Source: Oecophyllibacter saccharovorans
GTDB taxonomy: Bacteria > Pseudomonadota > Alphaproteobacteria > Acetobacterales > Acetobacteraceae
Direction: 5' to 3'
Assembly: GCF_006542375.1 (NCBI RefSeq)
Contig: NZ_CP038143.1
Span: 1,612,001-1,676,000 of the forward strand
DNA length: 64,000 nt
Positions 1 through 64,000 of this stretch are shown one piece after another; the first letter of the stretch is position 1, and every line of letters begins with the position of its first letter. A program made the position numbers and the translations under genes. The notes beneath the pieces were generated by a model. That model did no database searches and had not been told where the DNA came from. It saw only the letters and a program-made list of their open reading frames with translations.

Positions 1-1
1 G

Positions 2-595
2 CTTTCCACTCTGCGCCATGACGGACTGGAGCCGCTGCCGCTCATGGAATATCTCGCCCGCCTGGGCACCTCGCAGGACCTGGTGCTGGAGCCGCGCGAG
101 GCCCTGGTCGCAGGCTATGATTTCGCCCATGTCTCGCGCTCGCCCGCACGCTTTGACATGAACCAGCTCCTGGCGCTCAACCGCCGCGCCCTGCACGCCA
201 TGACCTTCGAGCAGGCCCGCCCCCTGCTGCCAGAAGGCAGCACGCCCGCCTTCTGGGAGGCCGTGCGCGGCAATATCGACCTGGGCACTGAAATCCCTCA
301 TTGGTGGGAAGTTGTTCACGGCACGATCGCGCCCACCCCCCAGCCGGGAGAAGCGGATTTCCTGCGCCAGGCCGCTTCCCTCCTGCCGCCCGAGCCCTGG
401 GACGATCAGAGCTGGAAGGCCTGGACCACCGCGCTGAGCGAAGCCACCGGCCGCAAGGGCAAAGCCCTGTTCCTGCCCCTGCGCCTGGCGCTGACCGGCG
501 AGGACGCCGGGCCTGAACTGGCCAAGCTCCTCCCCCTCATCGGCCGCCCCCGCGCCGAGAGCCGCCTGCAGGAAGCCGCTGCCCAGTCTGAGTGA
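2..595 (+). CDS. gltX: Glutamate--tRNA ligase, C-terminal part (cut by window edge)
   Basis: C-terminal 197 residues of a glutamyl-tRNA synthetase; the start lies left of the window, so the HIGH and KMSKS motifs are not visible. The open frame runs from base 2 and opens with LRHDGLEPLPLMEYLARLG, typical of the region after the catalytic core in bacterial GluRS. FDMNQLLALNRRALHAM then leads into the helical anticodon-binding domain, and GRKGKALFLPLRLALTG is the conserved near-terminal block. The enzyme charges tRNA-Glu in the cytoplasm. The stop at 593-595 is followed by a convergent channel gene. Family assignment is firm. Which paralogue this is (many alphaproteobacteria have two GluRS) cannot be decided from the C-terminus. 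Confidence 0.93.
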   Translation, partial: LSTLRHDGLEPLPLMEYLARLGTSQDLVLEPREALVAGYDFAHVSRSPARFDMNQLLALNRRALHAMTFEQARPLLPEGSTPAFWEAVRGNIDLGTEIPHWWEVVHGTIAPTPQPGEADFLRQAASLLPPEPWDDQSWKAWTTALSEATGRKGKALFLPLRLALTGEDAGPELAKLLPLIGRPRAESRLQEAAAQSE

Positions 596-613
596 GGCCC
601 GCGCGTAGCCTGT

Positions 614-1621
614 TTACGGCGCGTCCTTGACGTCAGCGGTGATCTTGGTGGGGGCTTTGCTGGCTGTCTTGCCGGCCGTCTGGGCCTCGAAGGCCTGGCG
701 TGCGGTCTCCACAGGCACCAGGGCGTCGAACAGCTTGAAGTCAGCCACCAGCCTGCCTGAGGGCAGGGACTTGATGATGTCGCGGAAGACGACATTCTCG
801 CGCAAGGCCCCCGGGCCGTAGGTGTGGCAGGCGAACACGCTCTGGGCCGAGACTTCGTCAGTGGCTGTCAGGGTGACGATGATCTCGGCATCCTGCGCCT
901 TCAGCTGCTCGATCGTCAGCCCGTAGAGGGGGCTGCCGGGCATGATGTCATGCACGACCGGCAGGCTGACGCGGAAAAGCGGCACCTGCGCGTGCTCCAG
1001 GACCAGGTTTTCAACCTCCAGCCCGCGCTGGCCGTTCTTCTCGGTCACGGTGCGCGCCAGCACCACCACGGCGGTGGCATCGATCAGCGGGGTCGACCGC
1101 AGGTTGCCGATGCGCAGGGCCATGCGGTAGATGCCGTTCTCCTCCCAGATGACCACATTGCGGCTGAAGATCACCCAGGGCGTGGGGCGCGAGAAGCGCG
1201 CGAACACCAGTCCCGTGGCGAGTGCTGTGAACATCATGCCCGTCAGCTCTTCAAAGGTCATGACCAGGTTGGCCGCGATGGAGACCGGGGCCGAGACCCC
1301 GTAGCCGACGGTCGAGAGCGTCTGCACGCTGAAGAAGAAATAGCCGAGATAGGTATGGCGGGTGAGGCCCGACACGCTGCCTGAGGGCAGCAGCCAGTAA
1401 GCCGCGCCGAACAGCATGTTCAGCAGGATGTAGATAACCCCCATGATCATGAAGAAGCCCGGCCAGCGGATGGCCAGCATGCGGTGATAGAGATCCCCGG
1501 TCAGCGAATGGCGGATGCCGACCTTGCGAACGTTGGGAAACGTGTTTTCCTGCTCAAGCAGGGTCAGCGCGGTGCGTTTGCGCCTGAAATGAAAGGGGGC
1601 AGCCCTGTGGGGAAATTTCAC
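614..1621 (-). CDS. Inward-rectifier-type potassium channel (KirBac family)
   Basis: 335-residue inner-membrane K+ channel subunit, expected to work as a tetramer. A cytoplasmic N-terminus precedes the outer helix (about 54-76), a pore helix, the selectivity filter TVGYG at 104-108, and the inner helix (about 115-140). About 190 residues of immunoglobulin-like C-terminal gating domain follow (motifs WVIFSRNVV and MALRIGNLRS). This is the KirBac layout and usual length. Start is GTG at 1621, five bases after the stop of the upstream trmJ, so cotranscription with cysS-trmJ is likely and initiation may depend on coupling since no strong ribosome site is seen. The tail (residues 315-335) is Ala/Lys/Thr-rich and probably disordered. 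Physiological role is inferred only from the family. Confidence 0.93.
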   Translation of the reverse strand: MKFPHRAAPFHFRRKRTALTLLEQENTFPNVRKVGIRHSLTGDLYHRMLAIRWPGFFMIMGVIYILLNMLFGAAYWLLPSGSVSGLTRHTYLGYFFFSVQTLSTVGYGVSAPVSIAANLVMTFEELTGMMFTALATGLVFARFSRPTPWVIFSRNVVIWEENGIYRMALRIGNLRSTPLIDATAVVVLARTVTEKNGQRGLEVENLVLEHAQVPLFRVSLPVVHDIMPGSPLYGLTIEQLKAQDAEIIVTLTATDEVSAQSVFACHTYGPGALRENVVFRDIIKSLPSGRLVADFKLFDALVPVETARQAFEAQTAGKTASKAPTKITADVKDAP

Positions 1622-1626
1622 GGCGT

Positions 1627-2496
1627 TCAGCTTTTCTGCTCAGGGGTGGCGGGGGCGGCGGGAAGGGGCTCTTGCGGCATCGTGCCTGGGGCCGGGGCTG
1701 TATCTGTGGCTGGCTCTGGTCGCACGCCCGGCGCACGGCCGCGGGCAAGCTCGCTGACCACCCCGTGCAGGGTGCGCAGCTCCTGCTCGGTCACCTCGCC
1801 GCGGGCGAAGAGATGGCGCAGGTTGCGGATCATGCCGGGCCGCTTCTGGGCGTTGCGCAGGAAGCCGCTTTCATCCAGGTCACGCACCAGATGGGTCATG
1901 AAATTATCGACCTCGCCCTTGGTGGCGATGCGGGTCTCATTGGTCATGAAATGGCGCTCGGGCGTCTGCTCGCCGGCCAGGTACCACTCATAGGCCATGA
2001 CCAGAACGGCCTGCGCCAGGTTGAGCGACATGAAGTCCGGATTGAGCGGGTAGCGGATCAGCGTGTCAGCGCGCGCCATGTCCTCATTGTCCAGCCCCGC
2101 CCGTTCGGGGCCGAAGAGGATGCCCGTCCTGAGCTGCCGCTGAGCTGCAACCCGCAATTCGGCAGCGGCGCCGCGCGCGGTCATGACCGGCTTGATGATG
2201 TGGCGCGGCCTGGGGCAGGTGGCAAAGACGCGCTGCAGGTCGGCAACAGCGTCATCAACCGTCTCATAAACGCCTGCCTGCTCGAGAATTCTGTCCGCGC
2301 CCGAGGCGGTGCGCCAGGCGCGCGGCTGGGGCCAGCCGTCGCGCGGGGCGACCAGGCGCAGGTGAAACAGCCCCCCATTGGCCATGGCGCGCGCCGTGGC
2401 GCCGATATTCTCGGCAAGCTGCGGGCGCACCAGGATCACCACGGGTTCGAACTCGCTCATCGGCGCCAGGTCAGCGCCGCCGTCACGTCCGGTCAC
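1627..2496 (-). CDS. trmJ: TrmJ-type tRNA 2'-O-methyltransferase (SPOUT family)
   Basis: 289-residue member of the SpoU/TrmJ branch of the SPOUT fold, which methylates the ribose 2'-OH of position 32 in tRNA using S-adenosylmethionine. VILVRPQLAENIGATARAM is motif 1, ILFGPERAGLDNED is motif 2, and YPLNPDFMSLNLAQAV is motif 3, which forms the cofactor knot. I prefer the GTG at 2496 because an AAAGGA ribosome site lies about nine bases upstream and overlaps the cysS stop. An internal ATG at 2460 has no such site. The C-terminus has an extra Pro/Ala-rich tail. It lies between cysS and the KirBac gene in a tight minus-strand run. Substrate nucleotide specificity is inferred from the family. Confidence 0.88.
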   Translation of the reverse strand: MTGRDGGADLAPMSEFEPVVILVRPQLAENIGATARAMANGGLFHLRLVAPRDGWPQPRAWRTASGADRILEQAGVYETVDDAVADLQRVFATCPRPRHIIKPVMTARGAAAELRVAAQRQLRTGILFGPERAGLDNEDMARADTLIRYPLNPDFMSLNLAQAVLVMAYEWYLAGEQTPERHFMTNETRIATKGEVDNFMTHLVRDLDESGFLRNAQKRPGMIRNLRHLFARGEVTEQELRTLHGVVSELARGRAPGVRPEPATDTAPAPGTMPQEPLPAAPATPEQKS

Positions 2497-2502
2497 GAAG
2501 GC

Positions 2503-3960
2503 TCATCCTTTCCGCCAGGTGGTGCCGCCCGGGCCGTCTTCCAGCAGGATGCCCTTGGCGGCAAGCTCGGCGCGGATGGCGTCGGCCCGGGCGAAGTCAC
2601 GCGCCTTGCGCGCCGCCAGTCGCTCGGCGATCAGCTCTTCAATCACCTCAGGCGCAAGCTCCGCGCCGCCCTGGAACCACTGCTCGGGCGTGAGGCTGAA
2701 AAGCCCCATCAGCTGCCCTGCCGCCAGCAGCGCGTCGGCTGCCTCCTGCTCGCCGCCCAGCGCGCGGTCAGCCAGCTGGTGCAGTTCAGCCACCGCCAGG
2801 GCGGTGTTGAGGTCGTCATCAAGCGCGCGGGCGACGGTATGGGGCACGGTACTTCCCGGGCGGGGCGGGGTTTTCTCCAGCGCGCGGTAGAAGCGGTCCA
2901 TGGTGCGGCGGGCTTCAGCCAGCTTGTCCCAGCTGAAATCGAGCGTGGCGCGGTAATGCGTGCCCAGAAACAGCAGCCGCAGCGCTTCAGCAGGCGCGCG
3001 CTCCAGCGCGGCGCGGATGGTGTGGAAATTGCCCAGTGACTTGGACATCTTCTCGCCGTCCACCCGCAGCATGCCGACATGCAGCCAGGTGCGGGCGAAA
3101 AGCGTGCCCGGATGCGCGCACAGCGACTGGGCGCGCTCGTTTTCATGATGGGGAAAGAGCAGGTCCTGCCCGCCGCCATGGATGTCGAAGCTGGTGCCCA
3201 GGTAGCGCTCAGACATGGCCGAGCACTCAAGGTGCCAGCCCGGCCGCCCGCGCCCGTAAGGGCTCTCCCAGCCCGGCTGGTCAGGCGTGGAAGGCTTCCA
3301 CAGCACGAAATCATCAGGCGCGCGCTTGTAGGGCGCCACCTCCACGCGCGCGCCTGCCAGCATGTCTTCAGCGCTGCGGCCTGAAAGCTGGCCGTAACCT
3401 TCAAAGGAGCTGACCGAAAAGAGCACGTGCCCCTCTGCCTCATAGGCGTGGCCACGGGCGATCAGGCCTTCGATCATGGCCAGCATCTCGCTGATATGGG
3501 CGGTGGCGCGCGGCTCGATGTCAGGGGGCAGCACGTTGAGCGCTTTCAGGTCCTCGTGGAATTCACGCGTGGTGCGTTCGGTGAGGGTCTGGAGGCTTTC
3601 CCCGGTTTCGCGCGCGCGGTTGATGATCTTGTCATCAATGTCGGTGATGTTGCGCACGAAGGTCACCTTGGGGAAGCGGGCCCGCAGGACGCGGATCAGC
3701 ATGTCGGCGCACAGCATGGCGCGCAGGTTGCCCAGATGCACGCGGTCATAGACGGTCGGGCCGCAGAAATAGACGCGGATGTCAGCCGGGTCGAGCGGCA
3801 CGAAAGGGGTGAGGGTGCGGCTGTGGCTATCGTGGAACTTCAACCCGCCCGGCTGGGCGGCTGGCCCCTCATCAGGTTCAAGACTGTCAGGCACAAGGTT
3901 ATCAGGCTCAAGGCTGGGGGCGGGAGTCGCAGGGGTGACGGAAGGCGGCGCGCTTGTCAT
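2503..3960 (-). CDS. cysS: Cysteine--tRNA ligase
   Basis: 485-residue class Ia cysteinyl-tRNA synthetase. FCGPTVYDRVHLGNLRAM carries the HIGH-type signature and the zinc-ligand cysteine. HLECSAMSERYLG and HGGGQDLLFPHHENE supply the remaining zinc ligands, and GEKMSKSLGNF is the KMSKS loop. The C-terminal DALR and anticodon domains follow, ending in the conserved EDGPGGTTWR. The open frame extends further upstream, but only from the ATG at 3960 does homology-like sequence begin, after a short Pro/Ser-rich N-terminal extension (about 35 residues). AGAGAGACC just ahead can serve as ribosome site and an AT-rich TATAAA lies about 30 bases upstream. First gene of the cysS-trmJ-channel run. Confidence 0.96.
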   Translation of the reverse strand: MTSAPPSVTPATPAPSLEPDNLVPDSLEPDEGPAAQPGGLKFHDSHSRTLTPFVPLDPADIRVYFCGPTVYDRVHLGNLRAMLCADMLIRVLRARFPKVTFVRNITDIDDKIINRARETGESLQTLTERTTREFHEDLKALNVLPPDIEPRATAHISEMLAMIEGLIARGHAYEAEGHVLFSVSSFEGYGQLSGRSAEDMLAGARVEVAPYKRAPDDFVLWKPSTPDQPGWESPYGRGRPGWHLECSAMSERYLGTSFDIHGGGQDLLFPHHENERAQSLCAHPGTLFARTWLHVGMLRVDGEKMSKSLGNFHTIRAALERAPAEALRLLFLGTHYRATLDFSWDKLAEARRTMDRFYRALEKTPPRPGSTVPHTVARALDDDLNTALAVAELHQLADRALGGEQEAADALLAAGQLMGLFSLTPEQWFQGGAELAPEVIEELIAERLAARKARDFARADAIRAELAAKGILLEDGPGGTTWRKG

Positions 3961-4148
3961 GGTCTCTCTGGTTCTATCTGTCTTTTTATAAATTCTGTAA
4001 GGAAAGCGCCTGCAGGGGAAGGGGAAAAGACGGCCCCGCAGGCCGGTGTGCCACCTTGGCTGCAGAATGGTGCAGATTAACCACGCCCTTGCGCTGCCTG
4101 GCAGGCTGGCAGGCCTTGCCATGTGCAGGCAGGAGGTTAAGAGAGGGC

Positions 4149-5657
4149 ATGACTTCCGATAAAGATTCCTCCCCGCAACCTGTTTCCGCCCTTTCTGAAA
4201 CGGCTGCGCCTGAACCCTCCGCAACCGGGCTTCAACCCGGCCGGGCGGGCACGGGCTTTGCCGCCCATGCCGCAGCGCTGGTCCGCGTCGGGCTGCCGCT
4301 GGCGCTGTCGCAGCTTTCTGAAATGTCGATGGGGGTGACCGACACCGCCCTGCTGGGCGGGCTGGGCGTGGAGGCGCTGGCGGTCGGCGGCCTGTCCAAC
4401 AACTTCTTCATGACCACCATGGTCATCTTCCAATGCGTGCTGGGCGGGGTGGGGGTGCTGCTGGCCCATTCGCGCGGGGCGGCCGATCACGGCAAGGACG
4501 TGCTGCATGACGGCCGCAGCGTCCTGAGTGCGGGGCTGGCGCTGGCGCTGATGGCGTTCGTGCCGTGCTTCATCCTGCTGCTCTTTGCCGGCAAGCTGTT
4601 TGCCTGCCTGCACGAGCCGGCAACGGTGGTGACGCAGGGGACGAAATTCATCCACATCCTGCTGTGGTCCCTGCTGCCTGACCTCACTCTGATCGGCCTG
4701 TGCCGCGTGACCCTGCCTGCTTTGGGCGCGCAGCGGATCCTGCTGTGGACCATGCCGGCCATGGCGATCTGCAACGGCCTGCTGAACGCAACGCTGATCC
4801 AGGGCTGGTTCGGCCTGCCGCCGCTTGGCCTCTTTGGGTCGGCTTTGGCCACCACCATAACGGGCTGGACGATCGGCATCGTGCTGGTCGGTCTGTGCTG
4901 GCTGTGGCCCTCGGTGCGGGCGGTGATGGAGCTGGTGCGCGTGCGCTGGCCGGTACTCAAGGAACTGCTGCGCCTGGGCCTGCCCATGATGGCCTCGGCC
5001 GCCTCGGAGATCCTGCTGTTTCAGATCACCACCCTGCAGGCAGGCGAGCTCGGCACCCAGAGCCTGGCCGCCCATCAGGTGGCGCTGCAGACGGCCTCGC
5101 TGCTGTTCATGGTCTGTTTGGCCATCGGGCAGGCGGCCAATATCCGCGTGGCCTACTGGCGGGGGGCGGGCAAGATGGTGCAGGCCGGTCGCACCGCTGT
5201 CACAGCCCTCGCTCTGGTGCTGGTCTGGACCTGCCTGACAGGCCTCATCCTCTTCATCATGCCCCAGGCGGTCGCGCGGCTGTATTTCTGGGGGAATGCC
5301 GCCTCTACGCCCACCTTTGCAGTGGCGGTGTCGCTGCTGCGGATCGCAGGCATCTTCCAGATCGTTGACGGGTTGCAGACGGTCTGCGGCGGCGCATTGC
5401 GCGGCTGCGGGGACGTGAACGGCCCGATGCTGATCGGCATCGGCACCTACGGCGTGGGCGGCATCGGGCTGGGCACGTGGCTGGCCTTTCACTGCCATTA
5501 CGGCGTGCGGGGGCTGTGGATCGGCCTGGCCGTGGGTCTGGGGCTGACCTCCATCGCACTGGGCATCCGGCTGTGGCGCGTCTTCAAGCGCCTCATCAGG
5601 GAAGAGGCGGTCCATGACGCGCGGGAGCTCGCTGAGCGCCAGGCCCAAGCGGCCTGA
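4149..5657 (+). CDS. MATE family multidrug/toxin efflux transporter
   Basis: 502-residue polytopic inner-membrane protein with the twelve hydrophobic segments and two homologous halves expected for MATE antiporters. The N-terminal half begins with the typical PLALSQLSEMSMGVTDTAL (gate between TM1 and TM2) and the second half repeats it at LRLGLPMMASAASEILLF. An upstream in-frame extension exists, but the ATG at 4149 is preceded by a GGAGG-containing stretch (GCAGGAGGTTAAGAGAGGGC) and gives a normal-length protein. It is divergent from cysS across about 190 bases. MATE pumps expel cationic drugs or metabolites using H+ or Na+ gradients; substrate and ion cannot be read from the sequence. Confidence 0.93.
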   Translation: MTSDKDSSPQPVSALSETAAPEPSATGLQPGRAGTGFAAHAAALVRVGLPLALSQLSEMSMGVTDTALLGGLGVEALAVGGLSNNFFMTTMVIFQCVLGGVGVLLAHSRGAADHGKDVLHDGRSVLSAGLALALMAFVPCFILLLFAGKLFACLHEPATVVTQGTKFIHILLWSLLPDLTLIGLCRVTLPALGAQRILLWTMPAMAICNGLLNATLIQGWFGLPPLGLFGSALATTITGWTIGIVLVGLCWLWPSVRAVMELVRVRWPVLKELLRLGLPMMASAASEILLFQITTLQAGELGTQSLAAHQVALQTASLLFMVCLAIGQAANIRVAYWRGAGKMVQAGRTAVTALALVLVWTCLTGLILFIMPQAVARLYFWGNAASTPTFAVAVSLLRIAGIFQIVDGLQTVCGGALRGCGDVNGPMLIGIGTYGVGGIGLGTWLAFHCHYGVRGLWIGLAVGLGLTSIALGIRLWRVFKRLIREEAVHDARELAERQAQAA

Positions 5658-5666
5658 AGGCGGGCG

Positions 5667-6932
5667 TTACGCTGTAGGCGGCTGGTGCCGGCGCGCCAAC
5701 GCCACGGTGACCAGGTAGATCCCAAGCCCGCCTGCCGAGAGCAGCGCCCCGCCCCAGCCGATGGTGGTCAGCCCCCACAGCCCCACGAGCTGGCCTGCAA
5801 ACCAGGCGCCGAAGGCATTGGCCAGGTTGAAGGCGGCGTGGTTGAGCGAGGCGGCCAGCGTCTGCGCGCGGCCTGCCCAGTCCATCAGGCGGGTCTGCAT
5901 GGCCGGGCTGAGGATGATGGAGGCGGCAGGCACCAGAAAGCACAGGACCAGCAGCGGCAGCCGGTCAGGCATGAAGAACGAGAACGCCACCATGAAGACC
6001 GTGCTGGCCGCCAGGGACCAGATGGTGGTACGGTCGAGGTTGCGGTCGATCATCGCGCTGCCGACCGCATTGCCCCCCACCATGCCTAAGCCCCACACGA
6101 CCTGGTAGAGCGTGATGCTGCCTGCTGAAAGATGCGTCACATCCGCAAGTGCTGAGGTCAGGAAGGTATAGATGCCGAACAGCCCGCCGAAGCCCACCGC
6201 TGCCGTCAGCAGGGTCAGCAGCACCTGGGGGCTTCTGAAGACGGTGAGTTCCGTCAGGGGGTTGGCGCTTCTGTCAGGCGTGTCGCGCGGCAGAAACCAG
6301 CCCACGCCCAGCAGGCAGAGCGTGCCCAGCACCGCCAGGGCGGCGTAGACGGCCTTCCACCCGACATGGTCGGAAACGAAGGTCGCCAGAGGTGCCCCGA
6401 TAACGGTGGCGATCATGATGCCGCCCAGCACCTGGCCCACGGCCCGCCCGCGGTGGGAGCGGTCGACCAGCGTGGCGCCCGCCAGCGCGCCGACGCCGAA
6501 ATAAACGCCGTGCGGCAGGCCGGTGATGAAGCGCATGACCAGAATGGCGGGCAGGGACGTTGCCAGCACCGTCCCCACATTGCCGATGACGAACAGCCCC
6601 AGCATGGCCATCAGCAGCGTGCGCCGCGCCAGCCGCGCGCCGAGGACGGCGATCACCGGCGCGCCCACGACCACGCCGAGCGCATAGGCCGAGATGACCA
6701 GGCTGCCCTGCTCAAGCGTAATGTTGAGCGAGCGGGCGAATTCCGGCAGCACGCCCATCATGCCGAACTCGCCGGTGCCGATGGTGAAGGTGCCCAATGC
6801 CAGCGCAAGCAGGGCAGGCCGCACTCCATGCGGCGCAGTGAGGCGCGCCAGGGGGGAGGCGGGGTCACTGGCGGAGGTATTGGACAGATCAGGGGACGGA
6901 TCGGGCGCAGGGGCGTGGGGGGCAGAGGTCAT
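5667..6932 (-). CDS. Major facilitator superfamily (DHA1-type) efflux transporter
   Basis: 421-residue twelve-helix inner-membrane transporter. A disordered Pro/Ser N-terminus of about 40 residues precedes ALGTFTIGTGEFGMMGVLP in TM1, and ARLARRTLLMAMLGLFVIGN holds the loop 2-3 motif A region. MRFITGLPHGVYFGVGA matches the SotB/AraJ-like branch that exports sugars, drugs or arabinose. I use the ATG at 6932; a TTG four codons earlier (6944) is also open. The upstream region has a 14-bp direct repeat (6941-6968) and a TATAAA-like element. It is convergent with the MATE gene at its 3' end, nine bases apart. The exported substrate is not predictable. Confidence 0.9.
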   Translation of the reverse strand: MTSAPHAPAPDPSPDLSNTSASDPASPLARLTAPHGVRPALLALALGTFTIGTGEFGMMGVLPEFARSLNITLEQGSLVISAYALGVVVGAPVIAVLGARLARRTLLMAMLGLFVIGNVGTVLATSLPAILVMRFITGLPHGVYFGVGALAGATLVDRSHRGRAVGQVLGGIMIATVIGAPLATFVSDHVGWKAVYAALAVLGTLCLLGVGWFLPRDTPDRSANPLTELTVFRSPQVLLTLLTAAVGFGGLFGIYTFLTSALADVTHLSAGSITLYQVVWGLGMVGGNAVGSAMIDRNLDRTTIWSLAASTVFMVAFSFFMPDRLPLLVLCFLVPAASIILSPAMQTRLMDWAGRAQTLAASLNHAAFNLANAFGAWFAGQLVGLWGLTTIGWGGALLSAGGLGIYLVTVALARRHQPPTA

Positions 6933-6940
6933 GGGCTCAG

Positions 6941-6968
6941 GCAACAGTTCTCGGGCAACAGTTCAGGA
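6941..6968. repeat. 14-bp tandem repeat, 2 copies, upstream of MFS gene
   Basis: GCAACAGTTCTCGG is followed directly by GCAACAGTTCAGGA (11 of 14 identical). It lies immediately upstream of the MFS transporter ATG, and the first copy includes the alternative TTG codon. On the minus strand the outer copy creates a TTG-led frame of nine codons whose TGA overlaps the ATG of the transporter. This resembles, in weaker form, the 14-bp start-codon repeats at acpS and cdsA. Confidence 0.75.
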
Positions 6969-7081
6969 AGATGTTTATAGGTTGTTCATCTCTTTTCTCT
7001 ATGGGCGCGGTCAGGGGGTGCACACAAGGGCGCATCGGCTGCAGAGCGCTGAAAGGGGCGGGCGCTCCGCAGGTTGTGAGC

Positions 7082-7125
7082 GGGAAACTGACGGGAAACT
7101 GACGGAAAATTGACAGGAAATTGAC
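7082..7125. repeat. 11-bp tandem repeat, 4 copies
   Basis: GGGAAACTGAC, GGGAAACTGAC, GGAAAATTGAC and AGGAAATTGAC follow each other without gaps. All end in TGAC. The last two contain TTGAC and so build -35-like hexamers. One unit per helical turn means the copies would face the same side of the DNA, as in arrays of protein-binding sites, but a simple replication-slippage origin is equally possible. Confidence 0.9.
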
Positions 7126-7149
7126 ACGACCGCCCAGCTGGTGTATCCG
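7121..7149 (+). promoter_or_regulatory. Probable sigma-70 promoter of rpsD
   Basis: TTGACA (7121-7126), a 17-base spacer, and TATCCG (7144-7149). The -35 box is a perfect consensus match formed by the end of the last 11-bp repeat. The -10 box matches TATAAT at three of six positions. It would give a leader of a little over 200 bases ahead of rpsD. No other good promoter was seen nearer to the gene. Confidence 0.5.
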
Positions 7150-7234
7150 CAGCCCCACTGCCGGAAATGCGGATATCCTGAGCAGAGGGCCCACAGCGTG
7201 CCGCGCGCCGGCCTCTCGCTTTGCAGCAGGAGAT

Positions 7235-7341
7235 CCCGCTCCCTGGCCCAGGCCGTCTCTCCCATGTCTTTGGGGAGCGCAGGCGTGGGGCAGGAGAGAC
7301 TACCGGTCCAACAAACGGTTCGCTGCGCGGCAGGGAGCGGG
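7235..7341 (+). promoter_or_regulatory. Base-paired 5' leader of rpsD, candidate autoregulatory element
   Basis: CCCGCTCCCTG (7235-7245) is perfectly complementary to CAGGGAGCGGG (7331-7341). Nested inside, GTCTCTCC (7255-7262) pairs perfectly with GGAGAGAC (7293-7300). The structure ends about 25 bases before the rpsD ATG, close enough to affect ribosome access. Ribosomal protein S4 represses its own synthesis through mRNA leaders in several bacteria, so a leader of this kind ahead of a monocistronic rpsD is plausible. Whether S4 binds here is inference. Confidence 0.45.
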
Positions 7342-7365
7342 CCTGACAGAGAGACGGGAACACCT

Positions 7366-7983
7366 ATGTCCAAACGGCTTGCAAGCAAGTTCAAGATCAA
7401 CCGCCGCCTCGGCGTCAACCTCTGGGGCCGCGCCAAGTCCCCGGTTAACCGCCGTGAATACGGCCCCGGCCAGCACGGCCAGCGCCGCCGCCAGAAGCCT
7501 TCCGACTACTCCATCCAGCTGATGGCCAAGCAGAAGCTGAAGGGCTACTACGGCAATATCGGCGAGAAGCAGTTCCGCCGCTATTATGATGAAGCCGTCC
7601 GCCGCAAGGGCGATACGTCGGAAAACCTGATCGGTGTTCTGGAGCGTCGGCTGGACGCGGTGCTCTACCGCATGAAATTCGCCGCCACCCCGTTCGCTTC
7701 CCGCCAGTTCATCAACCATGGCCACGTCATGGTGAACGGCAAGCGCGTCAACATCCCCTCCTACCTGGTCAAGGAAGGCGACGTGATCGAGGTGCGCGAC
7801 AAGGCCAAGCAGCTCGCCATCGTGCTGGATGCCGTCCAGAGCCCCGAGCGCGACGTGCCTGACTACATGGAAGCCGACCACCGCCAGATGAAGGGCACCT
7901 TCCTGCGCGTGCCCCAGCTTTCGGACGTGCCTTACCCCGTGCAGATGGAACCGAACCTGGTGGTCGAGTTCTACTCCCGCTGA
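7366..7983 (+). CDS. rpsD: 30S ribosomal protein S4
   Basis: 205-residue primary 16S rRNA-binding protein that nucleates assembly of the 30S body. It begins [20 protein letters not shown] and has the S4 RNA-binding fold with [40 protein letters not shown] and the C-terminal [10 protein letters not shown]. The length is normal for alphaproteobacteria. The reading frame is open further upstream, but the ATG at 7366 begins the conserved protein and follows GAGACGGGAA. It stands alone rather than in the S13-S11-S4-rpoA operon. It has its own promoter-like sequence, a structured leader and a strong terminator at 8025. Confidence 0.98.
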
Positions 7984-8024
7984 CCGGCCCCTGGCTTCGG
8001 CCAGTTCCAGCCGCATTATCGGAG

Positions 8025-8061
8025 CGCCGGGCGGATCATCCGTCCGGCGTTTCTGCTTTTT
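8025..8061 (+). terminator. Rho-independent terminator of rpsD
   Basis: CGCCGGGCGGA (8025-8035), loop TCA, and TCCGTCCGGCG (8039-8049) form an 11-pair stem with one G-U, followed by TTTCTGCTTTTT. It lies 41 bases after the rpsD stop and before prfC, so rpsD is probably monocistronic. Confidence 0.85.
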
Positions 8062-8110
8062 CCCCGTAGCCGTTATCTGTTCTGTCCGTCCGTATCCCTG
8101 CAGGTCCGTC

Positions 8111-9718
8111 ATGTCCGCATTCCCGCCCGTCCCGTCGCCTGTCTTCTCCGCCGCCGCTGCCAGCGCCGGAGAGGTGAAAACCGCGCCCAACCCGCTCACC
8201 GGCGAGATCGCGCGGCGGCGGACCTTTGCCATCATCTCCCATCCGGACGCGGGCAAGACCACCCTGACCGAACGGATCCTGCGCGCAGGCGGCGCCATCC
8301 AGATGGCGGGCAATGTGCGCGCCAAGGGCGAGCGGCGGCGGACGCGTTCGGACTGGATGAGCATCGAGCGCGACCGCGGCATTTCGGTCGTCACCTCGGT
8401 CATGACCTTCAATTACGGTGGCTGTGTCTTCAACCTGCTCGACACGCCGGGCCATGAGGACTTCTCCGAGGACACCTACCGCACCCTCACTGCCGTGGAC
8501 TGCGCGGTGATGGTGATTGACGCCGCCAAGGGCATCGAGGCGCGTACGCGCAAGCTGTTCGAGATCTGCCGCCTGCGCGACATCCCGATCCTGACCTTCA
8601 TCAACAAGATGGACCGCGAAGCCCAGGACTGCTTCGCCCTGCTCGACGAGATCGCTGAAGGCCTGGCGCTCGATGTCTCGCCTGCAACCTGGCCTGTGGG
8701 GCGGGCGGCCAAGTTCGTCGGTACCTATGACCTGCGCACCAAAACGCTCCACACCACCGAAGAGCTGCCGCCTGACGACCCGCGCCTGACCGAGATGGAG
8801 GAGGAATGCCAGCTGGCAAGCGCCGCCCTGCCGGAGTTCGACCAGGAATCCTTTGATGCCGGCCACCTGACGCCGGTCTTCTTCGGCTCGGCGATGAAGG
8901 AGATCGGCGTGACCGATCTGCTGGACGCCCTGGTGGCCTTCGGTCCGCCGCCCCGCGCCCAGAAGACCGAAACGCGCGAGGTCCGCGCCGATGAGGAGCC
9001 CGTTACGGCCCTGGTGTTCAAGATCCAGGCCAACATGGACCCCAACCACCGCGACCGCATGGCGTTCGCGCGCGTGTGCTCGGGCCGGCTGACGCGCGGC
9101 ATGCGGCTCAAGCATGTGCGCATCGGCAAGCAGTTCGCTCTGCACACGCCGCAGTTCTTCTTCGCCCAGGACCGCCAGCTGGTCGAGGAGGCCTTCGGCG
9201 GCGACGTGGTCGGCATTCCCAATCACGGCACGCTGAGGATCGGCGACACGCTGACCGAAGGCGAGGAGCTGCGCTTTACCGGCGTGCCGCATTTCGCGCC
9301 CGAGATCCTGCGGCGCGTGCGGCTTGATGATGCGATGAAGGCCAAGAAATTGCGCCAGGCCCTGGTGGAGCTGGCCGAGGAAGGCGTGGTTCAGCTCTTC
9401 CGCCCCCAGGACGGCGCGCCCCCCATCGTGGGCGTGGTGGGCACCCTGCAGCTGGACGTGCTCCAGTCGCGGCTGAAGGCGGAATACAACGTGCCGGTCG
9501 GCTTCGACAGCACGCCCTACACCCTGGCGCGCTGGGTGACAGGCGACCCCGCAGCGCTGGAGAAATTCACTGCTCTCAATCGCACCGCCATGGCCGACGA
9601 CCTGGACGGCGACCCGGTCTTTCTCGCCAGCTCCGGCTTCATGATGACCCGCGCTGCCGAAACCAATCCCGACCTCGCTTTCCACGACATCAAGCAGATC
9701 GGCATGCAGGCCGGTTGA
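8111..9718 (+). CDS. prfC: Peptide chain release factor 3
   Basis: 535-residue translational GTPase RF3, which removes RF1/RF2 from the ribosome after termination. G1 is AIISHPDAGKTTLTE; switch I lies around RGISVVTSVM; G3 is LLDTPGHEDFSEDTY; G4 is TFINKMDRE. Domains II and III follow, with the RF3-type MGSAMKEIG-like block (FFGSAMKEIGVTDLL) and a C-terminus of normal length. RF3 rather than EF-G or a tetracycline-protection protein is indicated by the overall order and length. The ATG at 8111 follows the rpsD terminator, so the gene needs its own promoter in the roughly 50 bases between, or readthrough. Confidence 0.96.
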   Translation: MSAFPPVPSPVFSAAAASAGEVKTAPNPLTGEIARRRTFAIISHPDAGKTTLTERILRAGGAIQMAGNVRAKGERRRTRSDWMSIERDRGISVVTSVMTFNYGGCVFNLLDTPGHEDFSEDTYRTLTAVDCAVMVIDAAKGIEARTRKLFEICRLRDIPILTFINKMDREAQDCFALLDEIAEGLALDVSPATWPVGRAAKFVGTYDLRTKTLHTTEELPPDDPRLTEMEEECQLASAALPEFDQESFDAGHLTPVFFGSAMKEIGVTDLLDALVAFGPPPRAQKTETREVRADEEPVTALVFKIQANMDPNHRDRMAFARVCSGRLTRGMRLKHVRIGKQFALHTPQFFFAQDRQLVEEAFGGDVVGIPNHGTLRIGDTLTEGEELRFTGVPHFAPEILRRVRLDDAMKAKKLRQALVELAEEGVVQLFRPQDGAPPIVGVVGTLQLDVLQSRLKAEYNVPVGFDSTPYTLARWVTGDPAALEKFTALNRTAMADDLDGDPVFLASSGFMMTRAAETNPDLAFHDIKQIGMQAG

Positions 9719-9734
9719 AGCGCGTTCAGGGAGG

Positions 9735-10637
9735 CTATGGGGCCGACAAAGGCCAGTTGAGCCGCACGGAAACCGGGCAATGGTCTGACAGGGTTTCGGT
9801 TTCCTCCTGCCCCGGGGACCCGGTTTCCGGCGCAGGGGGCAGTACCATGACCTGCAGGCTGCCGGGCACCAGCCAGTTTCGGGCTTCACCGCCCAGCAGG
9901 AGATGATCAATGAAGCGGCGGCCGCCCTGGCAGGGACTGGCCACGCCGCTGGTGGTCAGGGTCAGCGGCGCATCGGCAAGCAGCCGGGCCATCAACGGGT
10001 CGCGGGCCGTCAGCTGCCGGTTGAAATCGCCTAAAATGACAAAGGCTTCCCCGCTATCTGCGCGGTCGAGGATCCACTCTTCCAGCGCCTGGAACTGGCG
10101 GTAGAGGATGGGGCAGGCATGGCCGGTCTCTGCCAGCGGGCGGGCCCAGCAGCCGGATTTGAGATGCACGTCGAGCAGGCGCAGGCTGTGGCCCCGCGCG
10201 TCAGCCAGGGTGACATCCAGCCCGCTGCGCAGGGGATGGTGCGCGCCTGGGCGCGCAAGGGCCAGCGTGCTGAGATCGGGGTGGCGCGTGACGGTCAGTC
10301 CGGCCTGCCGCCGCACCAGCAGGCCTACCCGCTGGGCAACCGGGTCATTGGCCAGAAAAAGCCGGTAATCATCCCGGCTGAACACGTTCCAGACCGCCTG
10401 CTCATCGGCCACTTCCTCCACCACGATCACGTCTCCCTGCAGGCGGCGCGCATAATGGCGCAGGGCCTGAAAGGCGCGGGCTGAGCGCCTGGGGATGTCG
10501 GGCGGCAGGTCAGGGCTGCCCGGGTGGAGGGTCAGCCAGTCCATGTTCCAGGTGACCACTTTCAGCCCGGCAGGTTGGCGGGGCTCGGCCTGAACCGGTG
10601 CCGCCAGAACCCCTCCCAGCGCCAGAATCAGACACAA
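9735..10637 (-). CDS. Secreted endonuclease/exonuclease/phosphatase-family protein
   Basis: About 300 residues of the metal-dependent phosphoesterase fold shared by DNase I, exonuclease III and sphingomyelinases. Visible blocks: VVTWNMDWL near the N-terminus (active-site Asn), VIVVEEVADEQAVW, LDVHLKSGCW, FVILGDFNRQL (catalytic Asp/Asn) and SDHCPVSVRL (catalytic His). The N-terminus is hydrophobic with an APVQA cleavage site, so export is likely. The exact start is unclear. TTG at 10637 gives a signal peptide lacking its basic end, and the frame stays open upstream through RRIG, so a non-ATG start a few codons further out is likely. It sits 37 bases after the carbonic anhydrase gene, probably one transcript. 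Substrate unknown. Confidence 0.85.
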   Translation of the reverse strand: MCLILALGGVLAAPVQAEPRQPAGLKVVTWNMDWLTLHPGSPDLPPDIPRRSARAFQALRHYARRLQGDVIVVEEVADEQAVWNVFSRDDYRLFLANDPVAQRVGLLVRRQAGLTVTRHPDLSTLALARPGAHHPLRSGLDVTLADARGHSLRLLDVHLKSGCWARPLAETGHACPILYRQFQALEEWILDRADSGEAFVILGDFNRQLTARDPLMARLLADAPLTLTTSGVASPCQGGRRFIDHLLLGGEARNWLVPGSLQVMVLPPAPETGSPGQEETETLSDHCPVSVRLNWPLSAP

Positions 10638-10674
10638 GCCTATGCGCCGGGGCAGAGTATATCGGCGCGGACGC

Positions 10675-11379
10675 TTAGCTGCCCGATGCGGGGGTATCGC
10701 CCTGGGCTTTCTTCTGGTCCTTGAGATAGGCGATGGCTTCCTCCACCGTGTAGGAGCGGGGGGAATGCTCGTCGAGAACCTTCACCACGCCGTTCTTGAT
10801 GTCGTAATACCAGCCTTCGATCTCGAGCTCCTGGCGCGCCAGCGCGCGGGCCACGACCGGGTGGGTGCGCAGATGGGCAAGCTGCAGGCGCACATTGGCT
10901 TCAGCCAGGGATTTGATCTCCTCAGGCCCTGCATCCTCGGCCTTGAGGTCCGGCAGGCTGGCAAGGGCGGCTTCCGCATTGCACAGCCAGCGGCGCACGG
11001 TGGGCATGGCATCGAGCTTGGGGGAGTTGAGCTCCAGCAGCGCGTTCATCGCCCCGCAGTTGGAGTGGCCACAGATAATGATGTTTTTGACCTTCAACGC
11101 GCCCACGGCATATTCGATCGCCGAAGTGACGCTGCCGACCATGTTGCCATAGGCAGGCACGATATTGCCGACATTGCGGATCAGGAAAAGCTCCCCGGGT
11201 TCCGTCTGGGTGAGCATGCCGGGGCTGATCCGGCTGTCGGCGCAGGTGATGAAAAGGGTCGGGGGCTGCTGGGTATAGGCCAGGCTTTTGAAGAGCTTTT
11301 CATTTTCGGGATAGACGTCGGTCTCGAATTCACGGACGCCGCCCAGCAGTTCAAGAAGCGTGTTGTGTTGAAAGCCCAT
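10675..11379 (-). CDS. Beta-class carbonic anhydrase
   Basis: 234-residue zinc enzyme interconverting CO2 and bicarbonate. Zinc ligands and the catalytic dyad are visible in ITCADSRISP (Cys and Asp-Arg) and CGHSNCGAMNALL (His and Cys). The length is normal for the plant-type beta class. The ATG at 11379 is chosen over an upstream in-frame ATG because AGAGGGA sits about ten bases before it and the conserved MGFQ start follows. About 250 bases of AT-richer DNA upstream separate it from the alaS terminator and probably hold its promoter. Likely role is supplying bicarbonate for carboxylases such as acetyl-CoA carboxylase; that link is inference. Confidence 0.95.
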   Translation of the reverse strand: MGFQHNTLLELLGGVREFETDVYPENEKLFKSLAYTQQPPTLFITCADSRISPGMLTQTEPGELFLIRNVGNIVPAYGNMVGSVTSAIEYAVGALKVKNIIICGHSNCGAMNALLELNSPKLDAMPTVRRWLCNAEAALASLPDLKAEDAGPEEIKSLAEANVRLQLAHLRTHPVVARALARQELEIEGWYYDIKNGVVKVLDEHSPRSYTVEEAIAYLKDQKKAQGDTPASGS

Positions 11380-11566
11380 GAGACAGGATTCCCTCTGGTT
11401 GAAAGCGCGGCTGAACCCCCGCAACAGCCTGGGGTCTTTCCCCGCCGCTCTGACGTAGCTTTATGGAGAGCGGCAGGGCGAGGCAAGGGGCTTGAAGGAC
11501 TTTTGCGGTCTATTTTGAAATATTTTTTAAAGTCCGGCTGTCCCGGCCTGCGCCCAAAACCAGGTC

Positions 11567-11604
11567 AAAAAAAGAGCCTTTCCCCGGGGCGCAGGGAAAG
11601 GCTC
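11567..11604 (-). terminator. Rho-independent terminator of alaS
   Basis: GAGCCTTTCCC (11574-11584) and GGGAAAGGCTC (11594-11604) form a perfect 11-pair stem around a nine-base loop. On the minus strand the stem is followed by seven T residues. It lies 31 bases past the alaS stop and separates alaS from carbonic anhydrase. Confidence 0.9.
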
Positions 11605-11634
11605 GGCAGAACGGGGCCTGCAAAGATAAAAGCT

Positions 11635-14298
11635 TCAGAGCTGGGCCAGCTTGTCGCGCAGCATGGCGAAGACCTCGTCAGAAGCAGGCTTGCTGCCCCC
11701 GGCCTGGGCCATGGTCGGCCGGCCCCCGCCACCCTTGCCGCCCATCAGCGTGGCGGCCTCGCGTACTAACGGCACGGCGTCAACTCGTTCGGCCAGGGCT
11801 GGGCTGACGGCGATGACGATGCTAGCACGTCCGTTGGCACCAGAAATGACAGCCACTACGCCTTTATTAAGTTCAAGCATCTTTTCAGCTAGACCACGTA
11901 AATCACGCGGACTGAGAGGCCCTAAAGAAGTCGCCGTCAAGGGAATATCATTAATCTGATCAATTAGGGTTTTCTTATCATTCAGCGCTACCTTCTGCTG
12001 CAGTGAGGAGAGTTGCGCGTTGAGGCTCTTGCGTTCGTCAAGCAGCTTCTCCAGTCGCTCCGGCACCTCAGCAGGAGTGACCTTGAGGAGGGCCGCAGCC
12101 TTTTTCAGCACTTCCTCAGTTGCACGGATGCTGTCCTCAGCCGCCTGACCGCACACGGCCTCGATCCGGCGCACGCCTGAGGCGATGCCGCTTTCCGAAA
12201 GAATCCTGAACGCGCCGATCTCGCCCAGCCGGTCCACATGCGTGCCGCCGCAGAGCTCGATGGAATAGGCCTGGCGCGCCTGGTTCTCGCCGTTATCACC
12301 GTTGCCGTTGGCGCCGGCCTCGCCCATGGACACCACACGCACCTCATCGCCGTATTTCTCACCGAACAGCGCCATGGCGCCTTCAGCGATGGCCTGCTCC
12401 TGGGTCATCAGGCGCGTCTCCACCTTGCCGTTCTCACGGATGCGGGCATTCACCTCAGCCTCGATGGCCTGGAGCTCCTCGGGCGTCAGCGGGCGGGGCT
12501 GGCTGATGTCAAAGCGCAAGCGGTCAGGCGTGTTGAGGCTGCCTTTCTGGGTCACATGCGCGCCGATCTGGCGGCGCAGGGCCTCATGCAGCAGATGGGT
12601 GGCGGAGTGATGGCCGCGGACGCGGGCACGGCGCTGGTGGTCGATCTCCGCGCGCACCGTCATGCCGGGCTTGAGCGTGCCTTCCGTGACGCGCCCGTGA
12701 TGGACGATCAGGTCACCGGCCTGTTTCTGCGTGTCGATGATCTCCACCTTCAGCCCGGGGGCGGTCAGCTGGCCGCGGTCGCCGATCTGCCCGCCGCTCT
12801 CGCCGTAAAAGGGCGTCTGGTTGAGCACGATGGTCACTTCAGAGCCGGCCGGGGCTTCCGCCAGCTCGTCTGAACCGCGGAAGATGGCCTGGACCTCGGC
12901 TTCCGTCTCCTCGCTGACATAACCGACGAACTCGGTCGCGCCGTGGCGGTCGCGGGCGTCGAACCAGTGGGTCTCCACAGCCGTGTCGCCCGATCCGCTC
13001 CAGGCGGCGCGCGCGCGCTGGCGCTGCTCAGCCATGGCGGCTTCAAAGCCCGGAACGTCCACCTCGTGGCCGCGCTCGCGCAGCACGTCCTGCGTCAGGT
13101 CGAGCGGGAAGCCGAACGTGTCGTAAAGCTTGAAGGCAACCGGGCCGGGCAGGGCTGCGCCACTGGCCAGGCGCTCCATCTCCTCGTCCAGAAGCGCCAT
13201 GCCGCGGCTGAGCAGGGCTGCAAAACGTTCCTCCTCACCGCGCATGGTTTCGGCAATGAGCGCCTGGTGGCGGGCAAGCTCGGGATAGGCTGTGCCCATC
13301 TGCTCGATCAGGGCGGGCAGCAGCTTGTAGAAGACGGGCTGGCGCGCGCCCATCATGTGCAGGTGGCGCATGGCGCGGCGCATGATGCGGCGCAGCACGT
13401 AGCCGCGTCCCTCACGCGAGGGCAGCACGCCGTCCGCGATCAGGAAGGCGGTGGAGCGCAGGTGATCGGCCACCACGCGGTGGCTGGTCTTGAAAGGCCC
13501 GTCCGCCGGCCGGCCGAGCAGGCTGGCAGAGGCCTCGATCAGGGCGCGCAGGGTGTCGGTGTCGTAATTGTCGCGCTTGCCCTGCATGACGGCGGCAAAG
13601 CGCTCCAGCCCCATGCCCGTGTCGATGGAGGGGCGGGGCAATGCCTGGCGGTTGCCGCCGCCTTCCTCGAGGAACTGCATGAAAACGAGGTTCCAGATCT
13701 CGACGAACCGGTCTCCGTCCTCATCAGGGCTGCCGGGCGGGCCGCCTGCGACCTCGGGGCCGTGGTCATAGAAGATCTCGGAGCAGGGGCCGCAGGGGCC
13801 GGTATCGCCCATGCGCCAGAAATTGTCAGCTGTCGGAATGCGGATGATCCGGTCATCGGAAAGACCTGCGATCTTGCGCCACAGGGCGGCGGCTTCCTCA
13901 TCTTCCGAATAGACGGTGACGAGCAGTTTTTCCTGCGGCAGGGCGAAGTTTTTGGTCAGCAGCTTCCAGGCGAACTCGATGGCTTCAGGCTTGAAGTAGT
14001 CGCCGAAGCTGAAATTGCCCATCATTTCAAAGAAGGTATGGTGGCGCGCGGTATAGCCGACATTGTCGAGGTCGTTATGCTTGCCGCCCGCCCGCACCAC
14101 TTTCTGCGCTGTGGTGGCGCGCTGGTAGGGGCGCACTTCCTGGCCGGTGAAGATATTCTTGAACGGCACCATGCCCGCATTGGTGAAAAGCAGGGTGGGG
14201 TCGTTCTGGGGAACCAGGGATGCCGAGGGCAACACCTGATGGCCGTGAGAGGCGAAATAATCGAGGAATGCCGAACGGATGTCGTTTGTGCTGGTCAT
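11635..14298 (-). CDS. alaS: Alanine--tRNA ligase
   Basis: 887-residue class II synthetase. The catalytic domain starts [20 protein letters not shown], with motif 2 at [19 protein letters not shown] and motif 3 at [14 protein letters not shown]. The editing domain shows the zinc site [12 protein letters not shown] and the distal [13 protein letters not shown]. The C-terminal oligomerisation/DHHA1 domain ends with [15 protein letters not shown]. Length is typical. The ATG at 14298 begins [11 protein letters not shown]. Residues about 766-826 (11821-12000) are coded by DNA that is only about 46 percent GC, unlike the rest of the gene, though the protein stays normal there. A strong terminator follows. 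Confidence 0.98.
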
Positions 14299-14426
14299 GG
14301 GCCTGTGCGTCTGGTTCCAGTCAGGGGCAAAATTTCCTCTTTTCTACCGCATTGTTCGCCAGGTTGAAATGACAGATCTGGCGTAGCGGGAATGGCGCTG
14401 GTGGTAGGTGGGGGGCCACACGCAAG

Positions 14427-14456
14427 AAGGGGGAGAGGCGTGAGCCTCTCCCCCTT
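14427..14456 (-). terminator. Hairpin terminator of ompA-family copy A
   Basis: AAGGGGGAGAGGC (14427-14439), loop GTGA, and GCCTCTCCCCCTT (14444-14456) form a perfect 13-pair stem 27 bases past the stop. The T-tract is weak (TTCTTG), but the stem is very stable. Confidence 0.8.
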
Positions 14457-14482
14457 CATTGTTTCCGTTGCGGGAGTCAGCC

Positions 14483-15640
14483 TCAGCGGAGGATGATTTC
14501 GACGCGACGGTTCTGGGGCTCACGGGAGTTGGGGCCCGTGGCGACCAGCGGGTGGCTTTCGCCGTAGCCATGGATGTCGATGGCGGAGGCGGGGACGCCG
14601 TCACGGATCAGCTCAGCCTTGACGCTGTTGGCGCGACGCAGGGACAGACCCATGTTGTAGCGGGCACCAGCGGCGGCGGAACCGGCGTGGGAGGTGTCGG
14701 TGTAGCCGTTGACTTCGATGCGCGTGGTCTGCACGTGCGTGGAAGCCTGGGCGGCCTGGGCGACGATCTCACGTGCACGTGAGGTCAGGTTGTAGCGATC
14801 CCAGTCGAAGAACACCAGGTAGGTGCGGGCCGGGGTCGGCGCGGGCGGGATCGGGGCGACCACGACCGGGGGAGCCGGGGGAGCGGTGTCGAAAGCGTAG
14901 CGCAGGCCCAGCAGGAACTGGTGGGAGTAGCGCGAGCCGGTGTCGATACGCTGACCGGTGGAGGAGTGGTACTTGCCGATGTTCACGCCGGTATTGCTGC
15001 CCGTCTGGGCGATGAAGCGATACTGGGTGGTGACGGCCAGACCCGGGAAGCCCGTGTCCCAAGCGGCACCGACGATCGCCTGAGCGGCGAAGCCACCGTT
15101 GCCGATGGACTGGTTCATCACGCTGCCGACGTGGTTGGATTTGGTCCCGTGGATTTTGTAATCTTGATACAGGTAACCGGCACCGATACCGACGAACGGC
15201 GTGACGGGGGCGTTCATGCCGAACTGGGCGAGGTCGATGTCATACAGGACATTGACGAAACCGCCGTAGTTCTGGTTGGAGCCCGACAGACCGTGACGGC
15301 CCAGGCCGGAGTGACCGATACCGGCCTGCATGCGGCCAGCGCCCATACCCGTGCCACGGAAGGTGCCGTGGGAGTTGTAGGAGCGGCTGTAGGTGCCTTC
15401 CACTTCAAGGCGCAGACCGTTGCCGAAACCCCAACCAGCGGAGAGATAGCCGGTGTAGCCATCGCCGCTGTGCAGGGTGCCGTTGATGCCCTTGTTGGTG
15501 TGCTGGGTCATGCCCTGGGCCTGGGTGTAGTCGTAACCGCCGGCCATATCGATGTAGGGACCGGTGATCGTGGTCGCCATGGAGACGGACGGCAGAGCAG
15601 CCATCGAAGCCATGGACAGAAGAGCTGTGCGAAGACGCAT
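14483..15640 (-). CDS. OmpA-family outer-membrane protein, copy A
   Basis: 385-residue protein identical to the one at 16253-17410. A signal peptide (MRLRTALLSM... ending SVSMA) is followed by an eight-strand-type beta-barrel of about 240 residues rich in Gly, Tyr and Asn (GPYIDMAGGYDYTQAQGM). A Pro-rich hinge (VVVAPIPPAPTPAR) leads to the OmpA/MotB peptidoglycan-binding domain with VNGYTDTSHAG, NMGLSLRRANSVK and EPQNRRVEIILR. It probably links outer membrane and cell wall and may be a major surface protein. AAAGGACG lies about ten bases before the ATG. The upstream DNA has a plausible promoter at 15742-15770 and differs completely from that of copy B. Confidence 0.95.
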   Translation of the reverse strand: MRLRTALLSMASMAALPSVSMATTITGPYIDMAGGYDYTQAQGMTQHTNKGINGTLHSGDGYTGYLSAGWGFGNGLRLEVEGTYSRSYNSHGTFRGTGMGAGRMQAGIGHSGLGRHGLSGSNQNYGGFVNVLYDIDLAQFGMNAPVTPFVGIGAGYLYQDYKIHGTKSNHVGSVMNQSIGNGGFAAQAIVGAAWDTGFPGLAVTTQYRFIAQTGSNTGVNIGKYHSSTGQRIDTGSRYSHQFLLGLRYAFDTAPPAPPVVVAPIPPAPTPARTYLVFFDWDRYNLTSRAREIVAQAAQASTHVQTTRIEVNGYTDTSHAGSAAAGARYNMGLSLRRANSVKAELIRDGVPASAIDIHGYGESHPLVATGPNSREPQNRRVEIILR

Positions 15641-15661
15641 TGTGCAATCGTCCTTTAATCT

Positions 15662-16185
15662 AGTTCATAATCACTCAGTCGAGCCATCCGGTAGGACCCG
15701 GATAAACAACTCCAGGCGAGGCCGGTGCAGGCGACTGTCTGAAAATAGGAGATTCCGCTGCCGGTTTGAAGTAGGGAAATGCCCTCCCGCCAGTAATGAA
15801 TGTGAGATTGGCAAAAAAGCCACACATCCATTTTCCAGGCTTGGCCGACCCTTGGGAAGTCCCGCAAGGAACGCTGTTCCCGCAGGCCAGTCACGAGCCA
15901 GTCATTACCTGTCATGAAAGACGGGGGCCGGAAAGTCAACCAAGCCTGTTGACCACCGCTCTGGGGGAGACGACATGGAATCGATTCCGTCAGAACAGTA
16001 ACGAAAAATCAATAATTGGAGTCCGGACAGGAATTGACCGGGCGTTGACTGAACGATGGCTCAGTTATTTATGGCCCCGGGGTGCCGTCCAGCCCGCCCT
16101 CATGGCAGCCCTGCAGGAAGCCTGGGCACAGGAACTGGCTTTAAGAATTCAGAACCGCTGCATGACCACTGCACGCAAAAAGCCC
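15662..16185. other. AT-richer spacer between the two ompA copies
   Basis: About 520 bases with no convincing gene, clearly lower in GC than the surroundings (for example 15961-16020). It contains the copy A promoter candidate, a stem-loop ATCCGG/CCGGAT at 15686-15703 in the presumed mRNA leader, and a perfect palindrome GGAATCGATTCC at 15977-15988. An open frame crossing it (15796-16266) runs into the copy B terminator and ompA antisense and has no recognisable features. Confidence 0.65.
15742..15770 (-). promoter_or_regulatory. Candidate promoter of ompA-family copy A
   Basis: On the minus strand TTCAAA (15765-15770), 17-base spacer, TATTTT (15742-15747): four of six matches in each box with ideal spacing. 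It would give a leader of about 95 bases containing the stem-loop at 15686-15703. Confidence 0.4.
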
Positions 16186-16196
16186 CCACACGCAAG

Positions 16197-16226
16197 AAGG
16201 GGGAGAGGCGTGAGCCTCTCCCCCTT
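16197..16226 (-). terminator. Hairpin terminator of ompA-family copy B
   Basis: Same perfect 13-pair stem with GTGA loop as at 14427-14456, at the same distance from the stop codon. Confidence 0.8.
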
Positions 16227-16252
16227 CATTGTTTCCGTTGCGGGAGTCAGCC

Positions 16253-17410
16253 TCAGCGGAGGATGATTTCGACGCGACGGTTCTGGGGCTCACGGGAGTT
16301 GGGGCCCGTGGCGACCAGCGGGTGGCTTTCGCCGTAGCCATGGATGTCGATGGCGGAGGCGGGGACGCCGTCACGGATCAGCTCAGCCTTGACGCTGTTG
16401 GCGCGACGCAGGGACAGACCCATGTTGTAGCGGGCACCAGCGGCGGCGGAACCGGCGTGGGAGGTGTCGGTGTAGCCGTTGACTTCGATGCGCGTGGTCT
16501 GCACGTGCGTGGAAGCCTGGGCGGCCTGGGCAACGATCTCACGTGCACGTGAGGTCAGGTTGTAGCGATCCCAGTCGAAGAACACCAGGTAGGTGCGGGC
16601 CGGGGTCGGCGCGGGCGGGATCGGGGCGACCACGACCGGGGGAGCCGGGGGAGCGGTGTCGAAAGCGTAGCGCAGGCCCAGCAGGAACTGGTGGGAGTAG
16701 CGCGAGCCGGTGTCGATACGCTGACCGGTGGAGGAGTGGTACTTGCCGATGTTCACGCCGGTATTGCTGCCCGTCTGGGCGATGAAGCGATACTGGGTGG
16801 TGACGGCCAGACCCGGGAAGCCCGTGTCCCAAGCGGCACCGACGATCGCCTGAGCGGCGAAGCCACCGTTGCCGATGGACTGGTTCATCACGCTGCCGAC
16901 GTGGTTGGATTTGGTCCCGTGGATTTTGTAATCCTGATACAGGTAACCGGCACCGATACCGACGAACGGCGTGACGGGGGCGTTCATGCCGAACTGGGCG
17001 AGGTCGATGTCATACAGGACATTGACGAAACCGCCGTAGTTCTGGTTGGAGCCCGACAGACCGTGACGGCCCAGGCCGGAGTGACCGATACCGGCCTGCA
17101 TGCGGCCAGCGCCCATACCCGTGCCACGGAAGGTGCCGTGGGAGTTGTAGGAGCGGCTGTAGGTGCCTTCCACTTCAAGGCGCAGACCGTTGCCGAAACC
17201 CCAACCAGCGGAGAGATAGCCGGTGTAGCCATCGCCGCTGTGCAGGGTGCCGTTGATGCCCTTGTTGGTGTGCTGGGTCATGCCCTGGGCCTGGGTGTAG
17301 TCGTAACCGCCGGCCATATCGATGTAGGGACCGGTGATCGTGGTCGCCATGGAGACGGACGGCAGAGCAGCCATCGAAGCCATGGACAGAAGAGCTGTGC
17401 GAAGACGCAT
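16253..17410 (-). CDS. OmpA-family outer-membrane protein, copy B
   Basis: 385 residues, identical in protein sequence to copy A: signal peptide, Gly/Tyr-rich beta-barrel, Pro hinge and OmpA peptidoglycan-binding domain. An in-frame upstream extension of 46 codons exists, but the conserved ATG at 17410 with AAAGGACG ahead matches copy A and starts the signal peptide. Its upstream region is unrelated to copy A. It has a repeated GAATTCTGA (17462-17470 and 17472-17480) and five G(C/T)TTCC elements between 17506 and 17554. The two genes may therefore make one protein under different control. Confidence 0.95.
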   Translation of the reverse strand: MRLRTALLSMASMAALPSVSMATTITGPYIDMAGGYDYTQAQGMTQHTNKGINGTLHSGDGYTGYLSAGWGFGNGLRLEVEGTYSRSYNSHGTFRGTGMGAGRMQAGIGHSGLGRHGLSGSNQNYGGFVNVLYDIDLAQFGMNAPVTPFVGIGAGYLYQDYKIHGTKSNHVGSVMNQSIGNGGFAAQAIVGAAWDTGFPGLAVTTQYRFIAQTGSNTGVNIGKYHSSTGQRIDTGSRYSHQFLLGLRYAFDTAPPAPPVVVAPIPPAPTPARTYLVFFDWDRYNLTSRAREIVAQAAQASTHVQTTRIEVNGYTDTSHAGSAAAGARYNMGLSLRRANSVKAELIRDGVPASAIDIHGYGESHPLVATGPNSREPQNRRVEIILR

Positions 17411-17461
17411 TGTGCAATCGTCCTTTAATCTGAAACGGGCTGATGACCCGCCGTTGAGTTG

Positions 17462-17555
17462 GAATTCTGATGAATTCTGAATTTCTGGGACCCGCGCGTG
17501 CCTTAGCTTCCAAGTGCTTCCAGGTATCAGTTTCCAGGTTTCCCCCAAGTTTCCC
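17462..17555. repeat. Clustered short repeats upstream of ompA copy B
   Basis: GAATTCTGA occurs twice with a ten-base period (17462 and 17472). GCTTCCA starts at 17506 and 17516; GTTTCC(A/C) starts at 17530, 17538 and 17549. All lie within 150 bases of the ompA start, and no clear sigma-70 boxes were found. They may be binding sites or slippage products. Confidence 0.55.
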
Positions 17556-17694
17556 TGAGAGCTGAAAGCAGACGCGAATCTGTCTGGAAGGGGATATTAC
17601 CCCAACCTTCTCTCCCCGCGAAGCGAAAGCAGCGCTTGGTGTGTTCATCCTCCCCATCCTGTGGCGCTGTTGCCACAGTCCGGCGGAGGGGCTG

Positions 17695-19782
17695 TCACAG
17701 CTCAGGCGCTGGTTTCCCTGGTTTTCCGGGCTTCACTGGGCGCTGCCGGGGCGTGCGTCCTTCGCGAGGCACGCAGCCTTTGCTGCACAGATACTCATAA
17801 AGCGCCCCGGCCTCGACCTCGCTGCTGGTGAAGGCCTCGCCCAGGCGGCGCAGCAGCACGAAGCTGAGGCGGCCATGGCGCGCTTTTTTGTCACGGCGCA
17901 TGTGCTCCAGGAGCTTTCCGGCCTCCAGTCGTTCCCCCCGCTCACCCAGGGGGGGCAGGTCGTGGAGCGATACGGGCATTTCCAGGGAACGGAGATGGTC
18001 CACCAGGCGCTGCAGGTCCTGCGGTGGGGCCAGCCCCAGCCTGACCGACATTTCCAGCGCCATGACCATGCCGATGGAAACCGCCTCGCCGTGCAGCAGG
18101 CGGCCGTCAAAGCCGTATTCCGCTTCCAGCGCATGGCCGAAGGTGTGGCCCAGATTGAGCAGGGCGCGCCCGTCGGCAGAGGCGCTCTCACGTTCGTCTG
18201 CGCTGACGACGCGGGCCTTGAAGGCACAGGAGCGGCGCACGGCTTCAGCCAGGAGGGCCGGGGTGCCCTCCAGCAGGGCGCGGCCGTGGCGCTCGCACCA
18301 GGCCAGCAGGTCGGGGTCGGCAATGGCGGCGGATTTGACGATCTCGGCATAGCCCGCCTTGAGCTGGCGCTTGGGCAGGGTTGCCAGAACGGAGGTATCG
18401 GCCAGCACCAGAACCGGCTGCCAGAAAGCCCCGATCAGGTTCTTGCCGCCCCCGGCCACGCGCCCGTCTTGTGCTTCTTCTGGAGCTTCATCGGCTTCAC
18501 TGCTGCCGAGATTGACGCCCGTCTTGCCGCCCACCGAGCTGTCCACCTGCGCCAGCAGGGTGGTGGGGATCTGGATGAAGGGCAGGCCGCGCATCGCCGT
18601 GGCGGCCATGAAACCCGTCAGGTCGCCCACCACGCCGCCGCCCAGGGCGATGAGGGTGGTGCTGCGGTCGATTCCCAGGCCCAGGAGCTGCCCCATCAGG
18701 CGGCTGTACTGCGCCAGGGTCTTGCTGCTCTCGCCTGGCGGCAGGGTGAGCACGTCGATTCGTAGCTTGCCGAAAGGGGTTTCAGCGTCTTTCAGCCCGT
18801 CCAGAAGCGTGTCCAGGTGCAGCCCGGCCACCGTCTCGTCAGTGACGATGACAGCGTGCGCGCCCTTGAGATGGGGCACCAGCAGGTCACGCGCGCGCTC
18901 CAGCAGGCCCGATCCGGTGAGGATGTCGTAGCTGCTCTCTTTTTCGCCCGGTTTGTCTCCCGCCGTGTTCCCCAGGCGGACCGTCAGCCGCTCGAGCGGC
19001 GCGAAGTTCTTCAGCCCCTGTTGGATGAGGGTCACGCCCTGTTCCACGCTTTCGTCTCCGCAATCGATCGTCAGGTCCGCCTCAGCGTAGAACGGCGCGC
19101 GTGCGGCGGCGAGTTTTTTCAGGGTCTCGGCCGGGTCGGCTTCAGCCAGCAGCGGGCGTTCGGCCCGCTTGTGGAGCACGCGTCTCAGCAGCACCTCCAG
19201 CGGGGCGCGCAGCCAGATCGTGCAGGTGCCGGGCGTGGCGCGGATGACCTGGCGCGTGCGCGGGTTCATCCACGCCCCGCCGCCGGTGGCAAGCACGCAG
19301 GGCCCGCTGCGCAGCAGGCGGCGGATGACCCGGTGCTCGCCTGCGCGGAAATGCGCTTCGCCGTGGCGGCTGAAGATCTCCGCCACCGTGCAGCCGGCAG
19401 CGCGTTCGATCTCCGCATCCACGTCAATGAAGGGCAGGTTGTACAGGCGCGCAAGCAGGCGGCCGAGCGTCGTTTTCCCCACCCCCATCAGCCCGACCAG
19501 CACCAGGATGCGCGGCGGCCGCACGCCAGGCAGAGGGTCGGGCAGAGGCGTGGCCCCGGCGGTTTTCAGTTGCCCCTTGCCCGGTTTGCGCCCTGTTTTC
19601 CTGTGGCTGTCCCTGCGGGCGGGGTCGCGCTTGTCAGAGCGGCCGGGGGCAGGAGGGCGTCCTGCCCTGCCGGGGCGCGGAGGAGGATGAGGGGACATAA
19701 GGCCTTTTCTATCATGGGGAGAAACCCCTATCCTAGGGGCCGTTCGTCTTTCCTGCTTCGGGGGCCTGCTTTGACGGGGCAT
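17695..19782 (-). CDS. aroKB: Bifunctional shikimate kinase / 3-dehydroquinate synthase
   Basis: 695-residue fusion of two shikimate-pathway enzymes. Residues about 1-88 are a basic, Pro-rich, probably disordered leader. Shikimate kinase follows with Walker A GLMGVGKTT (97-105), FIDVDAEIE, LATGGGAW and RAERPLL. From about 285 comes dehydroquinate synthase with LPPGESSKT, GGGVVGDLTGF, QIPTTLLAQVDSSVGGKTG, then metal ligands in NLGHTFGHALE and HGEAVSIGM. Between GGKTGVNL and GGKNLIGAFWQP sits an extra acidic loop of about 20 residues (426-445) that most AroB proteins lack. Start uncertain: ATG 19782 or the in-frame ATG at 19698 (with AAAGG four bases ahead), which only shortens the disordered leader. 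No frameshift separates the domains. Confidence 0.94.
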   Translation of the reverse strand: MPRQSRPPKQERRTAPRIGVSPHDRKGLMSPHPPPRPGRAGRPPAPGRSDKRDPARRDSHRKTGRKPGKGQLKTAGATPLPDPLPGVRPPRILVLVGLMGVGKTTLGRLLARLYNLPFIDVDAEIERAAGCTVAEIFSRHGEAHFRAGEHRVIRRLLRSGPCVLATGGGAWMNPRTRQVIRATPGTCTIWLRAPLEVLLRRVLHKRAERPLLAEADPAETLKKLAAARAPFYAEADLTIDCGDESVEQGVTLIQQGLKNFAPLERLTVRLGNTAGDKPGEKESSYDILTGSGLLERARDLLVPHLKGAHAVIVTDETVAGLHLDTLLDGLKDAETPFGKLRIDVLTLPPGESSKTLAQYSRLMGQLLGLGIDRSTTLIALGGGVVGDLTGFMAATAMRGLPFIQIPTTLLAQVDSSVGGKTGVNLGSSEADEAPEEAQDGRVAGGGKNLIGAFWQPVLVLADTSVLATLPKRQLKAGYAEIVKSAAIADPDLLAWCERHGRALLEGTPALLAEAVRRSCAFKARVVSADERESASADGRALLNLGHTFGHALEAEYGFDGRLLHGEAVSIGMVMALEMSVRLGLAPPQDLQRLVDHLRSLEMPVSLHDLPPLGERGERLEAGKLLEHMRRDKKARHGRLSFVLLRRLGEAFTSSEVEAGALYEYLCSKGCVPREGRTPRQRPVKPGKPGKPAPEL

Positions 19783-19832
19783 CCGGAGCCCTGTTCTTGT
19801 ACCCCTCCCGGCTGCTCAGCGGAGCGGCCTTT

Positions 19833-19852
19833 CTGGAATCTACTGGAATCTA
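19833..19852. repeat. 10-bp perfect tandem repeat ahead of the Pro/Ala-rich membrane protein
   Basis: CTGGAATCTA is present twice without a gap, ending six bases before the ATG at 19859. No Shine-Dalgarno sequence is visible between the repeat and the start codon. Confidence 0.9.
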
Positions 19853-19858
19853 GCTCTC

Positions 19859-20254
19859 ATGAAAGAATCATCGCGGATTGTCACCTTTATCTGTGTGGTG
19901 TTCGTTCTCGTTCTGGCCATAGGTGGCGCCGCCCTGTATTTCCTCGGCTCCGCGACCCCGCCGGCCCAGACGCCCGTCCAGAAAACGATCCCCCTGCCTG
20001 GCAGCGGCCACGGGGACCTGCCTACCTTGCCGGCAGGCGCGCCCAGCACCAGCCCGTCCCTGCCGACGGTGCCCGCGCCTGCAACGCCTGCTGCCCAGGC
20101 CCCGGCTGCGCCTGCGCCCGTGCTGCCGCCGCTGCCTGCAGCCGGTGCGCCTGCCGCTTCACCCGCCCCCGCGCCGGCCCTCCCGCCGGTAACGCCTGCG
20201 CCTGCAGCCCCAGCCCGGGCGCCGCTTTCTCCCACCCCTGTCATCGCCCATTGA
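19859..20254 (+). CDS. Small single-pass membrane protein with Pro/Ala-rich tail
   Basis: 131-residue protein of unknown function. After a short N-terminus (MKESSR) comes one strong transmembrane segment (about 7-30, IVTFICVVFVLVLAIGGAAL). About 95 residues follow that are almost only Pro, Ala, Ser, Thr, Leu and Gly, without recognisable domains, so the rest is likely an extended periplasmic or cytoplasmic linker. Repeated PAP motifs resemble TonB-type spacers, but the TonB C-terminal domain is missing. It is divergent from aroKB and 34 bases ahead of xerD. It could in principle be a chance frame in GC-rich DNA, but the clear membrane anchor and its position as the first frame of the xerD unit favour a real gene. 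Confidence 0.7.
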   Translation: MKESSRIVTFICVVFVLVLAIGGAALYFLGSATPPAQTPVQKTIPLPGSGHGDLPTLPAGAPSTSPSLPTVPAPATPAAQAPAAPAPVLPPLPAAGAPAASPAPAPALPPVTPAPAAPARAPLSPTPVIAH

Positions 20255-20277
20255 GCGAGGGGGCTGAGCGAGCGGGG
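20252..20277. repeat. 13-bp tandem repeat spanning a stop codon and the xerD ribosome site
   Basis: TGAGCGAGGGGGC is followed by TGAGCGAGCGGGG (11 of 13 identical). The first copy begins with the TGA stop of the upstream gene; the second contains the start of the ribosome site GGGGAGG used by xerD. Confidence 0.75.
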
Positions 20278-20288
20278 AGGCGCGTCCT

Positions 20289-21230
20289 GTGACAGGCGAG
20301 GGGCCGACCAGCGCGGCCGGTGAAAACCAGCCCGCTTCCCGTTCGGAATGGCTGATCGAGGCCTTTCTCGAAATGCTGGCTTCCGAGCGGGGCGCGGCCC
20401 TGCGCACGCGTCAGGCCTACCGGACTGATCTTGAGGATTTTGCCCGCTGGCTGGGCCCGGATTCCATCGCCCGGGCCGACACAGGGCAATTGCGCGCCTA
20501 TCTGGCGCAGCGGGGGCGCGAGGGGCTGTCAGTGCGCACGCAGGCCCGCCGCCTTTCGGCCCTGAGGCAGTTCTACCGTTTCCTGCTGCAGGAGAACCTG
20601 CGCGCTGACAATCCGGTCGCCAGCCAGCCCATGCCTGCCTACCGCCCGGGCCTTCCCCATCCCCTGACGGAAGAGGAAGTAGCGCAGCTGATTGCAGCAG
20701 GCACAACCGGCCATGAGGACCCGCGGCGCGACCTCGTTTCCCGCGCCGCACTGGAGCTGCTTTACACGACCGGGCTGCGGGTGTCGGAGCTGCTGGCTTT
20801 GCCGGCCAGCTGCCTGCAGCGCAACGGGCCCATGCTGCTGGTGCGCGGCAAGGGCGGGCGCGAGCGCCTGGTGCCCTTTTCGGCCCAGGCGCGCCAGGCG
20901 GCCCAGGCGCTGGTGCAGTATGACGCGGTGCTGGCAAGCCCGTGGCTTTTCCCGGGCCGCAAGCCCCAGCGCCCGCTGACCCGCCAGGGCTTCGACCGCA
21001 TCCTGCATGCCTGCGCGCTCAAGGCCGGGCTGGACCCCCAGCGGCTCAGCGCGCATGTGCTGCGCCATTCCTTTGCAACCCACCTGCTCAACCGCGGCGC
21101 GGACCTGCGGGCCCTGCAGATGTTGCTCGGCCATGCCGACATCGCCACCACCCAGATCTACACGCAGGTCATGAGCGAGCGCCTGCAGGAGGTGATGCGC
21201 ACCCATCATCCCCTCAGCGCGCCGGGCTGA
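20289..21230 (+). CDS. xerD: Tyrosine recombinase XerD
   Basis: 313-residue site-specific recombinase that, with XerC, resolves chromosome dimers at dif under FtsK control. The N-terminal SAM-like domain contains RQAYRTDLEDFARWL. The catalytic residues are all visible: R164 (TGLRVSEL), K188 (GKGGRER), H256 and R259 (HVLRHSFATHLL), H282 (LGHADI) and nucleophile Y291 (TTQIYTQV). XerD rather than XerC is preferred from VSELLALP and the RGADLRALQMLLGHADI block, though the two are close. Start is GTG at 20289 behind GGGGAGG with eight-base spacing. No dif-like site was identified in the window. Confidence 0.93.
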   Translation: MTGEGPTSAAGENQPASRSEWLIEAFLEMLASERGAALRTRQAYRTDLEDFARWLGPDSIARADTGQLRAYLAQRGREGLSVRTQARRLSALRQFYRFLLQENLRADNPVASQPMPAYRPGLPHPLTEEEVAQLIAAGTTGHEDPRRDLVSRAALELLYTTGLRVSELLALPASCLQRNGPMLLVRGKGGRERLVPFSAQARQAAQALVQYDAVLASPWLFPGRKPQRPLTRQGFDRILHACALKAGLDPQRLSAHVLRHSFATHLLNRGADLRALQMLLGHADIATTQIYTQVMSERLQEVMRTHHPLSAPG

Positions 21231-21283
21231 GAGGATGAAATAAGGGCTGTTGCCCTGCCGCAGCGCGTGCTATCGGCGCAGGC

Positions 21284-22276
21284 ATGCGCCAGTTCCTAGA
21301 TTTTGAGAAATCAGTCGCCGAGCTTGAAACCAAGATAGACGAGCTCCGGCAGATGGCCCGCCACAATCATCATGTCGGCAAGGGTGATGACCGCAAAGGC
21401 CTTGACGGGGTCAATATCGACGAGGAACTCTCCCGTCTTTCCGACAAGGCCGACAAGCAGCTGCGGACCATCTACAGCAAGCTGACGCCGCTGCAGAAAG
21501 TGCAGGTTGCACGCCATGCCCAGCGCCCCCATACGCTTGACTACATCAAGGCGCTGACCACCGAATTCACCCCCCTTGCAGGCGACCGCACCTTCGGCGA
21601 CGACCAGGCCATGGTGGGCGGTCTGGCACGCTTCCGCGGCCAGCCGGTCGTGGTTCTGGGCACGGAGCGGGGGTGCGATACCGAAAGCCGGCTGAAACAC
21701 AATTTCGGCATGGCCCGGCCCGAAGGCTACCGCAAGGCCCAGCGGCTGATGAAGCTGGCCGGTCGTTTCGGGCTGCCGGTGCTGAGCTTTGTCGACACGG
21801 CCGGCGCGTGGCCCGGCATCGATGCGGAGGCGCGCGGCCAGGCCGAGGCCATCGCCCGCAGCGTGGACACCGCCCTTTCGCTGCGCGTACCCATGATCGC
21901 CACCGTGATCGGGGAAGGCGGCTCGGGCGGGGCCATCGCCATCGCGGCCGCCGACCGGGTGCTGATGCTGGAGCACGCCATCTATTCCGTGATCTCGCCT
22001 GAAGCCGCCGCCTCGATCCTGTGGCGCGACCCCAAGCTTGCGCCCGCTGCCGCCGAGGCGCTGAAGCTGACCGCCCAGGACCTCAAGCGCCTCAAGCTGA
22101 TCGACCGCATCATCGCCGAGCCCACAGGCGGCGCGCAGCGCCTGCCCGAGCAGATGATGACTGCCGTGGGCGAGGCGATCGCCGAGGAGCTGACGCCCCT
22201 GCTGCGCCTGTCGCCTGAAGGGCTGGTGGTGGAACGGCGCGAGCGCTTCCTGGCCATGACCCGCCCGCCGCTCTGA
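21284..22276 (+). CDS. accA: Acetyl-CoA carboxylase carboxyltransferase subunit alpha
   Basis: 330-residue alpha subunit of the carboxyltransferase that, with AccD, moves CO2 from biotin to acetyl-CoA for fatty-acid synthesis. It begins FLDFEKSVAELETKIDEL and contains HAQRPHTLDYI, GDDQAMVGGLARF, VDTAGAWPGIDAEARGQAE and GEGGSGGAIAIAAADRVLML, the crotonase-fold oxyanion block, then ISPEAAASILWRD. Length is normal. The ATG at 21284 lies 53 bases after xerD; the two may share a transcript. In many alphaproteobacteria accA also follows the xer gene. Confidence 0.97.
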   Translation: MRQFLDFEKSVAELETKIDELRQMARHNHHVGKGDDRKGLDGVNIDEELSRLSDKADKQLRTIYSKLTPLQKVQVARHAQRPHTLDYIKALTTEFTPLAGDRTFGDDQAMVGGLARFRGQPVVVLGTERGCDTESRLKHNFGMARPEGYRKAQRLMKLAGRFGLPVLSFVDTAGAWPGIDAEARGQAEAIARSVDTALSLRVPMIATVIGEGGSGGAIAIAAADRVLMLEHAIYSVISPEAAASILWRDPKLAPAAAEALKLTAQDLKRLKLIDRIIAEPTGGAQRLPEQMMTAVGEAIAEELTPLLRLSPEGLVVERRERFLAMTRPPL

Positions 22277-22299
22277 ACCCCGCTTCAAACCCTGGCCTG

Positions 22300-22331
22300 T
22301 AAAAATATCGGGCCTGTAAAGATTCAGGCCC
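22300..22331 (-). terminator. Probable terminator of the cinA-like gene
   Basis: GGGCCTG (22310-22316) and CAGGCCC (22325-22331) form a seven-pair stem, followed on the minus strand by GATATTTTTA. It overlaps the last codons of the cinA-like gene. The same area carries an imperfect 17-bp tandem repeat: GGCCTGTAAA starts at 22294 and 22311. Confidence 0.6.
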
Positions 22332-23121
22332 CGGGCTCGCCCTTTGTCACCTGCCTGCCGGTCCGGCCAAGCAGGTCGCGCAGGGCCGCGCCGGCTTTTC
22401 TCACCGCGCCTGCGTCATAGCCCTTGGCAACCAGCGTGACCCCGCGCTCATTGCGCGGTGTGGCGTCCGGCTCGAAAGGGTAGGAGCCCAGGTCAAGCGT
22501 GGGGAAGTCCTGCTGGAGTCGGGTCAGGGGGGCGGCGAAATCGCCTTCATAGACGTCAAAGGCATGCCAGGCCTGGCTGCAGAGGGGCGTGGCTGAGGGC
22601 AGGCGGGGCAGCAGCCAGTCCAGCATGGCGCGGAAAATGCGCGGTACGCCGGCCATGACATACACGTTCCCCAGCGCAAAGCCCGGCGCGGTCGAGACGG
22701 AATTCTCGATGGGCGTGGCCCCTTCAGGCAGCCAGGCCATGCGCTGGCGGGCGGCGTTGAAATCGCCGTGGAACGTGCCGTCGGCAAAGAGCTTCTCAAG
22801 CTTGCGGAAGCTATCCTCATGGCGCACAAGCGGCACCCCGAAGGCTTCGGCCACGCAGGCGGCGGTGATGTCGTCATGGGTCGGGCCGATGCCGCCGCTG
22901 GTGAAGACCAGGTCATAGGCGGCCCTGCAGGTGACGATGGACTCGACCAGGCGGGCGCGTATGTCAGGCAGGATGCGCACTTCCTCCAGCCGCAGCCCGC
23001 GGGTATTGAGGGCACGCGCCAGGACAGGCGTGTTGGCGTCTTCGGTGCGCCCGCTGAGGAGCTCATTGCCGATGGCCAGGAAACAGGCGCGCGGCGGCGT
23101 GGGGGAAGAAGCGCTGGTCAC
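22324..23121 (-). CDS. CinA/MoaB-like molybdopterin-binding domain protein
   Basis: 265 residues of the MoCF-biosynthesis fold found in MoaB/Mog and in the N-terminal half of CinA. Blocks: FLAIGNELLSGRTEDANT, FTSGGIGPTHDDITAACVAEAFG and APGFALGNVYVMAGVPRIFRAML match the CinA N-domain, which acts as a nucleotide pyrophosphatase in some bacteria. The C-terminal NMN deamidase (PncC) domain of full-length CinA is absent; that is common in alphaproteobacteria. The ATG at 23121 is divergent from the SMP-30 gene. Specific substrate is not predictable. A GG(I/V)GPTHDD motif is intact, so the active site is probably functional. Confidence 0.88.
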   Translation of the reverse strand: MTSASSPTPPRACFLAIGNELLSGRTEDANTPVLARALNTRGLRLEEVRILPDIRARLVESIVTCRAAYDLVFTSGGIGPTHDDITAACVAEAFGVPLVRHEDSFRKLEKLFADGTFHGDFNAARQRMAWLPEGATPIENSVSTAPGFALGNVYVMAGVPRIFRAMLDWLLPRLPSATPLCSQAWHAFDVYEGDFAAPLTRLQQDFPTLDLGSYPFEPDATPRNERGVTLVAKGYDAGAVRKAGAALRDLLGRTGRQVTKGEPGA

Positions 23122-23230
23122 GTGGGATCTCCGTCAGCAGGAGGCGGTTGGGGCGTGGCGAAGGGGGGTGATTACAGATAGGATAAGGATTAATCAGGGT
23201 GCGTATGAAGCGTCTTGCGCTGTAATCAAA

Positions 23231-23252
23231 TCATACGACGATCACACGACCA
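23231..23252. repeat. 11-bp tandem repeat, 2 copies, between cinA-like and SMP-30 genes
   Basis: TCATACGACGA is followed by TCACACGACCA (9 of 11 identical), in the 160-base divergent region, about 30 bases before the SMP-30 start. Confidence 0.6.
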
Positions 23253-23282
23253 ATCCATGGCTGAGCGGGAAAGAGAGGGATC

Positions 23283-24188
23283 ATGACTGAAAGTGAACTG
23301 GCAGGAACAGGGGCCGCCTCAGCGCCGCAATGCATTCTCGACCTCAAGGCCACGCTGGGGGAAGGGCCGGTCTGGATGGCGGCTGAAAATGCCCTTTACT
23401 TCACCGATATCATGGGCCGGAAGGTGCACCGCTTCCAGCTGGGCACCTGCAAGCTCACTACCTGGGAAGCCCCTGCGCCCGTGGGTTTCCTGCTGCCGGT
23501 CAGCAGCGGCGGCTTTCTGGCCGGCCTGCCTGACGGGCTGCACCGTTTCGATCCGGCCACGGGCGCTTTTGCGCATATGTGCACCGTCGAGCCCGAACAG
23601 CCTGACAACCGCCTCAACGATGGCTGCGTGGACGAGCAGGGCCGCATCTGGTTCGGCACCATGGATACGGCTGAGACCAGCCCCAGCGGCGCCATCTACA
23701 GGGTGGTGGCGCGCCAGAACGAACTTGAGGTGAGCCATTGGGATGAAGGCTACGTCGTCTCCAACGGCCCCGCCCTCTCACCGGACGGAAAGACGCTTTA
23801 TGTCTGCAACAGCCCGCACCAGCGCATTTACGCCTTTGATGTTGACGGCGCCGGCAAGCTGAGCGGCAAGCGGGTCTTCGCCACGTTTGAGAAGGGCTAT
23901 CCGGACGGGCTGGTCACCGACAGCGAAGGCACGCTCTGGTGCGGCACCTGGGGGGGCGGGCAGATCACGCGCCTGCGCCCTGACGGCAGCTTTCTGCCGC
24001 CCATTGCCCTGCCTGTCAGCAATGTCACCAAGGTCGCTTTCGGCGGCGGGGACCTGCGCACGGTTTTCGTGACGACAGCGCGCAAGGGCCTTTCGGAAGA
24101 GCAGCTGGCCCAGGAGCCCCTGGCAGGCGGTCTGTTCTCATTCCAGAGCGAGGTCGCAGGCCTGCCCCAGCAGTTCTTCCAGCTCTGA
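23283..24188 (+). CDS. SMP-30/gluconolactonase family protein
   Basis: 301-residue six-bladed beta-propeller of the SMP-30/LRE family, hydrolysing sugar lactones such as gluconolactone with one bound divalent metal. Visible: LGEGPVWMAAENALYFTDI (metal-ligand Glu), NRLNDGCVDEQGRIWFGTMD (substrate and metal Asn/Asp), NGPALSPDGKTLYVCNS and YPDGLVTDSEGTLWCGTWGGG (catalytic Asp). No signal peptide, so probably cytoplasmic. In acetic acid bacteria such enzymes open lactones from periplasmic or cytoplasmic sugar oxidation. Other family members are luciferin-regenerating enzymes, so the exact lactone is open. The ATG at 23283 follows GAAAGAGAGGG. Confidence 0.9.
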   Translation: MTESELAGTGAASAPQCILDLKATLGEGPVWMAAENALYFTDIMGRKVHRFQLGTCKLTTWEAPAPVGFLLPVSSGGFLAGLPDGLHRFDPATGAFAHMCTVEPEQPDNRLNDGCVDEQGRIWFGTMDTAETSPSGAIYRVVARQNELEVSHWDEGYVVSNGPALSPDGKTLYVCNSPHQRIYAFDVDGAGKLSGKRVFATFEKGYPDGLVTDSEGTLWCGTWGGGQITRLRPDGSFLPPIALPVSNVTKVAFGGGDLRTVFVTTARKGLSEEQLAQEPLAGGLFSFQSEVAGLPQQFFQL

Positions 24189-24242
24189 GCCTGCCTGACG
24201 CTGACTCTGGCCCTGGCCCTGCTCCAGGACGGAGACGGGGAT

Positions 24243-24695
24243 TCAGGGCGAGAAGCGCTGGAAATAGGCCTCAAGCCTGGGCACGAGCGGCAGGTCCGGC
24301 TTCAGCAGCTGTAGCCCGCCCAGGGCCTCGGGGCGGATCCAGGCCAAGGTCTGGTTCTCCCGGCTGGTCGGCGTGCCTTCCCAGTGCTGCAGCAGATAGA
24401 CCGGCATGAGCAGGTGGAAGGACCCGCAATCGGTGCTGATGAAGGTGAAGGGTTCCAGATCTTCCTCCAGCGCTTCTATCCCGAGCTCTTCGCCCAGCTC
24501 GCGCACCAGGGCGCGTTCAGGCGATTCATCGCGCTCCACCTTGCCGCCTGGAAACTCCCACCATCCCGCATAGGACTTTCCCTCAGGCCGCTGGGCAACC
24601 AGGATCTGGCCTTCGCGGTCAATGAGCACAGCGGCCACCACCAGCAGGATGCGCCTGGTTCTGGCCTGATTGGTGCGGGGCGGGGTGGGGGACAT
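24243..24695 (-). CDS. mutT: MutT-type Nudix hydrolase
   Basis: 150-residue Nudix protein. The Nudix box starts GGKVERDESPERALVRE (GX5EX7RE) and continues as LGEELGIE. VVAAVLIDREGQILVAQRP and the tail LPLVPRLEAYF are typical of MutT, which removes 8-oxo-dGTP from the nucleotide pool. WWEFPGGK upstream of the box and a Trp-containing block (TLAWIRPEAL) fit the (d)NTP pyrophosphohydrolase subgroup. In several alphaproteobacteria mutT lies next to argJ; here it follows a DUF815 ATPase gene on the same strand, separated by about 100 bases with a three-copy repeat. Assignment to MutT rather than another Nudix enzyme is likely but not certain. Confidence 0.88.
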   Translation of the reverse strand: MSPTPPRTNQARTRRILLVVAAVLIDREGQILVAQRPEGKSYAGWWEFPGGKVERDESPERALVRELGEELGIEALEEDLEPFTFISTDCGSFHLLMPVYLLQHWEGTPTSRENQTLAWIRPEALGGLQLLKPDLPLVPRLEAYFQRFSP

Positions 24696-24734
24696 CGGGA
24701 AATCTCCTGGCTGAATGGGGCGGAACGCTTAACG

Positions 24735-24773
24735 GAAATATGTGGCAGAAATATCAGTCGGAAATATCAGCCG
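24735..24773. repeat. 13-bp tandem repeat, 3 copies, between DUF815 gene and mutT
   Basis: GAAATATGTGGCA, GAAATATCAGTCG and GAAATATCAGCCG start at 24735, 24748 and 24761. The unit is AT-richer than the flanks. It lies about 40 bases upstream of the mutT start on the minus strand. Confidence 0.85.
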
Positions 24774-24794
24774 CTTTTCAGGGACCGGTCTTTT

Positions 24795-25715
24795 TCAGGT
24801 GCCGGCCTGCTCAGCGGCCAGGGCGGTGATGAACTGGGCGGCGACGCGGCCTGAGCGGGCGCCGCGCGCCAGGCTCCAGGCCAGGGCGCGTTTTTCCAGC
24901 TCCGCTGCAGGCAGCGCCAGGCCGCGGTGCTGCGCATGGGCGTGGACGATGCGCAGGTAATCCTCCTGCCGCGCCCCGTGCACGCCAAGCCACAGCCCGA
25001 ACCGGTCTGAAAGGGAGATCCGCTCTTCCACCGTTTCGCTCCCCTGAAGGCCTGCCGGCAGCTCTGCTATTTCATCCCCTTCGATCCTGCTGCGCGGCAT
25101 GAGATGGCGGCGGTTGGAGGTGGCGTAGAGCAGGACATTGTCCGGGCAGCCGGCAAGGCCGCCATCAAGCAGGCTCTTGAGGGATTTATAGTCCTCATCC
25201 TCGCTTTCGAAGGAGAGGTCATCAAGGAACAGGATCATCTGCCGCCGCACATTGCCGAGCCGGTCCAGCAAGGCGTGCAGTGCGCCAAGCCCGCTGCGGC
25301 TGACCTCCACGAGCGCCAGGGTTCCGGGGACAGCCAGTCTGCCTGCGCGGATCTCCTCATTGACCTGGCCCACAAGGGACCTGACGAGGCTTGATTTCCC
25401 CATGCCGCGCGCGCCCCACAGCAGGGCGTGGTTGCCGCGCTGGCCCCGGGCGAACAGGCGGGTGTTCTGAAGCAGCTGTTTCTTCTGGCCCTCAAGCCCG
25501 CAGAGCAGGGAAAGCGGCAGGGTGCCTGAAACCCCGTTTTCTGAAGGCCCTCCAAGCGCGTGGAGGCCGGATTTCTCCCCGCGCCAGATGAAGCGCTCAT
25601 GCCGCGGATCTGCTGGGTCCGCCCAGGGGGCCGGCGCATTGCTGGCCAGTCGCTCCAGGCTTTCGGCAATGCGCTGCAGGACAGGCAGCAGGGCAGGGAG
25701 ATCGGAAGAAGGCAT
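24795..25715 (-). CDS. DUF815 family P-loop ATPase
   Basis: 306-residue AAA-type ATPase of the uncharacterised DUF815 family. Walker A is LLWGARGMGKSSLVRSL, Walker B is MILFLDDLSFES, the sensor 1 region is VLLYATSNRRHL, and DRFGLWLGVH with an Arg finger-like region follows. The N-terminal 60 residues form a short helical domain. The frame is open further upstream, but the ATG at 25715 starts MPSSDLPALLPVLQRIAESL, a normal N-terminus. The family is widespread in alphaproteobacteria; its cellular role is not established. It is divergent from yajC (about 120 bases) and upstream of mutT. Confidence 0.88.
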   Translation of the reverse strand: MPSSDLPALLPVLQRIAESLERLASNAPAPWADPADPRHERFIWRGEKSGLHALGGPSENGVSGTLPLSLLCGLEGQKKQLLQNTRLFARGQRGNHALLWGARGMGKSSLVRSLVGQVNEEIRAGRLAVPGTLALVEVSRSGLGALHALLDRLGNVRRQMILFLDDLSFESEDEDYKSLKSLLDGGLAGCPDNVLLYATSNRRHLMPRSRIEGDEIAELPAGLQGSETVEERISLSDRFGLWLGVHGARQEDYLRIVHAHAQHRGLALPAAELEKRALAWSLARGARSGRVAAQFITALAAEQAGT

Positions 25716-25833
25716 GGGCGGGGTCTCGGCCTGAGGGCCAGGTGAGGGCAGAAAACCGGTCCTGCTTGACGCGGCCGGGGTGGAGGGACGATATGGTGTC
25801 TCACTTTTCCCCTCAAGGCATAATGGACAGCCC

Positions 25834-26181
25834 ATGCTCTCTTTTCTGGTCTCCCCGGCCTATGCGGCCGGTACTTCCACCGGTGGATTCGACCTGAATT
25901 CCCTCTACCAGATCGCCCCGCTGGTCCTGATCTTCCTGGTTTTCTATTTCCTGCTGATCCGCCCCCAGCAGCAGAAGCAGAAACAGGTGCGCGAGCAGCA
26001 GGCCAACCTGCGCCGCGGCGACCGGATCGTAACGGCAGGCGGCGTGCTGGGCGTCGTGCAGGCCACGCGTGAGGGCAGCCCGGAAGTGGATGTGGAGATC
26101 GCGCCCAATACGCGCGTCAAGGTCATCCGCAACACCATCACCACCGTCCTGCCGCGCGACAAGCCCGCCAACGACGCCTGA
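25834..26181 (+). CDS. yajC: Preprotein translocase accessory subunit YajC
   Basis: 115-residue inner-membrane protein of the SecDF-YajC complex. One transmembrane helix (LVLIFLVFYFLLIRPQQQKQ) carries the family signature RPQQQK. The cytoplasmic domain GDRIVTAGGVLGVV is the YajC core. The ATG at 25834 is chosen over an upstream in-frame ATG because MLSFLVSPAYA is the typical N-terminus. SecD and SecF, often next door, are not found in this window; a strong terminator at 26251 shows yajC ends its transcript here. Confidence 0.96.
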   Translation: MLSFLVSPAYAAGTSTGGFDLNSLYQIAPLVLIFLVFYFLLIRPQQQKQKQVREQQANLRRGDRIVTAGGVLGVVQATREGSPEVDVEIAPNTRVKVIRNTITTVLPRDKPANDA

Positions 26182-26250
26182 GCGCCGTTTCCCCGGGTTT
26201 TTTTCCGCCCCGGACGCCCCCTGGGAAAAATTTCAGAGAAAACTTCAGAA

Positions 26251-26288
26251 AAAACCCTCGTTCCCCGGTGAAGGGAACGAGGGTTTTT
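26251..26288. terminator. Bidirectional terminator between yajC and sodB
   Basis: AAAACCCTCGTTCCC (26251-26265) and GGGAACGAGGGTTTT (26273-26287) form a perfect 15-pair stem with a seven-base loop. Runs of T follow on the plus strand and of A precede it, so it works for both convergent genes. Confidence 0.93.
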
Positions 26289-26341
26289 ATTATCCGCTGA
26301 TCCCGCTGATATCATCAGCCGGGCCTTCAGAGGGTGGGGGC

Positions 26342-26950
26342 TCAGCCGGCCAGCATCTCGGCCTCGGCGAACTCGTAATTGGCGAGGTTGTCGAGGAAGT
26401 TGGTGATGAAGTCCGGGCGGCGGTTGTGGAAGTCCAGGTAATAGGCGTGTTCCCAGACATCGGAGGTGAGGAGGGGCTTGCCCTGCTTTTCAGAGAGCGG
26501 GCTTGCCGCGTTGGGGGTCTTGGTGATGGCGAGCTTGCCCTCGGGCGTCAGCACCAGCCAGGCCCAGCCGGAACCGAACTGCGAGGTCGCCGCCTTGCGG
26601 AAAGCGTCCTTGAAAGCCTCGACAGAGCCGAAATCCTCAATGATCTTCTTCTCCAGCTTGGGCGGGATCTTGCCGCCATTGGGCGACAGGCTCTTCCAGA
26701 ACATGGAGTGGTTGTAGTGCTGGCCGGCATTGTTGAAGACCGGTGCCATGTCCGGCTTGCCGGTGGAAAGGGTGATCAGCTCTTCAAGGCTCTTGCCCTG
26801 CAGGGCGGGGTCTTTCTCGACCAGGCCGTTGAGCGTGTTGACATAGCCGCGGTGGTGCTTGCCGTGGTGCAGGTCCAGCGTTTCCTTGGACATGCCCTTG
26901 TCGTTCAGCGAGGTGTCAGGATAGGGCAGGGGGGGAAGTTCGAAAGCCAT
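26342..26950 (-). CDS. sodB: Superoxide dismutase (Fe type likely)
   Basis: 202-residue Fe/Mn superoxide dismutase, converting superoxide to oxygen and hydrogen peroxide. Metal ligands: His in DLHHGKHHRGYV, His in AGQHYNHSMFWKSL, and Asp and His in LTSDVWEHAYYLD. Gln in AATSQFGSGWAWL at the position that in Fe-SODs hydrogen-bonds the metal-bound water favours iron, though cambialistic forms exist. No signal peptide. The ATG at 26950 (MAFELPPLPYP) is preceded by CAGGAGAATTCCCC. Convergent with yajC. A short repeat TGAACCGGA/TGAACGGGA lies upstream at 27041-27058. Confidence 0.95.
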   Translation of the reverse strand: MAFELPPLPYPDTSLNDKGMSKETLDLHHGKHHRGYVNTLNGLVEKDPALQGKSLEELITLSTGKPDMAPVFNNAGQHYNHSMFWKSLSPNGGKIPPKLEKKIIEDFGSVEAFKDAFRKAATSQFGSGWAWLVLTPEGKLAITKTPNAASPLSEKQGKPLLTSDVWEHAYYLDFHNRRPDFITNFLDNLANYEFAEAEMLAG

Positions 26951-27190
26951 TGGGGAATTCTCCTGTTGCGGCGTCCCTGCAGCTTTCAGCGGGCCTGGCG
27001 GCAAGGCTGGGCGCAAGGGCTGGAAAGGGCAGGCGTCTGGTGAACCGGATGAACGGGATTCGGGGCGCGGCTGAGAATCAGACCGCCCTCGTCCTGCTTT
27101 CTTAGCTATGAACGCACGGCCCTGCCGTCAAGACATGCCGGGCGCGCGGGTGGGTTGTGCGGGCCTGGGGCAGGGCAGGCCGTCTGTGCC

Positions 27191-27742
27191 TTACCGGTTC
27201 CCGGCCGGGTTGCGCGTGAAGTGGCAGGCGATGTCCGGCAGCTCGACGAAAGTATCCGCCTGGCGGCGCAGGTCGTCGCCGATCATGGGCGGCTGCGTGC
27301 GCAGCGAGGAGATGACCGTCACCCGCGTGCCCCGGGCCTGGGCTTCCTCCACCGCGCGGCGGAGGTCGGATTCACCGCTGATGAGCACGGCGTGGTCGAG
27401 ACGCCCGGCCTGGCTGATCAGGTCGACAGCCATCTCCACATTGACATTGCCCTTGACGCGCCGCCGTCCGTTGCCGTCGGAAAACGCGCGGGCGGGTTTG
27501 GTGACAAGGCAGTAGCCGTTATAGGCCAGCCAGTCCGTCAGCGGCCTGAGGGGGGAGTAATCCTCCGTTTCAGGCAGGGCGGCGTAATAATAGGCCCGCT
27601 TGAAGTCCGTGCTCTCTTTGAAGACCGTGTGCAGGGCGTGGAAGTCCACCTCGAAGTCCAGGTTGCGCGCGCCATGGTGAAGGCTGGCCCCGTCAATGAA
27701 GAGAGCGGTGCGGTCAGTGGGGCGGAAAATGGATGCGAGCAT
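27191..27742 (-). CDS. NYN-domain (LabA/DUF88-like) protein
   Basis: 183-residue PIN-like NYN domain, a predicted metal-dependent RNase fold. TALFIDGASLHHGARNL has the first acidic residue; KGNVNVEMAVDLISQAG and DHAVLISGESDLRRAVEEA supply the other conserved Asp/Glu positions; a GTRVTVISS strand follows. Single domain, normal length, no signal peptide. The ATG at 27742 has a perfect TATAAT about 57 bases upstream. It stands between sodB and rpoZ as a single gene. The RNA target is unknown. Confidence 0.9.
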   Translation of the reverse strand: MLASIFRPTDRTALFIDGASLHHGARNLDFEVDFHALHTVFKESTDFKRAYYYAALPETEDYSPLRPLTDWLAYNGYCLVTKPARAFSDGNGRRRVKGNVNVEMAVDLISQAGRLDHAVLISGESDLRRAVEEAQARGTRVTVISSLRTQPPMIGDDLRRQADTFVELPDIACHFTRNPAGNR

Positions 27743-28075
27743 AGAATTCAGGCAAACTCCGGTTGAATGGCGCAGCTCCCATAACTGAGTTTCAGGAAAT
27801 TATAAAGCTTGCCTTTCAAATCCGCTCCAAGCCCAAAGAGAAGTTATCAGGGGCAACCCCAGGCCAGACCGCGTTCCTGGACCGTGTTCCCGGGCGCGAT
27901 CGCCTGTGAGAAGGCGCCATTGATCGTGCCGCTGTCTTCATGATAGGGAGAGGGTCAATCTGCCCTGTCCCCGTGCTTGCGGGGCGGCGGGGAAACGGCA
28001 GCAAGTTTGCACAGCACAAGCACACAAGCCCAACAGCCCCAGCACATAAGTCTGCATCATAAGGAAGCCCGCTTC
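27743..28075. other. Divergent intergenic region NYN gene / rpoZ
   Basis: About 330 bases without a convincing gene. It holds a minus-strand TATAAT (27799-27804) for the NYN gene and the rpoZ ribosome site AAGGAAG (28061-28067). A 40-codon minus-strand frame (27816 up to about 27940) shows no protein features. No tRNA-like, SRP RNA or tmRNA signature was recognised. Confidence 0.6.
27799..27804 (-). promoter_or_regulatory. TATAAT -10 element of the NYN gene
   Basis: Perfect TATAAT on the minus strand, 57 bases before the start codon. No good -35 hexamer is found at 16-18 bases (GAGCGG at 17), so strength is uncertain. Confidence 0.35.
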
Positions 28076-28438
28076 ATGGCACGCGTGACCGTCGAAGACT
28101 GCATTGAGAAAGTCACCAACCGCTTCGATCTCGTTCTGCTGGCCGCCCAGCGGGCGCGGGGCCTGGCGCGCGGCGAGGAGCTGCACGTTCCGCGCGACAA
28201 TGACAAGAACACCGTCGTCGCCCTGCGTGAGATCGCCGAGGAGCGCATCAGCCTGTCGGGGCTGCAGGAGGGGATCATCCGCTCCATGGGCCAGCAGCCT
28301 GAAGTCGAGGTGGCTGATGAGGAGGTCATGGACCTGATCCCGACCGACCAGAACATCTTCGGCCTGCAGGATGTCTCCGCTGAAGAGGAAGCCTCTCACA
28401 TGGCGGTCGATGAGGAAGCGTCCCGTCACCGTCGCTGA
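28076..28438 (+). CDS. rpoZ: DNA-directed RNA polymerase omega subunit
   Basis: 120-residue omega subunit, which chaperones beta-prime into RNA polymerase and helps sense ppGpp. It opens [20 protein letters not shown] and continues [29 protein letters not shown], as in other alphaproteobacteria; the acidic C-terminal tail from about 80 on is variable. The ATG at 28076 has AAGGAAG eight bases ahead. It lies 78 bases upstream of the RelA/SpoT gene, the usual alphaproteobacterial pairing of ppGpp synthesis and its RNA-polymerase partner. Confidence 0.97.
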
Positions 28439-28516
28439 CGCCGGACTGCAGACCAGCCGGGCCCGCGCGGCTGACGGCCCGGCGGAAACGGCAATAACGG
28501 AAAAGGGGAGGGCCGC

Positions 28517-30838
28517 ATGAGTCGCATGGCGCCCATCCCGTCATCGCAGCTGCCGCTGGAGATACGTTCCACCATCTCGGCCCCGCCTGATTTCCATCCC
28601 TCCATTTCAGGGCTGCTGGAGCGGATCAGGAGCTATGACCCCCAGGCCGACCTCGCCAAGATCGAGGAAGCCTACCAGCTTGCAGCCCAGGCCCATGAAG
28701 GGCAGTGCCGCGACAACGGCGACGCCTATATCACCCATCCCGTGGCCGTGGCCAACATCCTGGCGGGCTTCCGCATGGACCCGGTCTCGATCATGGTGGG
28801 CTTTCTCCATGACACGGTCGAGGATACCGGGGTTTCCAGGCAGGCGCTGGAGGAACGCTTCGGCCCGGACGTGGCTTCCATCGTCGATGGCGTCACCAAG
28901 CTCACCCGGCTGGAGCTGCAGTCGGACCGCACCAAGCAGGCCGAGAATTTCCGCAAGCTCGTCCTGGCGATGTCGCGTGACATCCGCGTTCTGATCGTCA
29001 AGCTGGCTGACCGCCTGCACAACATGCGCACCCTCCACCATGTGGAGAAGCCCGAACGCCGCCTGCGCATCGCCCGTGAAACCCTGGACATCTACGCCCC
29101 CCTGGCCGAGCGCATCGGCATGGACCGGGTCAAGACCGAGCTGCAGAACATCGCTTTCGTCAATCTGGAGCCCGAGGCCGACGCCACGATCCGCGCCCGC
29201 CTCAACTACCTGCGCGGCCAGGGCGTGGACATGATCGAGCAGATTCGCCGCGAGCTGGTCAAGCAGTGTCATGAAGCGGGGCTGACCGACGTGGAGGTGA
29301 CGGGGCGCGAGAAATCGCCCTATTCCATCTGGGAGAAGATGAAGCGCCGCAACGTGGCTTTCGAGCAGCTTTCCGATCTCATGGCCTTCCGCATCATCGT
29401 GCCCAACCGCGAGGCCTGCTATGCGGCCCTGGGCGCGGTGCACGGCGCCTATCCCATGATCGCCAGCCGTTTCAAGGACTACATCTCCACTCCCAAGGCC
29501 AACGGCTACCAGTCCCTCCATACAGGGGTGACGCTCTACCGCCCTCACAGCCAGAAGATCGAGGTGCAGATCCGCACGCCGGCCATGCATGACCTGGCTG
29601 AAAACGGCGTGGCCTCGCACTGGGCCTACAAGACCGATGCCGTGCCGGTCGAGGCGGAAGCGGCCGTGCTGTCGGAGAAGTTCGGCACCTATACCCGCAA
29701 GCTGCGCTGGGTGCAGGACCTGCTGGACATTCTCGAAGACAGCCAGGAGCCCGACGAATTCCTGGAGAACACCAAGCTTGAGCTCTACCAGGGCCAGGTC
29801 TTCTGCTTCACGCCCAAGGGCCGGCTGATCTCGCTGCCGCGCGGGGCCACGCCGGTTGATTTCGCCTATGCGGTGCACAGCCAGGTGGGCGACAGTTGCG
29901 TGGGTGCGCGCGTCAACGGGCGGCTCGTGCCCCTGCGCCACGAACTTGAGAACGGCGACCAGGTCGAGATCATGACCACGCGCGGCGGCCAGCCTTCCCC
30001 GGCCTGGGAGCGTTTCGTGGTCACCGGCAAGGCGCGCGCCCGCATCCGCCGCTTCATCGCCTCGCAGCAGCGCCAGGTCAATCTCGATACCGGCCGCACG
30101 ATGGTTGCGCGCGCCTTTCGCCAGGAGGGGGTGGACGGCTCCGACAAGGTGCTGGAGACCATTCTCAAGCCCCTGCGCCAGACCAGCATCTCCGAGCTTT
30201 ACATCAATGTCGGCGCAGGCCAGCTGGTCCCCAGGGATGTCGTGGCCGCGGCCTATCCGGAGCTGCGGCGCAAGGGCCGGCCCCCCAGGGTGGTGCCCGG
30301 GCTCTCGCCGCGCCTCTCAGAACGCATCGACCAGAAGCCGGTGCTCAAAAGCGGCACCAACGGCCGTTATGAAGGCCAGCTTTTCAAGGGAATCGGCAGC
30401 GGGATCGAAGTGCACATGGCAGGCTGCTGCCGCCCCCTGCCTGGCGACCGGGTGGTGGGCATCATCGCCCAGGGGCGCGGCGTGACGGTGCACCAGCATG
30501 ACTGCAACAACCTGGCCGCCTTCGCTGAGGCGCCCGAGCGCTTTCTCGAGGTCGACTGGAACCCCGCCGCGCTGGAGGTGGGAGGGCGTGACGCGCCGCG
30601 CTACGTGGCGCGCCTGTCGGTGGTGGCCAACAATGACCCTGGCGTGCTGGCAACCCTGACCAACCTGGCCACGCGCCATGAAGGCAGCCTGGTCAACCTG
30701 CGCATCGTCAACCGCCAGCTCGATTTCATGGAGCTCTTCGTCGATCTGGAAGTGCGCTCGCTCAAGCATCTCACTAACATCATCGGCGCCTACCGGGCTA
30801 CGGTGGAGATCATGCAGGTGGAGCGCGCGCGTGGATGA
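28517..30838 (+). CDS. spoT: Bifunctional (p)ppGpp synthetase/hydrolase (RSH)
   Basis: 773-residue RelA/SpoT homologue that makes and degrades the alarmone (p)ppGpp. Hydrolase domain: THPVAVANILAGFRMD and FLHDTVEDTG (HDXXED intact), so hydrolysis should be active. Synthetase: FEQLSDLMAFRIIV, GYQSLHTGVTL, EVQIRTPAMHDLAENGVASH. TGS domain: FCFTPKGRLISLPRGATPVDFAYAVH. A zinc-finger-like region has AGCCRPLPGD and VHQHDCNNL. ACT domain: ARLSVVANNDPGVLATLTNL. All are in the usual order. AGGGGAGGG precedes the ATG. The stop TGA (30836-30838) overlaps an ATG and opens the three-copy 14-bp repeat that leads into acpS. Confidence 0.97.
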   Translation: MSRMAPIPSSQLPLEIRSTISAPPDFHPSISGLLERIRSYDPQADLAKIEEAYQLAAQAHEGQCRDNGDAYITHPVAVANILAGFRMDPVSIMVGFLHDTVEDTGVSRQALEERFGPDVASIVDGVTKLTRLELQSDRTKQAENFRKLVLAMSRDIRVLIVKLADRLHNMRTLHHVEKPERRLRIARETLDIYAPLAERIGMDRVKTELQNIAFVNLEPEADATIRARLNYLRGQGVDMIEQIRRELVKQCHEAGLTDVEVTGREKSPYSIWEKMKRRNVAFEQLSDLMAFRIIVPNREACYAALGAVHGAYPMIASRFKDYISTPKANGYQSLHTGVTLYRPHSQKIEVQIRTPAMHDLAENGVASHWAYKTDAVPVEAEAAVLSEKFGTYTRKLRWVQDLLDILEDSQEPDEFLENTKLELYQGQVFCFTPKGRLISLPRGATPVDFAYAVHSQVGDSCVGARVNGRLVPLRHELENGDQVEIMTTRGGQPSPAWERFVVTGKARARIRRFIASQQRQVNLDTGRTMVARAFRQEGVDGSDKVLETILKPLRQTSISELYINVGAGQLVPRDVVAAAYPELRRKGRPPRVVPGLSPRLSERIDQKPVLKSGTNGRYEGQLFKGIGSGIEVHMAGCCRPLPGDRVVGIIAQGRGVTVHQHDCNNLAAFAEAPERFLEVDWNPAALEVGGRDAPRYVARLSVVANNDPGVLATLTNLATRHEGSLVNLRIVNRQLDFMELFVDLEVRSLKHLTNIIGAYRATVEIMQVERARG

Positions 30839-30875
30839 GCACAGTTCGATGAGCCCAGGTCGATGAGCACGGTTC
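30834..30875. repeat. 14-bp tandem repeat x3 carrying successive start codons, relA/acpS border
   Basis: GATGAGCACAGTTC, GATGAGCCCAGGTC and GATGAGCACGGTTC at 30834, 30848 and 30862. The first unit contains the stop of the RSH gene, the third the ATG of acpS. The ATGs at 30835 and 30849 each read five codons (MSTVR, MSPGR) and then TGA, which overlaps the next ATG by the ATGA arrangement. The result is a chain: RSH stop, micro-ORF 1, micro-ORF 2, acpS. Confidence 0.95.
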
Positions 30876-31306
30876 CTAGCCAGGGTCAGGCGGGAGAGGG
30901 GCGGGTCCTGGGCATCGGGCTCGATCTGTGCCTCTGCCCGCGGATCGGCGAGGTGATCGGCCGGCATGGCGAGCGGTTCCTGGCGCGCATTTTCACGCCG
31001 GCTGAACGCGCTTATGTCGAGCGGCTTGGCGGCCGCAACCGGACCGGCGCCTATGCCAAGCGCTGGGCGGCCAAAGAGGCCTGCGCCAAGGCCCTGGGGA
31101 CAGGCTTTACCAGGGGCGTGGCCTTCCGCGACATCGAGGTCCGGCGCAATGCGGCTGGCGCGCCGGAACTGGCCCTGAGCGGCGGGGCCCGGCAGGTGCT
31201 GGCTGCGCTGACCGCGCCGGGCCACCGGGCGCAGCTGTTTCTGAGCATGAGCGATGACGGGCCCTTTGCCATGGCGCAGGTGCTGATCCAGCAGCACGCG
31301 CTCTGA
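30863..31306 (+). CDS. acpS: Holo-[acyl-carrier-protein] synthase
   Basis: 147-residue AcpS, which transfers 4'-phosphopantetheine from CoA to acyl carrier protein. GIGLDLCLCPRI has the first Mg-binding Asp, and KRWAAKEACAKALGTG is the conserved WxxKEA motif with the second acidic ligand. VLAALTAPGHRAQLFLSMSDD completes the fold. The start is the third ATG of a three-copy 14-bp repeat; the two earlier ATGs lead to stop after five codons. There is no good Shine-Dalgarno sequence directly before it, so translation probably depends on coupling through that chain. Followed by lepB after 108 bases. The alternative, that acpS starts further in, is unlikely given GIGLDLC at residue 17. Confidence 0.95.
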   Translation: MSTVPSQGQAGEGRVLGIGLDLCLCPRIGEVIGRHGERFLARIFTPAERAYVERLGGRNRTGAYAKRWAAKEACAKALGTGFTRGVAFRDIEVRRNAAGAPELALSGGARQVLAALTAPGHRAQLFLSMSDDGPFAMAQVLIQQHAL

Positions 31307-31414
31307 CTCTGGTCTTCTCCGCCCTGCTGCCTGCCGGGCGTGGGGGCGAGAAAAATGCTGCCTGCTCAAAGTAAAGGGTTCTCCACAGGCAGGGCAGTAG
31401 GATAAAAGCCTTGC

Positions 31415-32323
31415 ATGACCACGCACGACCATTCCGATCAGCCCGCCCCGCCTGAGCCCGCCCGCCAGGCAGGCGCTCCTGACCCCATGTCGCCCCCGGC
31501 TTCCCGCAGGGAGGAACCGGCAGCGCAGGAAGGCTGGGGCAGTTTTCTCCGCCAGCTGCTGATTTTGGTGCTGGTGGTGGTCGGCATCCGCACCTTCATC
31601 GTGGAGCCGTTCACGATTCCGTCGGCCTCGATGGTGCCGACGCTGCAGATCGGCGATTTCATCGCGGTCACCAAATACAGCTACGGCTATTCCCGCTATT
31701 CCTTCCCTTTTTCGCTGCCGCTGTTTTCAGGCCGCATCTTCGGCCGGCTGCCGGAGCGGGGAGATGTGGTGGTCTTCCGCTACACCCAGAATCCGGATGT
31801 GGACTACATCAAACGCACGATCGGCCTGCCGGGCGACCATATCCGCCTTGAGCATGGCCGCCTGTTCATCAATGACCGGGAAGTGCCGCGCGAGAAAGTC
31901 GGCCCCTACGCCCTCACTGACGAGACCGGCCGCCTGCTGAGCGGCACGGTCTACAGGGAGTTCCTGCCGCGCCCGCCTGGCGTGTGGCCCCATCTAATCA
32001 TGCAGATGACCGACGTGGGCCCTGCCAACAACACGCAGGAATACATCGTGCCGCCAGGCTGTCTCTTCATGATGGGCGATGACCGTGATGACAGCGCCGA
32101 CAGCCGCTTTCAGGGCGGGCGCGAGAGCGGCAGCTGTGCCGCCCCCGCCGGCAACGATTTCCTGCGCGGCTCCAACCAGGATCTGGGCTTCGTGCCGGAG
32201 GAAAACCTGGTCGGTCGCGCGCGGCGGGTGATCTTCTCGATCAACCTGACCCATCCGGGATGGCAGTTCTGGTACTGGCCGGCGGAGATCCGCTGGAACC
32301 GGACCTTCATGTTCATTCAGTGA
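31415..32323 (+). CDS. lepB: Signal peptidase I
   Basis: 302-residue inner-membrane serine protease that removes signal peptides from exported proteins. After a disordered N-terminus of about 45 residues comes one hydrophobic segment (LLILVLVVVGIRTFIVEPF). Box B FTIPSASMVPTL contains the nucleophilic Ser, box D RGDVVVFRY and DVDYIKRTIGLPGD the general-base Lys, and box E FMMGDDRDDSADSR. A C-terminal WPAEIRWNR is also typical. The GDDRDN of most homologues is GDDRDD here, a mild change. lepB-rnc-era is the conserved order. The ATG at 31415 lies just after AAAAGCC. Confidence 0.96.
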   Translation: MTTHDHSDQPAPPEPARQAGAPDPMSPPASRREEPAAQEGWGSFLRQLLILVLVVVGIRTFIVEPFTIPSASMVPTLQIGDFIAVTKYSYGYSRYSFPFSLPLFSGRIFGRLPERGDVVVFRYTQNPDVDYIKRTIGLPGDHIRLEHGRLFINDREVPREKVGPYALTDETGRLLSGTVYREFLPRPPGVWPHLIMQMTDVGPANNTQEYIVPPGCLFMMGDDRDDSADSRFQGGRESGSCAAPAGNDFLRGSNQDLGFVPEENLVGRARRVIFSINLTHPGWQFWYWPAEIRWNRTFMFIQ

Positions 32324-32344
32324 GGAAGCAGGCTGGAAAGGGCG

Positions 32345-32354
32345 ATGAGATGAG
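32345..32354 (+). repeat. 5-bp direct repeat giving ATGAGATGAG at the rnc start
   Basis: ATGAG occurs twice in a row. The first ATG (32345) reads two codons and TGA; that TGA overlaps the rnc ATG at 32350 (ATGA). The ribosome site GGAAAGGG could serve either ATG. Confidence 0.7.
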
Positions 32355-33186
32355 CGAGACAGGCGAGGGCCGCGCGCCGGCTTCCACCCGCAAGGCGAGC
32401 CGGGAGGTGCACGTCAATCCGGCCGGCCAGACGGCTGTTACCCTGCAGCGCCGTCTGGGCCACCGTTTCAGCCAGCCGGGCCTGCTGGCCGAAGCGCTGA
32501 CGCACCGCTCAGCCCTGGGCGGGCGTACCAGTGGCAACACGCGCGGCAGGTCCCGCAGCACGCCGGCCGTCAAGGGGGCGGGGTCCAATGAGCGGCTGGA
32601 ATTCGTGGGCGACCGCGTGCTGGGCCTGCTCATGGCGGAATGGCTTTTCCAGCGTTTTCCCGATGAGCAGGAAGGGGCGCTGGGCGCACGCCATGCCCAT
32701 CTGGTCTCGCGCCCGGTCCTGGCTGAAATCGCCGCTGAACTTGATCTGGCCGCAGCGCTGAAGATCGCCCGTCATGAGGAAGTGGCCGGCATCCGCGAGC
32801 TGGCTAGCGTGCGCGCAGACGCCATGGAGGCCGTGCTGGGCGCGCTCTACCTCGATGCGGGGCTGGAAGCGGCGCGCAAGGTCATCCATGAACTGTGGGA
32901 GAGCCGGATCGAGAATGCCGGCAAGCCTCACAAGGAACCCAAGACATTGCTGCAGGAATATCTGCTGGGCCGCGGCGAGCCCCTGCCGCATTATGAGCTC
33001 CTTTCCTCCACCGGCCCCTCGCATGCCCCGCTGTTCCGTGTGGAAGCCAGGGGATGCGGGATGACGGGCACGGGCGAGGCGGGCAGCAAGCGCGCTGCCG
33101 AAAGCCTTGCCGCCACCGATCTGCTCCGCCAGCTCACCGGTTCCGGTTCTGATGCCGAAACCGGCCCGGCTTCTTCCGCATCCTGA
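32350..33186 (+). CDS. rnc: Ribonuclease III
   Basis: 278-residue double-strand-specific endoribonuclease for rRNA processing. Catalytic domain: LTHRSAL, NERLEFVGDRVLGLLMAEWLF (signature with catalytic Glu and Asp), ELASVRADAMEAVLGALYLD. The C-terminal dsRNA-binding domain starts near KEPKTLLQEYLLGRG and ends GSKRAAESLAATDLLRQL. Between residues 57 and 78 there is a basic Gly/Ser/Arg-rich insert (GRTSGNTRGRSRSTPAVKGA) before the signature, longer than in most relatives. The ATG at 32350 (MSETGEGRA) is preferred to frames further upstream because GGAAAGGG is close. Placed between lepB and era, as usual. Confidence 0.95.
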   Translation: MSETGEGRAPASTRKASREVHVNPAGQTAVTLQRRLGHRFSQPGLLAEALTHRSALGGRTSGNTRGRSRSTPAVKGAGSNERLEFVGDRVLGLLMAEWLFQRFPDEQEGALGARHAHLVSRPVLAEIAAELDLAAALKIARHEEVAGIRELASVRADAMEAVLGALYLDAGLEAARKVIHELWESRIENAGKPHKEPKTLLQEYLLGRGEPLPHYELLSSTGPSHAPLFRVEARGCGMTGTGEAGSKRAAESLAATDLLRQLTGSGSDAETGPASSAS

Positions 33187-33232
33187 CATTTCATTCCTGT
33201 TTTTCCTGCCCGGCTTTGAGAAGGCTTTTTCC

Positions 33233-34171
33233 GTGACCGATCATGCTCCCGCCCCCGCTACCGATTCTGCAGCGCCCGCCCAGCCGACCCGCTGCGGCTT
33301 TGTCGCCCTTGTGGGCGCGCCCAATGCCGGCAAGTCCACCCTGCTGAACCGGATGGTCGGCGCCAAGCTTTCCATCGTCAGCCCCAAGGCGCAGACGACC
33401 CGCTTCCGCACCTTGGGCATCGCCATGTGCGACAACGCGCAGATCATCTTCGTGGACCTGCCGGGGATCTTCAAACCGCGCCGCAAGCTCGACCGCGCGA
33501 TGGTTTCGACCGCCTGGGGCGGCATGGAAGATGCCGATGTGACCCTGTTCGTGGTGGATGCCAAGCGCGGCCTGCGCGATGACGTGCGCGAGATCGCCGA
33601 GCGCCTGGCTCAGAGCGGGCGCGAGGTGTGGCTGGTGCTCAACAAGACCGACCTGGTGCCGCGCGAGCAGCTGCTGCCGCTGACGCGCGAGCTGTCCGAC
33701 ATCCTGAAGATCGAGAAGGTCTTCATGGTCAGTGCCGCTTCGGGCGAAGGGGTGGAGGACCTCATGGACCGCCTGGCCCAGACCCTGCCTGAAGGGCCTT
33801 ATCTCTACCCTGAAGACGAGCTGACCGACCTGCCGGACCGCCTGCTGGCCGCAGAGCTGGTGCGCGAGCAGGTTTTTCTGCAGACCCATGAGGAGATCCC
33901 CTATCAGGCCACCGTGGAGACCGAAAGCTACAAGGAGCGTCCTGACGGCTCGGTCCGCATCGAGGTGACGATCTATGTCTCGCGCGCAGGCCACAAGGCC
34001 ATCCTGATCGGTGACAAGGGCAGCCGCATCCGCGAGATCGGCATGCGGGCGCGCAAGCAGCTCGAAAGCATTCTCGGCTGCCCATGCCATCTCTTCCTCA
34101 ACGTCAAGGAACGCGCCGGATGGGATGAGGAAAGCGCCCGCCTGCGCGCGCTCGGCCTCGACCCGGCCTGA
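33233..34171 (+). CDS. era: GTPase Era
   Basis: 312-residue ribosome-assembly GTPase that binds the 3' end of 16S rRNA. G1 GAPNAGKSTLLNRMVG, G2 near TRFRTLGIA, G3 FVDLPGIF, G4 LNKTDLV and G5 VSAASGEGV are complete. The C-terminal KH domain shows GHKAILIGDKGSRIREIGM and LFLNVKERAGWDE. The start is taken as GTG at 33233, eight bases after GAGAAGG. The frame is open to 33107, but the extra part overlaps rnc and lacks conserved sequence. recO, which often follows era, is missing here; pyrH comes next after about 150 bases. Confidence 0.96.
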   Translation: MTDHAPAPATDSAAPAQPTRCGFVALVGAPNAGKSTLLNRMVGAKLSIVSPKAQTTRFRTLGIAMCDNAQIIFVDLPGIFKPRRKLDRAMVSTAWGGMEDADVTLFVVDAKRGLRDDVREIAERLAQSGREVWLVLNKTDLVPREQLLPLTRELSDILKIEKVFMVSAASGEGVEDLMDRLAQTLPEGPYLYPEDELTDLPDRLLAAELVREQVFLQTHEEIPYQATVETESYKERPDGSVRIEVTIYVSRAGHKAILIGDKGSRIREIGMRARKQLESILGCPCHLFLNVKERAGWDEESARLRALGLDPA

Positions 34172-34318
34172 GCGGCGGAGGGTTGTCGCAGGCCTGGCGG
34201 CCCTTTAAGAGGGAGGCGACCTCAAGAGAAGGCGTCTTCTGCCCGGCCGCCCCCGGTTGCCTGCCAGGACTCGCCGCTCTTTCACCGCCCCGCGCCCTCA
34301 CTCGGAAAGAAGCCACTC

Positions 34319-35101
34319 ATGAGCACGCCTGCCCCTGACTCTGCGCCTGCCAAAGCGGGACCTCTGCCCTACAAGCGCGTTCTGCTCAAGGTTTCGGGAG
34401 AAGCCCTGATGGGCGACGGGCAGGCAGGGATCTCGCCTGACATGGTCACGAAAGTGGCCGCCGATATTGCGGCAGTCGCTGCAAGCGGGGTGGAGGTGTG
34501 CCTGGTGGTGGGCGGCGGCAACATCTACCGCGGCCTGGCCGGTGCAGCCAAGGGGATGGACCGCGCCCAGGGCGATTACGCCGGCATGCTGGCCACCGTC
34601 ATCAACGCCCTGATGCTGCAGAACGCGCTGGAGCAGCAGGGCGTGGAGACCCGGGTGATGACGGCCATTCAGATGGCGGCCATCGCCGAGCCCTATATCC
34701 GCCGCCGCGCCGTGCGCCACATGGAGAAGGGGCGGGTGGTTATCTTTGCCGCCGGCACGGGCAATCCCTTCTTCACCACCGACACGGCCGCCGCCCTGCG
34801 GGCCAATGAGATGGAATGCGACGCGCTCTTCAAGGGCACGCAGGTGGATGGAGTGTATGACTCGGACCCGCGCCGCAATCCCGATGCACGCCGTTATGAC
34901 GAGCTGACCTACACCGACGTCCTGGCGCGCGATCTCAAGGTCATGGATGCGGCGGCGATCAGCCTGGCACGCGAGAACGACCTCCCCATCATTGTTTTCA
35001 ACATGCATTCGCCCCACGCCTTTTCCGAGGTGCTCAAAGGCGATGGCAAGTTTACGAGAATTGTGGAAAAAGCGGCCCCGACCAAACCCGCGGCGTCATG
35101 A
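34319..35101 (+). CDS. pyrH: UMP kinase
   Basis: 260-residue hexameric bacterial UMP kinase of the amino-acid-kinase fold, making UDP from [17 protein letters not shown] is the phosphate-binding start, [13 protein letters not shown] the glycine-rich loop, and [38 protein letters not shown] and DGVYDSDPR follow. The ATG at 34319 begins a 20-residue Pro/Ala-rich extension before the fold. rpsB and tsf, usually just upstream, are absent; pyrH-frr-uppS-cdsA-dxr-rseP-bamA is otherwise the classic order. Spacing to frr is 176 bases and includes TTGCGGC/GCCGCAA that could pair. Confidence 0.97.
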
Positions 35102-35277
35102 TTCTTCCATGATGCGGCGTTAAGCCTTGCGGCTTTTGAAAGCGGCGGCGTTGCGGCAATCTGCGTCAGTCGCCGCAAGCGGGGTCAGGCTTGCAGGCTA
35201 TCTGCTGTGACCATGCCGCGACATTCAACCGGGACGCCCCGCTCCCTTAAGGGCTCCCATCAGGAGAGGAACCATCA

Positions 35278-35844
35278 ATGAGCGCTGAGCTGACAGAACT
35301 GCTGGAAGACCTGAAACGCCGCATGGAAGGCGCTCTTGAGAGCCTGCGGCGTGACTTTTCCGGGCTGCGTTCCGGCCGGGCGAGCCCCAACCTGCTGGAG
35401 CCCGTGCGCGTCGAGGCCTATGGCTCGGTGGTGCCTCTGTCGCAGGTCGGCTCGGTTGCGGTGCCCGAAGCGCGGATGCTGACCGTCTCGGTCTGGGACC
35501 AGAGCCTGGTGGGCCCGGTGGAGAAGGCCATCCGCAACAGCGGCCTGGGCCTCAATCCCGCAACCGAGGGCCAGACCATCCGCGTGCCGCTCCCCCAGCT
35601 GACGGAAGAGCGGCGCAACGAGTTAGCCAAGGCTGCCGCCCGTTATACTGAGGGGGCGCGCATTGCCGTGCGCGGCGTGCGTCGTGACGGGATGGACAAG
35701 GCCAAGGGCTTCGAGAAGAAGAACGAGATCAGCCAGGACGACCTCAAGAGCTGGACGGACTCTATTCAGAAGCTGACCGATGGCTATATCGAGACGGTCG
35801 ACAAGCTGCTCGCTGACAAAGAGCGCGATATCAAGCAGGTCTGA
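35278..35844 (+). CDS. frr: Ribosome recycling factor
   Basis: 188-residue RRF, which with EF-G splits post-termination ribosomes. LLEDLKRRMEGALESLRRDFSG begins the three-helix bundle; LRSGRASPNLLEPV, VPLSQVGSVAVPEARMLTV, IRNSGLGLNPATEGQTIRVPLPQLTEERR and RRDGMDKAKGFEKKNEIS are all conserved. Length is normal. AGGAGAGG is nine bases before the ATG. The stop TGA is followed ten bases later by the GTG of uppS, so coupling is likely. Confidence 0.97.
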   Translation: MSAELTELLEDLKRRMEGALESLRRDFSGLRSGRASPNLLEPVRVEAYGSVVPLSQVGSVAVPEARMLTVSVWDQSLVGPVEKAIRNSGLGLNPATEGQTIRVPLPQLTEERRNELAKAAARYTEGARIAVRGVRRDGMDKAKGFEKKNEISQDDLKSWTDSIQKLTDGYIETVDKLLADKERDIKQV

Positions 35845-35853
35845 TGGGTCGAA

Positions 35854-36627
35854 GTGCCTTTTTCCGCCCGCCAGGACGTCCCGCAGGATGCATCGTTTTT
35901 CGATGAGGACCCGCCAGAGAACGGGGGAGTGCCGCGTCACGTCGCCATTATCATGGACGGCAACGGACGCTGGGCGCGGGCGCGCGGCCTGCCCATCGCC
36001 CAGGGACACCATGAAGGGGGGGAAGCCGTGCAGCGCTGCGTGCGCGCAGCCATCGACGCGCAGGTGCCTTATCTGACGCTTTACGCCTTTTCGTCGGAAA
36101 ACTGGCGGCGCTCGGAAGAGGAGATCGGCAACCTGACCTCCCTGCTGCAGTTCTACCTGCGCCACAAGCTTGAAGAGCTGCATTCGCTCGGGGTGCGGCT
36201 GCACATCATCGGCGAGCCCGAGCGCTTCGGTTCCACCCTGTGCCAGGAGCTGCAAATGGCCGAAGCGCGCACGTCAGCCAACACGAAACTCACCCTCTCG
36301 CTCGCCCTTTCCTATGGCGGGCGCGCCGAGATCGCGCGCGCAGCCCGCGCACTGGCCCGCAAGGCCGCAGACGGCCTGCTGCCGCCCGACAGCATCACGG
36401 AAGAACACCTGGCTTCTTCCCTGCAGACGAGCGGCATTCCCGACCCTGACGTGGTGGTCCGCACGAGCGGTGAGCACCGCCTGTCCAATTTCCTGCTCTG
36501 GCAGTCCGCTTATGCGGAGCTGGTTTTTCTCGACGTGCTGTGGCCGGATTTCAGCGAAAGGGATTTTTCGCGCGTCGTTTCCTGCTACGCCATGCGCCAG
36601 CGCCGTTTCGGAGGGCGCCCGCAGTGA
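35854..36627 (+). CDS. uppS: Undecaprenyl (isoprenyl) diphosphate synthase
   Basis: 257-residue cis-prenyltransferase that makes the C55 lipid carrier for peptidoglycan and polysaccharides. HVAIIMDGNGRWARARGLP is the signature with catalytic Asp, followed by GHHEGGEAVQRC, LTLYAFSSENWRRSEEE, LSYGGRAEIARAA, PDVVVRTSGEHRLSNFLLW and a C-terminal RFGGR. Start is the GTG at 35854, about ten bases past frr. An out-of-frame ATG overlapping the frr stop (35844) opens only a short frame. Its stop lies in GTGA (36624-36627), opening a leader frame toward cdsA. Confidence 0.95.
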   Translation: MPFSARQDVPQDASFFDEDPPENGGVPRHVAIIMDGNGRWARARGLPIAQGHHEGGEAVQRCVRAAIDAQVPYLTLYAFSSENWRRSEEEIGNLTSLLQFYLRHKLEELHSLGVRLHIIGEPERFGSTLCQELQMAEARTSANTKLTLSLALSYGGRAEIARAARALARKAADGLLPPDSITEEHLASSLQTSGIPDPDVVVRTSGEHRLSNFLLWQSAYAELVFLDVLWPDFSERDFSRVVSCYAMRQRRFGGRPQ

Positions 36628-36692
36628 GCGCCGCAGTGAACGACAGGGCCGGCAGCAACAGCGATAACAATAATATGAGCGCCAGAACATGA
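36624..36692 (+). CDS. Possible 22-codon leader ORF between uppS and cdsA
   Basis: GTG at 36624 overlaps the uppS stop (GTGA) and reads 22 codons without interruption, passing in frame through the ATG at 36675, to a TGA at 36690-36692 that overlaps the next ATG. The product would be Ala/Asn/Ser-rich with no known motif. It is probably a coupling device rather than a functional peptide. Listed with low confidence because no expression evidence can be read from sequence. Confidence 0.3.
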   Translation: MSAAVNDRAGSNSDNNNMSART

Positions 36693-36716
36693 GTGCCAGA
36701 AAATGAGTGACAGCAG
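36675..36716. repeat. 14-bp tandem repeat x3 carrying successive start codons, uppS/cdsA border
   Basis: ATGAGCGCCAGAAC, ATGAGTGCCAGAAA and ATGAGTGACAGCAG start at 36675, 36689 and 36703. The third ATG is the cdsA start. The second reads five codons (MSARK) then TGA, overlapping the third ATG (ATGA); the first likewise ends at a TGA overlapping the second. Same unit length and logic as at acpS, but a different sequence. Confidence 0.92.
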
Positions 36717-37497
36717 CCCGGCCTCCACTGCGCGCTGGGGCGACCTGCAGAAGCGGGTTCTCTCCAGCCTTGTCCTGATCCCCCTGGCATTTTTCTGCCT
36801 ATGGCGGGGCGGGTGGGTCTATGACCTCATGGTCATGGCCATCATGGCGGCCATGGTGTGGGAGGCCGAAACCCTGCTGGGCCAGGACATGCGCAGCTGG
36901 CGCGGGGCCCTGTTTCTCCTGTGGCCCGTCTGCGCAGCCCTGGTTGCCCTGCAGCATTCCTGGCTGTGCGTTGCCGTGCTTGTGGGGGTCGCCTTCATGT
37001 TCGGCAATCTGACAGGCTGGCCGATCCTGATCTCCGTGGTCGCGGGCGTCTCGCTCCTGCTGCTGCGCGCAGCACCGGAGGGTTTCTGGACCGTCCTGTT
37101 CACCATCGCCGTGGTGGTGGCCAGTGACAGCTGCGCCTATCTGACCGGCAGGGTCGTGGGCGGCCCCAAGCTGGCGCCGGCCATTTCGCCGGGCAAGACG
37201 GTATCGGGCTCGCTGGGCGGCCTGCTGGGAGCGATGGTCATGGGTGCCCTGGTGGCGCGCGCGGCGTCGGGCGCCTGGTCGCTGCAGGCGGCAGGCTGGG
37301 CCTTCGTGCTGGCGGTGGCTGCCCAGCTGGGCGACCTTGCCGAAAGCGGGTTCAAGCGCCGCCTGGGGGTCAAGGATTCAGGCACGCTCATTCCAGGGCA
37401 TGGCGGCGTGCTCGACAGGTTTGACGGCATTCTGGCGGCAGCACCCGTGGCCGCGTGCATCCTGCTGCTGCGCCATGGCCGGCCCTTCTGGCAGTAA
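36703..37497 (+). CDS. cdsA: Phosphatidate cytidylyltransferase
   Basis: 264-residue polytopic inner-membrane enzyme making CDP-diacylglycerol, the precursor of all phospholipids. KRVLSSLVLIPLAFFCLWRG opens the first of several hydrophobic helices. The C-terminal signature is split as DSCAYLTGRVVGGPKLAPAISPGKTVSGS, then LGDLAESGFKRRLGVKDSG and PGHGGVLDRFDG, containing the metal-binding Asp residues. Start is the third ATG of the 14-bp repeat; no Shine-Dalgarno sequence is present, so reinitiation from uppS through the micro-ORF chain is likely. Followed by dxr after 90 bases. Confidence 0.95.
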   Translation: MSDSSPASTARWGDLQKRVLSSLVLIPLAFFCLWRGGWVYDLMVMAIMAAMVWEAETLLGQDMRSWRGALFLLWPVCAALVALQHSWLCVAVLVGVAFMFGNLTGWPILISVVAGVSLLLLRAAPEGFWTVLFTIAVVVASDSCAYLTGRVVGGPKLAPAISPGKTVSGSLGGLLGAMVMGALVARAASGAWSLQAAGWAFVLAVAAQLGDLAESGFKRRLGVKDSGTLIPGHGGVLDRFDGILAAAPVAACILLLRHGRPFWQ

Positions 37498-37587
37498 AGG
37501 TGGGGCAGTGAGAGAAATTCAGGTGAACACAACCAGGAAAGAAGGCAGGCGGTCCCAGAGGCTGCAGAGAGTAGGGGTAGACAGGAA

Positions 37588-38772
37588 ATGAGCGGTAAAC
37601 ACGCCAGGCGGCGGATCAGCGTGCTGGGCAGCACAGGCAGCATCGGCACCTCGACGGTCGATCTGCTGAAGGGGATGAAAGACCGGATCAGCGTCCGCGC
37701 CCTGGTGGGCGGGAAGAACGCGCGGCTTCTGGCCGAGCAGGCGCGCCTGCTTGAAGCCGAGCTGGCCGTGCTTGACGATGAAAACGGTTACGAGGAGCTC
37801 AAGACCCTGCTTGCGGACACCGGCACGGAAGTGGCGGTCGGTCGGCAGGCCGTGATCGAGGCCGGCGCGCTGGAAGCGGACTGGACCATGGCCGCCATCA
37901 CCGGGGCAGCCGGGCTCGAGCCCACCCTGGCGGCCGCGCGCAACGGTCATGCGGTGGCGCTCGCCAACAAGGAGGCGCTGGTCTGCGCGGGCAATCTCAT
38001 GCTGAAGATCGTGCGCGAGGCCGGGGCCAAGCTGCTGCCGGTGGATTCCGAGCACAATGCCATCGCCCAGTCGCTGGGCGGCGCGCCGATGTCAGAGGTC
38101 GAGAAGATCATCCTCACCGCTTCAGGCGGCCCGTTCCGACGTGCAAGCCTGCAGGAGATGGCCGAAGCGACGCCCGAGAAGGCGCTGCGCCATCCCACCT
38201 GGTCCATGGGGGCCAAGATCACCATTGATTCGGCCTCCATGGCCAATAAGGGTCTTGAGATCATTGAGGCTGCGCGCCTGTTCGGGCTGCCTGAAGAGCA
38301 GATCGACGTCCTAGTGCATCCGCAATCGGTCGTGCACGGTATGGTGAATTTCAGGGACGGAAGCTTCGTCGCCCAGCTGGGTAGCGCTGACATGCGCATT
38401 CCCATCTCCCACACCCTGGCCTGGCCTGAGCGGATGACGACGGGCTGCGCGCGGCTGAACCTGGCCGAGCTGGGCCAGCTGGATTTCGAGGCGGCCGATG
38501 AAGAGCGTTTCATCCCCCTGCGCCTGGCGCGCCAGGTGCTGCGGGCAGGGGGCGTGGCGCCGACGGTCTTTTCAGCGGCCAATGAAGTGGCGGTGGCCGC
38601 CTTCCTGGCAGGGCGCATCCGTTTCCTGGGCATCGGCGAGACCATAGAGGCGGCGCTGGACGCCATGGACGCCAATCCCGAGCCCCAAACGCTGGAGGAT
38701 ATCTTCCACTGGGACCGCGTCGGGCGCGAGCTGGCCGAGGCCTGGATCAACCGTCAGCCGCAGGGGAACTGA
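37588..38772 (+). CDS. dxr: 1-deoxy-D-xylulose 5-phosphate reductoisomerase
   Basis: 394-residue NADPH-dependent enzyme of the MEP isoprenoid pathway, forming MEP from DXP; it feeds the neighbouring uppS. SVLGSTGSIGTSTVDLL is the NADPH-binding start; ALANKEALVCAG, LLPVDSEHNAIAQSL, LTASGGPFR, HPTWSMGAKITIDSASMANKGLE and DVLVHPQSVVHGMVNF cover the metal and substrate sites. The ATG at 37588 lies in AAATGAG. A 27-codon frame starting GTG at 37508 ends with a TGA that overlaps this ATG, so coupling may again be used. rseP starts one base after its stop. Confidence 0.97.
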   Translation: MSGKHARRRISVLGSTGSIGTSTVDLLKGMKDRISVRALVGGKNARLLAEQARLLEAELAVLDDENGYEELKTLLADTGTEVAVGRQAVIEAGALEADWTMAAITGAAGLEPTLAAARNGHAVALANKEALVCAGNLMLKIVREAGAKLLPVDSEHNAIAQSLGGAPMSEVEKIILTASGGPFRRASLQEMAEATPEKALRHPTWSMGAKITIDSASMANKGLEIIEAARLFGLPEEQIDVLVHPQSVVHGMVNFRDGSFVAQLGSADMRIPISHTLAWPERMTTGCARLNLAELGQLDFEAADEERFIPLRLARQVLRAGGVAPTVFSAANEVAVAAFLAGRIRFLGIGETIEAALDAMDANPEPQTLEDIFHWDRVGRELAEAWINRQPQGN

Positions 38773-38773
38773 A

Positions 38774-39892
38774 GTGCACGCTCTCTCCAATGTGATCATC
38801 GGCCTGCTGGTTTTCGGGGTGGTCGTCTTCGTGCATGAGTTCGGCCACTTCATGGCTGCCCGCTGGCGCGGCGTGCCGGTGGACGTGTTCTCCATCGGCT
38901 TCGGCCCCGCCCTGTGCGCCTGGCCTGACCGCTACGGGACGCGCTGGCAGCTGAGCCTGCTGCCGCTGGGCGGCTACGTGAAGCTGCACGGCGCCGGCGT
39001 GGAGGAAAATCCGCCCCCGCCCGATGAAGCGGCGCGCGACGCTGCGGACCCGACCTCGTACCAGAACCAGCCGCTGCTGACGCGGGTGCTGGTCACGGTG
39101 ATGGGGCCTGCCTTCAATTTCCTGTTCGCCATCCTGCTGTTTATCCTGCTCTACAGCCTTTACGGCCGCCCCGAGATCAAGCCCGACATTGCCATGGTCG
39201 CCCCCCAGAGTGCGGCGGCCCAGGCCGGGCTGCAGAAGGGCGACCACCTTCTGTCGATCGACGGGCGCCGGATTCTGAGCGTGCCGGACTTCCAGGCCGC
39301 AATCGCTGCCCATCCGGGCGCGCATGTCGTGCTCGGCATCGCGCGCGACGGCCATGACCTGGACGTTCCGGTGACCCTGCAGAGCGTTGAGGAAAAGGGT
39401 GTTGCAGGGAAGGCACATGCCACGGGGCGGCTGGGAATAGGTTTTGCCGTGGTTCGGGCCAAACCTATGCCTTTCTGGAAGGCGATCCCTGCAGGTATTG
39501 AAGAGACATGGCACATGACCTGCCAGGTTGTGCAGACGCTGTGGCAAATGCTGACAGGACAGCGCAACCCCGATCAACTTTCCGGCACGATCGGCATTAT
39601 CAATATGTCGGGCCAGGCTGCGCATTATGGACTTGCGGCATTACTGTTCTTTATTGCCATGCTGTCGGCCAATCTCGGGCTGCTGAACCTGTTTCCCGTG
39701 CCGATGCTCGATGGCGGCCACCTGCTTTTCTACACAATAGAGGGCGTGCGGGGCCGTCCGATTTCACAGAGGGCGCAGGGTTACGCCTTCCAGGCAGGGT
39801 TGGTGCTTGTGCTGGCACTCTTCCTGTTTTCCAATTATAACGACCTGAGCCGGTTGGGCGCATTCAGTTGGCTGACCGGGCACAAAGGTTGA
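38774..39892 (+). CDS. rseP: Site-2 intramembrane metalloprotease RseP
   Basis: 372-residue zinc protease of the inner membrane. VVVFVHEFGHFMAARW in the first helix is the HEXXH active site, FSIGFGPAL follows, one periplasmic PDZ domain is centred on QAGLQKGDHLLSIDGRRI, and LLNLFPVPMLDGGHLLF in the third helix has the second zinc ligand Asp. It cleaves anti-sigma factors and remnant signal peptides in model bacteria; which target it has here is unknown. Start is GTG at 38774, one base after the dxr stop. Directly upstream of bamA, as in most Proteobacteria. Confidence 0.95.
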   Translation: MHALSNVIIGLLVFGVVVFVHEFGHFMAARWRGVPVDVFSIGFGPALCAWPDRYGTRWQLSLLPLGGYVKLHGAGVEENPPPPDEAARDAADPTSYQNQPLLTRVLVTVMGPAFNFLFAILLFILLYSLYGRPEIKPDIAMVAPQSAAAQAGLQKGDHLLSIDGRRILSVPDFQAAIAAHPGAHVVLGIARDGHDLDVPVTLQSVEEKGVAGKAHATGRLGIGFAVVRAKPMPFWKAIPAGIEETWHMTCQVVQTLWQMLTGQRNPDQLSGTIGIINMSGQAAHYGLAALLFFIAMLSANLGLLNLFPVPMLDGGHLLFYTIEGVRGRPISQRAQGYAFQAGLVLVLALFLFSNYNDLSRLGAFSWLTGHKG

Positions 39893-40006
39893 GAGACCCT
39901 GAAGAGGGCGCCTGCCCGGGGTTATTCTTGCCTGCAGGTGCGCTTTCCATTATTTCGCCTGCACAGCGCAGGCGTGGTGCGCGACTCTGAACGAGGAAGA
40001 GTGGTT

Positions 40007-42580
40007 TTGTCAGGATTACGCTTCAAGGCATTCCGGCCCCGTGCCATCAGGCTGGCCCTGCTGGCCTCGGCCTGCCTGGTGCCTGGTTTTCTGAGCGATG
40101 CGGAGGCTGCCGGCCCGGTGCGCCGCCACAGCCGCGACGACAGCGCTGCCGCCCAGCAGCTGGCCCAGCAGCACGCGCGTGCGGCTGATGCCTCGAGCCA
40201 GAAGGTCGCTGCCGGCGGGATCATCCAGTCCATCGCCGTTCAGGGCAACAGCCGCATCGAGACGCCCACTGTCCTTTCCTACATGGTGGTGCAGCCGGGC
40301 GATCCCTTCAGCCGGGACGGCATCAACCGCTCGCTCAAGACTCTTTACGCCACCGGCCTGTTCAGTGACGTCACCATGAAGCGTGAAGGCGGCACCCTGA
40401 TCGTGCAGGTGCGCGAGAACCCGATCGTCAACCGCATCATCTTCGAGGGCAATCACGGCCTCAAGGACAATGACATGCTCAAGGAGATGGCGCTGCGGGC
40501 GCGCGCCGTCTTCTCGGCCCAGACCGTGGCTGCCGACCGCCAGAAGATCCTCAACCTCTACGCGTCCAAGTCCCGCTTCGGCACCACCGTCACCCCGCAG
40601 ATCATCCGCCTGGGCCACAACCGCGTGGACGTGGTTTTCAAGATCAACGAATCCCCCCAGACCCTGATCGAGAAGATCGTCTTCGTCGGCAACAAGCATT
40701 TCAGCCAGGGTGACCTGGCAGCGGTGATCTCGTCCAAGGAATCCGCCTGGTACCGCTTCTTCTCCTCGTCTGACGAATACAATCCCGAGCGGGTCCGTTA
40801 CGATCAGGAGCTGCTGCGCCGCTTCTACCTCCATAACGGCTTCGTGGACTTCCATATGGTGGACGCGACCGGCGAGCTGTCGGAGGATCACAAGACCTTC
40901 TACATCACCTATACCGTGCATGAAGGGCCGCGCTACCGGCTGGACAAGGTTTCCATCCGCTCCAACGTCCCCAATGTCACGCCCAAGGGCATGAAGTCGC
41001 ATCTGGAGGTCTATAAGGGCCAGTACTACGACGGCACGGCCATCCAGGACAACGCGACCGACATGCAGGACTGGCTGCAGGATAACGGTCATCCCTTCGC
41101 GCAGGTGCGCACCGACATCGCCCGTAACCCTGAAAAGAAACTGGTCGACCTGCTCTTCGACATCGTCGAGGGCCCGCGTGTCTATGTCGAGCGGATCGAC
41201 ATCAACGGCAACACCATCACGCGCGGCGATGTTATCCGCCGCAACATGCCGATGGGCGAGGGGGACGCCTATACCCCGGCCGACCGCAAATATACCAAGA
41301 TGGCCCTCCAGGACATGGGCTTCTTCAAGAACGTGAGCGTGGACGAGACCCAGGGCTCGGCGCCTGACAAGGTCAATGTCAGCGCCAATGTGGTCGAGAA
41401 GCCGACCGGCGAGTTCTCCCTGGGCGGCGGTTACTCCACGGACGTCGGCATCATGGGCAATCTGGGCCTCAAGCAGCACAACCTGCTGGGCACGGGCGTG
41501 GATGCCGGCTTCTCGGGAACGGTGGCGTATTACGAGCAGCAGGCCGACATCTCGGTGACCGATCCCTACTTCCTGGGGCGCAACTTCGTTGCCGGGGCGG
41601 ATATCTACTTCGTCCAGAACGATTACCAGACCTACCAGAAGTATAAGGAGGGCCAGTACGGCTTCTCGCTGCGCGCCGGCTATTCCTTCAACCGCTATCT
41701 CTCGCAGTCCTGGACCTACACCCTGGTCGACCGTCAGGTCGGCAACGCCTTCCCGGGCCATTACGCGGGCAACAACTACGACACGCCTTCCATCTACGTT
41801 CTGCAGGATGCCGGCTGGTCGCTGCTGTCTCAGATCAGCACGAACTTCACCTATGACCGGCGTGACAACCGCGTCATGCCGCATTCGGGCTTCATGCTGA
41901 ACCTGGGGGGTGACTTCGCCGGTCTGGGCGGCAATGAAAAATATGCCCGCGTCAAGTTCAACGGCGTGGGCTACATCCCGCTTGACAGCATCACCGGCAA
42001 CCATGCCTGGACCATCGAGATGCGCGGCGGCATCGGCTATATGGGCGACTGGAGCCACAGCGGCGACCGCAACATCATCGACAACTTCTACCTGGGCGGC
42101 CAGAACCTGCGCGGCTTCCTGCAGGGCGGCGTCGGGCCGCGCTCAAGTCACTTCCGCTGCCATGGTCCCGGCACCAGCAGCGGCCCATATGGGGCAGGCG
42201 GCTGGTGTCCGTGGGCAGGCCAGGATGACTTCCTGGGCGGCAAGTTCATGTATACCGCTTCCTGGCAGCTGGATTTCCCGCTGCCGATGGGCGAGGCCCT
42301 GGGCATCTCCGGGCGCGGCTTCATCGATTCCGGCTCGCTGGCCGGTATCCGTGTGCGCCACCGCTATGACCGCAAGGGCACGCCGCAGGTGCCGGGCCTC
42401 GGCGCGGCCACCTATACCCCGATCAGCGGCGATACCCTCATCCCGCGCGTCTCGGGTGGTCTGGGCATTTCCTGGAACAGCCCCTTCGGCCGCGTGAACA
42501 TCGATGGTGCGGTGCCCATCCACAAATACCGCGGCGACCGCGTCTACCCGATCCGCTTCGGCTTCGGCCAGCAGTTCTGA
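40007..42580 (+). CDS. bamA: Outer-membrane protein assembly factor BamA
   Basis: 857-residue Omp85 protein inserting beta-barrels into the outer membrane. I place the start at TTG 40007: GAGGAAG lies seven bases ahead and it gives a normal signal peptide (AIRLALLASACLVPGFLSDAEAA). The GTG at 39938 gives a 23-residue extension with charged residues and is the alternative. Five POTRA domains run to about residue 450, beginning IQSIAVQGNSRIETPTVLSYM. The 16-strand barrel follows and ends in FGFGQQF with terminal Phe. The L6 substitute for VRGF is NLRGFLQGG. Loop L6 carries two cysteines (718 and 734) in a Gly-rich insert. Preceded by rseP, followed by skp. Confidence 0.95.
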   Translation: MSGLRFKAFRPRAIRLALLASACLVPGFLSDAEAAGPVRRHSRDDSAAAQQLAQQHARAADASSQKVAAGGIIQSIAVQGNSRIETPTVLSYMVVQPGDPFSRDGINRSLKTLYATGLFSDVTMKREGGTLIVQVRENPIVNRIIFEGNHGLKDNDMLKEMALRARAVFSAQTVAADRQKILNLYASKSRFGTTVTPQIIRLGHNRVDVVFKINESPQTLIEKIVFVGNKHFSQGDLAAVISSKESAWYRFFSSSDEYNPERVRYDQELLRRFYLHNGFVDFHMVDATGELSEDHKTFYITYTVHEGPRYRLDKVSIRSNVPNVTPKGMKSHLEVYKGQYYDGTAIQDNATDMQDWLQDNGHPFAQVRTDIARNPEKKLVDLLFDIVEGPRVYVERIDINGNTITRGDVIRRNMPMGEGDAYTPADRKYTKMALQDMGFFKNVSVDETQGSAPDKVNVSANVVEKPTGEFSLGGGYSTDVGIMGNLGLKQHNLLGTGVDAGFSGTVAYYEQQADISVTDPYFLGRNFVAGADIYFVQNDYQTYQKYKEGQYGFSLRAGYSFNRYLSQSWTYTLVDRQVGNAFPGHYAGNNYDTPSIYVLQDAGWSLLSQISTNFTYDRRDNRVMPHSGFMLNLGGDFAGLGGNEKYARVKFNGVGYIPLDSITGNHAWTIEMRGGIGYMGDWSHSGDRNIIDNFYLGGQNLRGFLQGGVGPRSSHFRCHGPGTSSGPYGAGGWCPWAGQDDFLGGKFMYTASWQLDFPLPMGEALGISGRGFIDSGSLAGIRVRHRYDRKGTPQVPGLGAATYTPISGDTLIPRVSGGLGISWNSPFGRVNIDGAVPIHKYRGDRVYPIRFGFGQQF

Positions 42581-42588
42581 GCCCGCTC

Positions 42589-42616
42589 CCCGGTGCCCCC
42601 GTCACGGGGCACCGGG
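42589..42616 (+). terminator. GC-rich hairpin after bamA
   Basis: CCCGGTGCCCC (42589-42599) pairs perfectly with GGGGCACCGGG (42606-42616) around a six-base loop, eight bases after the bamA stop. There is no T-run, so it may protect or attenuate the mRNA rather than fully end transcription. Confidence 0.5.
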
Positions 42617-42798
42617 CCGGGGCGGACGACTACAGGAAATCGGGATCCCTTGATTTTCATCGCCGCCCGGCAATTTCCTGCCGCAATCAGGGTGCATTTT
42701 CCCGCCCGACGTTGAACTGTGCTGAAAATCGTTTTTGATGCTGGTCCTTCTGCCGAAGGGGGAAAGGCTGCCAGCAGGTTACTGCAGAAAGGTCTGAC

Positions 42799-43716
42799 AT
42801 GATGACGCCTTCACCACTTTCCCTTACCCGGCGCACTGCCCGTACTTTCCGCCTGCTGGCTTTCACCGCTTTCGCCGGCCTGCCTGTTCTCGGCCTCCAG
42901 GGGGCGCAGGCTGCGGGCTGGTTCGTGCCCAAAGCGCAGCAGGCCCCTGCGGCCGCCCCGCCGGCTGCGCATCATCACGCTGCCCGCCCAGTCATGCCGG
43001 TGGGCCGTCCTGCGCCGTCAGACGCACCGCAGCAGCCCTCAGCGCCCCCCGTGCTGCCGCTGCCGCCCGTGCCGGCCATCCCGCCCATTCCCAAGGAAGC
43101 GCCGCCGCCCACAGCCATCATCGGGCTGATCAGCGTGCAGGGCGTGATGCAGCTTTCCACTGCAGCGCAGGAGATCCAGCAGGTGCTGGGCGAGCGCCGT
43201 GATAAGTTGGCCCACGAGGTGCAGAAGGAAGAAGCCTCCTGGCGGGCTGAGCAGCAGAAGCTGCAGATGCAGGCCCGCAGCCTGACTGCCGACCAGATCC
43301 AGCTGCGCGAGCGCCACCTGCAGGAGCGCCGGGCGCGTGACCAGCGGGAATTCGGCAACAAGGCCCGCATCATCCAGGAAGCCTATCAGGTGGCCTTCCA
43401 CCAGCTGGAGCGCACGCTCGAGCAGCGCGACGGCGTGATCGCGCGCGTGGCGGCGGCCCACAGCATGAACCTGGTCTTCCATGCCGAGCAGGTGGTCCTG
43501 CATGTGGACGGCCAGGACATCACGGTGGAAGTGGCCAAGCGTCTCAATGAAGCCCTGCCGCATGTCTTCATCCCTGATGACGGCGTGGACTCCGAAGTGC
43601 TGGCCAAGTCCGGCAAGATGCCGACAACCGCTGACGAGGAACGCCTGATGCGCCAGGCTTCCCAGCCCCAGGAAGCCGCCCATCCTGCCCCTGCCGCTGC
43701 GCCTGCCAAAAAATAA
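42799..43716 (+). CDS. skp: OmpH/Skp-family periplasmic chaperone
   Basis: 305-residue exported protein. Signal peptide ends near LQGAQAAGW. A Pro/Ala/His-rich stretch (about 45-110) without parallel in E. coli Skp precedes the OmpH core: IGLISVQGVMQLSTAAQEI, then a long coiled-coil (about 140-215, rich in Glu, Gln, Arg and Lys, the tentacle region), and VVLHVDGQDITVEVAKRLNE, which closes the trimer body. A Lys/Ala-rich tail follows. It holds unfolded outer-membrane proteins for BamA, encoded just upstream. It is about 130 residues longer than typical Skp because of both extensions. Confidence in the family is good; orthology to E. coli Skp is by position and core. Confidence 0.9.
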   Translation: MMTPSPLSLTRRTARTFRLLAFTAFAGLPVLGLQGAQAAGWFVPKAQQAPAAAPPAAHHHAARPVMPVGRPAPSDAPQQPSAPPVLPLPPVPAIPPIPKEAPPPTAIIGLISVQGVMQLSTAAQEIQQVLGERRDKLAHEVQKEEASWRAEQQKLQMQARSLTADQIQLRERHLQERRARDQREFGNKARIIQEAYQVAFHQLERTLEQRDGVIARVAAAHSMNLVFHAEQVVLHVDGQDITVEVAKRLNEALPHVFIPDDGVDSEVLAKSGKMPTTADEERLMRQASQPQEAAHPAPAAAPAKK

Positions 43717-43810
43717 TCCCACTGGAAGCCCGCCCGTTCCACAGCCGGGCTTCCGGCAGTGAAGGGTCCCCCTCCAGCTGACGGGTGAAAGCGGCATGCG
43801 GTGAGAGGGG

Positions 43811-44905
43811 ATGAGGGAGAGGATGATGAGAAGTTCCACTGGCCCCGCACCGGGCGGGGAACGACCGGCAGATACGCGTTTTTTCAGCCGTCGCGGCCCT
43901 TTTCCGCTCACCCGGATCGCTGAAGTTGTCGGCGCGGCCCTGCCTGAGGGGCTGGCGCCGGAAAAACGCGCCTGTGAGCTGCGCGGGGTGGCGCCCCTGC
44001 AGACAGCGACCGCGCAGGAAGTGAGCTTTCTCGACAACCGGCGCTACCTGCCGCTCCTGGCCCGCACCCAGGCAGGTGCCGTCATCCTGGGGCCTGCCTT
44101 TGCAGACCAGGTGCCTCCCCATTGCACGCCCCTGGTATGTAGGTCTCCCTATCTCGCCTGGTCGCGCGTCGCCCGGCTTTTCCACCCGGGCCCGTCTTCG
44201 CGGCCAGGTATCCACCCCACAGCGGTGATCGGCGCGGATGTCGAGCTGGGGGAAGGGGTGGAGATCGGCCCCCTGGTCGTGATCGGGGAGGGGGCGCGCA
44301 TCGGGGCAGGCTCGATCATCGCTTCACATGCCGCGATCGGGCCGCATGTCGTCATGGGGCCGCATTGCCGCATCGGCAGCCATGTCAGTCTTTCCCATGC
44401 CCTGCTGGGCGCGCGCGTGGTGCTTTATCCCGGCGCGCGGGTGGGCCAGGACGGCTTCGGCTTCGCCCAGGGGCCTGAAGGGTTCGAGAGCGTGCCGCAG
44501 CTCGGACGCGTCCTGCTGGAGGATGACGTGGAAATCGGGGCGAATTCCACCATCGACCGTGGCTCCATGCGCGATACGGTGATCGGGGCGGGCACGCGCA
44601 TCGATAACCTGGTGCAGATCGGCCATAACACCCGCCTGGGCCGCTGCTGCGTGGTGGTGTCGCAGGCAGGCATCGCAGGCTCGACCGAGCTTGAGGATTT
44701 CGTGACGGTAGCTGCCCAGGCCGGGCTGATCGGCCATATCCATATCGGCGAGAAAGCGCGTATCGGCGCGCAATGCGGCGTGATGTCCGACATCGAGGCG
44801 GGCGCTGATGTCATCGGCAGCCCGGCCATGCCCTTCCGCGAGTTCTTCCGCAATGTCGCCACGCTGCGCAGGTTGTCGCGCAACAAGGGGGAGAAGGGGG
44901 AGTGA
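43811..44905 (+). CDS. lpxD: UDP-3-O-acylglucosamine N-acyltransferase
   Basis: 364-residue trimeric left-handed beta-helix enzyme adding the second acyl chain in lipid A synthesis. The N-terminal uridine-binding part has ELRGVAPLQTATAQEVSFLDN; hexapeptide repeats run from about 125 (HPTAVIGADVELGEGVEIGP...). GARVGQDGFGFAQ and QIGHNTRLGRCCVVVSQAGIAG hold the catalytic His. A C-terminal helix follows. In-frame ATGs at 43811, 43823 and 43826 make the N-terminus uncertain by a few residues. A stem of nine pairs lies between it and skp (43724-43754). Next is fabZ after about 145 bases. Confidence 0.95.
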   Translation: MRERMMRSSTGPAPGGERPADTRFFSRRGPFPLTRIAEVVGAALPEGLAPEKRACELRGVAPLQTATAQEVSFLDNRRYLPLLARTQAGAVILGPAFADQVPPHCTPLVCRSPYLAWSRVARLFHPGPSSRPGIHPTAVIGADVELGEGVEIGPLVVIGEGARIGAGSIIASHAAIGPHVVMGPHCRIGSHVSLSHALLGARVVLYPGARVGQDGFGFAQGPEGFESVPQLGRVLLEDDVEIGANSTIDRGSMRDTVIGAGTRIDNLVQIGHNTRLGRCCVVVSQAGIAGSTELEDFVTVAAQAGLIGHIHIGEKARIGAQCGVMSDIEAGADVIGSPAMPFREFFRNVATLRRLSRNKGEKGE

Positions 44906-45051
44906 AGGGCTTGCCGGTCGGCCGGGCCCGTTGGTGTCTGAGGGGGGTTTGGTAGTAAGACATCCTTGACAGAACCCCCACCAGCCGCGAAAGGGGAACT
45001 GTTCTTTGGACGCACCAGGTAGGGGCAGGCAGGGTAGGAAGGGTAAAGCAC

Positions 45052-45522
45052 GTGGATGCACCGGCTGATCAGACACACGAGGTTCCAGAAAACGTGGATG
45101 TCCTGCAGATCATGCAGGCCATCCCGCACCGCTATCCCTTTCTGCTGATCGACAGGGTTGAGAAGATCGAGGCCGGGGAATCCGCTGTCGGGATCAAGAA
45201 CGTCACCGTCAACGAGCCCTTCTTTCCCGGCCATTTCCCGGGCCGTCCGGTCATGCCGGGCGTCCTGATCATCGAGGCCATGGCCCAGACGGCCGCCACC
45301 CTGGTGGTGCTGACGCTGGGGCCGGCCTTCGAGGGCAAGCTCGTTTATTTCATGACGATCGAAGGCGCCAAGTTCCGCCGCCCCGTGGTGCCGGGCGACC
45401 AGCTGCGCATCCATGTGCAGAAGGAGCGGGCGCGGGCGAATGTCTGGCGCTTCAAGGGCGTGGCCAAGGTGGATGGCGTGGCAGTGGCAGAAGCGACTTT
45501 CAGCGCCATGATCATGGGCTGA
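45052..45522 (+). CDS. fabZ: 3-hydroxyacyl-[ACP] dehydratase FabZ
   Basis: 156-residue hot-dog-fold dehydratase of fatty-acid elongation. [17 protein letters not shown] has the catalytic His, [26 protein letters not shown] the catalytic Glu, and [14 protein letters not shown] the loop near the exit. Start is GTG at 45052, ten bases after GGAAGGG. The lpxD-fabZ-lpxA order keeps control of 3-hydroxyacyl-ACP partition between phospholipid and lipid A in one transcript. Its stop TGA touches the lpxA start (TGATTGATG). Confidence 0.97.
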
Positions 45523-45525
45523 TTG

Positions 45526-46425
45526 ATGCGGGACGTGCCGGCACACACTTCAGTGGAGGCGGAGATCCACCCCGCTGCCATCGTTTCCCCGCAGGCGCGT
45601 CTGGGCAGAGGTGTGAAGATCGGCCCGTGGTGCCTGGTGGGGCCGGAGGTGGTGCTGCAAGACAATGTGCGCCTCCACGCTTCGGTGGTGGTGGAGGGCA
45701 GGACCCGTCTTGAGGAAGGCGTTGAGGTCTATCCCTTTTCCACGATCGGCCTGCCGCCCCAGGACCTCAAATATGCCGGCGAGCCGACGGAATGCGTCAT
45801 CGGCGCAGGCACCGTCCTGCGTGAAGGGGTGACCGTGCACCGCGGCACCGCCCAGGGCCACGGTCTGACCCGCGTGGGCAGGGACTGCCTGATCATGGCC
45901 AATGCCCATGTCGCCCATGACTGCACGGTGGGGGACGGGGTGATCATCGTCAATAATGTCGTGATGGGCGGTCATGTGACCATCGGTCCGATGGCGCGCA
46001 TCATGGGCGCTGCCGCCGTGCACCAGTTCGTGCGGATCGGCACGGGCGCTGTCGTGGGCGGTGTGTGCGGCGTGGAGCGGGATGTCATTCCCTATGGCAG
46101 CGTTCTGGGCAACCGGGCGCGCCTGGTCGGGCTGAACTGGGTCGGGCTCAAGCGCTCGGGCGCGGATGGGCGCGAGGTCCAGGACATGCGGCGCGCCTTC
46201 CGCCTGCTTTATCCCAGGGGGGCGGAAGACGGGCAGGTGCTGGGCGAGCGCCTGCGCCTGGTGCGCAAGCGCTACGGCCATCTGCACCGCGTGGCAGAAA
46301 TGCTGGCCTTCATGGAGGCCCCCAGCCGGCGCGGTCTGACCCCTTCGGCGGGGCGTGACCTGCCCGACCACGTCTTCCCGGTCGATGCCGCCAATGCGTT
46401 TGGCGAAGAGCCGCCGGCTTCCTGA
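45526..46425 (+). CDS. lpxA: Acyl-ACP--UDP-N-acetylglucosamine O-acyltransferase
   Basis: 299-residue left-handed beta-helix acyltransferase of the first lipid A step. Hexapeptide repeats begin IHPAAIVSPQARLGRGVKIG; VTVHRGTAQGHGLTRVGRD and MANAHVAHDCTVGDGVIIVN include the catalytic His; IPYGSVLGNRARLVGLNWVG and LKRSGADGREVQDMRRAFRLL close the core. About 35 residues longer than E. coli LpxA because of a C-terminal extension of low conservation. ATG at 45526 rather than the TTG three bases before it. fabZ stop is four bases upstream. Confidence 0.96.
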   Translation: MRDVPAHTSVEAEIHPAAIVSPQARLGRGVKIGPWCLVGPEVVLQDNVRLHASVVVEGRTRLEEGVEVYPFSTIGLPPQDLKYAGEPTECVIGAGTVLREGVTVHRGTAQGHGLTRVGRDCLIMANAHVAHDCTVGDGVIIVNNVVMGGHVTIGPMARIMGAAAVHQFVRIGTGAVVGGVCGVERDVIPYGSVLGNRARLVGLNWVGLKRSGADGREVQDMRRAFRLLYPRGAEDGQVLGERLRLVRKRYGHLHRVAEMLAFMEAPSRRGLTPSAGRDLPDHVFPVDAANAFGEEPPAS

Positions 46426-46458
46426 AGCGGCACGCTGGAGAAAGCTTGGATCTTGGAT

Positions 46459-47343
46459 ATGGACAGGACGACAGGCCCTGCAGAGGGGAGAAATCCTGGC
46501 AGAATCGGCATTCTTGCAGGCGGCGGCCCCTTGCCGGCCCGGCTGGCGGCAACCCTGCAGGCAGCGGGGCGGGAAGTCTTTATCATCGGCTTTGAAGGCT
46601 TTGCCGCCCCTGAGCTGCTGCAGCCCTATCCCCATGCCCTGTTTCGGCTGGGTGCTGCCGGCAGCATTCTTGAAGCCCTGCGCGCCCATGGCTGCACGGA
46701 GCTGGTGCTGCTGGGCCCCGTGCGCCGGCCTGCCTGGCGTGAGCTCAGGCCTGATGCCATGGGCGCGCGCCTGCTGGCGCGGCTGGGCAAGGCCATGCTG
46801 GGCGGCGACAACAAACTGCTGGCCGCCATCGTGGGCCTGCTGGAGGAGGAAGGGTTCCGGGTGCGGGGTGCGCATGAGTTTCTGGGCCGTGAAGTGGCCC
46901 CTGCCGGCGCGCTGGGCCAGCACAGTCCAGACGCGCAGGCCTGGCAGGACATCGGCCGTGCCGTCGAGGTGCTGGAGGTGACGTCACGGCTGGACATGGG
47001 GCAGGCCTGCGTGGTGCAGGGCGGGCAGGTTGTGGCGCTGGAAGCCCTTGAGGGCACGGATGCCATGCTGGCGCGCGCGCAGGGTCTCCTCCAGCCGGGC
47101 CCTGGGGGAATCCTGCTGAAACTGCCCAAAAAAGGCCAGGAGCTGCGCGCCGACATGCCTGCCATCGGCCCCGTAACCCTTCAGCAGGCAGCCCGGGCAG
47201 GGTTGCGGGGGATTGCTTATGCGGCAGGCCATACCCTTATAATTGATCCCCCCGCCTGCCGCATGATTGCCGATCAGCTGGGCCTGTTCGCCTGCGGGCT
47301 GGAAAGCGATGGGGCGCTGGCCGGATTTGACTTTTCACCCTGA
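46459..47343 (+). CDS. lpxI: UDP-2,3-diacylglucosamine pyrophosphatase LpxI
   Basis: 294-residue enzyme of the LpxI (DUF1009) family that produces lipid X from UDP-2,3-diacylglucosamine; it replaces LpxH in alphaproteobacteria. IGILAGGGPLPARLAATLQ is the N-terminal signature, GEVGRILEVL-like HNCTELVLLGPVRRP region follows as GCTELVLLGPVRRP, and DNKLLAAIVGLLEEEGFRV, LDMGQACVVQGGQVVALEALEGTDAML and LPKKGQELRADMPAIGP complete the domain including the catalytic Asp region. ATG at 46459 is used; TTG 46453 is in frame. Upstream CTTGGAT is repeated twice. Ends the lpx cluster. Confidence 0.93.
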   Translation: MDRTTGPAEGRNPGRIGILAGGGPLPARLAATLQAAGREVFIIGFEGFAAPELLQPYPHALFRLGAAGSILEALRAHGCTELVLLGPVRRPAWRELRPDAMGARLLARLGKAMLGGDNKLLAAIVGLLEEEGFRVRGAHEFLGREVAPAGALGQHSPDAQAWQDIGRAVEVLEVTSRLDMGQACVVQGGQVVALEALEGTDAMLARAQGLLQPGPGGILLKLPKKGQELRADMPAIGPVTLQQAARAGLRGIAYAAGHTLIIDPPACRMIADQLGLFACGLESDGALAGFDFSP

Positions 47344-47388
47344 GCCTTCCGATCTGCCGCGATATCCTGTTTCACATGGGAGAAGAAA

Positions 47389-47805
47389 ATGAGCACATAT
47401 CTGCATACGATGATCCGGGTGTTCGACCTTGACCGCAGCCTGGCCTTCTACCGCCTGCTCGGCATGCACGAGATCCGGCGCTGCGAAGTGCGGGAAGGGC
47501 GCTACACGCTGGTCTATATCGGTTACGCCGACAACGCCCAGGGTCAGGCCGAGATCGAGCTGACCTATAACTGGGACCAGAAGACCCCTTATGATATCGG
47601 CAATGGTTTCGGCCATTTCGCACTGGGGGTGCCCAATGTCTCCGCTGTGGTGGAGAAGGTGCGTGAAGGGGGCGGCAAGGTGACGCGCGAGGCAGGGCCG
47701 GTCAAGTTCGGCAAGACCATCATCGCCTTCCTGGCTGATCCCGACGGCTACAAGGTCGAGCTGATCGAAAGGCCTGACGGAACGGAAAAGGAATTCAAGT
47801 TCTGA
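47389..47805 (+). CDS. gloA: Lactoylglutathione lyase (glyoxalase I)
   Basis: 138-residue glyoxalase I, converting the methylglyoxal-glutathione adduct to S-lactoylglutathione. HTMIRVFDLDRSLAFYRLLG has the first metal ligand His, IELTYNWDQ the Glu, GFGHFALGVPNV the second His, and DPDGYKVELIER the second Glu; the fold is two beta-alpha-beta modules. Normal length. GGAGAAGAAA precedes the ATG. It is separated from lpxI by 45 bases, so readthrough is possible. Metal (Ni or Zn) cannot be told from sequence. Confidence 0.96.
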   Translation: MSTYLHTMIRVFDLDRSLAFYRLLGMHEIRRCEVREGRYTLVYIGYADNAQGQAEIELTYNWDQKTPYDIGNGFGHFALGVPNVSAVVEKVREGGGKVTREAGPVKFGKTIIAFLADPDGYKVELIERPDGTEKEFKF

Positions 47806-47826
47806 GATCCGCCTTCCGGGAAGACT

Positions 47827-48018
47827 TCAGGAAGGCCGCTGTTCTTTCGTGGCGGCCAGGCGTTCGAGGGTGCGTTCCAGCGCGCTGAGAATCGTGCCTG
47901 CCGCCTGGCGGACTTCCGGATCAGTATGGTTCTGCAGCAGGTCGGCACAGAAAAGTGCCGGGGTGAGCGTGTTGCGCAGGTCATGGCGGAGGGGGGCGAA
48001 AGGATCATTGCCGGGCAT
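47827..48018 (-). CDS. Orphan phosphoacceptor-like mini-protein (histidine-kinase DHp-type)
   Basis: 63-residue protein. LRHDLRNTLTPALFCADLL resembles the H-box of histidine-kinase dimerisation domains, with a His followed by acidic-Leu-Arg-Asn. A second predicted helix, DPEVRQAAGTILSALERTLERL, follows, giving the antiparallel hairpin shape of a DHp domain. No ATPase domain is encoded next to it. GGAGG lies seven bases ahead of the ATG at 48018, strong support for translation. It sits convergent to gloA and divergent from rpmH. It might be a small phosphotransfer or kinase-inhibiting protein, or a relic of a kinase. Function not known. Confidence 0.65.
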   Translation of the reverse strand: MPGNDPFAPLRHDLRNTLTPALFCADLLQNHTDPEVRQAAGTILSALERTLERLAATKEQRPS

Positions 48019-48063
48019 GCCTGCCTCCGGAGTTGCGGTTGACGGGACGGGGTGCGTCCTCAG

Positions 48064-48092
48064 TTGACAGGAAAGCGCGGCCTGCTTAAAAG
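48064..48092 (+). promoter_or_regulatory. Sigma-70-type promoter of rpmH
   Basis: TTGACA (48064-48069), 17-base spacer, TAAAAG (48087-48092). It lies about 125 bases before rpmH. The same -10 hexamer is found in the tRNA-Leu promoter of this window. Confidence 0.6.
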
Positions 48093-48218
48093 CACGACCA
48101 CAAAGGTTTTCGGAACCAGGCCCCTGCCGCAGGATGTGGGGACAGCCGGCTGAAATTGCCAGGAAGTTTATACGCGCTTTCGCCCGGCGTGTCTGTTTTT
48201 GTTTGAAGGATTGAAATC

Positions 48219-48353
48219 ATGAAGCGCACGTATCAACCCTCCCGCCTGGTTCGCAAGCGCCGTCATGGCTTCCGTTCGCGTTCGGCCACTGTGGGTGGGC
48301 GCCGCGTGCTGGCCAACCGTCGCGCCAAAGGCCGCAAGCGCCTGTCAGCCTGA
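48219..48353 (+). CDS. rpmH: 50S ribosomal protein L34
   Basis: 44-residue, strongly basic ribosomal protein. It reads [20 protein letters not shown], and the rest ([20 protein letters not shown]...) is the standard L34 core. GAAGGA lies eight bases before the ATG. Begins the conserved rpmH-rnpA-yidD-yidC order. dnaA and an origin, often upstream of rpmH, are not present here. Confidence 0.98.
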
Positions 48354-48370
48354 AGTTCCGCGTGACCATG

Positions 48371-48401
48371 GAGCTCTCCTTTCCGCCTGAAAGGGGAGCT
48401 C
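48371..48401 (+). other. Stable stem-loop between rpmH and rnpA
   Basis: GAGCTCTCCTTT (48371-48382) pairs with AAAGGGGAGCTC (48390-48401), twelve pairs with one G-U, loop of seven. No T-run follows. A hairpin here could attenuate or process the transcript so that L34 is made in large excess over the RNase P protein; that purpose is inference. Confidence 0.6.
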
Positions 48402-48466
48402 TGTCGTATCAGGCATGATTTCCGGCGCGTTTTGAAGGCGCATTCCGAGATGGAGGGGCAGGCAGA

Positions 48467-48868
48467 ATGGTTTTTCCACCCCGTCTCAAAAAACGCGCCC
48501 AGTTCCTCAAAGTTGCGCGCCAGGGCAAAAAGAACGTCTTTCCGGGTCTCGTGGCTCAGGCGCAGCCCGCCGCTGAGGCGGACGCCTTCAGGGTCGGCTT
48601 TACCGTCACCAAGAAAGTCGGCAATTCCGTCGTGCGCAACCGCACGCGCCGCCGCCTGCGCGAAGCCATGCGGCTGGTGGCGTGCGAACGGAAAGAGACC
48701 TCCCCCTTAAAACCATCATTGCCGCCAGGCCAGCTGGTGCTCATCGGCCGTGCCTCGACCCGCCATCGCGCTTTTGAAGCGCTGAAGCAGGATGTGCGTC
48801 AGGCTGTCGCAGGGCTTGAGAAAGCTGCCCCTTCTCCCAAGGGGGGAGCGGGCAATACGGGTGGCTGA
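48467..48868 (+). CDS. rnpA: Ribonuclease P protein component
   Basis: 133-residue basic protein subunit of RNase P, which matures tRNA 5' ends. [29 protein letters not shown] contains the RNR signature; [20 protein letters not shown] closes the fold. The N-terminus ([19 protein letters not shown]) is typical. The C-terminus has about 15 extra Gly/Pro/Lys residues. ATG at 48467 with GGAGGGGCAGGC ahead. yidD follows with GTG two bases after the stop, so coupling is likely. Confidence 0.95.
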
Positions 48869-48870
48869 GC

Positions 48871-49098
48871 GTGAGGCTCCGGCAGCTTCCCGCCCACTGC
48901 CTGTCAGCGCTGCTGCGGCTCTACCAGCTTGCGCTCAGCCCTTACCTTGGCCGCAACTGCCGGTTTCACCCCAGCTGCAGCGCCTATGCGCGCGAGGTGG
49001 TGGGGCGTCATGGCGTTCTGCGCGGAGGCTGGCTTACCCTCAGGCGCCTGTCGCGCTGCCATCCCTTTCATGAAGGCGGGGTGGACCTTCCGCCCTGA
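48871..49098 (+). CDS. yidD: Membrane protein insertion efficiency factor YidD
   Basis: 75-residue member of the YidD family, which supports YidC-dependent insertion at the inner face of the membrane. [31 protein letters not shown] is the family core with the conserved cysteines, and [18 protein letters not shown] the C-terminal block. Start is GTG at 48871. Length fits the family. Placed between rnpA and yidC, as usual. Confidence 0.94.
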
Positions 49099-49255
49099 GT
49101 CTGGCGCCCTGAAGGGGCGCGCCTGCAGGTTCTGCTTGTTTTGCGGCGCGTTTTCGTTCAGTGATGGGGGACTTCTGTCCGCCTCCCTGCCGGGGGCCCT
49201 GAGCGGGTTTGCGGATGTCTTCCTCCAATCTTTCTGAAAGAGCGGCCTCCACGCG

Positions 49256-51103
49256 ATGGATAGCAGCAAACGCATTATTCTGGCGATTGTCCTGTCAGGA
49301 CTGGTCCTTCTCGGCTTCAACTATCTTGCCCCCAGGCCGCATCACGCCCCTGCGCCGCTTTCAGCCAGTCATTCCCCCGCTGCCGGCGCCCAGCCCAGCG
49401 CCGGGTCGCAGACGGCAAGCGGGGAGGCGCTGGGTTCCGCCCAGGTTTCCGCCAGTGAGGCCGCGAAGGCGGCAAAGGTGGAGGAAGAGGACCAGGCTGA
49501 CCACCGGCTGGCCATTTTGGGCCATGACGTGCGCGGTTCCTTCAACCTGCGGGGCGCGCGTCTCGATGACCTGCTGCTGACCCGCTACCGCGAAACGGTG
49601 GCTAAGGACAGCCCGCTCGTTCACCTGCTTAACCCGATCGGCACGCCCCATCCGACCTATGTGGTGCTGGGCTGGCAGAATGGATCTGACTCAAGCACGA
49701 AGCTGCCTGACGTCCACAGCCTCTGGATCAGTGATTCACCGGAGCTGACGCCCCAGCATCCCGCCACCCTGCGCTGGGAGAACGGGGCGGGGGTGACCTT
49801 CCTCATCCACCTGGCGCTGGATGACCATTACATGTTCACGGTGCGCCAGGAGGTGGAGAATCATTCCGGCCAGGCGGTTTCCGTGCGCCCGACCCAGCTG
49901 ATCCGGCGCGATTACCTTCCCTCCGACACGGGGTCCATGACGGCTTATGAAGGGCCGATCGCCGTCATGAACGGGCATCTGGAGGATATGGGCTACAAGA
50001 AGGTCCGCACCCGTGCCGAGGACAATCCCGACCACCTGGCCTGGAGCGCCACCTCCAAGGGCGGCTGGGTCGGGCTGACCGACAAATACTGGCTGACTGC
50101 CATCGGCGCGCGTCCTGATGACGTAGTGACCGGCGCCTACGGCTATGAGAGCCCTGCCTATCTCATCAGCCTGCGCGACCATGAGGCTCAGCGGGTCGAA
50201 CCCGGGGCGAGCCTGGGGCAGGAAAGCTACCTGTTCGCCGGCGCCAAGGTGCCTTCACTGCTGGCCCATTACCAGAAGGCGCTGGAGCTGCCGTCTTTTG
50301 ATAAGGCCATCGACTACGGTTACCTCAGCTTCCTGACCCGGCCCATCCTCGCCCTGCTGGACTGGCTGTATCACTGGATCGGCAATTTCGGCATCGCCCT
50401 GCTCATTCTGACGTTGATCATCAAGCTCATCCTCTCGCCCCTGGCCTACAAGGCGGCGGTGTCGGCAGCGCGCATGCGCCTGCTTGCCCCCAAGATCAAG
50501 GAGCTGCGCGAGAAGGGGGGCGAGGACCCCATGGCGCTCAACCGGAAGATCATGGCGCTTTACCGCGAGGAGAAGGTCAATCCCGCCGGGGGCTGCCTGC
50601 CGATCCTGATCCAGGCGCCGATCTTCTTCTGCCTCTACAAGATGCTCAACATCAGCATTGACGAGCGGCATGCGCCCTTCTTCGGCTGGATCAACGACCT
50701 CTCCGTTCCCGATCCCACCAATCTGTTCAACCTGTTCGGCCTGCTGCCTTTCGACCCGACGCATCTTTCCTCTTTCCTGCATGTCAGCGCCTGGGCGCTG
50801 GCCCTTGGAGCCACGTTCTGGCTGCTGCAGCGCCAGACCATGGTCAGCATGGACCCGGCCCAGGCGCGGATGATGCAGTTCATGCCGCTGGTCTATGTCT
50901 TCATCATGTCGGGCTTTCCGGCAGGGCTGATGATCTACTACACCTGGAACAACATCCTGACCTGGCTGCAGCAGACCCTCATCGAGCGCCACACCAAACT
51001 GCCCGTTCCGGTCAGCGGGGGCGCCCCTGTGAAGGGGGACGGCAGCGCCGGGAAAAAGGCGGCCAGGAAAAAGAAGGACCCGTCTTCCCAGGGCGGAGAC
51101 TGA
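49256..51103 (+). CDS. yidC: Membrane protein insertase YidC
   Basis: 615-residue inner-membrane insertase. N-terminal anchor (IILAIVLSGLVLLGFNYL), an Ala/Ser-rich linker, then the large periplasmic beta-supersandwich (about 80-355). The conserved five-helix core follows: LSFLTRPILALLDWLYHWIGNFG, KAAVSAARMRLLAPKIKELREKGG with the cytoplasmic coiled hairpin, NPAGGCLPILIQAPIFFCLYKML and MPLVYVFIMSGFPAGLMIYYTWNN. The basic C-terminal tail (GKKAARKKKD) may contact the ribosome. ATG at 49256 follows GAAAGAGCGG. The next gene, engB, begins 41 bases later. Confidence 0.96.
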   Translation: MDSSKRIILAIVLSGLVLLGFNYLAPRPHHAPAPLSASHSPAAGAQPSAGSQTASGEALGSAQVSASEAAKAAKVEEEDQADHRLAILGHDVRGSFNLRGARLDDLLLTRYRETVAKDSPLVHLLNPIGTPHPTYVVLGWQNGSDSSTKLPDVHSLWISDSPELTPQHPATLRWENGAGVTFLIHLALDDHYMFTVRQEVENHSGQAVSVRPTQLIRRDYLPSDTGSMTAYEGPIAVMNGHLEDMGYKKVRTRAEDNPDHLAWSATSKGGWVGLTDKYWLTAIGARPDDVVTGAYGYESPAYLISLRDHEAQRVEPGASLGQESYLFAGAKVPSLLAHYQKALELPSFDKAIDYGYLSFLTRPILALLDWLYHWIGNFGIALLILTLIIKLILSPLAYKAAVSAARMRLLAPKIKELREKGGEDPMALNRKIMALYREEKVNPAGGCLPILIQAPIFFCLYKMLNISIDERHAPFFGWINDLSVPDPTNLFNLFGLLPFDPTHLSSFLHVSAWALALGATFWLLQRQTMVSMDPAQARMMQFMPLVYVFIMSGFPAGLMIYYTWNNILTWLQQTLIERHTKLPVPVSGGAPVKGDGSAGKKAARKKKDPSSQGGD

Positions 51104-51107
51104 CCTG

Positions 51108-51139
51108 CCGGCCTGCCCGAGCTCGCCTTTGCGGGCCGC
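51108..51139 (+). repeat. 32-bp fragment matching the engB G1 region
   Basis: 30 of 32 bases equal those at 51338-51369, inside engB, 230 bases further on. The inner copy codes GLPEIAFAGR, directly before the P-loop; the outer copy would code GLPELAFAGR but lies out of frame with engB and soon meets TGA. It lies in the yidC-engB gap. Either a short displaced duplication or the remnant of a former engB start. Confidence 0.75.
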
Positions 51140-51144
51140 CGCCG

Positions 51145-51879
51145 ATGCTGACAAAGACCCTGCTGAAAAGGGCAGAAAAGGAGAGTGCCGTGACCGAACC
51201 GCAGAATGCCGCCGCCCCCCAGAAGGCGGCCCCTAGAAAAGAGCCCAGCCAGGCCGAGCTTGAAGCGGGGCGGCTGCTGTTTGCAGGTCCCTGCGACTTT
51301 TTCCACGGCTCGCAGACGCTCGACCAGCTGCCGCCGCCCGGCCTGCCCGAGATCGCCTTTGCAGGCCGCTCCAATGTCGGCAAGTCCAGCCTCATCAATG
51401 CCCTGACCGGTCGCAAGGCCCTGGCCCGCGCTTCCTCGGAGCCCGGGCGCACCAAGCAGCTCAATTTCTTCGACCTGGGCGGCCGTCTCGTCCTGGTGGA
51501 CATGCCGGGCTACGGCTACGCCAAGGCAGCCAAGAGCGTGAAGGAGGACTGGCAGAAAACCATGTTCTCCTATCTGCGCGGCCGCCCCAACCTGGACCGG
51601 GTGGTGCTGCTGATCGACAGCCGCGTGGGCTTCAAGGATTCCGACCGCGAGGCCTGTGACCTGCTCGACAAGGCGGCCGTGGTCTTTCAGGTCGTGCTGA
51701 CGAAATGCGACCAGCTTTCAGCCAGTGACCTGCAGAAGCGCATTGAGGAAGTCGAGGCTGTGCTGGCCAAGCACGCCGCAGCCTATCCCACCGTCATGGC
51801 CACCAGCAGCGAAAAGGGACAGGGCATTGCGCAGCTGCGGGCGATGATGGCAGGCTTTGCCGCACCCCCGCCGCGCTGA
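51145..51879 (+). CDS. engB: Ribosome-biogenesis GTPase EngB (YsxC/YihA)
   Basis: 244-residue GTPase involved in 50S assembly. G1 is FAGRSNVGKSSLINAL, G2 around GRTKQLNFF, G3 LVDMPGYGYAK, G4 LTKCDQL and G5 ATSSEKG. The N-terminal 55 residues before the core (KAAPRKEPSQAELEAG) are longer than in E. coli. ATG at 51145; an internal GTG at 51190 (VTEPQNAAA) with AAAAGGAGAG ahead is an attractive alternative start. Sits in yidC-engB-argB, the common alphaproteobacterial order. Confidence 0.95.
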   Translation: MLTKTLLKRAEKESAVTEPQNAAAPQKAAPRKEPSQAELEAGRLLFAGPCDFFHGSQTLDQLPPPGLPEIAFAGRSNVGKSSLINALTGRKALARASSEPGRTKQLNFFDLGGRLVLVDMPGYGYAKAAKSVKEDWQKTMFSYLRGRPNLDRVVLLIDSRVGFKDSDREACDLLDKAAVVFQVVLTKCDQLSASDLQKRIEEVEAVLAKHAAAYPTVMATSSEKGQGIAQLRAMMAGFAAPPPR

Positions 51880-51932
51880 AAGCGGCCCGGACCGTGTCCC
51901 GTAATTTTTCCTGCATGTGATGGATTTGGCTG

Positions 51933-52868
51933 ATGCCTTCGAAGCCTGACCTTCTTTCCGAAGAATCCCTGCTGGCCGGGACCGTTCAGGATCGGCAGAA
52001 AGCCGCCATCCTGGCCGATGCCCTGCCTTATCTGCGGCGCTATGCGGGCGATACCATCGTGGTGAAATACGGCGGCCATGCCATGCGGGAAGGGGCGCTG
52101 GCCGAAACCTTCGGGCGCGATATCTCCCTGCTGAAACTGGTGGGCATCAATCCGATCGTGGTCCATGGCGGCGGACCGCAGATCAATGACATGCTGGCCA
52201 AGCTTTCCATAGAGACGCGCTTTGTGGACGGTCTGCGCGTTACCGACCGCTCCATGATCGAGGTGATCGAGATGGTGCTTGCCGGCACTGTCAACAAGCA
52301 GGTGGCTGATCTCATCAGCCGAGCGGGCGCGCTGGCTGTCGGCATTTCAGGGCGTGACGGCCAGCTCATCCAGGCCCGCAAGCTGCGTCACTGCAGGCGC
52401 GGGGGCGGAGGCGAGGAAGCGGGAGAAGAAGTCGATCTGGGCTTCGTGGGCGAGCCGGAATCAGTGGACCCGCGCGTGCTCTACGCCCTGCTGGGGACCG
52501 GGCTGGTGCCTGTGGTGGCCCCGGTGGGCGGCAGTGCCGGCGGAGAGGTCTATAACATAAATGCCGATACAGCGGCCGGGGCGATCGCAGGCGCGGTCCA
52601 GGCGTCGCGCCTGCTGATGCTGACTGATGTTGCAGGCGTGCTGGATCAGGACGGCAACCCCATCGAGGAACTGACCGCCGAGCAGGCGCGCCGCCTCATC
52701 AGCGAAGGCCACATCACAGGCGGCATGATCCCCAAGGTGGAAACCTGCATCAAGGCTGTGGAGAACGGGGCCAAGGCCGCCGTCATTCTTGATGGGCGCG
52801 TCGCCCATGCCTGCCTGCTGGAGCTTTTCACGCGCGCAGGGCCAGGCACGCTCATCAAGGCGGACTGA
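51933..52868 (+). CDS. argB: Acetylglutamate kinase
   Basis: 311-residue amino-acid-kinase-fold enzyme of arginine synthesis. IVVKYGGHAM is the ATP-binding start, VVHGGGPQINDMLAKL the acetylglutamate loop, followed by SRAGALAVGISGRDGQLI, NINADTAAGAIAGAVQASRLLMLTDVAGVL and GGMIPKVETCIKAVENGAKAAVILDGR. The N-terminal helix (QDRQKAAILADALPYLRRY) typical of arginine-sensitive NAGK is present, so feedback inhibition by arginine is likely. A short Gly/Glu loop (RRGGGGEEAGEE) replaces the usual loop before VDLGFVGEPE. ATG at 51933. Confidence 0.96.
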   Translation: MPSKPDLLSEESLLAGTVQDRQKAAILADALPYLRRYAGDTIVVKYGGHAMREGALAETFGRDISLLKLVGINPIVVHGGGPQINDMLAKLSIETRFVDGLRVTDRSMIEVIEMVLAGTVNKQVADLISRAGALAVGISGRDGQLIQARKLRHCRRGGGGEEAGEEVDLGFVGEPESVDPRVLYALLGTGLVPVVAPVGGSAGGEVYNINADTAAGAIAGAVQASRLLMLTDVAGVLDQDGNPIEELTAEQARRLISEGHITGGMIPKVETCIKAVENGAKAAVILDGRVAHACLLELFTRAGPGTLIKAD

Positions 52869-52881
52869 GCCCCGGACCTTT

Positions 52882-53883
52882 TCAGGCGGGCAGGGGCGAG
52901 AACTTCCAGGCGCTGCCGAGGCCAGGCGAAGTCTGGCGCAAGGCCAGCGTGGCCTGCTCCAGGTGATTTTCCAGCGTTTCCGTGCAGCCGGCTTCGCGGC
53001 AGGCCAGGCCGATCTGCAGGCTGTCGGGCGGCCCGTCCTTGTGGGGGAATCCCCCTTCAGTGAGACGGGCGGCGCGCTCGGCAGCGGCGAAGCGGTCAGC
53101 GCCGTCCATCCAGAGCACGAACTGGCTGCTGCCTAGCCGCCCGATGGGGTCGGTCGGCCGGAAAGCCTTGCGCAGGGCAGAGACCACATCCCCCAGCCAA
53201 CGCCGTTCCTCACGCACGCGTTCAGCGAGCGGACGTGTGGGGTCCTGCAGCTCAGGCGGCAGGTTGACCTGCAGGCGCAGCAGGGTGCCGGGCTGGTGGT
53301 TGGCATCCAACCGGCTCAGCCGGTGGGTGATCTCCTCCTTCATCCCCTCCCAGGTCAGCAGGCCGGTCTCGGGGTCATGGCGGCCGGCGTAAAGGGAGGC
53401 ACGGTAGCGGTCCTCCACTTCAAACAGGGTGGCAGCGATCTGCCAGAACTGGCGTAGCAGGTTTTTCTCAGCCTCTGTCCAGGGGTCATGGCGCCACAGC
53501 AGGAGGGCCAGTTGCCGATTCGCAGACAGGGGCTGAACGGTCAGGAGCAGGCAGTCGGTTTCTGCCCCGCTTTTCTGGGAGAAGACCAGCTGCTGCTCGC
53601 CGCTTGCGTTTTCAAGCTGTGCGGCGCAGGCCGTCAGATATTGGGGCGGGCAATGGGTCTGGGCTTCCGGCTGGCTGAAGGGCTGCAGGGAAAAGGTGGT
53701 GTCCCCGGGCGCGTGGGAAGTCCGGGCTTCGAGCACCATGCCCTGGCATCCCAGCAGGTGGTGCAGCCTCCTGCAGGCCAGGCGTAGCCCCTGTGCCGGC
53801 AGGCCGCCCTGGCGCAGCAGGGCAACGAGGTTGGTAAGAGAAGCGTCTGAAGCTGAAACGGCGGTCCTGGTTGTGGCCTGCAT
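52882..53883 (-). CDS. Degenerate GGDEF-domain protein with GAF-like N-terminus
   Basis: 333 residues. Residues about 10-160 look like a GAF-type sensor domain (alternating strands, SLTNLVALLRQGG start). From 169 HDPETGLLTWEGMKEEI matches the opening of diguanylate-cyclase domains, and RLGSSQFVLWMDG (249-261) stands where RxGGDEF is expected. The GGDEF residues are replaced by GSSQF and no RxxD inhibitory site is obvious, so cyclase activity is unlikely; it could bind c-di-GMP or only act as a sensor. The ATG at 53883 is preferred because AGGG lies eight bases ahead; the open frame reaches 54087. Divergent from dapD. Confidence 0.8.
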   Translation of the reverse strand: MQATTRTAVSASDASLTNLVALLRQGGLPAQGLRLACRRLHHLLGCQGMVLEARTSHAPGDTTFSLQPFSQPEAQTHCPPQYLTACAAQLENASGEQQLVFSQKSGAETDCLLLTVQPLSANRQLALLLWRHDPWTEAEKNLLRQFWQIAATLFEVEDRYRASLYAGRHDPETGLLTWEGMKEEITHRLSRLDANHQPGTLLRLQVNLPPELQDPTRPLAERVREERRWLGDVVSALRKAFRPTDPIGRLGSSQFVLWMDGADRFAAAERAARLTEGGFPHKDGPPDSLQIGLACREAGCTETLENHLEQATLALRQTSPGLGSAWKFSPLPA

Positions 53884-54118
53884 GACTTTGCCCTGCATGA
53901 ATTGAGCACTGTGGGGGGGCGGCGTTCGCGCTGCGGGACTTTGCCGCATTCTGAGCCTGGCCGGTAATATCCTGGCCCGCAATGCCGGTTCGGGGAAGGG
54001 TGCAATTGACTTGCCTGCCCCGCCGCCGCATGGTTCGGGGGTGCCCGTATACCCGGCGCGTGCTCCCCGGGCACAGCTTACAGTCAAACAGGTTTACAGT
54101 CATACGGAAACGGATTCC

Positions 54119-54949
54119 ATGCCACATACCGACCTTCAGGCCACCATCGACGCTCTCTGGGAAGACCGGGCCACGCTGACCCCCCAGACCACCGGCGCCC
54201 CCCGGCAGGCCGTGGAAGCCGCCCTGGAGGGGCTGGATCAGGGGGTTTTCCGCGTGGCTGAAGTCACCCCGGCCGGTCGGGTGGTGCATGAATGGCTCAA
54301 AAAGGCCGTTCTGCTGTCCTTCCGGCTTTATGACTGCGAGCCCATGCCCTATGCCTGCGGCGGCGTGCCGGGCTTTGACAAGGTGCCGCTGAAATGCACT
54401 GGCTGGGACAAGGCGCGTTTCGAGCAGGCGGGCTTCCGCGCCGTGCCCGGCTCCATCGTCCGCCGGTCCGCCTATATCGCGCCGGGCGTGGTGCTGATGC
54501 CGAGCTTCGTCAATCTTGGGGCCCGCGTCGAAAGCGGCACCATGGTCGACACCTGGGCCACGATCGGCTCCTGCGCGCAGATCGGCAGCAACTGCCACAT
54601 CAGCGGCGGGGCGGGGATCGGCGGTGTTCTCGAGCCCCTGCAGGCAGCGCCGGTCATCATCGAGGACGGCTGCTTCATCGGCGCGCGCTCCGAAGTGGCG
54701 GAAGGCGTGATCGTCGAAAAGGGCTCCGTGCTTTCGATGGGCGTGTTCCTGGGCGCTTCCACCAAGATCATCGACCGCGCCACGGGGGAAATCCACATGG
54801 GGCGCGTGCCGGCCTATTCCGTGGTCATTCCAGGCACCCTGCCGCCCAAAACGCCGGGTGGTCCCTCGCTTGCCTGCGCGGTCATCGTCAAGCGGGTGGA
54901 CGAGCGGACGCGTTCCAAGACCTCCATCAACGAGCTCCTGCGTGACTGA
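54119..54949 (+). CDS. dapD: 2,3,4,5-tetrahydropyridine-2,6-dicarboxylate N-succinyltransferase
   Basis: 276-residue left-handed beta-helix enzyme of the succinylase route to diaminopimelate and lysine. [19 protein letters not shown] opens the N-domain; YDKVPLKC-like [11 protein letters not shown] and [29 protein letters not shown] start the helix; [31 protein letters not shown] is highly conserved; the C-terminus has IINELLRD-like SINELLRD. Start is the ATG at 54119 (MPHTDLQ); the frame is open to 54011 without conserved sequence. dapE follows after 24 bases. Confidence 0.96.
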
Positions 54950-54973
54950 AGGGGCTTCGGGGGCGTTGCTGAC

Positions 54974-56125
54974 TTGACCGCTTTTACCCCTGAAATTCTG
55001 ACCGATCCGGTGCCGCTGCTTCAGGCGCTGCTGCGCTGCCCTTCCGTCACGCCGAAGGATGCAGGGGCGCTGGCGCTGGTCGGCCAGGCGCTGGAGACGC
55101 TGGGCTTTACGGTCACTGCCCTGCCTTTCGGGCCGCCTGAGGCCCCCACGCCCAATCTTTATGCCCGCCTGGGCACAGCCAGGCCCTTGCTCTGTCTGGC
55201 CGGTCATACCGATGTGGTGGCGCCGGGGCCGGACTGGCAGCATGATCCCTTTTCAGGCCATGTGGAAGGCGGCTGGATCTACGGCCGCGGCGCTGCGGAC
55301 ATGAAAGGCGGCGTGGCTGCCTTCATCGCCGCTGCCGCCAGGAGGCTTAGGCAGGGGCCGCTTGAGGGCAGCCTTGCCTTCCTGCTGACAGGCGATGAGG
55401 AAGGACCGGCCCGCCACGGCACGCGTGCCGTGCTGCAATGGATGGAAGAGCAGGGGGAAAAGCCCGATTTCTGCCTGCTGGGCGAGCCGACCAACCCTGG
55501 CCAGATGGGCGAGATGATCAAGGTGGGACGGCGCGGCAGCCTCAATGCCGTGCTCAAAGTGCCAGGTGTGCAGGGCCATGTGGCTTATCCCCACCTGGCC
55601 GACAATCCCCTGCACAGGTTGCCCGCTCTCCTGACGGCCCTGACCTCTTTCCCGTTGGACAGCGGTAACCAGTGGTTCGCGCCGTCCTCCCTGCAGGTCA
55701 CCAGCATCGATACCGGCAACCCGGTAACCAACATCATTCCCGCGCAGGTGGAGATCCGGCTCAACATCCGCTTCAACAATCTCCATACCGGCGCTTCCCT
55801 GCAGAAATGGCTGCAGGAGGTCGCCCAGGCCCACGCCCCCGGCACGGAGGTGGCGGTGAGCGTCAGTGGGGAGGCCTTCATGACCCCGGCCGGGCGGGAA
55901 GTCGCCCTGCTGGGCCAGGCGGTCGAGGAGGTGACGGGCCGCAAGCCTGTGCTGGACACAGGGGGCGGCACGTCGGATGCGCGTTTCATCACCGCGATGT
56001 GTCCGGTGGCGGAGTTCGGGCTCGTGGGGGCGACCATGCACAAGCGTGACGAGAAGATCTCCCTTGCCTCCCTGGAAGACCTCACCCGTGTCACGCAGCT
56101 TTTCATGGAGCGGCTGGGCGTCTGA
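54974..56125 (+). CDS. dapE: Succinyl-diaminopimelate desuccinylase
   Basis: 383-residue di-zinc M20 peptidase-fold enzyme following DapD in lysine and peptidoglycan precursor synthesis. LLCLAGHTDVVAPG has the first His-Asp, GRGAADMKGGVAAF the bridging Asp, LTGDEEGPARHGTRAVL the catalytic Glu pair, and GGGTSDARFI and EFGLVGATMHKRDE the last ligands. Start is TTG at 54974, the only start near the conserved N-terminus, after GGGGGCG. Convergent with truA; three 11-bp repeats lie in the 41-base gap. Confidence 0.95.
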   Translation: MTAFTPEILTDPVPLLQALLRCPSVTPKDAGALALVGQALETLGFTVTALPFGPPEAPTPNLYARLGTARPLLCLAGHTDVVAPGPDWQHDPFSGHVEGGWIYGRGAADMKGGVAAFIAAAARRLRQGPLEGSLAFLLTGDEEGPARHGTRAVLQWMEEQGEKPDFCLLGEPTNPGQMGEMIKVGRRGSLNAVLKVPGVQGHVAYPHLADNPLHRLPALLTALTSFPLDSGNQWFAPSSLQVTSIDTGNPVTNIIPAQVEIRLNIRFNNLHTGASLQKWLQEVAQAHAPGTEVAVSVSGEAFMTPAGREVALLGQAVEEVTGRKPVLDTGGGTSDARFITAMCPVAEFGLVGATMHKRDEKISLASLEDLTRVTQLFMERLGV

Positions 56126-56136
56126 AGTCCCCGGCT

Positions 56137-56169
56137 AAGACAGGCTCAAGACAGGCCCAAGACAGGCTA
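56137..56169. repeat. 11-bp tandem repeat x3 between dapE and truA
   Basis: AAGACAGGCTC, AAGACAGGCCC and AAGACAGGCTA follow without gap at 56137, 56148 and 56159. The last copy contains the truA stop codon (minus strand, 56167-56169). The unit fills almost the whole gap between the convergent genes. Confidence 0.92.
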
Positions 56170-56976
56170 AGAGACGGCAGACACTTCGAAGGGATCGCTG
56201 GGATACCCCACCCCGATCAGGCACAGCCCGTCTGCAGGGGCGGTCGGCCCCGCCGCGCGCCTGTCGCGTGCGGCAAGGGCGGTGCCCACCTGCGCGGGCG
56301 TCCAGCGGCCGAGGCCCACCAGAGCCAGGGTGCCCACCATGTTGCGCACCTGGTGGTGCAGAAACGAGCGCGCCTGCGTTTCAATGAGGATCCGCTCGCC
56401 CTGGCGGCGGATCTGCAGCTCATCGAGGGTGCGCAGAGCATGGCGCGCCTGGCAGGCGGCAGCGCGGAAAGAGGTGAAATCATGCCGTCCCAGCAGGTGG
56501 CGCGCGCCTTCCTGCATGGCGGCAACGTCCATCTCGTGCCTGACATGCCAAACCTGTCCTTCCGCCAGGGCCGGGCGGGCCGGGCGGTTGAGGATGACGT
56601 AGCGGTAACGGCGCCAGATGGCCGAAAAGCGCGCATTCCAGTCCGCCGGTACCGAGGCTGCCTGCAGGATGGCGACCGGATGCGGCTTGAGGTGATAGTT
56701 CAGCGCCTCGCGGAGGGTGTGGGCCGTCAGGCGGACATCAGCGGGGAAATCCAGATGCGCAACCAGGCCGCTGGCATGCACGCCGGCATCCGTCCGCCCT
56801 GCGGTGATGCTGGGTACAGACCGGCCACGGGTAAGGCGGGCGGCGGCTTCCTCGACCAGCTGCTGGACGGTAAGACCGTTCTCCTGCCGCTGCCAGCCCC
56901 GGTAAGGCTGCCCGTTGAACTCGATCCTGACCGCCCAGCGCTGGCCGGTTTTCTGGTTCGCCGGATCGTCAGTCAA
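56167..56976 (-). CDS. truA: tRNA pseudouridine synthase A
   Basis: 269-residue enzyme making pseudouridine 38-40 in the tRNA anticodon stem-loop. RIEFNGQPYRGWQRQENGLTVQ begins the fold, ITAGRTDAGVHASGLVAHLDF holds the catalytic Asp, RYRYVILNRPARPAL and FLHHQVRNMVGTLALVGLG follow. Start is TTG at 56976, overlapping the fmt stop by eight bases (TTGACTGA), so translation is probably coupled to fmt; no ATG is available before the conserved part. Completes a def-fmt-truA set on the minus strand. Confidence 0.95.
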   Translation of the reverse strand: MTDDPANQKTGQRWAVRIEFNGQPYRGWQRQENGLTVQQLVEEAAARLTRGRSVPSITAGRTDAGVHASGLVAHLDFPADVRLTAHTLREALNYHLKPHPVAILQAASVPADWNARFSAIWRRYRYVILNRPARPALAEGQVWHVRHEMDVAAMQEGARHLLGRHDFTSFRAAACQARHALRTLDELQIRRQGERILIETQARSFLHHQVRNMVGTLALVGLGRWTPAQVGTALAARDRRAAGPTAPADGLCLIGVGYPSDPFEVSAVS

Positions 56977-57940
56977 AGCGGCTGCCTTTGCCGAGGGGGC
57001 GGCCGCGCAGGAAGTCGCCTGCCTCCATCATCGCGCGCCCGGGCTGCTGCAGGCGCGTGATGCGCACGGCACCCCGGCCGGTCGCAACCGTCAGCCGGTC
57101 GTCCAGAACCGTGCCGGGTTCCGCGTCGCCCACGTCCTGGGCGGGCAGCGGCAGGACGTTGCCGATGCGCAGGGTCTGGCCCCCGTAACGGGTGAAGCTT
57201 CCAGGCCAGGGGGTGAAAGCGCGGATCTGGCAATCGATTTCCTCCGCACTGGCCCGCCAGTCGATCTGTCCCGCTTCCCGCGTCAGGCGCGGGGCATAGG
57301 TCATGCCGGCCTCAGGCTGCGGTACGGCCACAGGCAAGGGGCGCTGGCTGAGGGTGCGGACGATCAGGGCTGCGCCCATCTGCGCCAGCCGGTCATGCAG
57401 TGTGGCTGAAGTGTCGTCAGCGGTGATGGGCGTGGCCCCGTGCATCAGCACCGCGCCTGTGTCCAGCCCTTCATCCATCTGCATGATGCACACGCCGCTT
57501 TCGCTGTCGCCGGCCAGAATGGCGGACTGGATGGGCGATGCCCCCCGCCAGCGCGGCAGCAGGCTGGCATGGATGTTGAGGCAGCCCAGACGCGGCGCGT
57601 CCAGGATTTCAGGCGGCAGGATGAGGCCGTAAGCCGCCACCACGGCCACGTCAGCTTTCAGGGCGGCAAATTCTGCCTGTGCTTCAGGATTGTTGCGCAG
57701 CCTGGCGGGCGTGCGCACCTCGATGCCCATCTCTTCAGCCGCTTCATGGACAGGCTGCCTGCGCAGCGCCTTGCCCCGTCCCGCAGGGCGCGGCGGCTGC
57801 GTATAAACAGCCACGATCTCATGACCGGCCTCGCGCAACGCATGCAGGGCAGGCACGGAGAATTCAGGCGAGCCCATGAAAACCAGGCGCAGAGGCTTGG
57901 CGGAGGAGAGAGATTCGGGGGATTCGGCAGGGGCGGGCAT
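56969..57940 (-). CDS. fmt: Methionyl-tRNA formyltransferase
   Basis: 323-residue enzyme formylating initiator Met-tRNA with 10-formyl-THF. LRLVFMGSPEFSVPALHAL opens the catalytic domain; YTQPPRPAGRGKALRRQPVHE is the tRNA acceptor loop; GCLNIHASLLPRWRGASPIQ has the catalytic Asn-His and the SLLPRWRG loop; MQMDEGLDTGAVL follows, then a C-terminal OB-like domain. ATG at 57940 is chosen over an in-frame ATG at 57985 because it is nearer to the conserved start and has GGAAG ahead. Pairs with def, which removes the formyl group. Confidence 0.96.
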   Translation of the reverse strand: MPAPAESPESLSSAKPLRLVFMGSPEFSVPALHALREAGHEIVAVYTQPPRPAGRGKALRRQPVHEAAEEMGIEVRTPARLRNNPEAQAEFAALKADVAVVAAYGLILPPEILDAPRLGCLNIHASLLPRWRGASPIQSAILAGDSESGVCIMQMDEGLDTGAVLMHGATPITADDTSATLHDRLAQMGAALIVRTLSQRPLPVAVPQPEAGMTYAPRLTREAGQIDWRASAEEIDCQIRAFTPWPGSFTRYGGQTLRIGNVLPLPAQDVGDAEPGTVLDDRLTVATGRGAVRITRLQQPGRAMMEAGDFLRGRPLGKGSRFD

Positions 57941-58002
57941 GGAGCAGCGCTTCCGAAGGGTTCGGGCCATGAAAGGAGCAGGCAAAGGGTAAGGGCAGTG
58001 TT

Positions 58003-58022
58003 TTCAGTGACGTTCAGTGACG
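58003..58022. repeat. 10-bp perfect tandem repeat at the def stop codon
   Basis: TTCAGTGACG twice without a gap (on the minus strand CGTCACTGAA twice). The copy inside def codes Arg-His-stop; the second copy duplicates this stop region just downstream. Confidence 0.9.
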
Positions 58023-58571
58023 CCGCTTCTGCTCCTTGTTGAGGCGCCGCATGATCATGTTGCGTTTGAGGGTCGTAAGGTGGTCGACGAAAAGCTTGCC
58101 TTCCAGATGGTCGATCTCATGCTGGATGCAGGTGCCGAGCAGGCCGTCCTCTTCGCGTTCCACCACGCTGCCGTCCAGGTCGAGGTAGCGCACTTTCACA
58201 ACATCGGGCCGCTCCACCTCGGCAAACTGGTTGGGCAGGGAAAGACAGCCCTCCTGGCGCGGGGAGGTCGCCTCGCTCGTTTCGAGAATTTCCGGATTGA
58301 TCAGCACCAGCGGGGCCGGGCTTTCCTCCTTGCTGCGGTCGGCAAGGTCGATGATGATCAGCCGCAGCGACAGCCCGACCTGCGGGGCGGCCAGGCCGAT
58401 GCCGGGCGCTTTGTACATGGCGGAGAACATGCCGGGCAGGGCAGCGCGGATCTGCGCCATGTCCTCTTCAGCCACCGCACGGGCTTTCTGACGCAGGACG
58501 GGATGGGGGGCAACCAGGATGGGGGTGGGCTCCACCTCTTCAATCCCGGCGAGAATGTCGATAATGCTCAT
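58014..58571 (-). CDS. def: Peptide deformylase
   Basis: 185-residue metallopeptidase removing the N-formyl group from nascent proteins. Motif 1 is GIGLAAPQVG, motif 2 QEGCLSLPNQFAEVERP (metal Cys) and motif 3 CIQHEIDHLEGKLFVDHL (HEXXH). Type I length with a basic C-terminus (RRLNKEQKRRH). ATG at 58571. The 73-base gap to fmt contains a duplicated def stop region. Divergent from the DUF1150 gene. Confidence 0.97.
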   Translation of the reverse strand: MSIIDILAGIEEVEPTPILVAPHPVLRQKARAVAEEDMAQIRAALPGMFSAMYKAPGIGLAAPQVGLSLRLIIIDLADRSKEESPAPLVLINPEILETSEATSPRQEGCLSLPNQFAEVERPDVVKVRYLDLDGSVVEREEDGLLGTCIQHEIDHLEGKLFVDHLTTLKRNMIMRRLNKEQKRRH

Positions 58572-58634
58572 GGGGGTGACACTAGCGAGCTTGAAGCCAT
58601 TACGCCAGACGGGGCCTGCAGGGGAAAGCGGGGT

Positions 58635-58662
58635 CTTGAAATCTCCCCGGGGATGCCCATTT
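58635..58662 (+). promoter_or_regulatory. Candidate heat-shock sigma-32 promoter ahead of DUF1150 gene
   Basis: CTTG (58635-58638), 17 bases, then CCCATTT (58656-58662), against the alphaproteobacterial heat-shock pattern CTTG-N17/18-CYTATNT: one mismatch in the second part. It would leave a leader of about 130 bases. In other alphaproteobacteria DUF1150 genes are found beside small heat-shock protein genes, which makes the match more credible. Confidence 0.35.
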
Positions 58663-58799
58663 CCACTGTTTCGAACGTTCCCTCGCCTGCAGAGGCCGGG
58701 GACTTCAGCTGCCGATCATTTCACCGGCCAACCCACATCACATTTTTCATTTTCAGAACACCTTCAAGAACATCATATTGTTGAAAGGCCCTGGCCTTC

Positions 58800-59039
58800 A
58801 TGTCTCAGAGCAACGCTTCCAATTCCATCATTTCTTCCGACCTGCGCCATATCTCAGCCCCGCAGTTCCGCCAGCTTGGCCTGCAGGAAATGGCCTATAT
58901 CCGCCCCGTACGCCATGAAGGCGCGCCGGCGGTGGGCATTCATGCTGCTGACGGCACGCCCATGGCGATCGTCGCCGATGAAGCCACGGCCCTGGCCGCC
59001 ATCCGCGACAACAACCTGGCGGCTGCCCTGATTCACTGA
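58800..59039 (+). CDS. DUF1150 family protein
   Basis: 79-residue small soluble protein. FRQLGLQEMAYIRPV is the family signature, followed by GIHAADGTPMAIVADEATAL, a single small domain of strands and a helix. The ATG at 58800 follows GAAAGGCCCTGG. Function is not established. In many alphaproteobacteria the family is encoded next to Hsp20-type chaperones, but none is nearby here. It lies alone between divergent def and convergent lptB. Confidence 0.88.
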   Translation: MSQSNASNSIISSDLRHISAPQFRQLGLQEMAYIRPVRHEGAPAVGIHAADGTPMAIVADEATALAAIRDNNLAAALIH

Positions 59040-59089
59040 CTTTCCGGGCCTTCCGGCGCAGGGATTTCCGGGCGTTTCAGCCCAGGCGT

Positions 59090-59839
59090 TCAGAGGCTGA
59101 AATTCTCGCCCAGATAGACGCGGCGCACGTCCTCATTGGCCACGATCTCTTCAGGCGTGCCCTCGGTCAGCACCTTGCCGCTGTGCAGGATATAGGCGCG
59201 GTCAATGACTTCGAGCGTTTCGCGCACGTTGTGATCGGTGATCAGCACGCCGATCCCGCGTTCCTTGAGATGGGAGACCAGGTCACGGATCTCGCTTACA
59301 GCGATCGGGTCGATGCCTGCCAGCGGCTCGTCAAGCAGGATGTAGTTCGGCTGGCTGGCAAGAGCGCGGGCGATCTCAAGGCGGCGGCGCTCACCGCCTG
59401 AAAGGGCGAGGGCGGGGGAATGGCGCAGCCGCGTGATGCCGAACTCGGCCAGCAGCCCGTCCAGCATTTCCTGGCGCTTGTCGCGGTCGGGCTCAACCAC
59501 TTCCAGCGCTGCCATGATGTTCTGCTCGACGGTCAGGCCGCGGAAGATGCTGGCTTCCTGCGGGAGGTAACCGACGCCGAGGCGGGCGCGGCGATACATG
59601 GGGAGCTGGGTGATGTCGGAGCCGTCAAGCGTGATGCTGCCGGTATCGGTCTGCACCAGCCCCACGATCATGTAGAAGCTGGTGGTCTTGCCCGCCCCGT
59701 TGGGCCCCAGCAGCCCGACAGCCTCACCGCGCTTGACCTGCAGGGAAACATCCTCGACCACAGTGCGCTTCTTGTAGCTTTTGCTGATCCCGTGGGCCAC
59801 AAGGCCGATATTGGGGTCGAAAGGCAGGCTCTCGCTCAT
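59090..59839 (-). CDS. lptB: LPS export ABC transporter ATP-binding protein LptB
   Basis: 249-residue ATPase that powers LPS extraction from the inner membrane with LptFG. Walker A LLGPNGAGKTTSFYM, Q-loop GYLPQEASIFRGLT, signature LSGGERRRLEIARAL, Walker B NYILLDEPLAGIDPIA and switch VLITDHNVRETLEV. C-terminus GENFSL. ATG at 59839 with AAGGGAGCA ahead, 12 bases after lptA. Last gene of a minus-strand rnd-kdsD-lptC-lptA-lptB operon. lptF and lptG are not in the window. Confidence 0.97.
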   Translation of the reverse strand: MSESLPFDPNIGLVAHGISKSYKKRTVVEDVSLQVKRGEAVGLLGPNGAGKTTSFYMIVGLVQTDTGSITLDGSDITQLPMYRRARLGVGYLPQEASIFRGLTVEQNIMAALEVVEPDRDKRQEMLDGLLAEFGITRLRHSPALALSGGERRRLEIARALASQPNYILLDEPLAGIDPIAVSEIRDLVSHLKERGIGVLITDHNVRETLEVIDRAYILHSGKVLTEGTPEEIVANEDVRRVYLGENFSL

Positions 59840-59851
59840 CTGTTTGCTCCC

Positions 59852-61018
59852 TTATTTCCGGCTGCCGCCCTGGGTCTTGTTCTGGTTCTCATTGGAGGAA
59901 GCCTCATTGGGCACCACCAGCCCCTGAATGGGCGAGTTCGTGCCCGGCAGCATGGTGGAGACACCCGTGCGCAGGTTGACCAGGGCCTGTGAGCCGTTGT
60001 TCTGGTTCTGCCCCTGCGTCACGTGCACATGGCCGACCAGCCGCGCAAGCTCCGGCCCGAAGAGATAGACGCCGCGGTCACCGGTGGCGGTCTGTGTCTG
60101 GGTGCGCACCACCACGTGGCCCCAGCCATAGGCGCGGTCCATGTTCGAGCCGTTGGTGCTCTTGGGCGGCGGCAGCCCGCGCCGGCGCGCGATCTCGGCC
60201 TGCCTGCGGTCAGCGGCATCGCGCTGGGCCTTCTGCAGGTCCGACATGCCGAAGGATTCCATGATGTCGGCGGTGACGCGCTTGCCGTCATTGGTGGTCA
60301 GGGAGGCATTGCCGCGCCCCACTGATATCCTGGCCTTGGGATAATATTCCATGAGATCGCGCGCCGTCATGACATCCTGGGGCGTCATGACCTTGAGGTG
60401 CTGGCCGGTCATCAGCATGAGGGCGCGGTCGACGTCATAAATGCCGTGGTCGCCCCAGGCCTGGTCCTTGAGATTGTAGACATGCACATGCCCGCGCGCC
60501 TCGATGCGGTAGAGCTCCAGGCTGCCGCCCAGCGGGTCTTCGCTGGCAGTGGACGACGGGGCTGCCGCCTGGCCGGGCGGGGGCGCTTTTTTGCGCAGGT
60601 AGCCGATCAGCACGTCTCCGTCGAGCGTGGTGTCGCCCCGCACCGCGCGCGCGCCGCCGATCAGTGTCACGGTCTGGCGGTTGTGGTCGTAGATCTCCTG
60701 GCCTTTCCAGTAGAGGTGGACCGGCTGGCCGTGCGAGGCATCGGCAGGTGACTTGTTGTCGGAACCACTGCTGGGCATGGCATTGTCAGTGGTGGGGCCG
60801 GGGCTACCTGCAGGTTCAGCACTCGGTTGTGCCGGGGCGGCGTGCGCGTTTGAGATGAGCGCTTCCACACCGCACAGCCCTGCACGGCCCAGCCCCACAC
60901 TGCACAGCAATGTCAGCCCCAGCAGGCCCGCCCGGCGCAGGTCAGGCCGGGCCACTGAACGGGCTACGGAAAAACATGCTGCGGAAAAGGGAGAAAGCGT
61001 TCTCGGCGAGGGGATCAT
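59852..61018 (-). CDS. lptA: LPS transport periplasmic protein LptA
   Basis: 388-residue OstA/LptA-family protein forming the periplasmic bridge for LPS. Long N-terminus with a hydrophobic stretch (GLLGLTLLCSVGLGRAGL) and possible cleavage near NAHAAPAQ, a Ser/Pro linker, then the jellyroll repeat region (LYWKGQEIYDHNRQTVTLIGGARAVRGDTTLDGDVL and DRGVYLFGPELARLVGHVHVTQG). About twice E. coli length because of linkers, an insert around 255-295 and an Asn/Gln-rich tail. Its ATG overlaps the lptC stop by four bases. Downstream lptB confirms the identity. Confidence 0.9.
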   Translation of the reverse strand: MIPSPRTLSPFSAACFSVARSVARPDLRRAGLLGLTLLCSVGLGRAGLCGVEALISNAHAAPAQPSAEPAGSPGPTTDNAMPSSGSDNKSPADASHGQPVHLYWKGQEIYDHNRQTVTLIGGARAVRGDTTLDGDVLIGYLRKKAPPPGQAAAPSSTASEDPLGGSLELYRIEARGHVHVYNLKDQAWGDHGIYDVDRALMLMTGQHLKVMTPQDVMTARDLMEYYPKARISVGRGNASLTTNDGKRVTADIMESFGMSDLQKAQRDAADRRQAEIARRRGLPPPKSTNGSNMDRAYGWGHVVVRTQTQTATGDRGVYLFGPELARLVGHVHVTQGQNQNNGSQALVNLRTGVSTMLPGTNSPIQGLVVPNEASSNENQNKTQGGSRK

Positions 61019-61839
61019 GGCTGTTTCGGTCTCCCGGCAGAAGAAGCGGCGCCCGGCACTGTGAGAGAGGACCCGGCAGGGGCATCGGTTGGAGCAATGT
61101 CATTGTTGTGCACGGTGCGCCCGGGCCCCATGAACTGAATGAGATTGGCATTCTGATCCAGAAAGGCGCCCTGGGCATCCTGGGTGCCGAAAGGCCCTTC
61201 CGCATGGACCCAGTCATGGGTGGCTGCGATGCCCTGCTTGAGGTCCAGATCGGCGGTCGGCGTGTTGAGAAGCACGCCGTCACTCCGGTAAAGCACGACA
61301 TGGCCGTCAAGGTCGAGGGTCTGCTCGTGCTGCATGTAGACCCCCCGGTCGGCCCGCACGTAAACCCACTCATTGGGGTGGAGCAGCAGATCGGCCTGAG
61401 GATGGTCGAGATCGATGCGGTCATCATCGATCTGGTGCGCAACATCCGCAGTCAGCATGTAGGGCCGTCCCTGCCGGTCGAGATCGTGATAGACGGCGCG
61501 GTCCATATGGCCGCTTTCCAGCTGGACCTTGCTGAGCTCGTGCAGAATGGCGCGGTTCTGGTGGAGCAGGTGGGTAATCTCGGGCCAGGCGGCGATCGAG
61601 ACCAGAAAGACCCCTGCCACGGTGGGGAGGATCCATTTCGCCCGGTTGAGGCGGAGGCGCCGGCGCGCGATCTCGTCCTTGCTGGGCGCCTTGCGCACGC
61701 GCTGGAAAGCCGCCTGGCGGTGGGCGTTCAGCCTGTCGAGCTGCGCCTGGCGATCGGGGTCGAAATCCTCGCGCTGCGCGCCGGGCGTTGCCGGCGTGTC
61801 AGAGGGCTGCTCCGGGGAATGCGGGGAATCGTTGCTCAT
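61015..61839 (-). CDS. lptC: LPS export protein LptC
   Basis: 274-residue bitopic inner-membrane protein that passes LPS from LptFG to LptA. A charged cytoplasmic N-terminus of about 70 residues (RKAPSKDEIARRRLRLNRAK) precedes one transmembrane helix (WILPTVAGVFLVSIAAWPEI). The periplasmic LptC domain contains LTADVAHQIDDDRIDLDHPQADLLL and YMQHEQTLDLDGHVVLYRSDGVLLNTPTADLDLKQGI. The cytoplasmic part is longer than in E. coli. ATG at 61839; the lptA ATG overlaps the stop (ATGA). kdsD lies 16 bases upstream. Confidence 0.92.
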   Translation of the reverse strand: MSNDSPHSPEQPSDTPATPGAQREDFDPDRQAQLDRLNAHRQAAFQRVRKAPSKDEIARRRLRLNRAKWILPTVAGVFLVSIAAWPEITHLLHQNRAILHELSKVQLESGHMDRAVYHDLDRQGRPYMLTADVAHQIDDDRIDLDHPQADLLLHPNEWVYVRADRGVYMQHEQTLDLDGHVVLYRSDGVLLNTPTADLDLKQGIAATHDWVHAEGPFGTQDAQGAFLDQNANLIQFMGPGRTVHNNDIAPTDAPAGSSLTVPGAASSAGRPKQP

Positions 61840-61855
61840 CGCGTCAGCCCTCCGC

Positions 61856-62842
61856 CTACCTGGTCATCTCGGTACGCAGGAGGTCGTGCAGATGGACGAT
61901 GCCGACCGGCCGGCGGTCCGGGCCCACGACGAAAAGGCTGCTGACGGGAAAATGCGGGTCGTTCATGAAGCGCAGGGCCTCGCGGGCCACGATATCGGGC
62001 GGGGCGGTAAGGGGCTTGCGGTTCATGATATCGGCGGCTGTGGTGCTGTCGAGGTCGAGATTGCGCTCCAGCGTGGGGCGCAGGTCCCCGTCAGAGACGA
62101 GGCCGCAGAGCCTGCCGTCCCCGTCGATCACCCCCATGCAGCCGAAAGCCTTGCGCGTCATTTCCACGATGACCTGGCGCAGGGGCATGTCAGGCGTGCC
62201 GAGCGGCATTTCCGCGCCGGTATGCATCAGCTCCTCGATCAGGCGGAGCTGGCTGCCGAGCTGGCCGCCCGGATGCAGGAGCTGGAAGTCGCGCTCCCCG
62301 AATCCGCGGCGCTCCAGCAGGGCCATGGCCAGCGCATCGCCCAGCGCAAGCTGCAGCAGGGTGGAGGTTGTGGGCGCAAGCCCCATGGGGCAGGCCTCAG
62401 GCACCACCGGCAGCGTAAGGCAGGTCTGCACCGAGCGCGCCAGGGTCGAGGCGGGGTTGCTGGTGATGGCGATCCGCTCGGCATTGAGGCGGCGCGCATG
62501 TTTCAGCAGCGGGCCGAGCTCGGCACTTTCACCGGAGCTTGAAAGCAGCAGCAGCAGGTCATCGGCCATGAAGACCCCCAGGTCCCCGTGTGCCGCTTCA
62601 GCGGGATGCACGAAGAGGGAAGGGGTGCCGGTGGAGGCAAGCGTGCTCTGGATCTTGCGCGCGATATGGCCCGACTTGCCGATGCCCGTAACCACGACTC
62701 GCCCCCTGGTGTGCAGGATCCTGTCGATGGCCTGCTCGAACGCCTCGCCGAGCGGCCCTTCCAGCTCGCGCGCCAGCTGGTTAAGGCCGTCATATTGCAG
62801 GCTCAGCGCCTGGCGGGCGATGCGGAGGGGCGGTGAGGTCAT
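61856..62842 (-). CDS. kdsD: Arabinose-5-phosphate isomerase (KpsF/GutQ family)
   Basis: 328-residue isomerase making arabinose-5-phosphate, the first precursor of Kdo in LPS. An SIS domain (RVVVTGIGKSGHIARKIQSTLASTG, LFVHPAEAAHGDLGVF, LLLLSSSGESAEL) is followed by two CBS domains (LRQVIVEMTRKAFGCMGVID and NRKPLTAPPDIVAREALRFM). Its place beside lptCAB fits the LPS role rather than glucitol metabolism. ATG at 62842 overlaps the rnd stop by four bases. Confidence 0.94.
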   Translation of the reverse strand: MTSPPLRIARQALSLQYDGLNQLARELEGPLGEAFEQAIDRILHTRGRVVVTGIGKSGHIARKIQSTLASTGTPSLFVHPAEAAHGDLGVFMADDLLLLLSSSGESAELGPLLKHARRLNAERIAITSNPASTLARSVQTCLTLPVVPEACPMGLAPTTSTLLQLALGDALAMALLERRGFGERDFQLLHPGGQLGSQLRLIEELMHTGAEMPLGTPDMPLRQVIVEMTRKAFGCMGVIDGDGRLCGLVSDGDLRPTLERNLDLDSTTAADIMNRKPLTAPPDIVAREALRFMNDPHFPVSSLFVVGPDRRPVGIVHLHDLLRTEMTR

Positions 62843-63498
62843 GAAATCCGAGCGGTATGCGAGAAGATGTCAGGCTTCTCATAACCCAGCAGGTCCAGAT
62901 CTGCACGCGCCGGCAGAAAATCATAGCAGGCCTGCGCAAGCTCGCGCCGCTCCTCGCGGATCAGCATCGCCTCAAGCTTTTCCCACAATGCATGCAGGTA
63001 GAGAACGTCCGCGGCAGCGTATTGAAGCTGCTCGGGCGTCAGTTCAGTCGCGCCCCAGTCGGAGCTCTGCTGCTGCTTGGACAGCTCCACGCCCAGCAGC
63101 TCGCGGCAGAGATAAGCCAGGCCGTGCTTGTCGGTGAAGGTATAGACCAGGCGGGCGGCAATCTTGGTGCAGATCACCGAAGCCACCCGGATGCCCAGCG
63201 CATGCTGCAGAACAGCCACGTCAAAACGGGCGAAATGCATGAGCTTGGTGATGTTGGGGTCTGCCAGAAGTTTCTTGAGATTGGGGCAGTCCGCCCCCTT
63301 GCCGCCCAGACGCTCAGGGCGGATCTGCACCAGGTGCGCCTGCCCGTCACCGCTTGAAAGCTGCACGAGGCACAGCCGGTCACGATGGGGGTTGAGGCCC
63401 ATGGTCTCGGTGTCCACCGCGACGACGGGGCCGAGGTCGAGCCCGTCCGGCAGGTCGCCGTCATAAAGATGGATGGCGTTCTGCGGCGTGCTGCTCAT
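62839..63498 (-). CDS. rnd: Ribonuclease D-type 3'-5' exonuclease
   Basis: 219-residue DEDD exonuclease domain. Exo I VAVDTETMGLNPHRDRLCLVQ (Asp, Glu), Exo II near NITKLMHFARFDVAVL (Asp), Exo III YAAADVLYLHALWEKL (Tyr and Asp, so DEDDy). The HRDC domains of full-length RNase D are absent; this short form is common in alphaproteobacteria, where it precedes kdsD and the lpt genes. Trims tRNA and other stable RNA 3' ends. ATG at 63498 with AAAAGTGAGCC ahead. The tRNA-Leu gene lies upstream on the same strand. Confidence 0.93.
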   Translation of the reverse strand: MSSTPQNAIHLYDGDLPDGLDLGPVVAVDTETMGLNPHRDRLCLVQLSSGDGQAHLVQIRPERLGGKGADCPNLKKLLADPNITKLMHFARFDVAVLQHALGIRVASVICTKIAARLVYTFTDKHGLAYLCRELLGVELSKQQQSSDWGATELTPEQLQYAAADVLYLHALWEKLEAMLIREERRELAQACYDFLPARADLDLLGYEKPDIFSHTARIS

Positions 63499-63680
63499 GG
63501 CTCACTTTTCAAACTGTTTCTGATTTTTGTTTTGATCAGCTGCTTCTCTTGCTTCTCTGAACCCGTCTTGTGCCCGTTGCAGCATGGCCCAGGGCAGGGC
63601 CGGCGAAAGCTGTTGCCCTGTGGGCACGGCAGAGATCTTGGGGAAAGGCATTGAAGCCTCGGAAGACCCCGGGGAAGAGA

Positions 63681-63767
63681 TGGTGCCCAGAAGAAGACTC
63701 GAACTTCCACGTCCTTGCGGACACAGGTACCTGAAACCTGCGCGTCTACCAATTCCGCCATCTGGGC
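63681..63767 (-). tRNA. tRNA-Leu (anticodon CAG)
   Basis: 87 bases with encoded CCA. Acceptor GCCCAGA (5', ending at 63767) pairs with TCTGGGC before ACCA. D arm contains AATTGGTAGAC. Anticodon stem CAGGT/ACCTG encloses loop TTCAGGT, anticodon CAG, reading the CUG codon. A long variable arm (TGTCCGCAAGGACGT) marks it as class II. T arm includes AGTTCGAGTC. All stems pair, so it should be functional. CUG is by far the commonest Leu codon in these genes. Confidence 0.97.
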
Positions 63768-63847
63768 AAAGAGGCACGGCTTGCTGACTTTCCGGGAAGG
63801 TGCCTGAGCTTTCAGGCGCGCCCGGTCAGCAGCCGGTTGGTGAGGTT

Positions 63848-63876
63848 CTTTTAGCCATCCTGCCTGCAGGGGTCAA
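63848..63876 (-). promoter_or_regulatory. Promoter of tRNA-Leu(CAG)
   Basis: On the minus strand TTGACC (63871-63876), 17-base spacer, TAAAAG (63848-63853), about 80 bases upstream of the tRNA 5' end. Five of six in the -35 box; the -10 hexamer is identical to that of the rpmH promoter. Confidence 0.6.
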
Positions 63877-64000
63877 GGGCCGCGTGGCTGAATTCAGGCA
63901 GGGGAGGCGAAAATTCTTCCTCCGGCTTTCAAGTCTCTTTTCCCGGCCGCCATGGCCCTCCGGAACAATCCTGCAAAATAATCCTGACCCTAAGGAAAAG
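63877..64000. other. Window end without recognised feature
   Basis: About 120 bases upstream of the tRNA promoter. No gene, repeat or hairpin of note was found; a gene may begin beyond the window. Confidence 0.5.

Follow-up and report, generated by a model that had tools for sequence, protein, structure and literature searches.

Together with the mycobacterial interspersed repetitive units (MIRUs), translational coupling at NTGA overlaps (-4 nt) is the closest described relative of the arrangement reported here. In NTGA-coupled pairs a word like ATGA or GTGA joins the stop codon of one gene to the start codon of the next, and the co-directional genes follow each other in a row. Whether native NTGA overlaps work by reinitiation or by fresh starts is debated in the accessible parts of the literature (PMC12548453, PMC10666635). 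In reporter constructs of native E. coli pairs coupling reportedly dropped by 40-80% at +14 nt and had nearly vanished at +38 nt (PMC10666635); a review, in the sections available, cites other studies in which coupling was seen at +25 to +40 nt (PMC12548453). An A after the start codon has been linked to frameshift proofing (PMC5850271, accessible part), which is a possible further reason for the word ATGA.

Short frames between genes are known from two other contexts. MIRU units are described as inserting at start codons, and the MIRU frame at the gene boundary becomes coupled at -4 nt spacing (PMC12548453); MIRUs occur, for example, in senX3-regX3, and units of 77 bp and 53 bp are reported (PMC2453075, PMC4213456, each as far as accessible). 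By simple arithmetic both lengths are of the type 3n-1. In addition, the available text on the axe-txe minigene describes how a very short frame influences the translation of the gene next to it (PMC8708949), and that on synthetic booster ORFs reports an effect of short frames placed before a gene on the translation of their neighbour (PMC13255528). Among the papers listed by our literature searches, none was seen to deal with tandem arrays of NTGA overlaps. We describe here two such arrays in one 64-kb stretch of DNA (the window, i.e. the whole stretch that was analysed), with emphasis on the one between uppS and cdsA.

Two stop-start arrays in the window

The uppS/cdsA region contains the following features (window coordinates):

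35854-36627, + strand: uppS (undecaprenyl diphosphate synthase; Pfam PF01255, E 1.7e-77), stop codon TGA inside GTGA
36610-36614, + strand: GGAGG, Shine-Dalgarno-like, 9 nt before GTG 36624 and within the uppS codons for FGGR
36619-36642, + strand: 12-nt direct repeat in two copies, CCGCAGTGARCG, with the GTGA copied too
36624-36692, + strand: putative first relay frame of 22 codons, GTG overlapping the uppS stop, TGA in ATGA 36689; translation VSAAVNDRAGSNSDNNNMSART, then stop
36672-36713, + strand: array of three 14-nt copies, one ATGAG per copy
36689-36706, + strand: putative second relay frame, translation MSARK, then stop; TGA in the cdsA ATGA
36703-37497, + strand: cdsA (CTP:phosphatidate cytidylyltransferase; Pfam PF01148, E 2.1e-55, domain from residue 17); translation MSDSSPASTARWGDLQKR

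The three copies of the array lie head to tail at 36672-36685, 36686-36699 and 36700-36713, with ATGAG at 36675, 36689 and 36703; copies 2 and 3 share 86% and 79% identity with copy 1 (TRF score 57). The uppS stop codon (TGA, 36625-36627) sits within GTGA at 36624, from which a frame of 22 codons with an Asn-rich stretch in its peptide runs to a stop at 36690-36692, within ATGA 36689. This second word opens the frame of five codons, MSARK, whose stop at 36704-36706 falls into ATGA 36703, the start of cdsA. The latter is the first ATG, GTG or TTG past an in-frame stop for the cdsA frame in the ORF list. The distance from the uppS stop to the cdsA start amounts to 75 nt and is bridged by the two mini-frames alone. 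A triplication with precisely this succession of frames and ATGA ends had been described in a first-pass annotation, and it proved exact to the base. When two 14-nt units are removed computationally, the frame of GTG 36624 continues directly into cdsA; gain or loss of one unit leaves the cdsA frame, read from the last ATG, unaffected by sequence. A phase-variable simple-repeat locus was rejected: the cdsA copies are just 79-86% alike and the number of units leaves the cdsA frame intact.

The second array lies upstream in the same window:

28517-30838, + strand: gene which we take, from its sequence, to be of the RelA/SpoT type; stop codon in ATGA 30835
30834-30875, + strand: array of three 14-nt copies, with the frames MSTVR and MSPGR, each closed by a stop, before acpS
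30863-31306, + strand: acpS (Pfam PF01648, E 4.3e-19)

Here the presumed RelA/SpoT-type gene stops in ATGA 30835, and the frames MSTVR and MSPGR lead on to AcpS. That both arrays have period, copy number and relay logic in common while their sequences differ, as noted before, is borne out; a common repeat was rejected, the units being unlike each other beyond ATGAG and the period.

Pairing with the anti-Shine-Dalgarno sequence was judged by duplex energies, for which the median was -4.1 kcal/mol at the genome's own genes (539 predicted genes) and -2.2 kcal/mol at random positions. Pairing is strong at GTG 36624 (-10.0 kcal/mol); it is weak at ATG 36689 (-1.9 kcal/mol) and at the cdsA ATG (-2.2 kcal/mol), which is no better than the random median. 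The acpS start is weak as well (-3.0 kcal/mol), and the first ATG before acpS reaches -5.6 kcal/mol. The first-pass annotation had seen no clear Shine-Dalgarno site at either start; this holds for the starts of cdsA and acpS but not for GTG 36624 and the first ATG before acpS, which open the two chains. The GGAGG at 36610 doubles as uppS coding sequence and thus is no proof of its use.

In the genome of 1.94 Mb (two contigs) the pattern ATGAGN{5,14}ATGAGN{5,14}ATGAG occurs twice on the forward and never on the reverse strand, and both hits are the cdsA and acpS arrays. Exact period-14 ATGA triplets gave the same count (two forward, none reverse). A period-13 triplet was found once, on the reverse strand (none forward), and this one is no tandem repeat; triplets of periods 16 and 17 were absent from this genome. 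Tandem-like two-copy pairs numbered 0 for 3n-1, 0 for 3n+1 and 1 for 3n. A mobile MIRU-like element was rejected for this genome, in which a 161-nt query around the array matched itself only.

Tandem repeats in general were counted in an 864-kb sample of the genome (41 stretches with the window included, 44.5% of the genome). It held 27 triple arrays of period 8-30, seven of them with a period of at least 11; one run of an order-3 Markov control gave 10 triple arrays, all of period 8-10. Five of the seven longer-period arrays fall into the window (7081-7113, 24735-24773, 30834-30875, 36672-36713 and 56135-56167), and the 51 kb adjoining it hold two period-12 arrays, counted without low-complexity filter. 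The window region is possibly slippage-prone, or the clustering arose by chance. At 7081-7125, near a predicted start, four 11-bp copies (CGGGAAACTGA) carry an NTGA word (CTGA or TTGA) each, and their period is also 3n-1. The pair of short tandem repeats at 14825-14884 recurs 1770 nt further on, at 16595-16654, as would be expected if a segment had been duplicated.

Phase bias at gene junctions in the family

The arrangement recurs in the family. The first family scan found arrays of four 17-bp copies at two loci and of three 14-bp copies at a third, with mini-frames of 6, 6 and 5 codons, respectively, ahead of a longer frame. We then scanned 299 family genomes, the present one included, for ATGA-ATGA-ATGA triplets at four periods. 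At least one triplet was present in 48 genomes for period 13, in 138 for period 14, in 73 for period 16 and in 78 for period 17. These raw tallies distinguish 13 from 14 clearly and 16 from 17 not; they take in arrays away from gene starts, and periods 14 and 16 are inflated by 7- and 8-bp repeats. A count against a control, as the first-pass annotation had proposed, thus came out in favour of period 14 over period 13, the former including some 7-bp repeats.

For the flanks we inspected the 30 loci per period that were returned by the search and 100 further stretches chosen by eye as repeat-like (13 for period 13, 27 for period 14, 27 for period 16 and 33 for period 17). Among the matches listed, we aimed to include every repeat-like place of period 13 or 16 and part of those of period 14 or 17, leaving aside a few that lay at the end of a contig or within 8-bp repeats. 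Arrays were dropped if unit identity outside ATGA was below 0.6, if they had sub-periods, if they lay less than 150 nt from the end of a stretch or if their context was duplicated. A credible junction was defined as a stop/start junction whose neighbouring frames both had at least 50 codons and were best by third-position GC, gene calls at the surveyed junctions being simple.

By this measure 1 of 22 tandem arrays of period 13, 13 of 34 of period 14, 1 of 31 of period 16 and 20 of 44 of period 17 lie at credible junctions. Pooled, this amounts to 33/78 for 3n-1 versus 2/53 for 3n+1 (Fisher p = 2.2e-7, on inspected flanks that were mostly hand-picked, 93 of the 131 tandem arrays coming from flanks chosen by eye). 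With frame length as the sole criterion the values were 44/78 and 9/53 (p = 5e-6). The loci given by the search yielded 10/22 versus 2/16 on their own (p = 0.04), and those chosen by eye 23/56 versus 0/37. Stricter identity cut-offs gave 28/68 versus 2/47 (0.75), 23/55 versus 2/39 (0.85) and 11/23 versus 1/22 (0.95). When no tandem structure was demanded of the search-given loci and junctions were called by length, 5/31, 10/30, 4/31 and 11/30 were obtained for periods 13, 14, 16 and 17. Arrays away from junctions numbered 21, 21, 30 and 24 in the same order, which is a rough control since periods 14 and 17 are samples. Whatever its period, a duplicated junction would retain the upstream stop in copy one and the downstream start in the final copy, and the test as such should therefore favour no frame. 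There is thus a strong phase bias at gene junctions within the family.

The 33 junction arrays come from 28 genomes. Their mini-frames have 5 codons at period 14 or 6 at period 17, and in 32 of the 33 arrays every mini-frame terminates exactly in the next ATGA; in the remaining one it ends one codon earlier, as TGATG. One of the 3n+1 junctions (L367) is an exception with a clear downstream gene. Pfam families were found in 7/7 downstream and 7/7 upstream proteins checked at 3n-1 arrays outside the window; the upstream protein of one further locus belongs to a Pfam family too, and the IalB match at L706 is just below the cut-off. The two arrays of the window had been taken to argue against pure chance and, tentatively, to share a lipid/acyl theme. 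The former view gains from the phase bias in the family, although the genome itself holds just two arrays, so that the weight comes from relatives. The lipid theme was not supported: one of seven other downstream genes is possibly lipid-related (a flavin oxidase after squalene/phytoene synthase), and the others encode RlmN (twice), O-antigen ligase, cytochrome c, a family-28 glycosyltransferase and a polysaccharide deacetylase.

Several individual loci deserve mention. The boundary between IalB and RlmN carries an ATGA array of period 14 in two genera (L317 and L706), whose units are not alike; these arrays may be old or convergent. One locus carries six 17-bp copies ahead of a 256-codon frame, in which ATGA and the period are kept and about 4 in 10 other positions differ, and represents a candidate case for constraint. 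A junction of period 15 (3n) extends the N-terminus in frame. Yet another genome has a 7-bp repeat, ATGAGCT, with 41 consecutive ATGAG words, followed by short frames.

Outside the family the data are sparser. The phylum scan, for period 14 only, found a triplet in 42 of 134 genomes, the present one included; among 30 loci examined 9 were tandem and 4 of these lay at junctions by frame length, one being the acpS array of the window. Viral contigs, with both frames of at least 50 codons and among the matches listed, gave 9/114 for 3n-1 versus 2/112 for 3n+1, which is not significant (p = 0.059). Two-copy pairs in the viral loci numbered 7 (3n-1), 3 (3n+1) and 3 (3n), several of them being the arrays that had retrieved those loci. 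The tandem stop-start build hence occurs outside the family, and the phase bias is shown within the family only.

A possible chain of terminations and restarts

A 4-nt ATGA or GTGA overlap of the uppS stop with a cdsA start is possible in 31 of 45 loci of relatives; the remaining 14 have gaps or other starts. In seven loci the overlap is at the identical codon after the UppS GRP motif as GTGA 36624. The uppS/cdsA junction is shared by Acetobacter cibinongensis and another genome of the family, which points to Acetobacteraceae as the family of the window; both are within the 45 loci and are probably one species. In one further relative uppS and cdsA are several hundred nt apart, and repeated words can be made out by eye in the intervening sequence. 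At rsh/acpS an NTGA at the stop was found in 9 of 29 relatives' loci. Of the 20 loci left, 18 have their nearest potential start at a distance of 5-16 nt, counted from the first stop-codon base. We infer that cdsA originally started at GTG 36624; judging from the sequences, the simplest history would begin with a cdsA coupled through GTGA, followed by two duplications of its start region.

We consider it probable, on the basis of these comparisons, that such arrays arise by tandem duplication of a translational-coupling site and that copies persist where the mini-frames chain, so that ribosomes could terminate and reinitiate. Local slippage would have turned a single NTGA overlap, the stop of one gene joined to the start of the next, into a head-to-tail series. 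With a period of 3n-1, the frame of each ATG ends in the TGA of the following ATGA. A ribosome finishing uppS could begin at GTG 36624 and terminate at 36690-36692, begin again at ATG 36689 and terminate at 36704-36706, and finally initiate at cdsA; the phase bias would then reflect selection for an uninterrupted hand-over, and it makes translation of the mini-frames likely. Since coupling in E. coli is nearly lost at +38 nt, the 75-nt spacer would uncouple uppS and cdsA without such a relay; given the coupling seen at +25 to +40 nt, the relay may be unnecessary. Against it speak the weak Shine-Dalgarno pairing at ATG 36689, the position of GGAGG within uppS codons, the share of flanks chosen by eye, the similar raw tallies of periods 16 and 17, the exception L367 and the viral p value of 0.059. 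The viral result makes the relay slightly less, and a neutral origin slightly more, probable.

The phase bias would equally be predicted by an interference filter without coupling, in which each ATG is initiated de novo and no ribosome is passed on; 3n-1 would be kept since ribosomes initiating upstream terminate where the following start lies instead of crossing the true start in another frame. Consistent with independent starts, pairing at the final copy is somewhat better in the 33 junction arrays (median -4.6) than in the other 96 arrays (-2.75). However, the downstream starts of the window are weak and the strong site is at GTG 36624, and published reporters depend strongly on -4 overlaps, which leaves this reading rather unlikely in our opinion. 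Ribosomes must start within the array under the relay and the interference filter alike.

Neutral microduplication, by which the arrays are slippage debris without effect and the shared period 14 a coincidence, is harder to reconcile with the junction phase bias, present also in the search-given loci alone, and we regard it as improbable. It would account for the small number of arrays in the genome, for tandem arrays of several periods outside genes, for the divergence of the copies and for the non-significant viral test; the arrays might then be young debris, and the A-rich cdsA leader may be initiated on its own. A regulatory leader peptide, i.e. the 22-codon frame sensing some signal and gating cdsA as an attenuator, is suggested by the open frame, its strong Shine-Dalgarno site and the Asn-rich stretch, and is highly improbable: other arrays have units of different sequence and hence different peptides, and the predicted fold of RNA 36600-36760 is just modestly more stable than that of shuffled sequences (z -1.93, not decisive).

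If the relay is confirmed, the arrays would show by comparison that the mini-frames found at overlaps are translated and have a role. They would also offer a route for overlapping genes to separate yet stay coupled, and ready copy-number ladders to measure the hand-over per step. The arrays may be seen as natural experiments in which one type of site was duplicated in various phases and is found at junctions mainly in the phase that keeps the hand-over. A more far-reaching version, which we hold to be quite doubtful, is a recurrent and selected relay in which the number of steps sets the fraction of ribosomes passed on. Slippage, by adding or removing copies, would then adjust how much of each neighbouring protein is made relative to the other, the proteins themselves remaining unaltered.

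Relation to known systems

The uppS/cdsA junction shares with NTGA coupling the overlap words themselves, GTGA 36624, ATGA 36689 and ATGA 36703. It differs in that two tiny frames, of 22 and 5 codons, separate the real genes and that the overlap is itself tandemly repeated; NTGA-coupled pairs overlap or lie within a few nt, whereas uppS and cdsA are 75 nt apart. Minigenes and short nonsense ORFs resemble the mini-frames in size, but the accessible texts mention no tandem chain, and the effects were measured there, whereas any effect here would be a prediction from sequence.

With MIRUs the locus has in common a short NTGA-joined frame at a gene boundary, and MIRU copies, too, can be tandem. 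The likeness extends to NTGA at both ends of the two relay frames and to the 3n-1 length of the 14-nt unit. Unlike MIRUs, which the available part of the review describes as repetitive and apparently mobile (PMC12548453), the arrays here are local and made from the site's own sequence, and their unit is 14 bp (14 and 17 bp in the surveyed relatives) instead of 77 or 53 bp. The tandem arrays are real and are not MIRUs, but they follow the same 3n-1 rule; they would represent a form of NTGA coupling that works along the lines of a MIRU.
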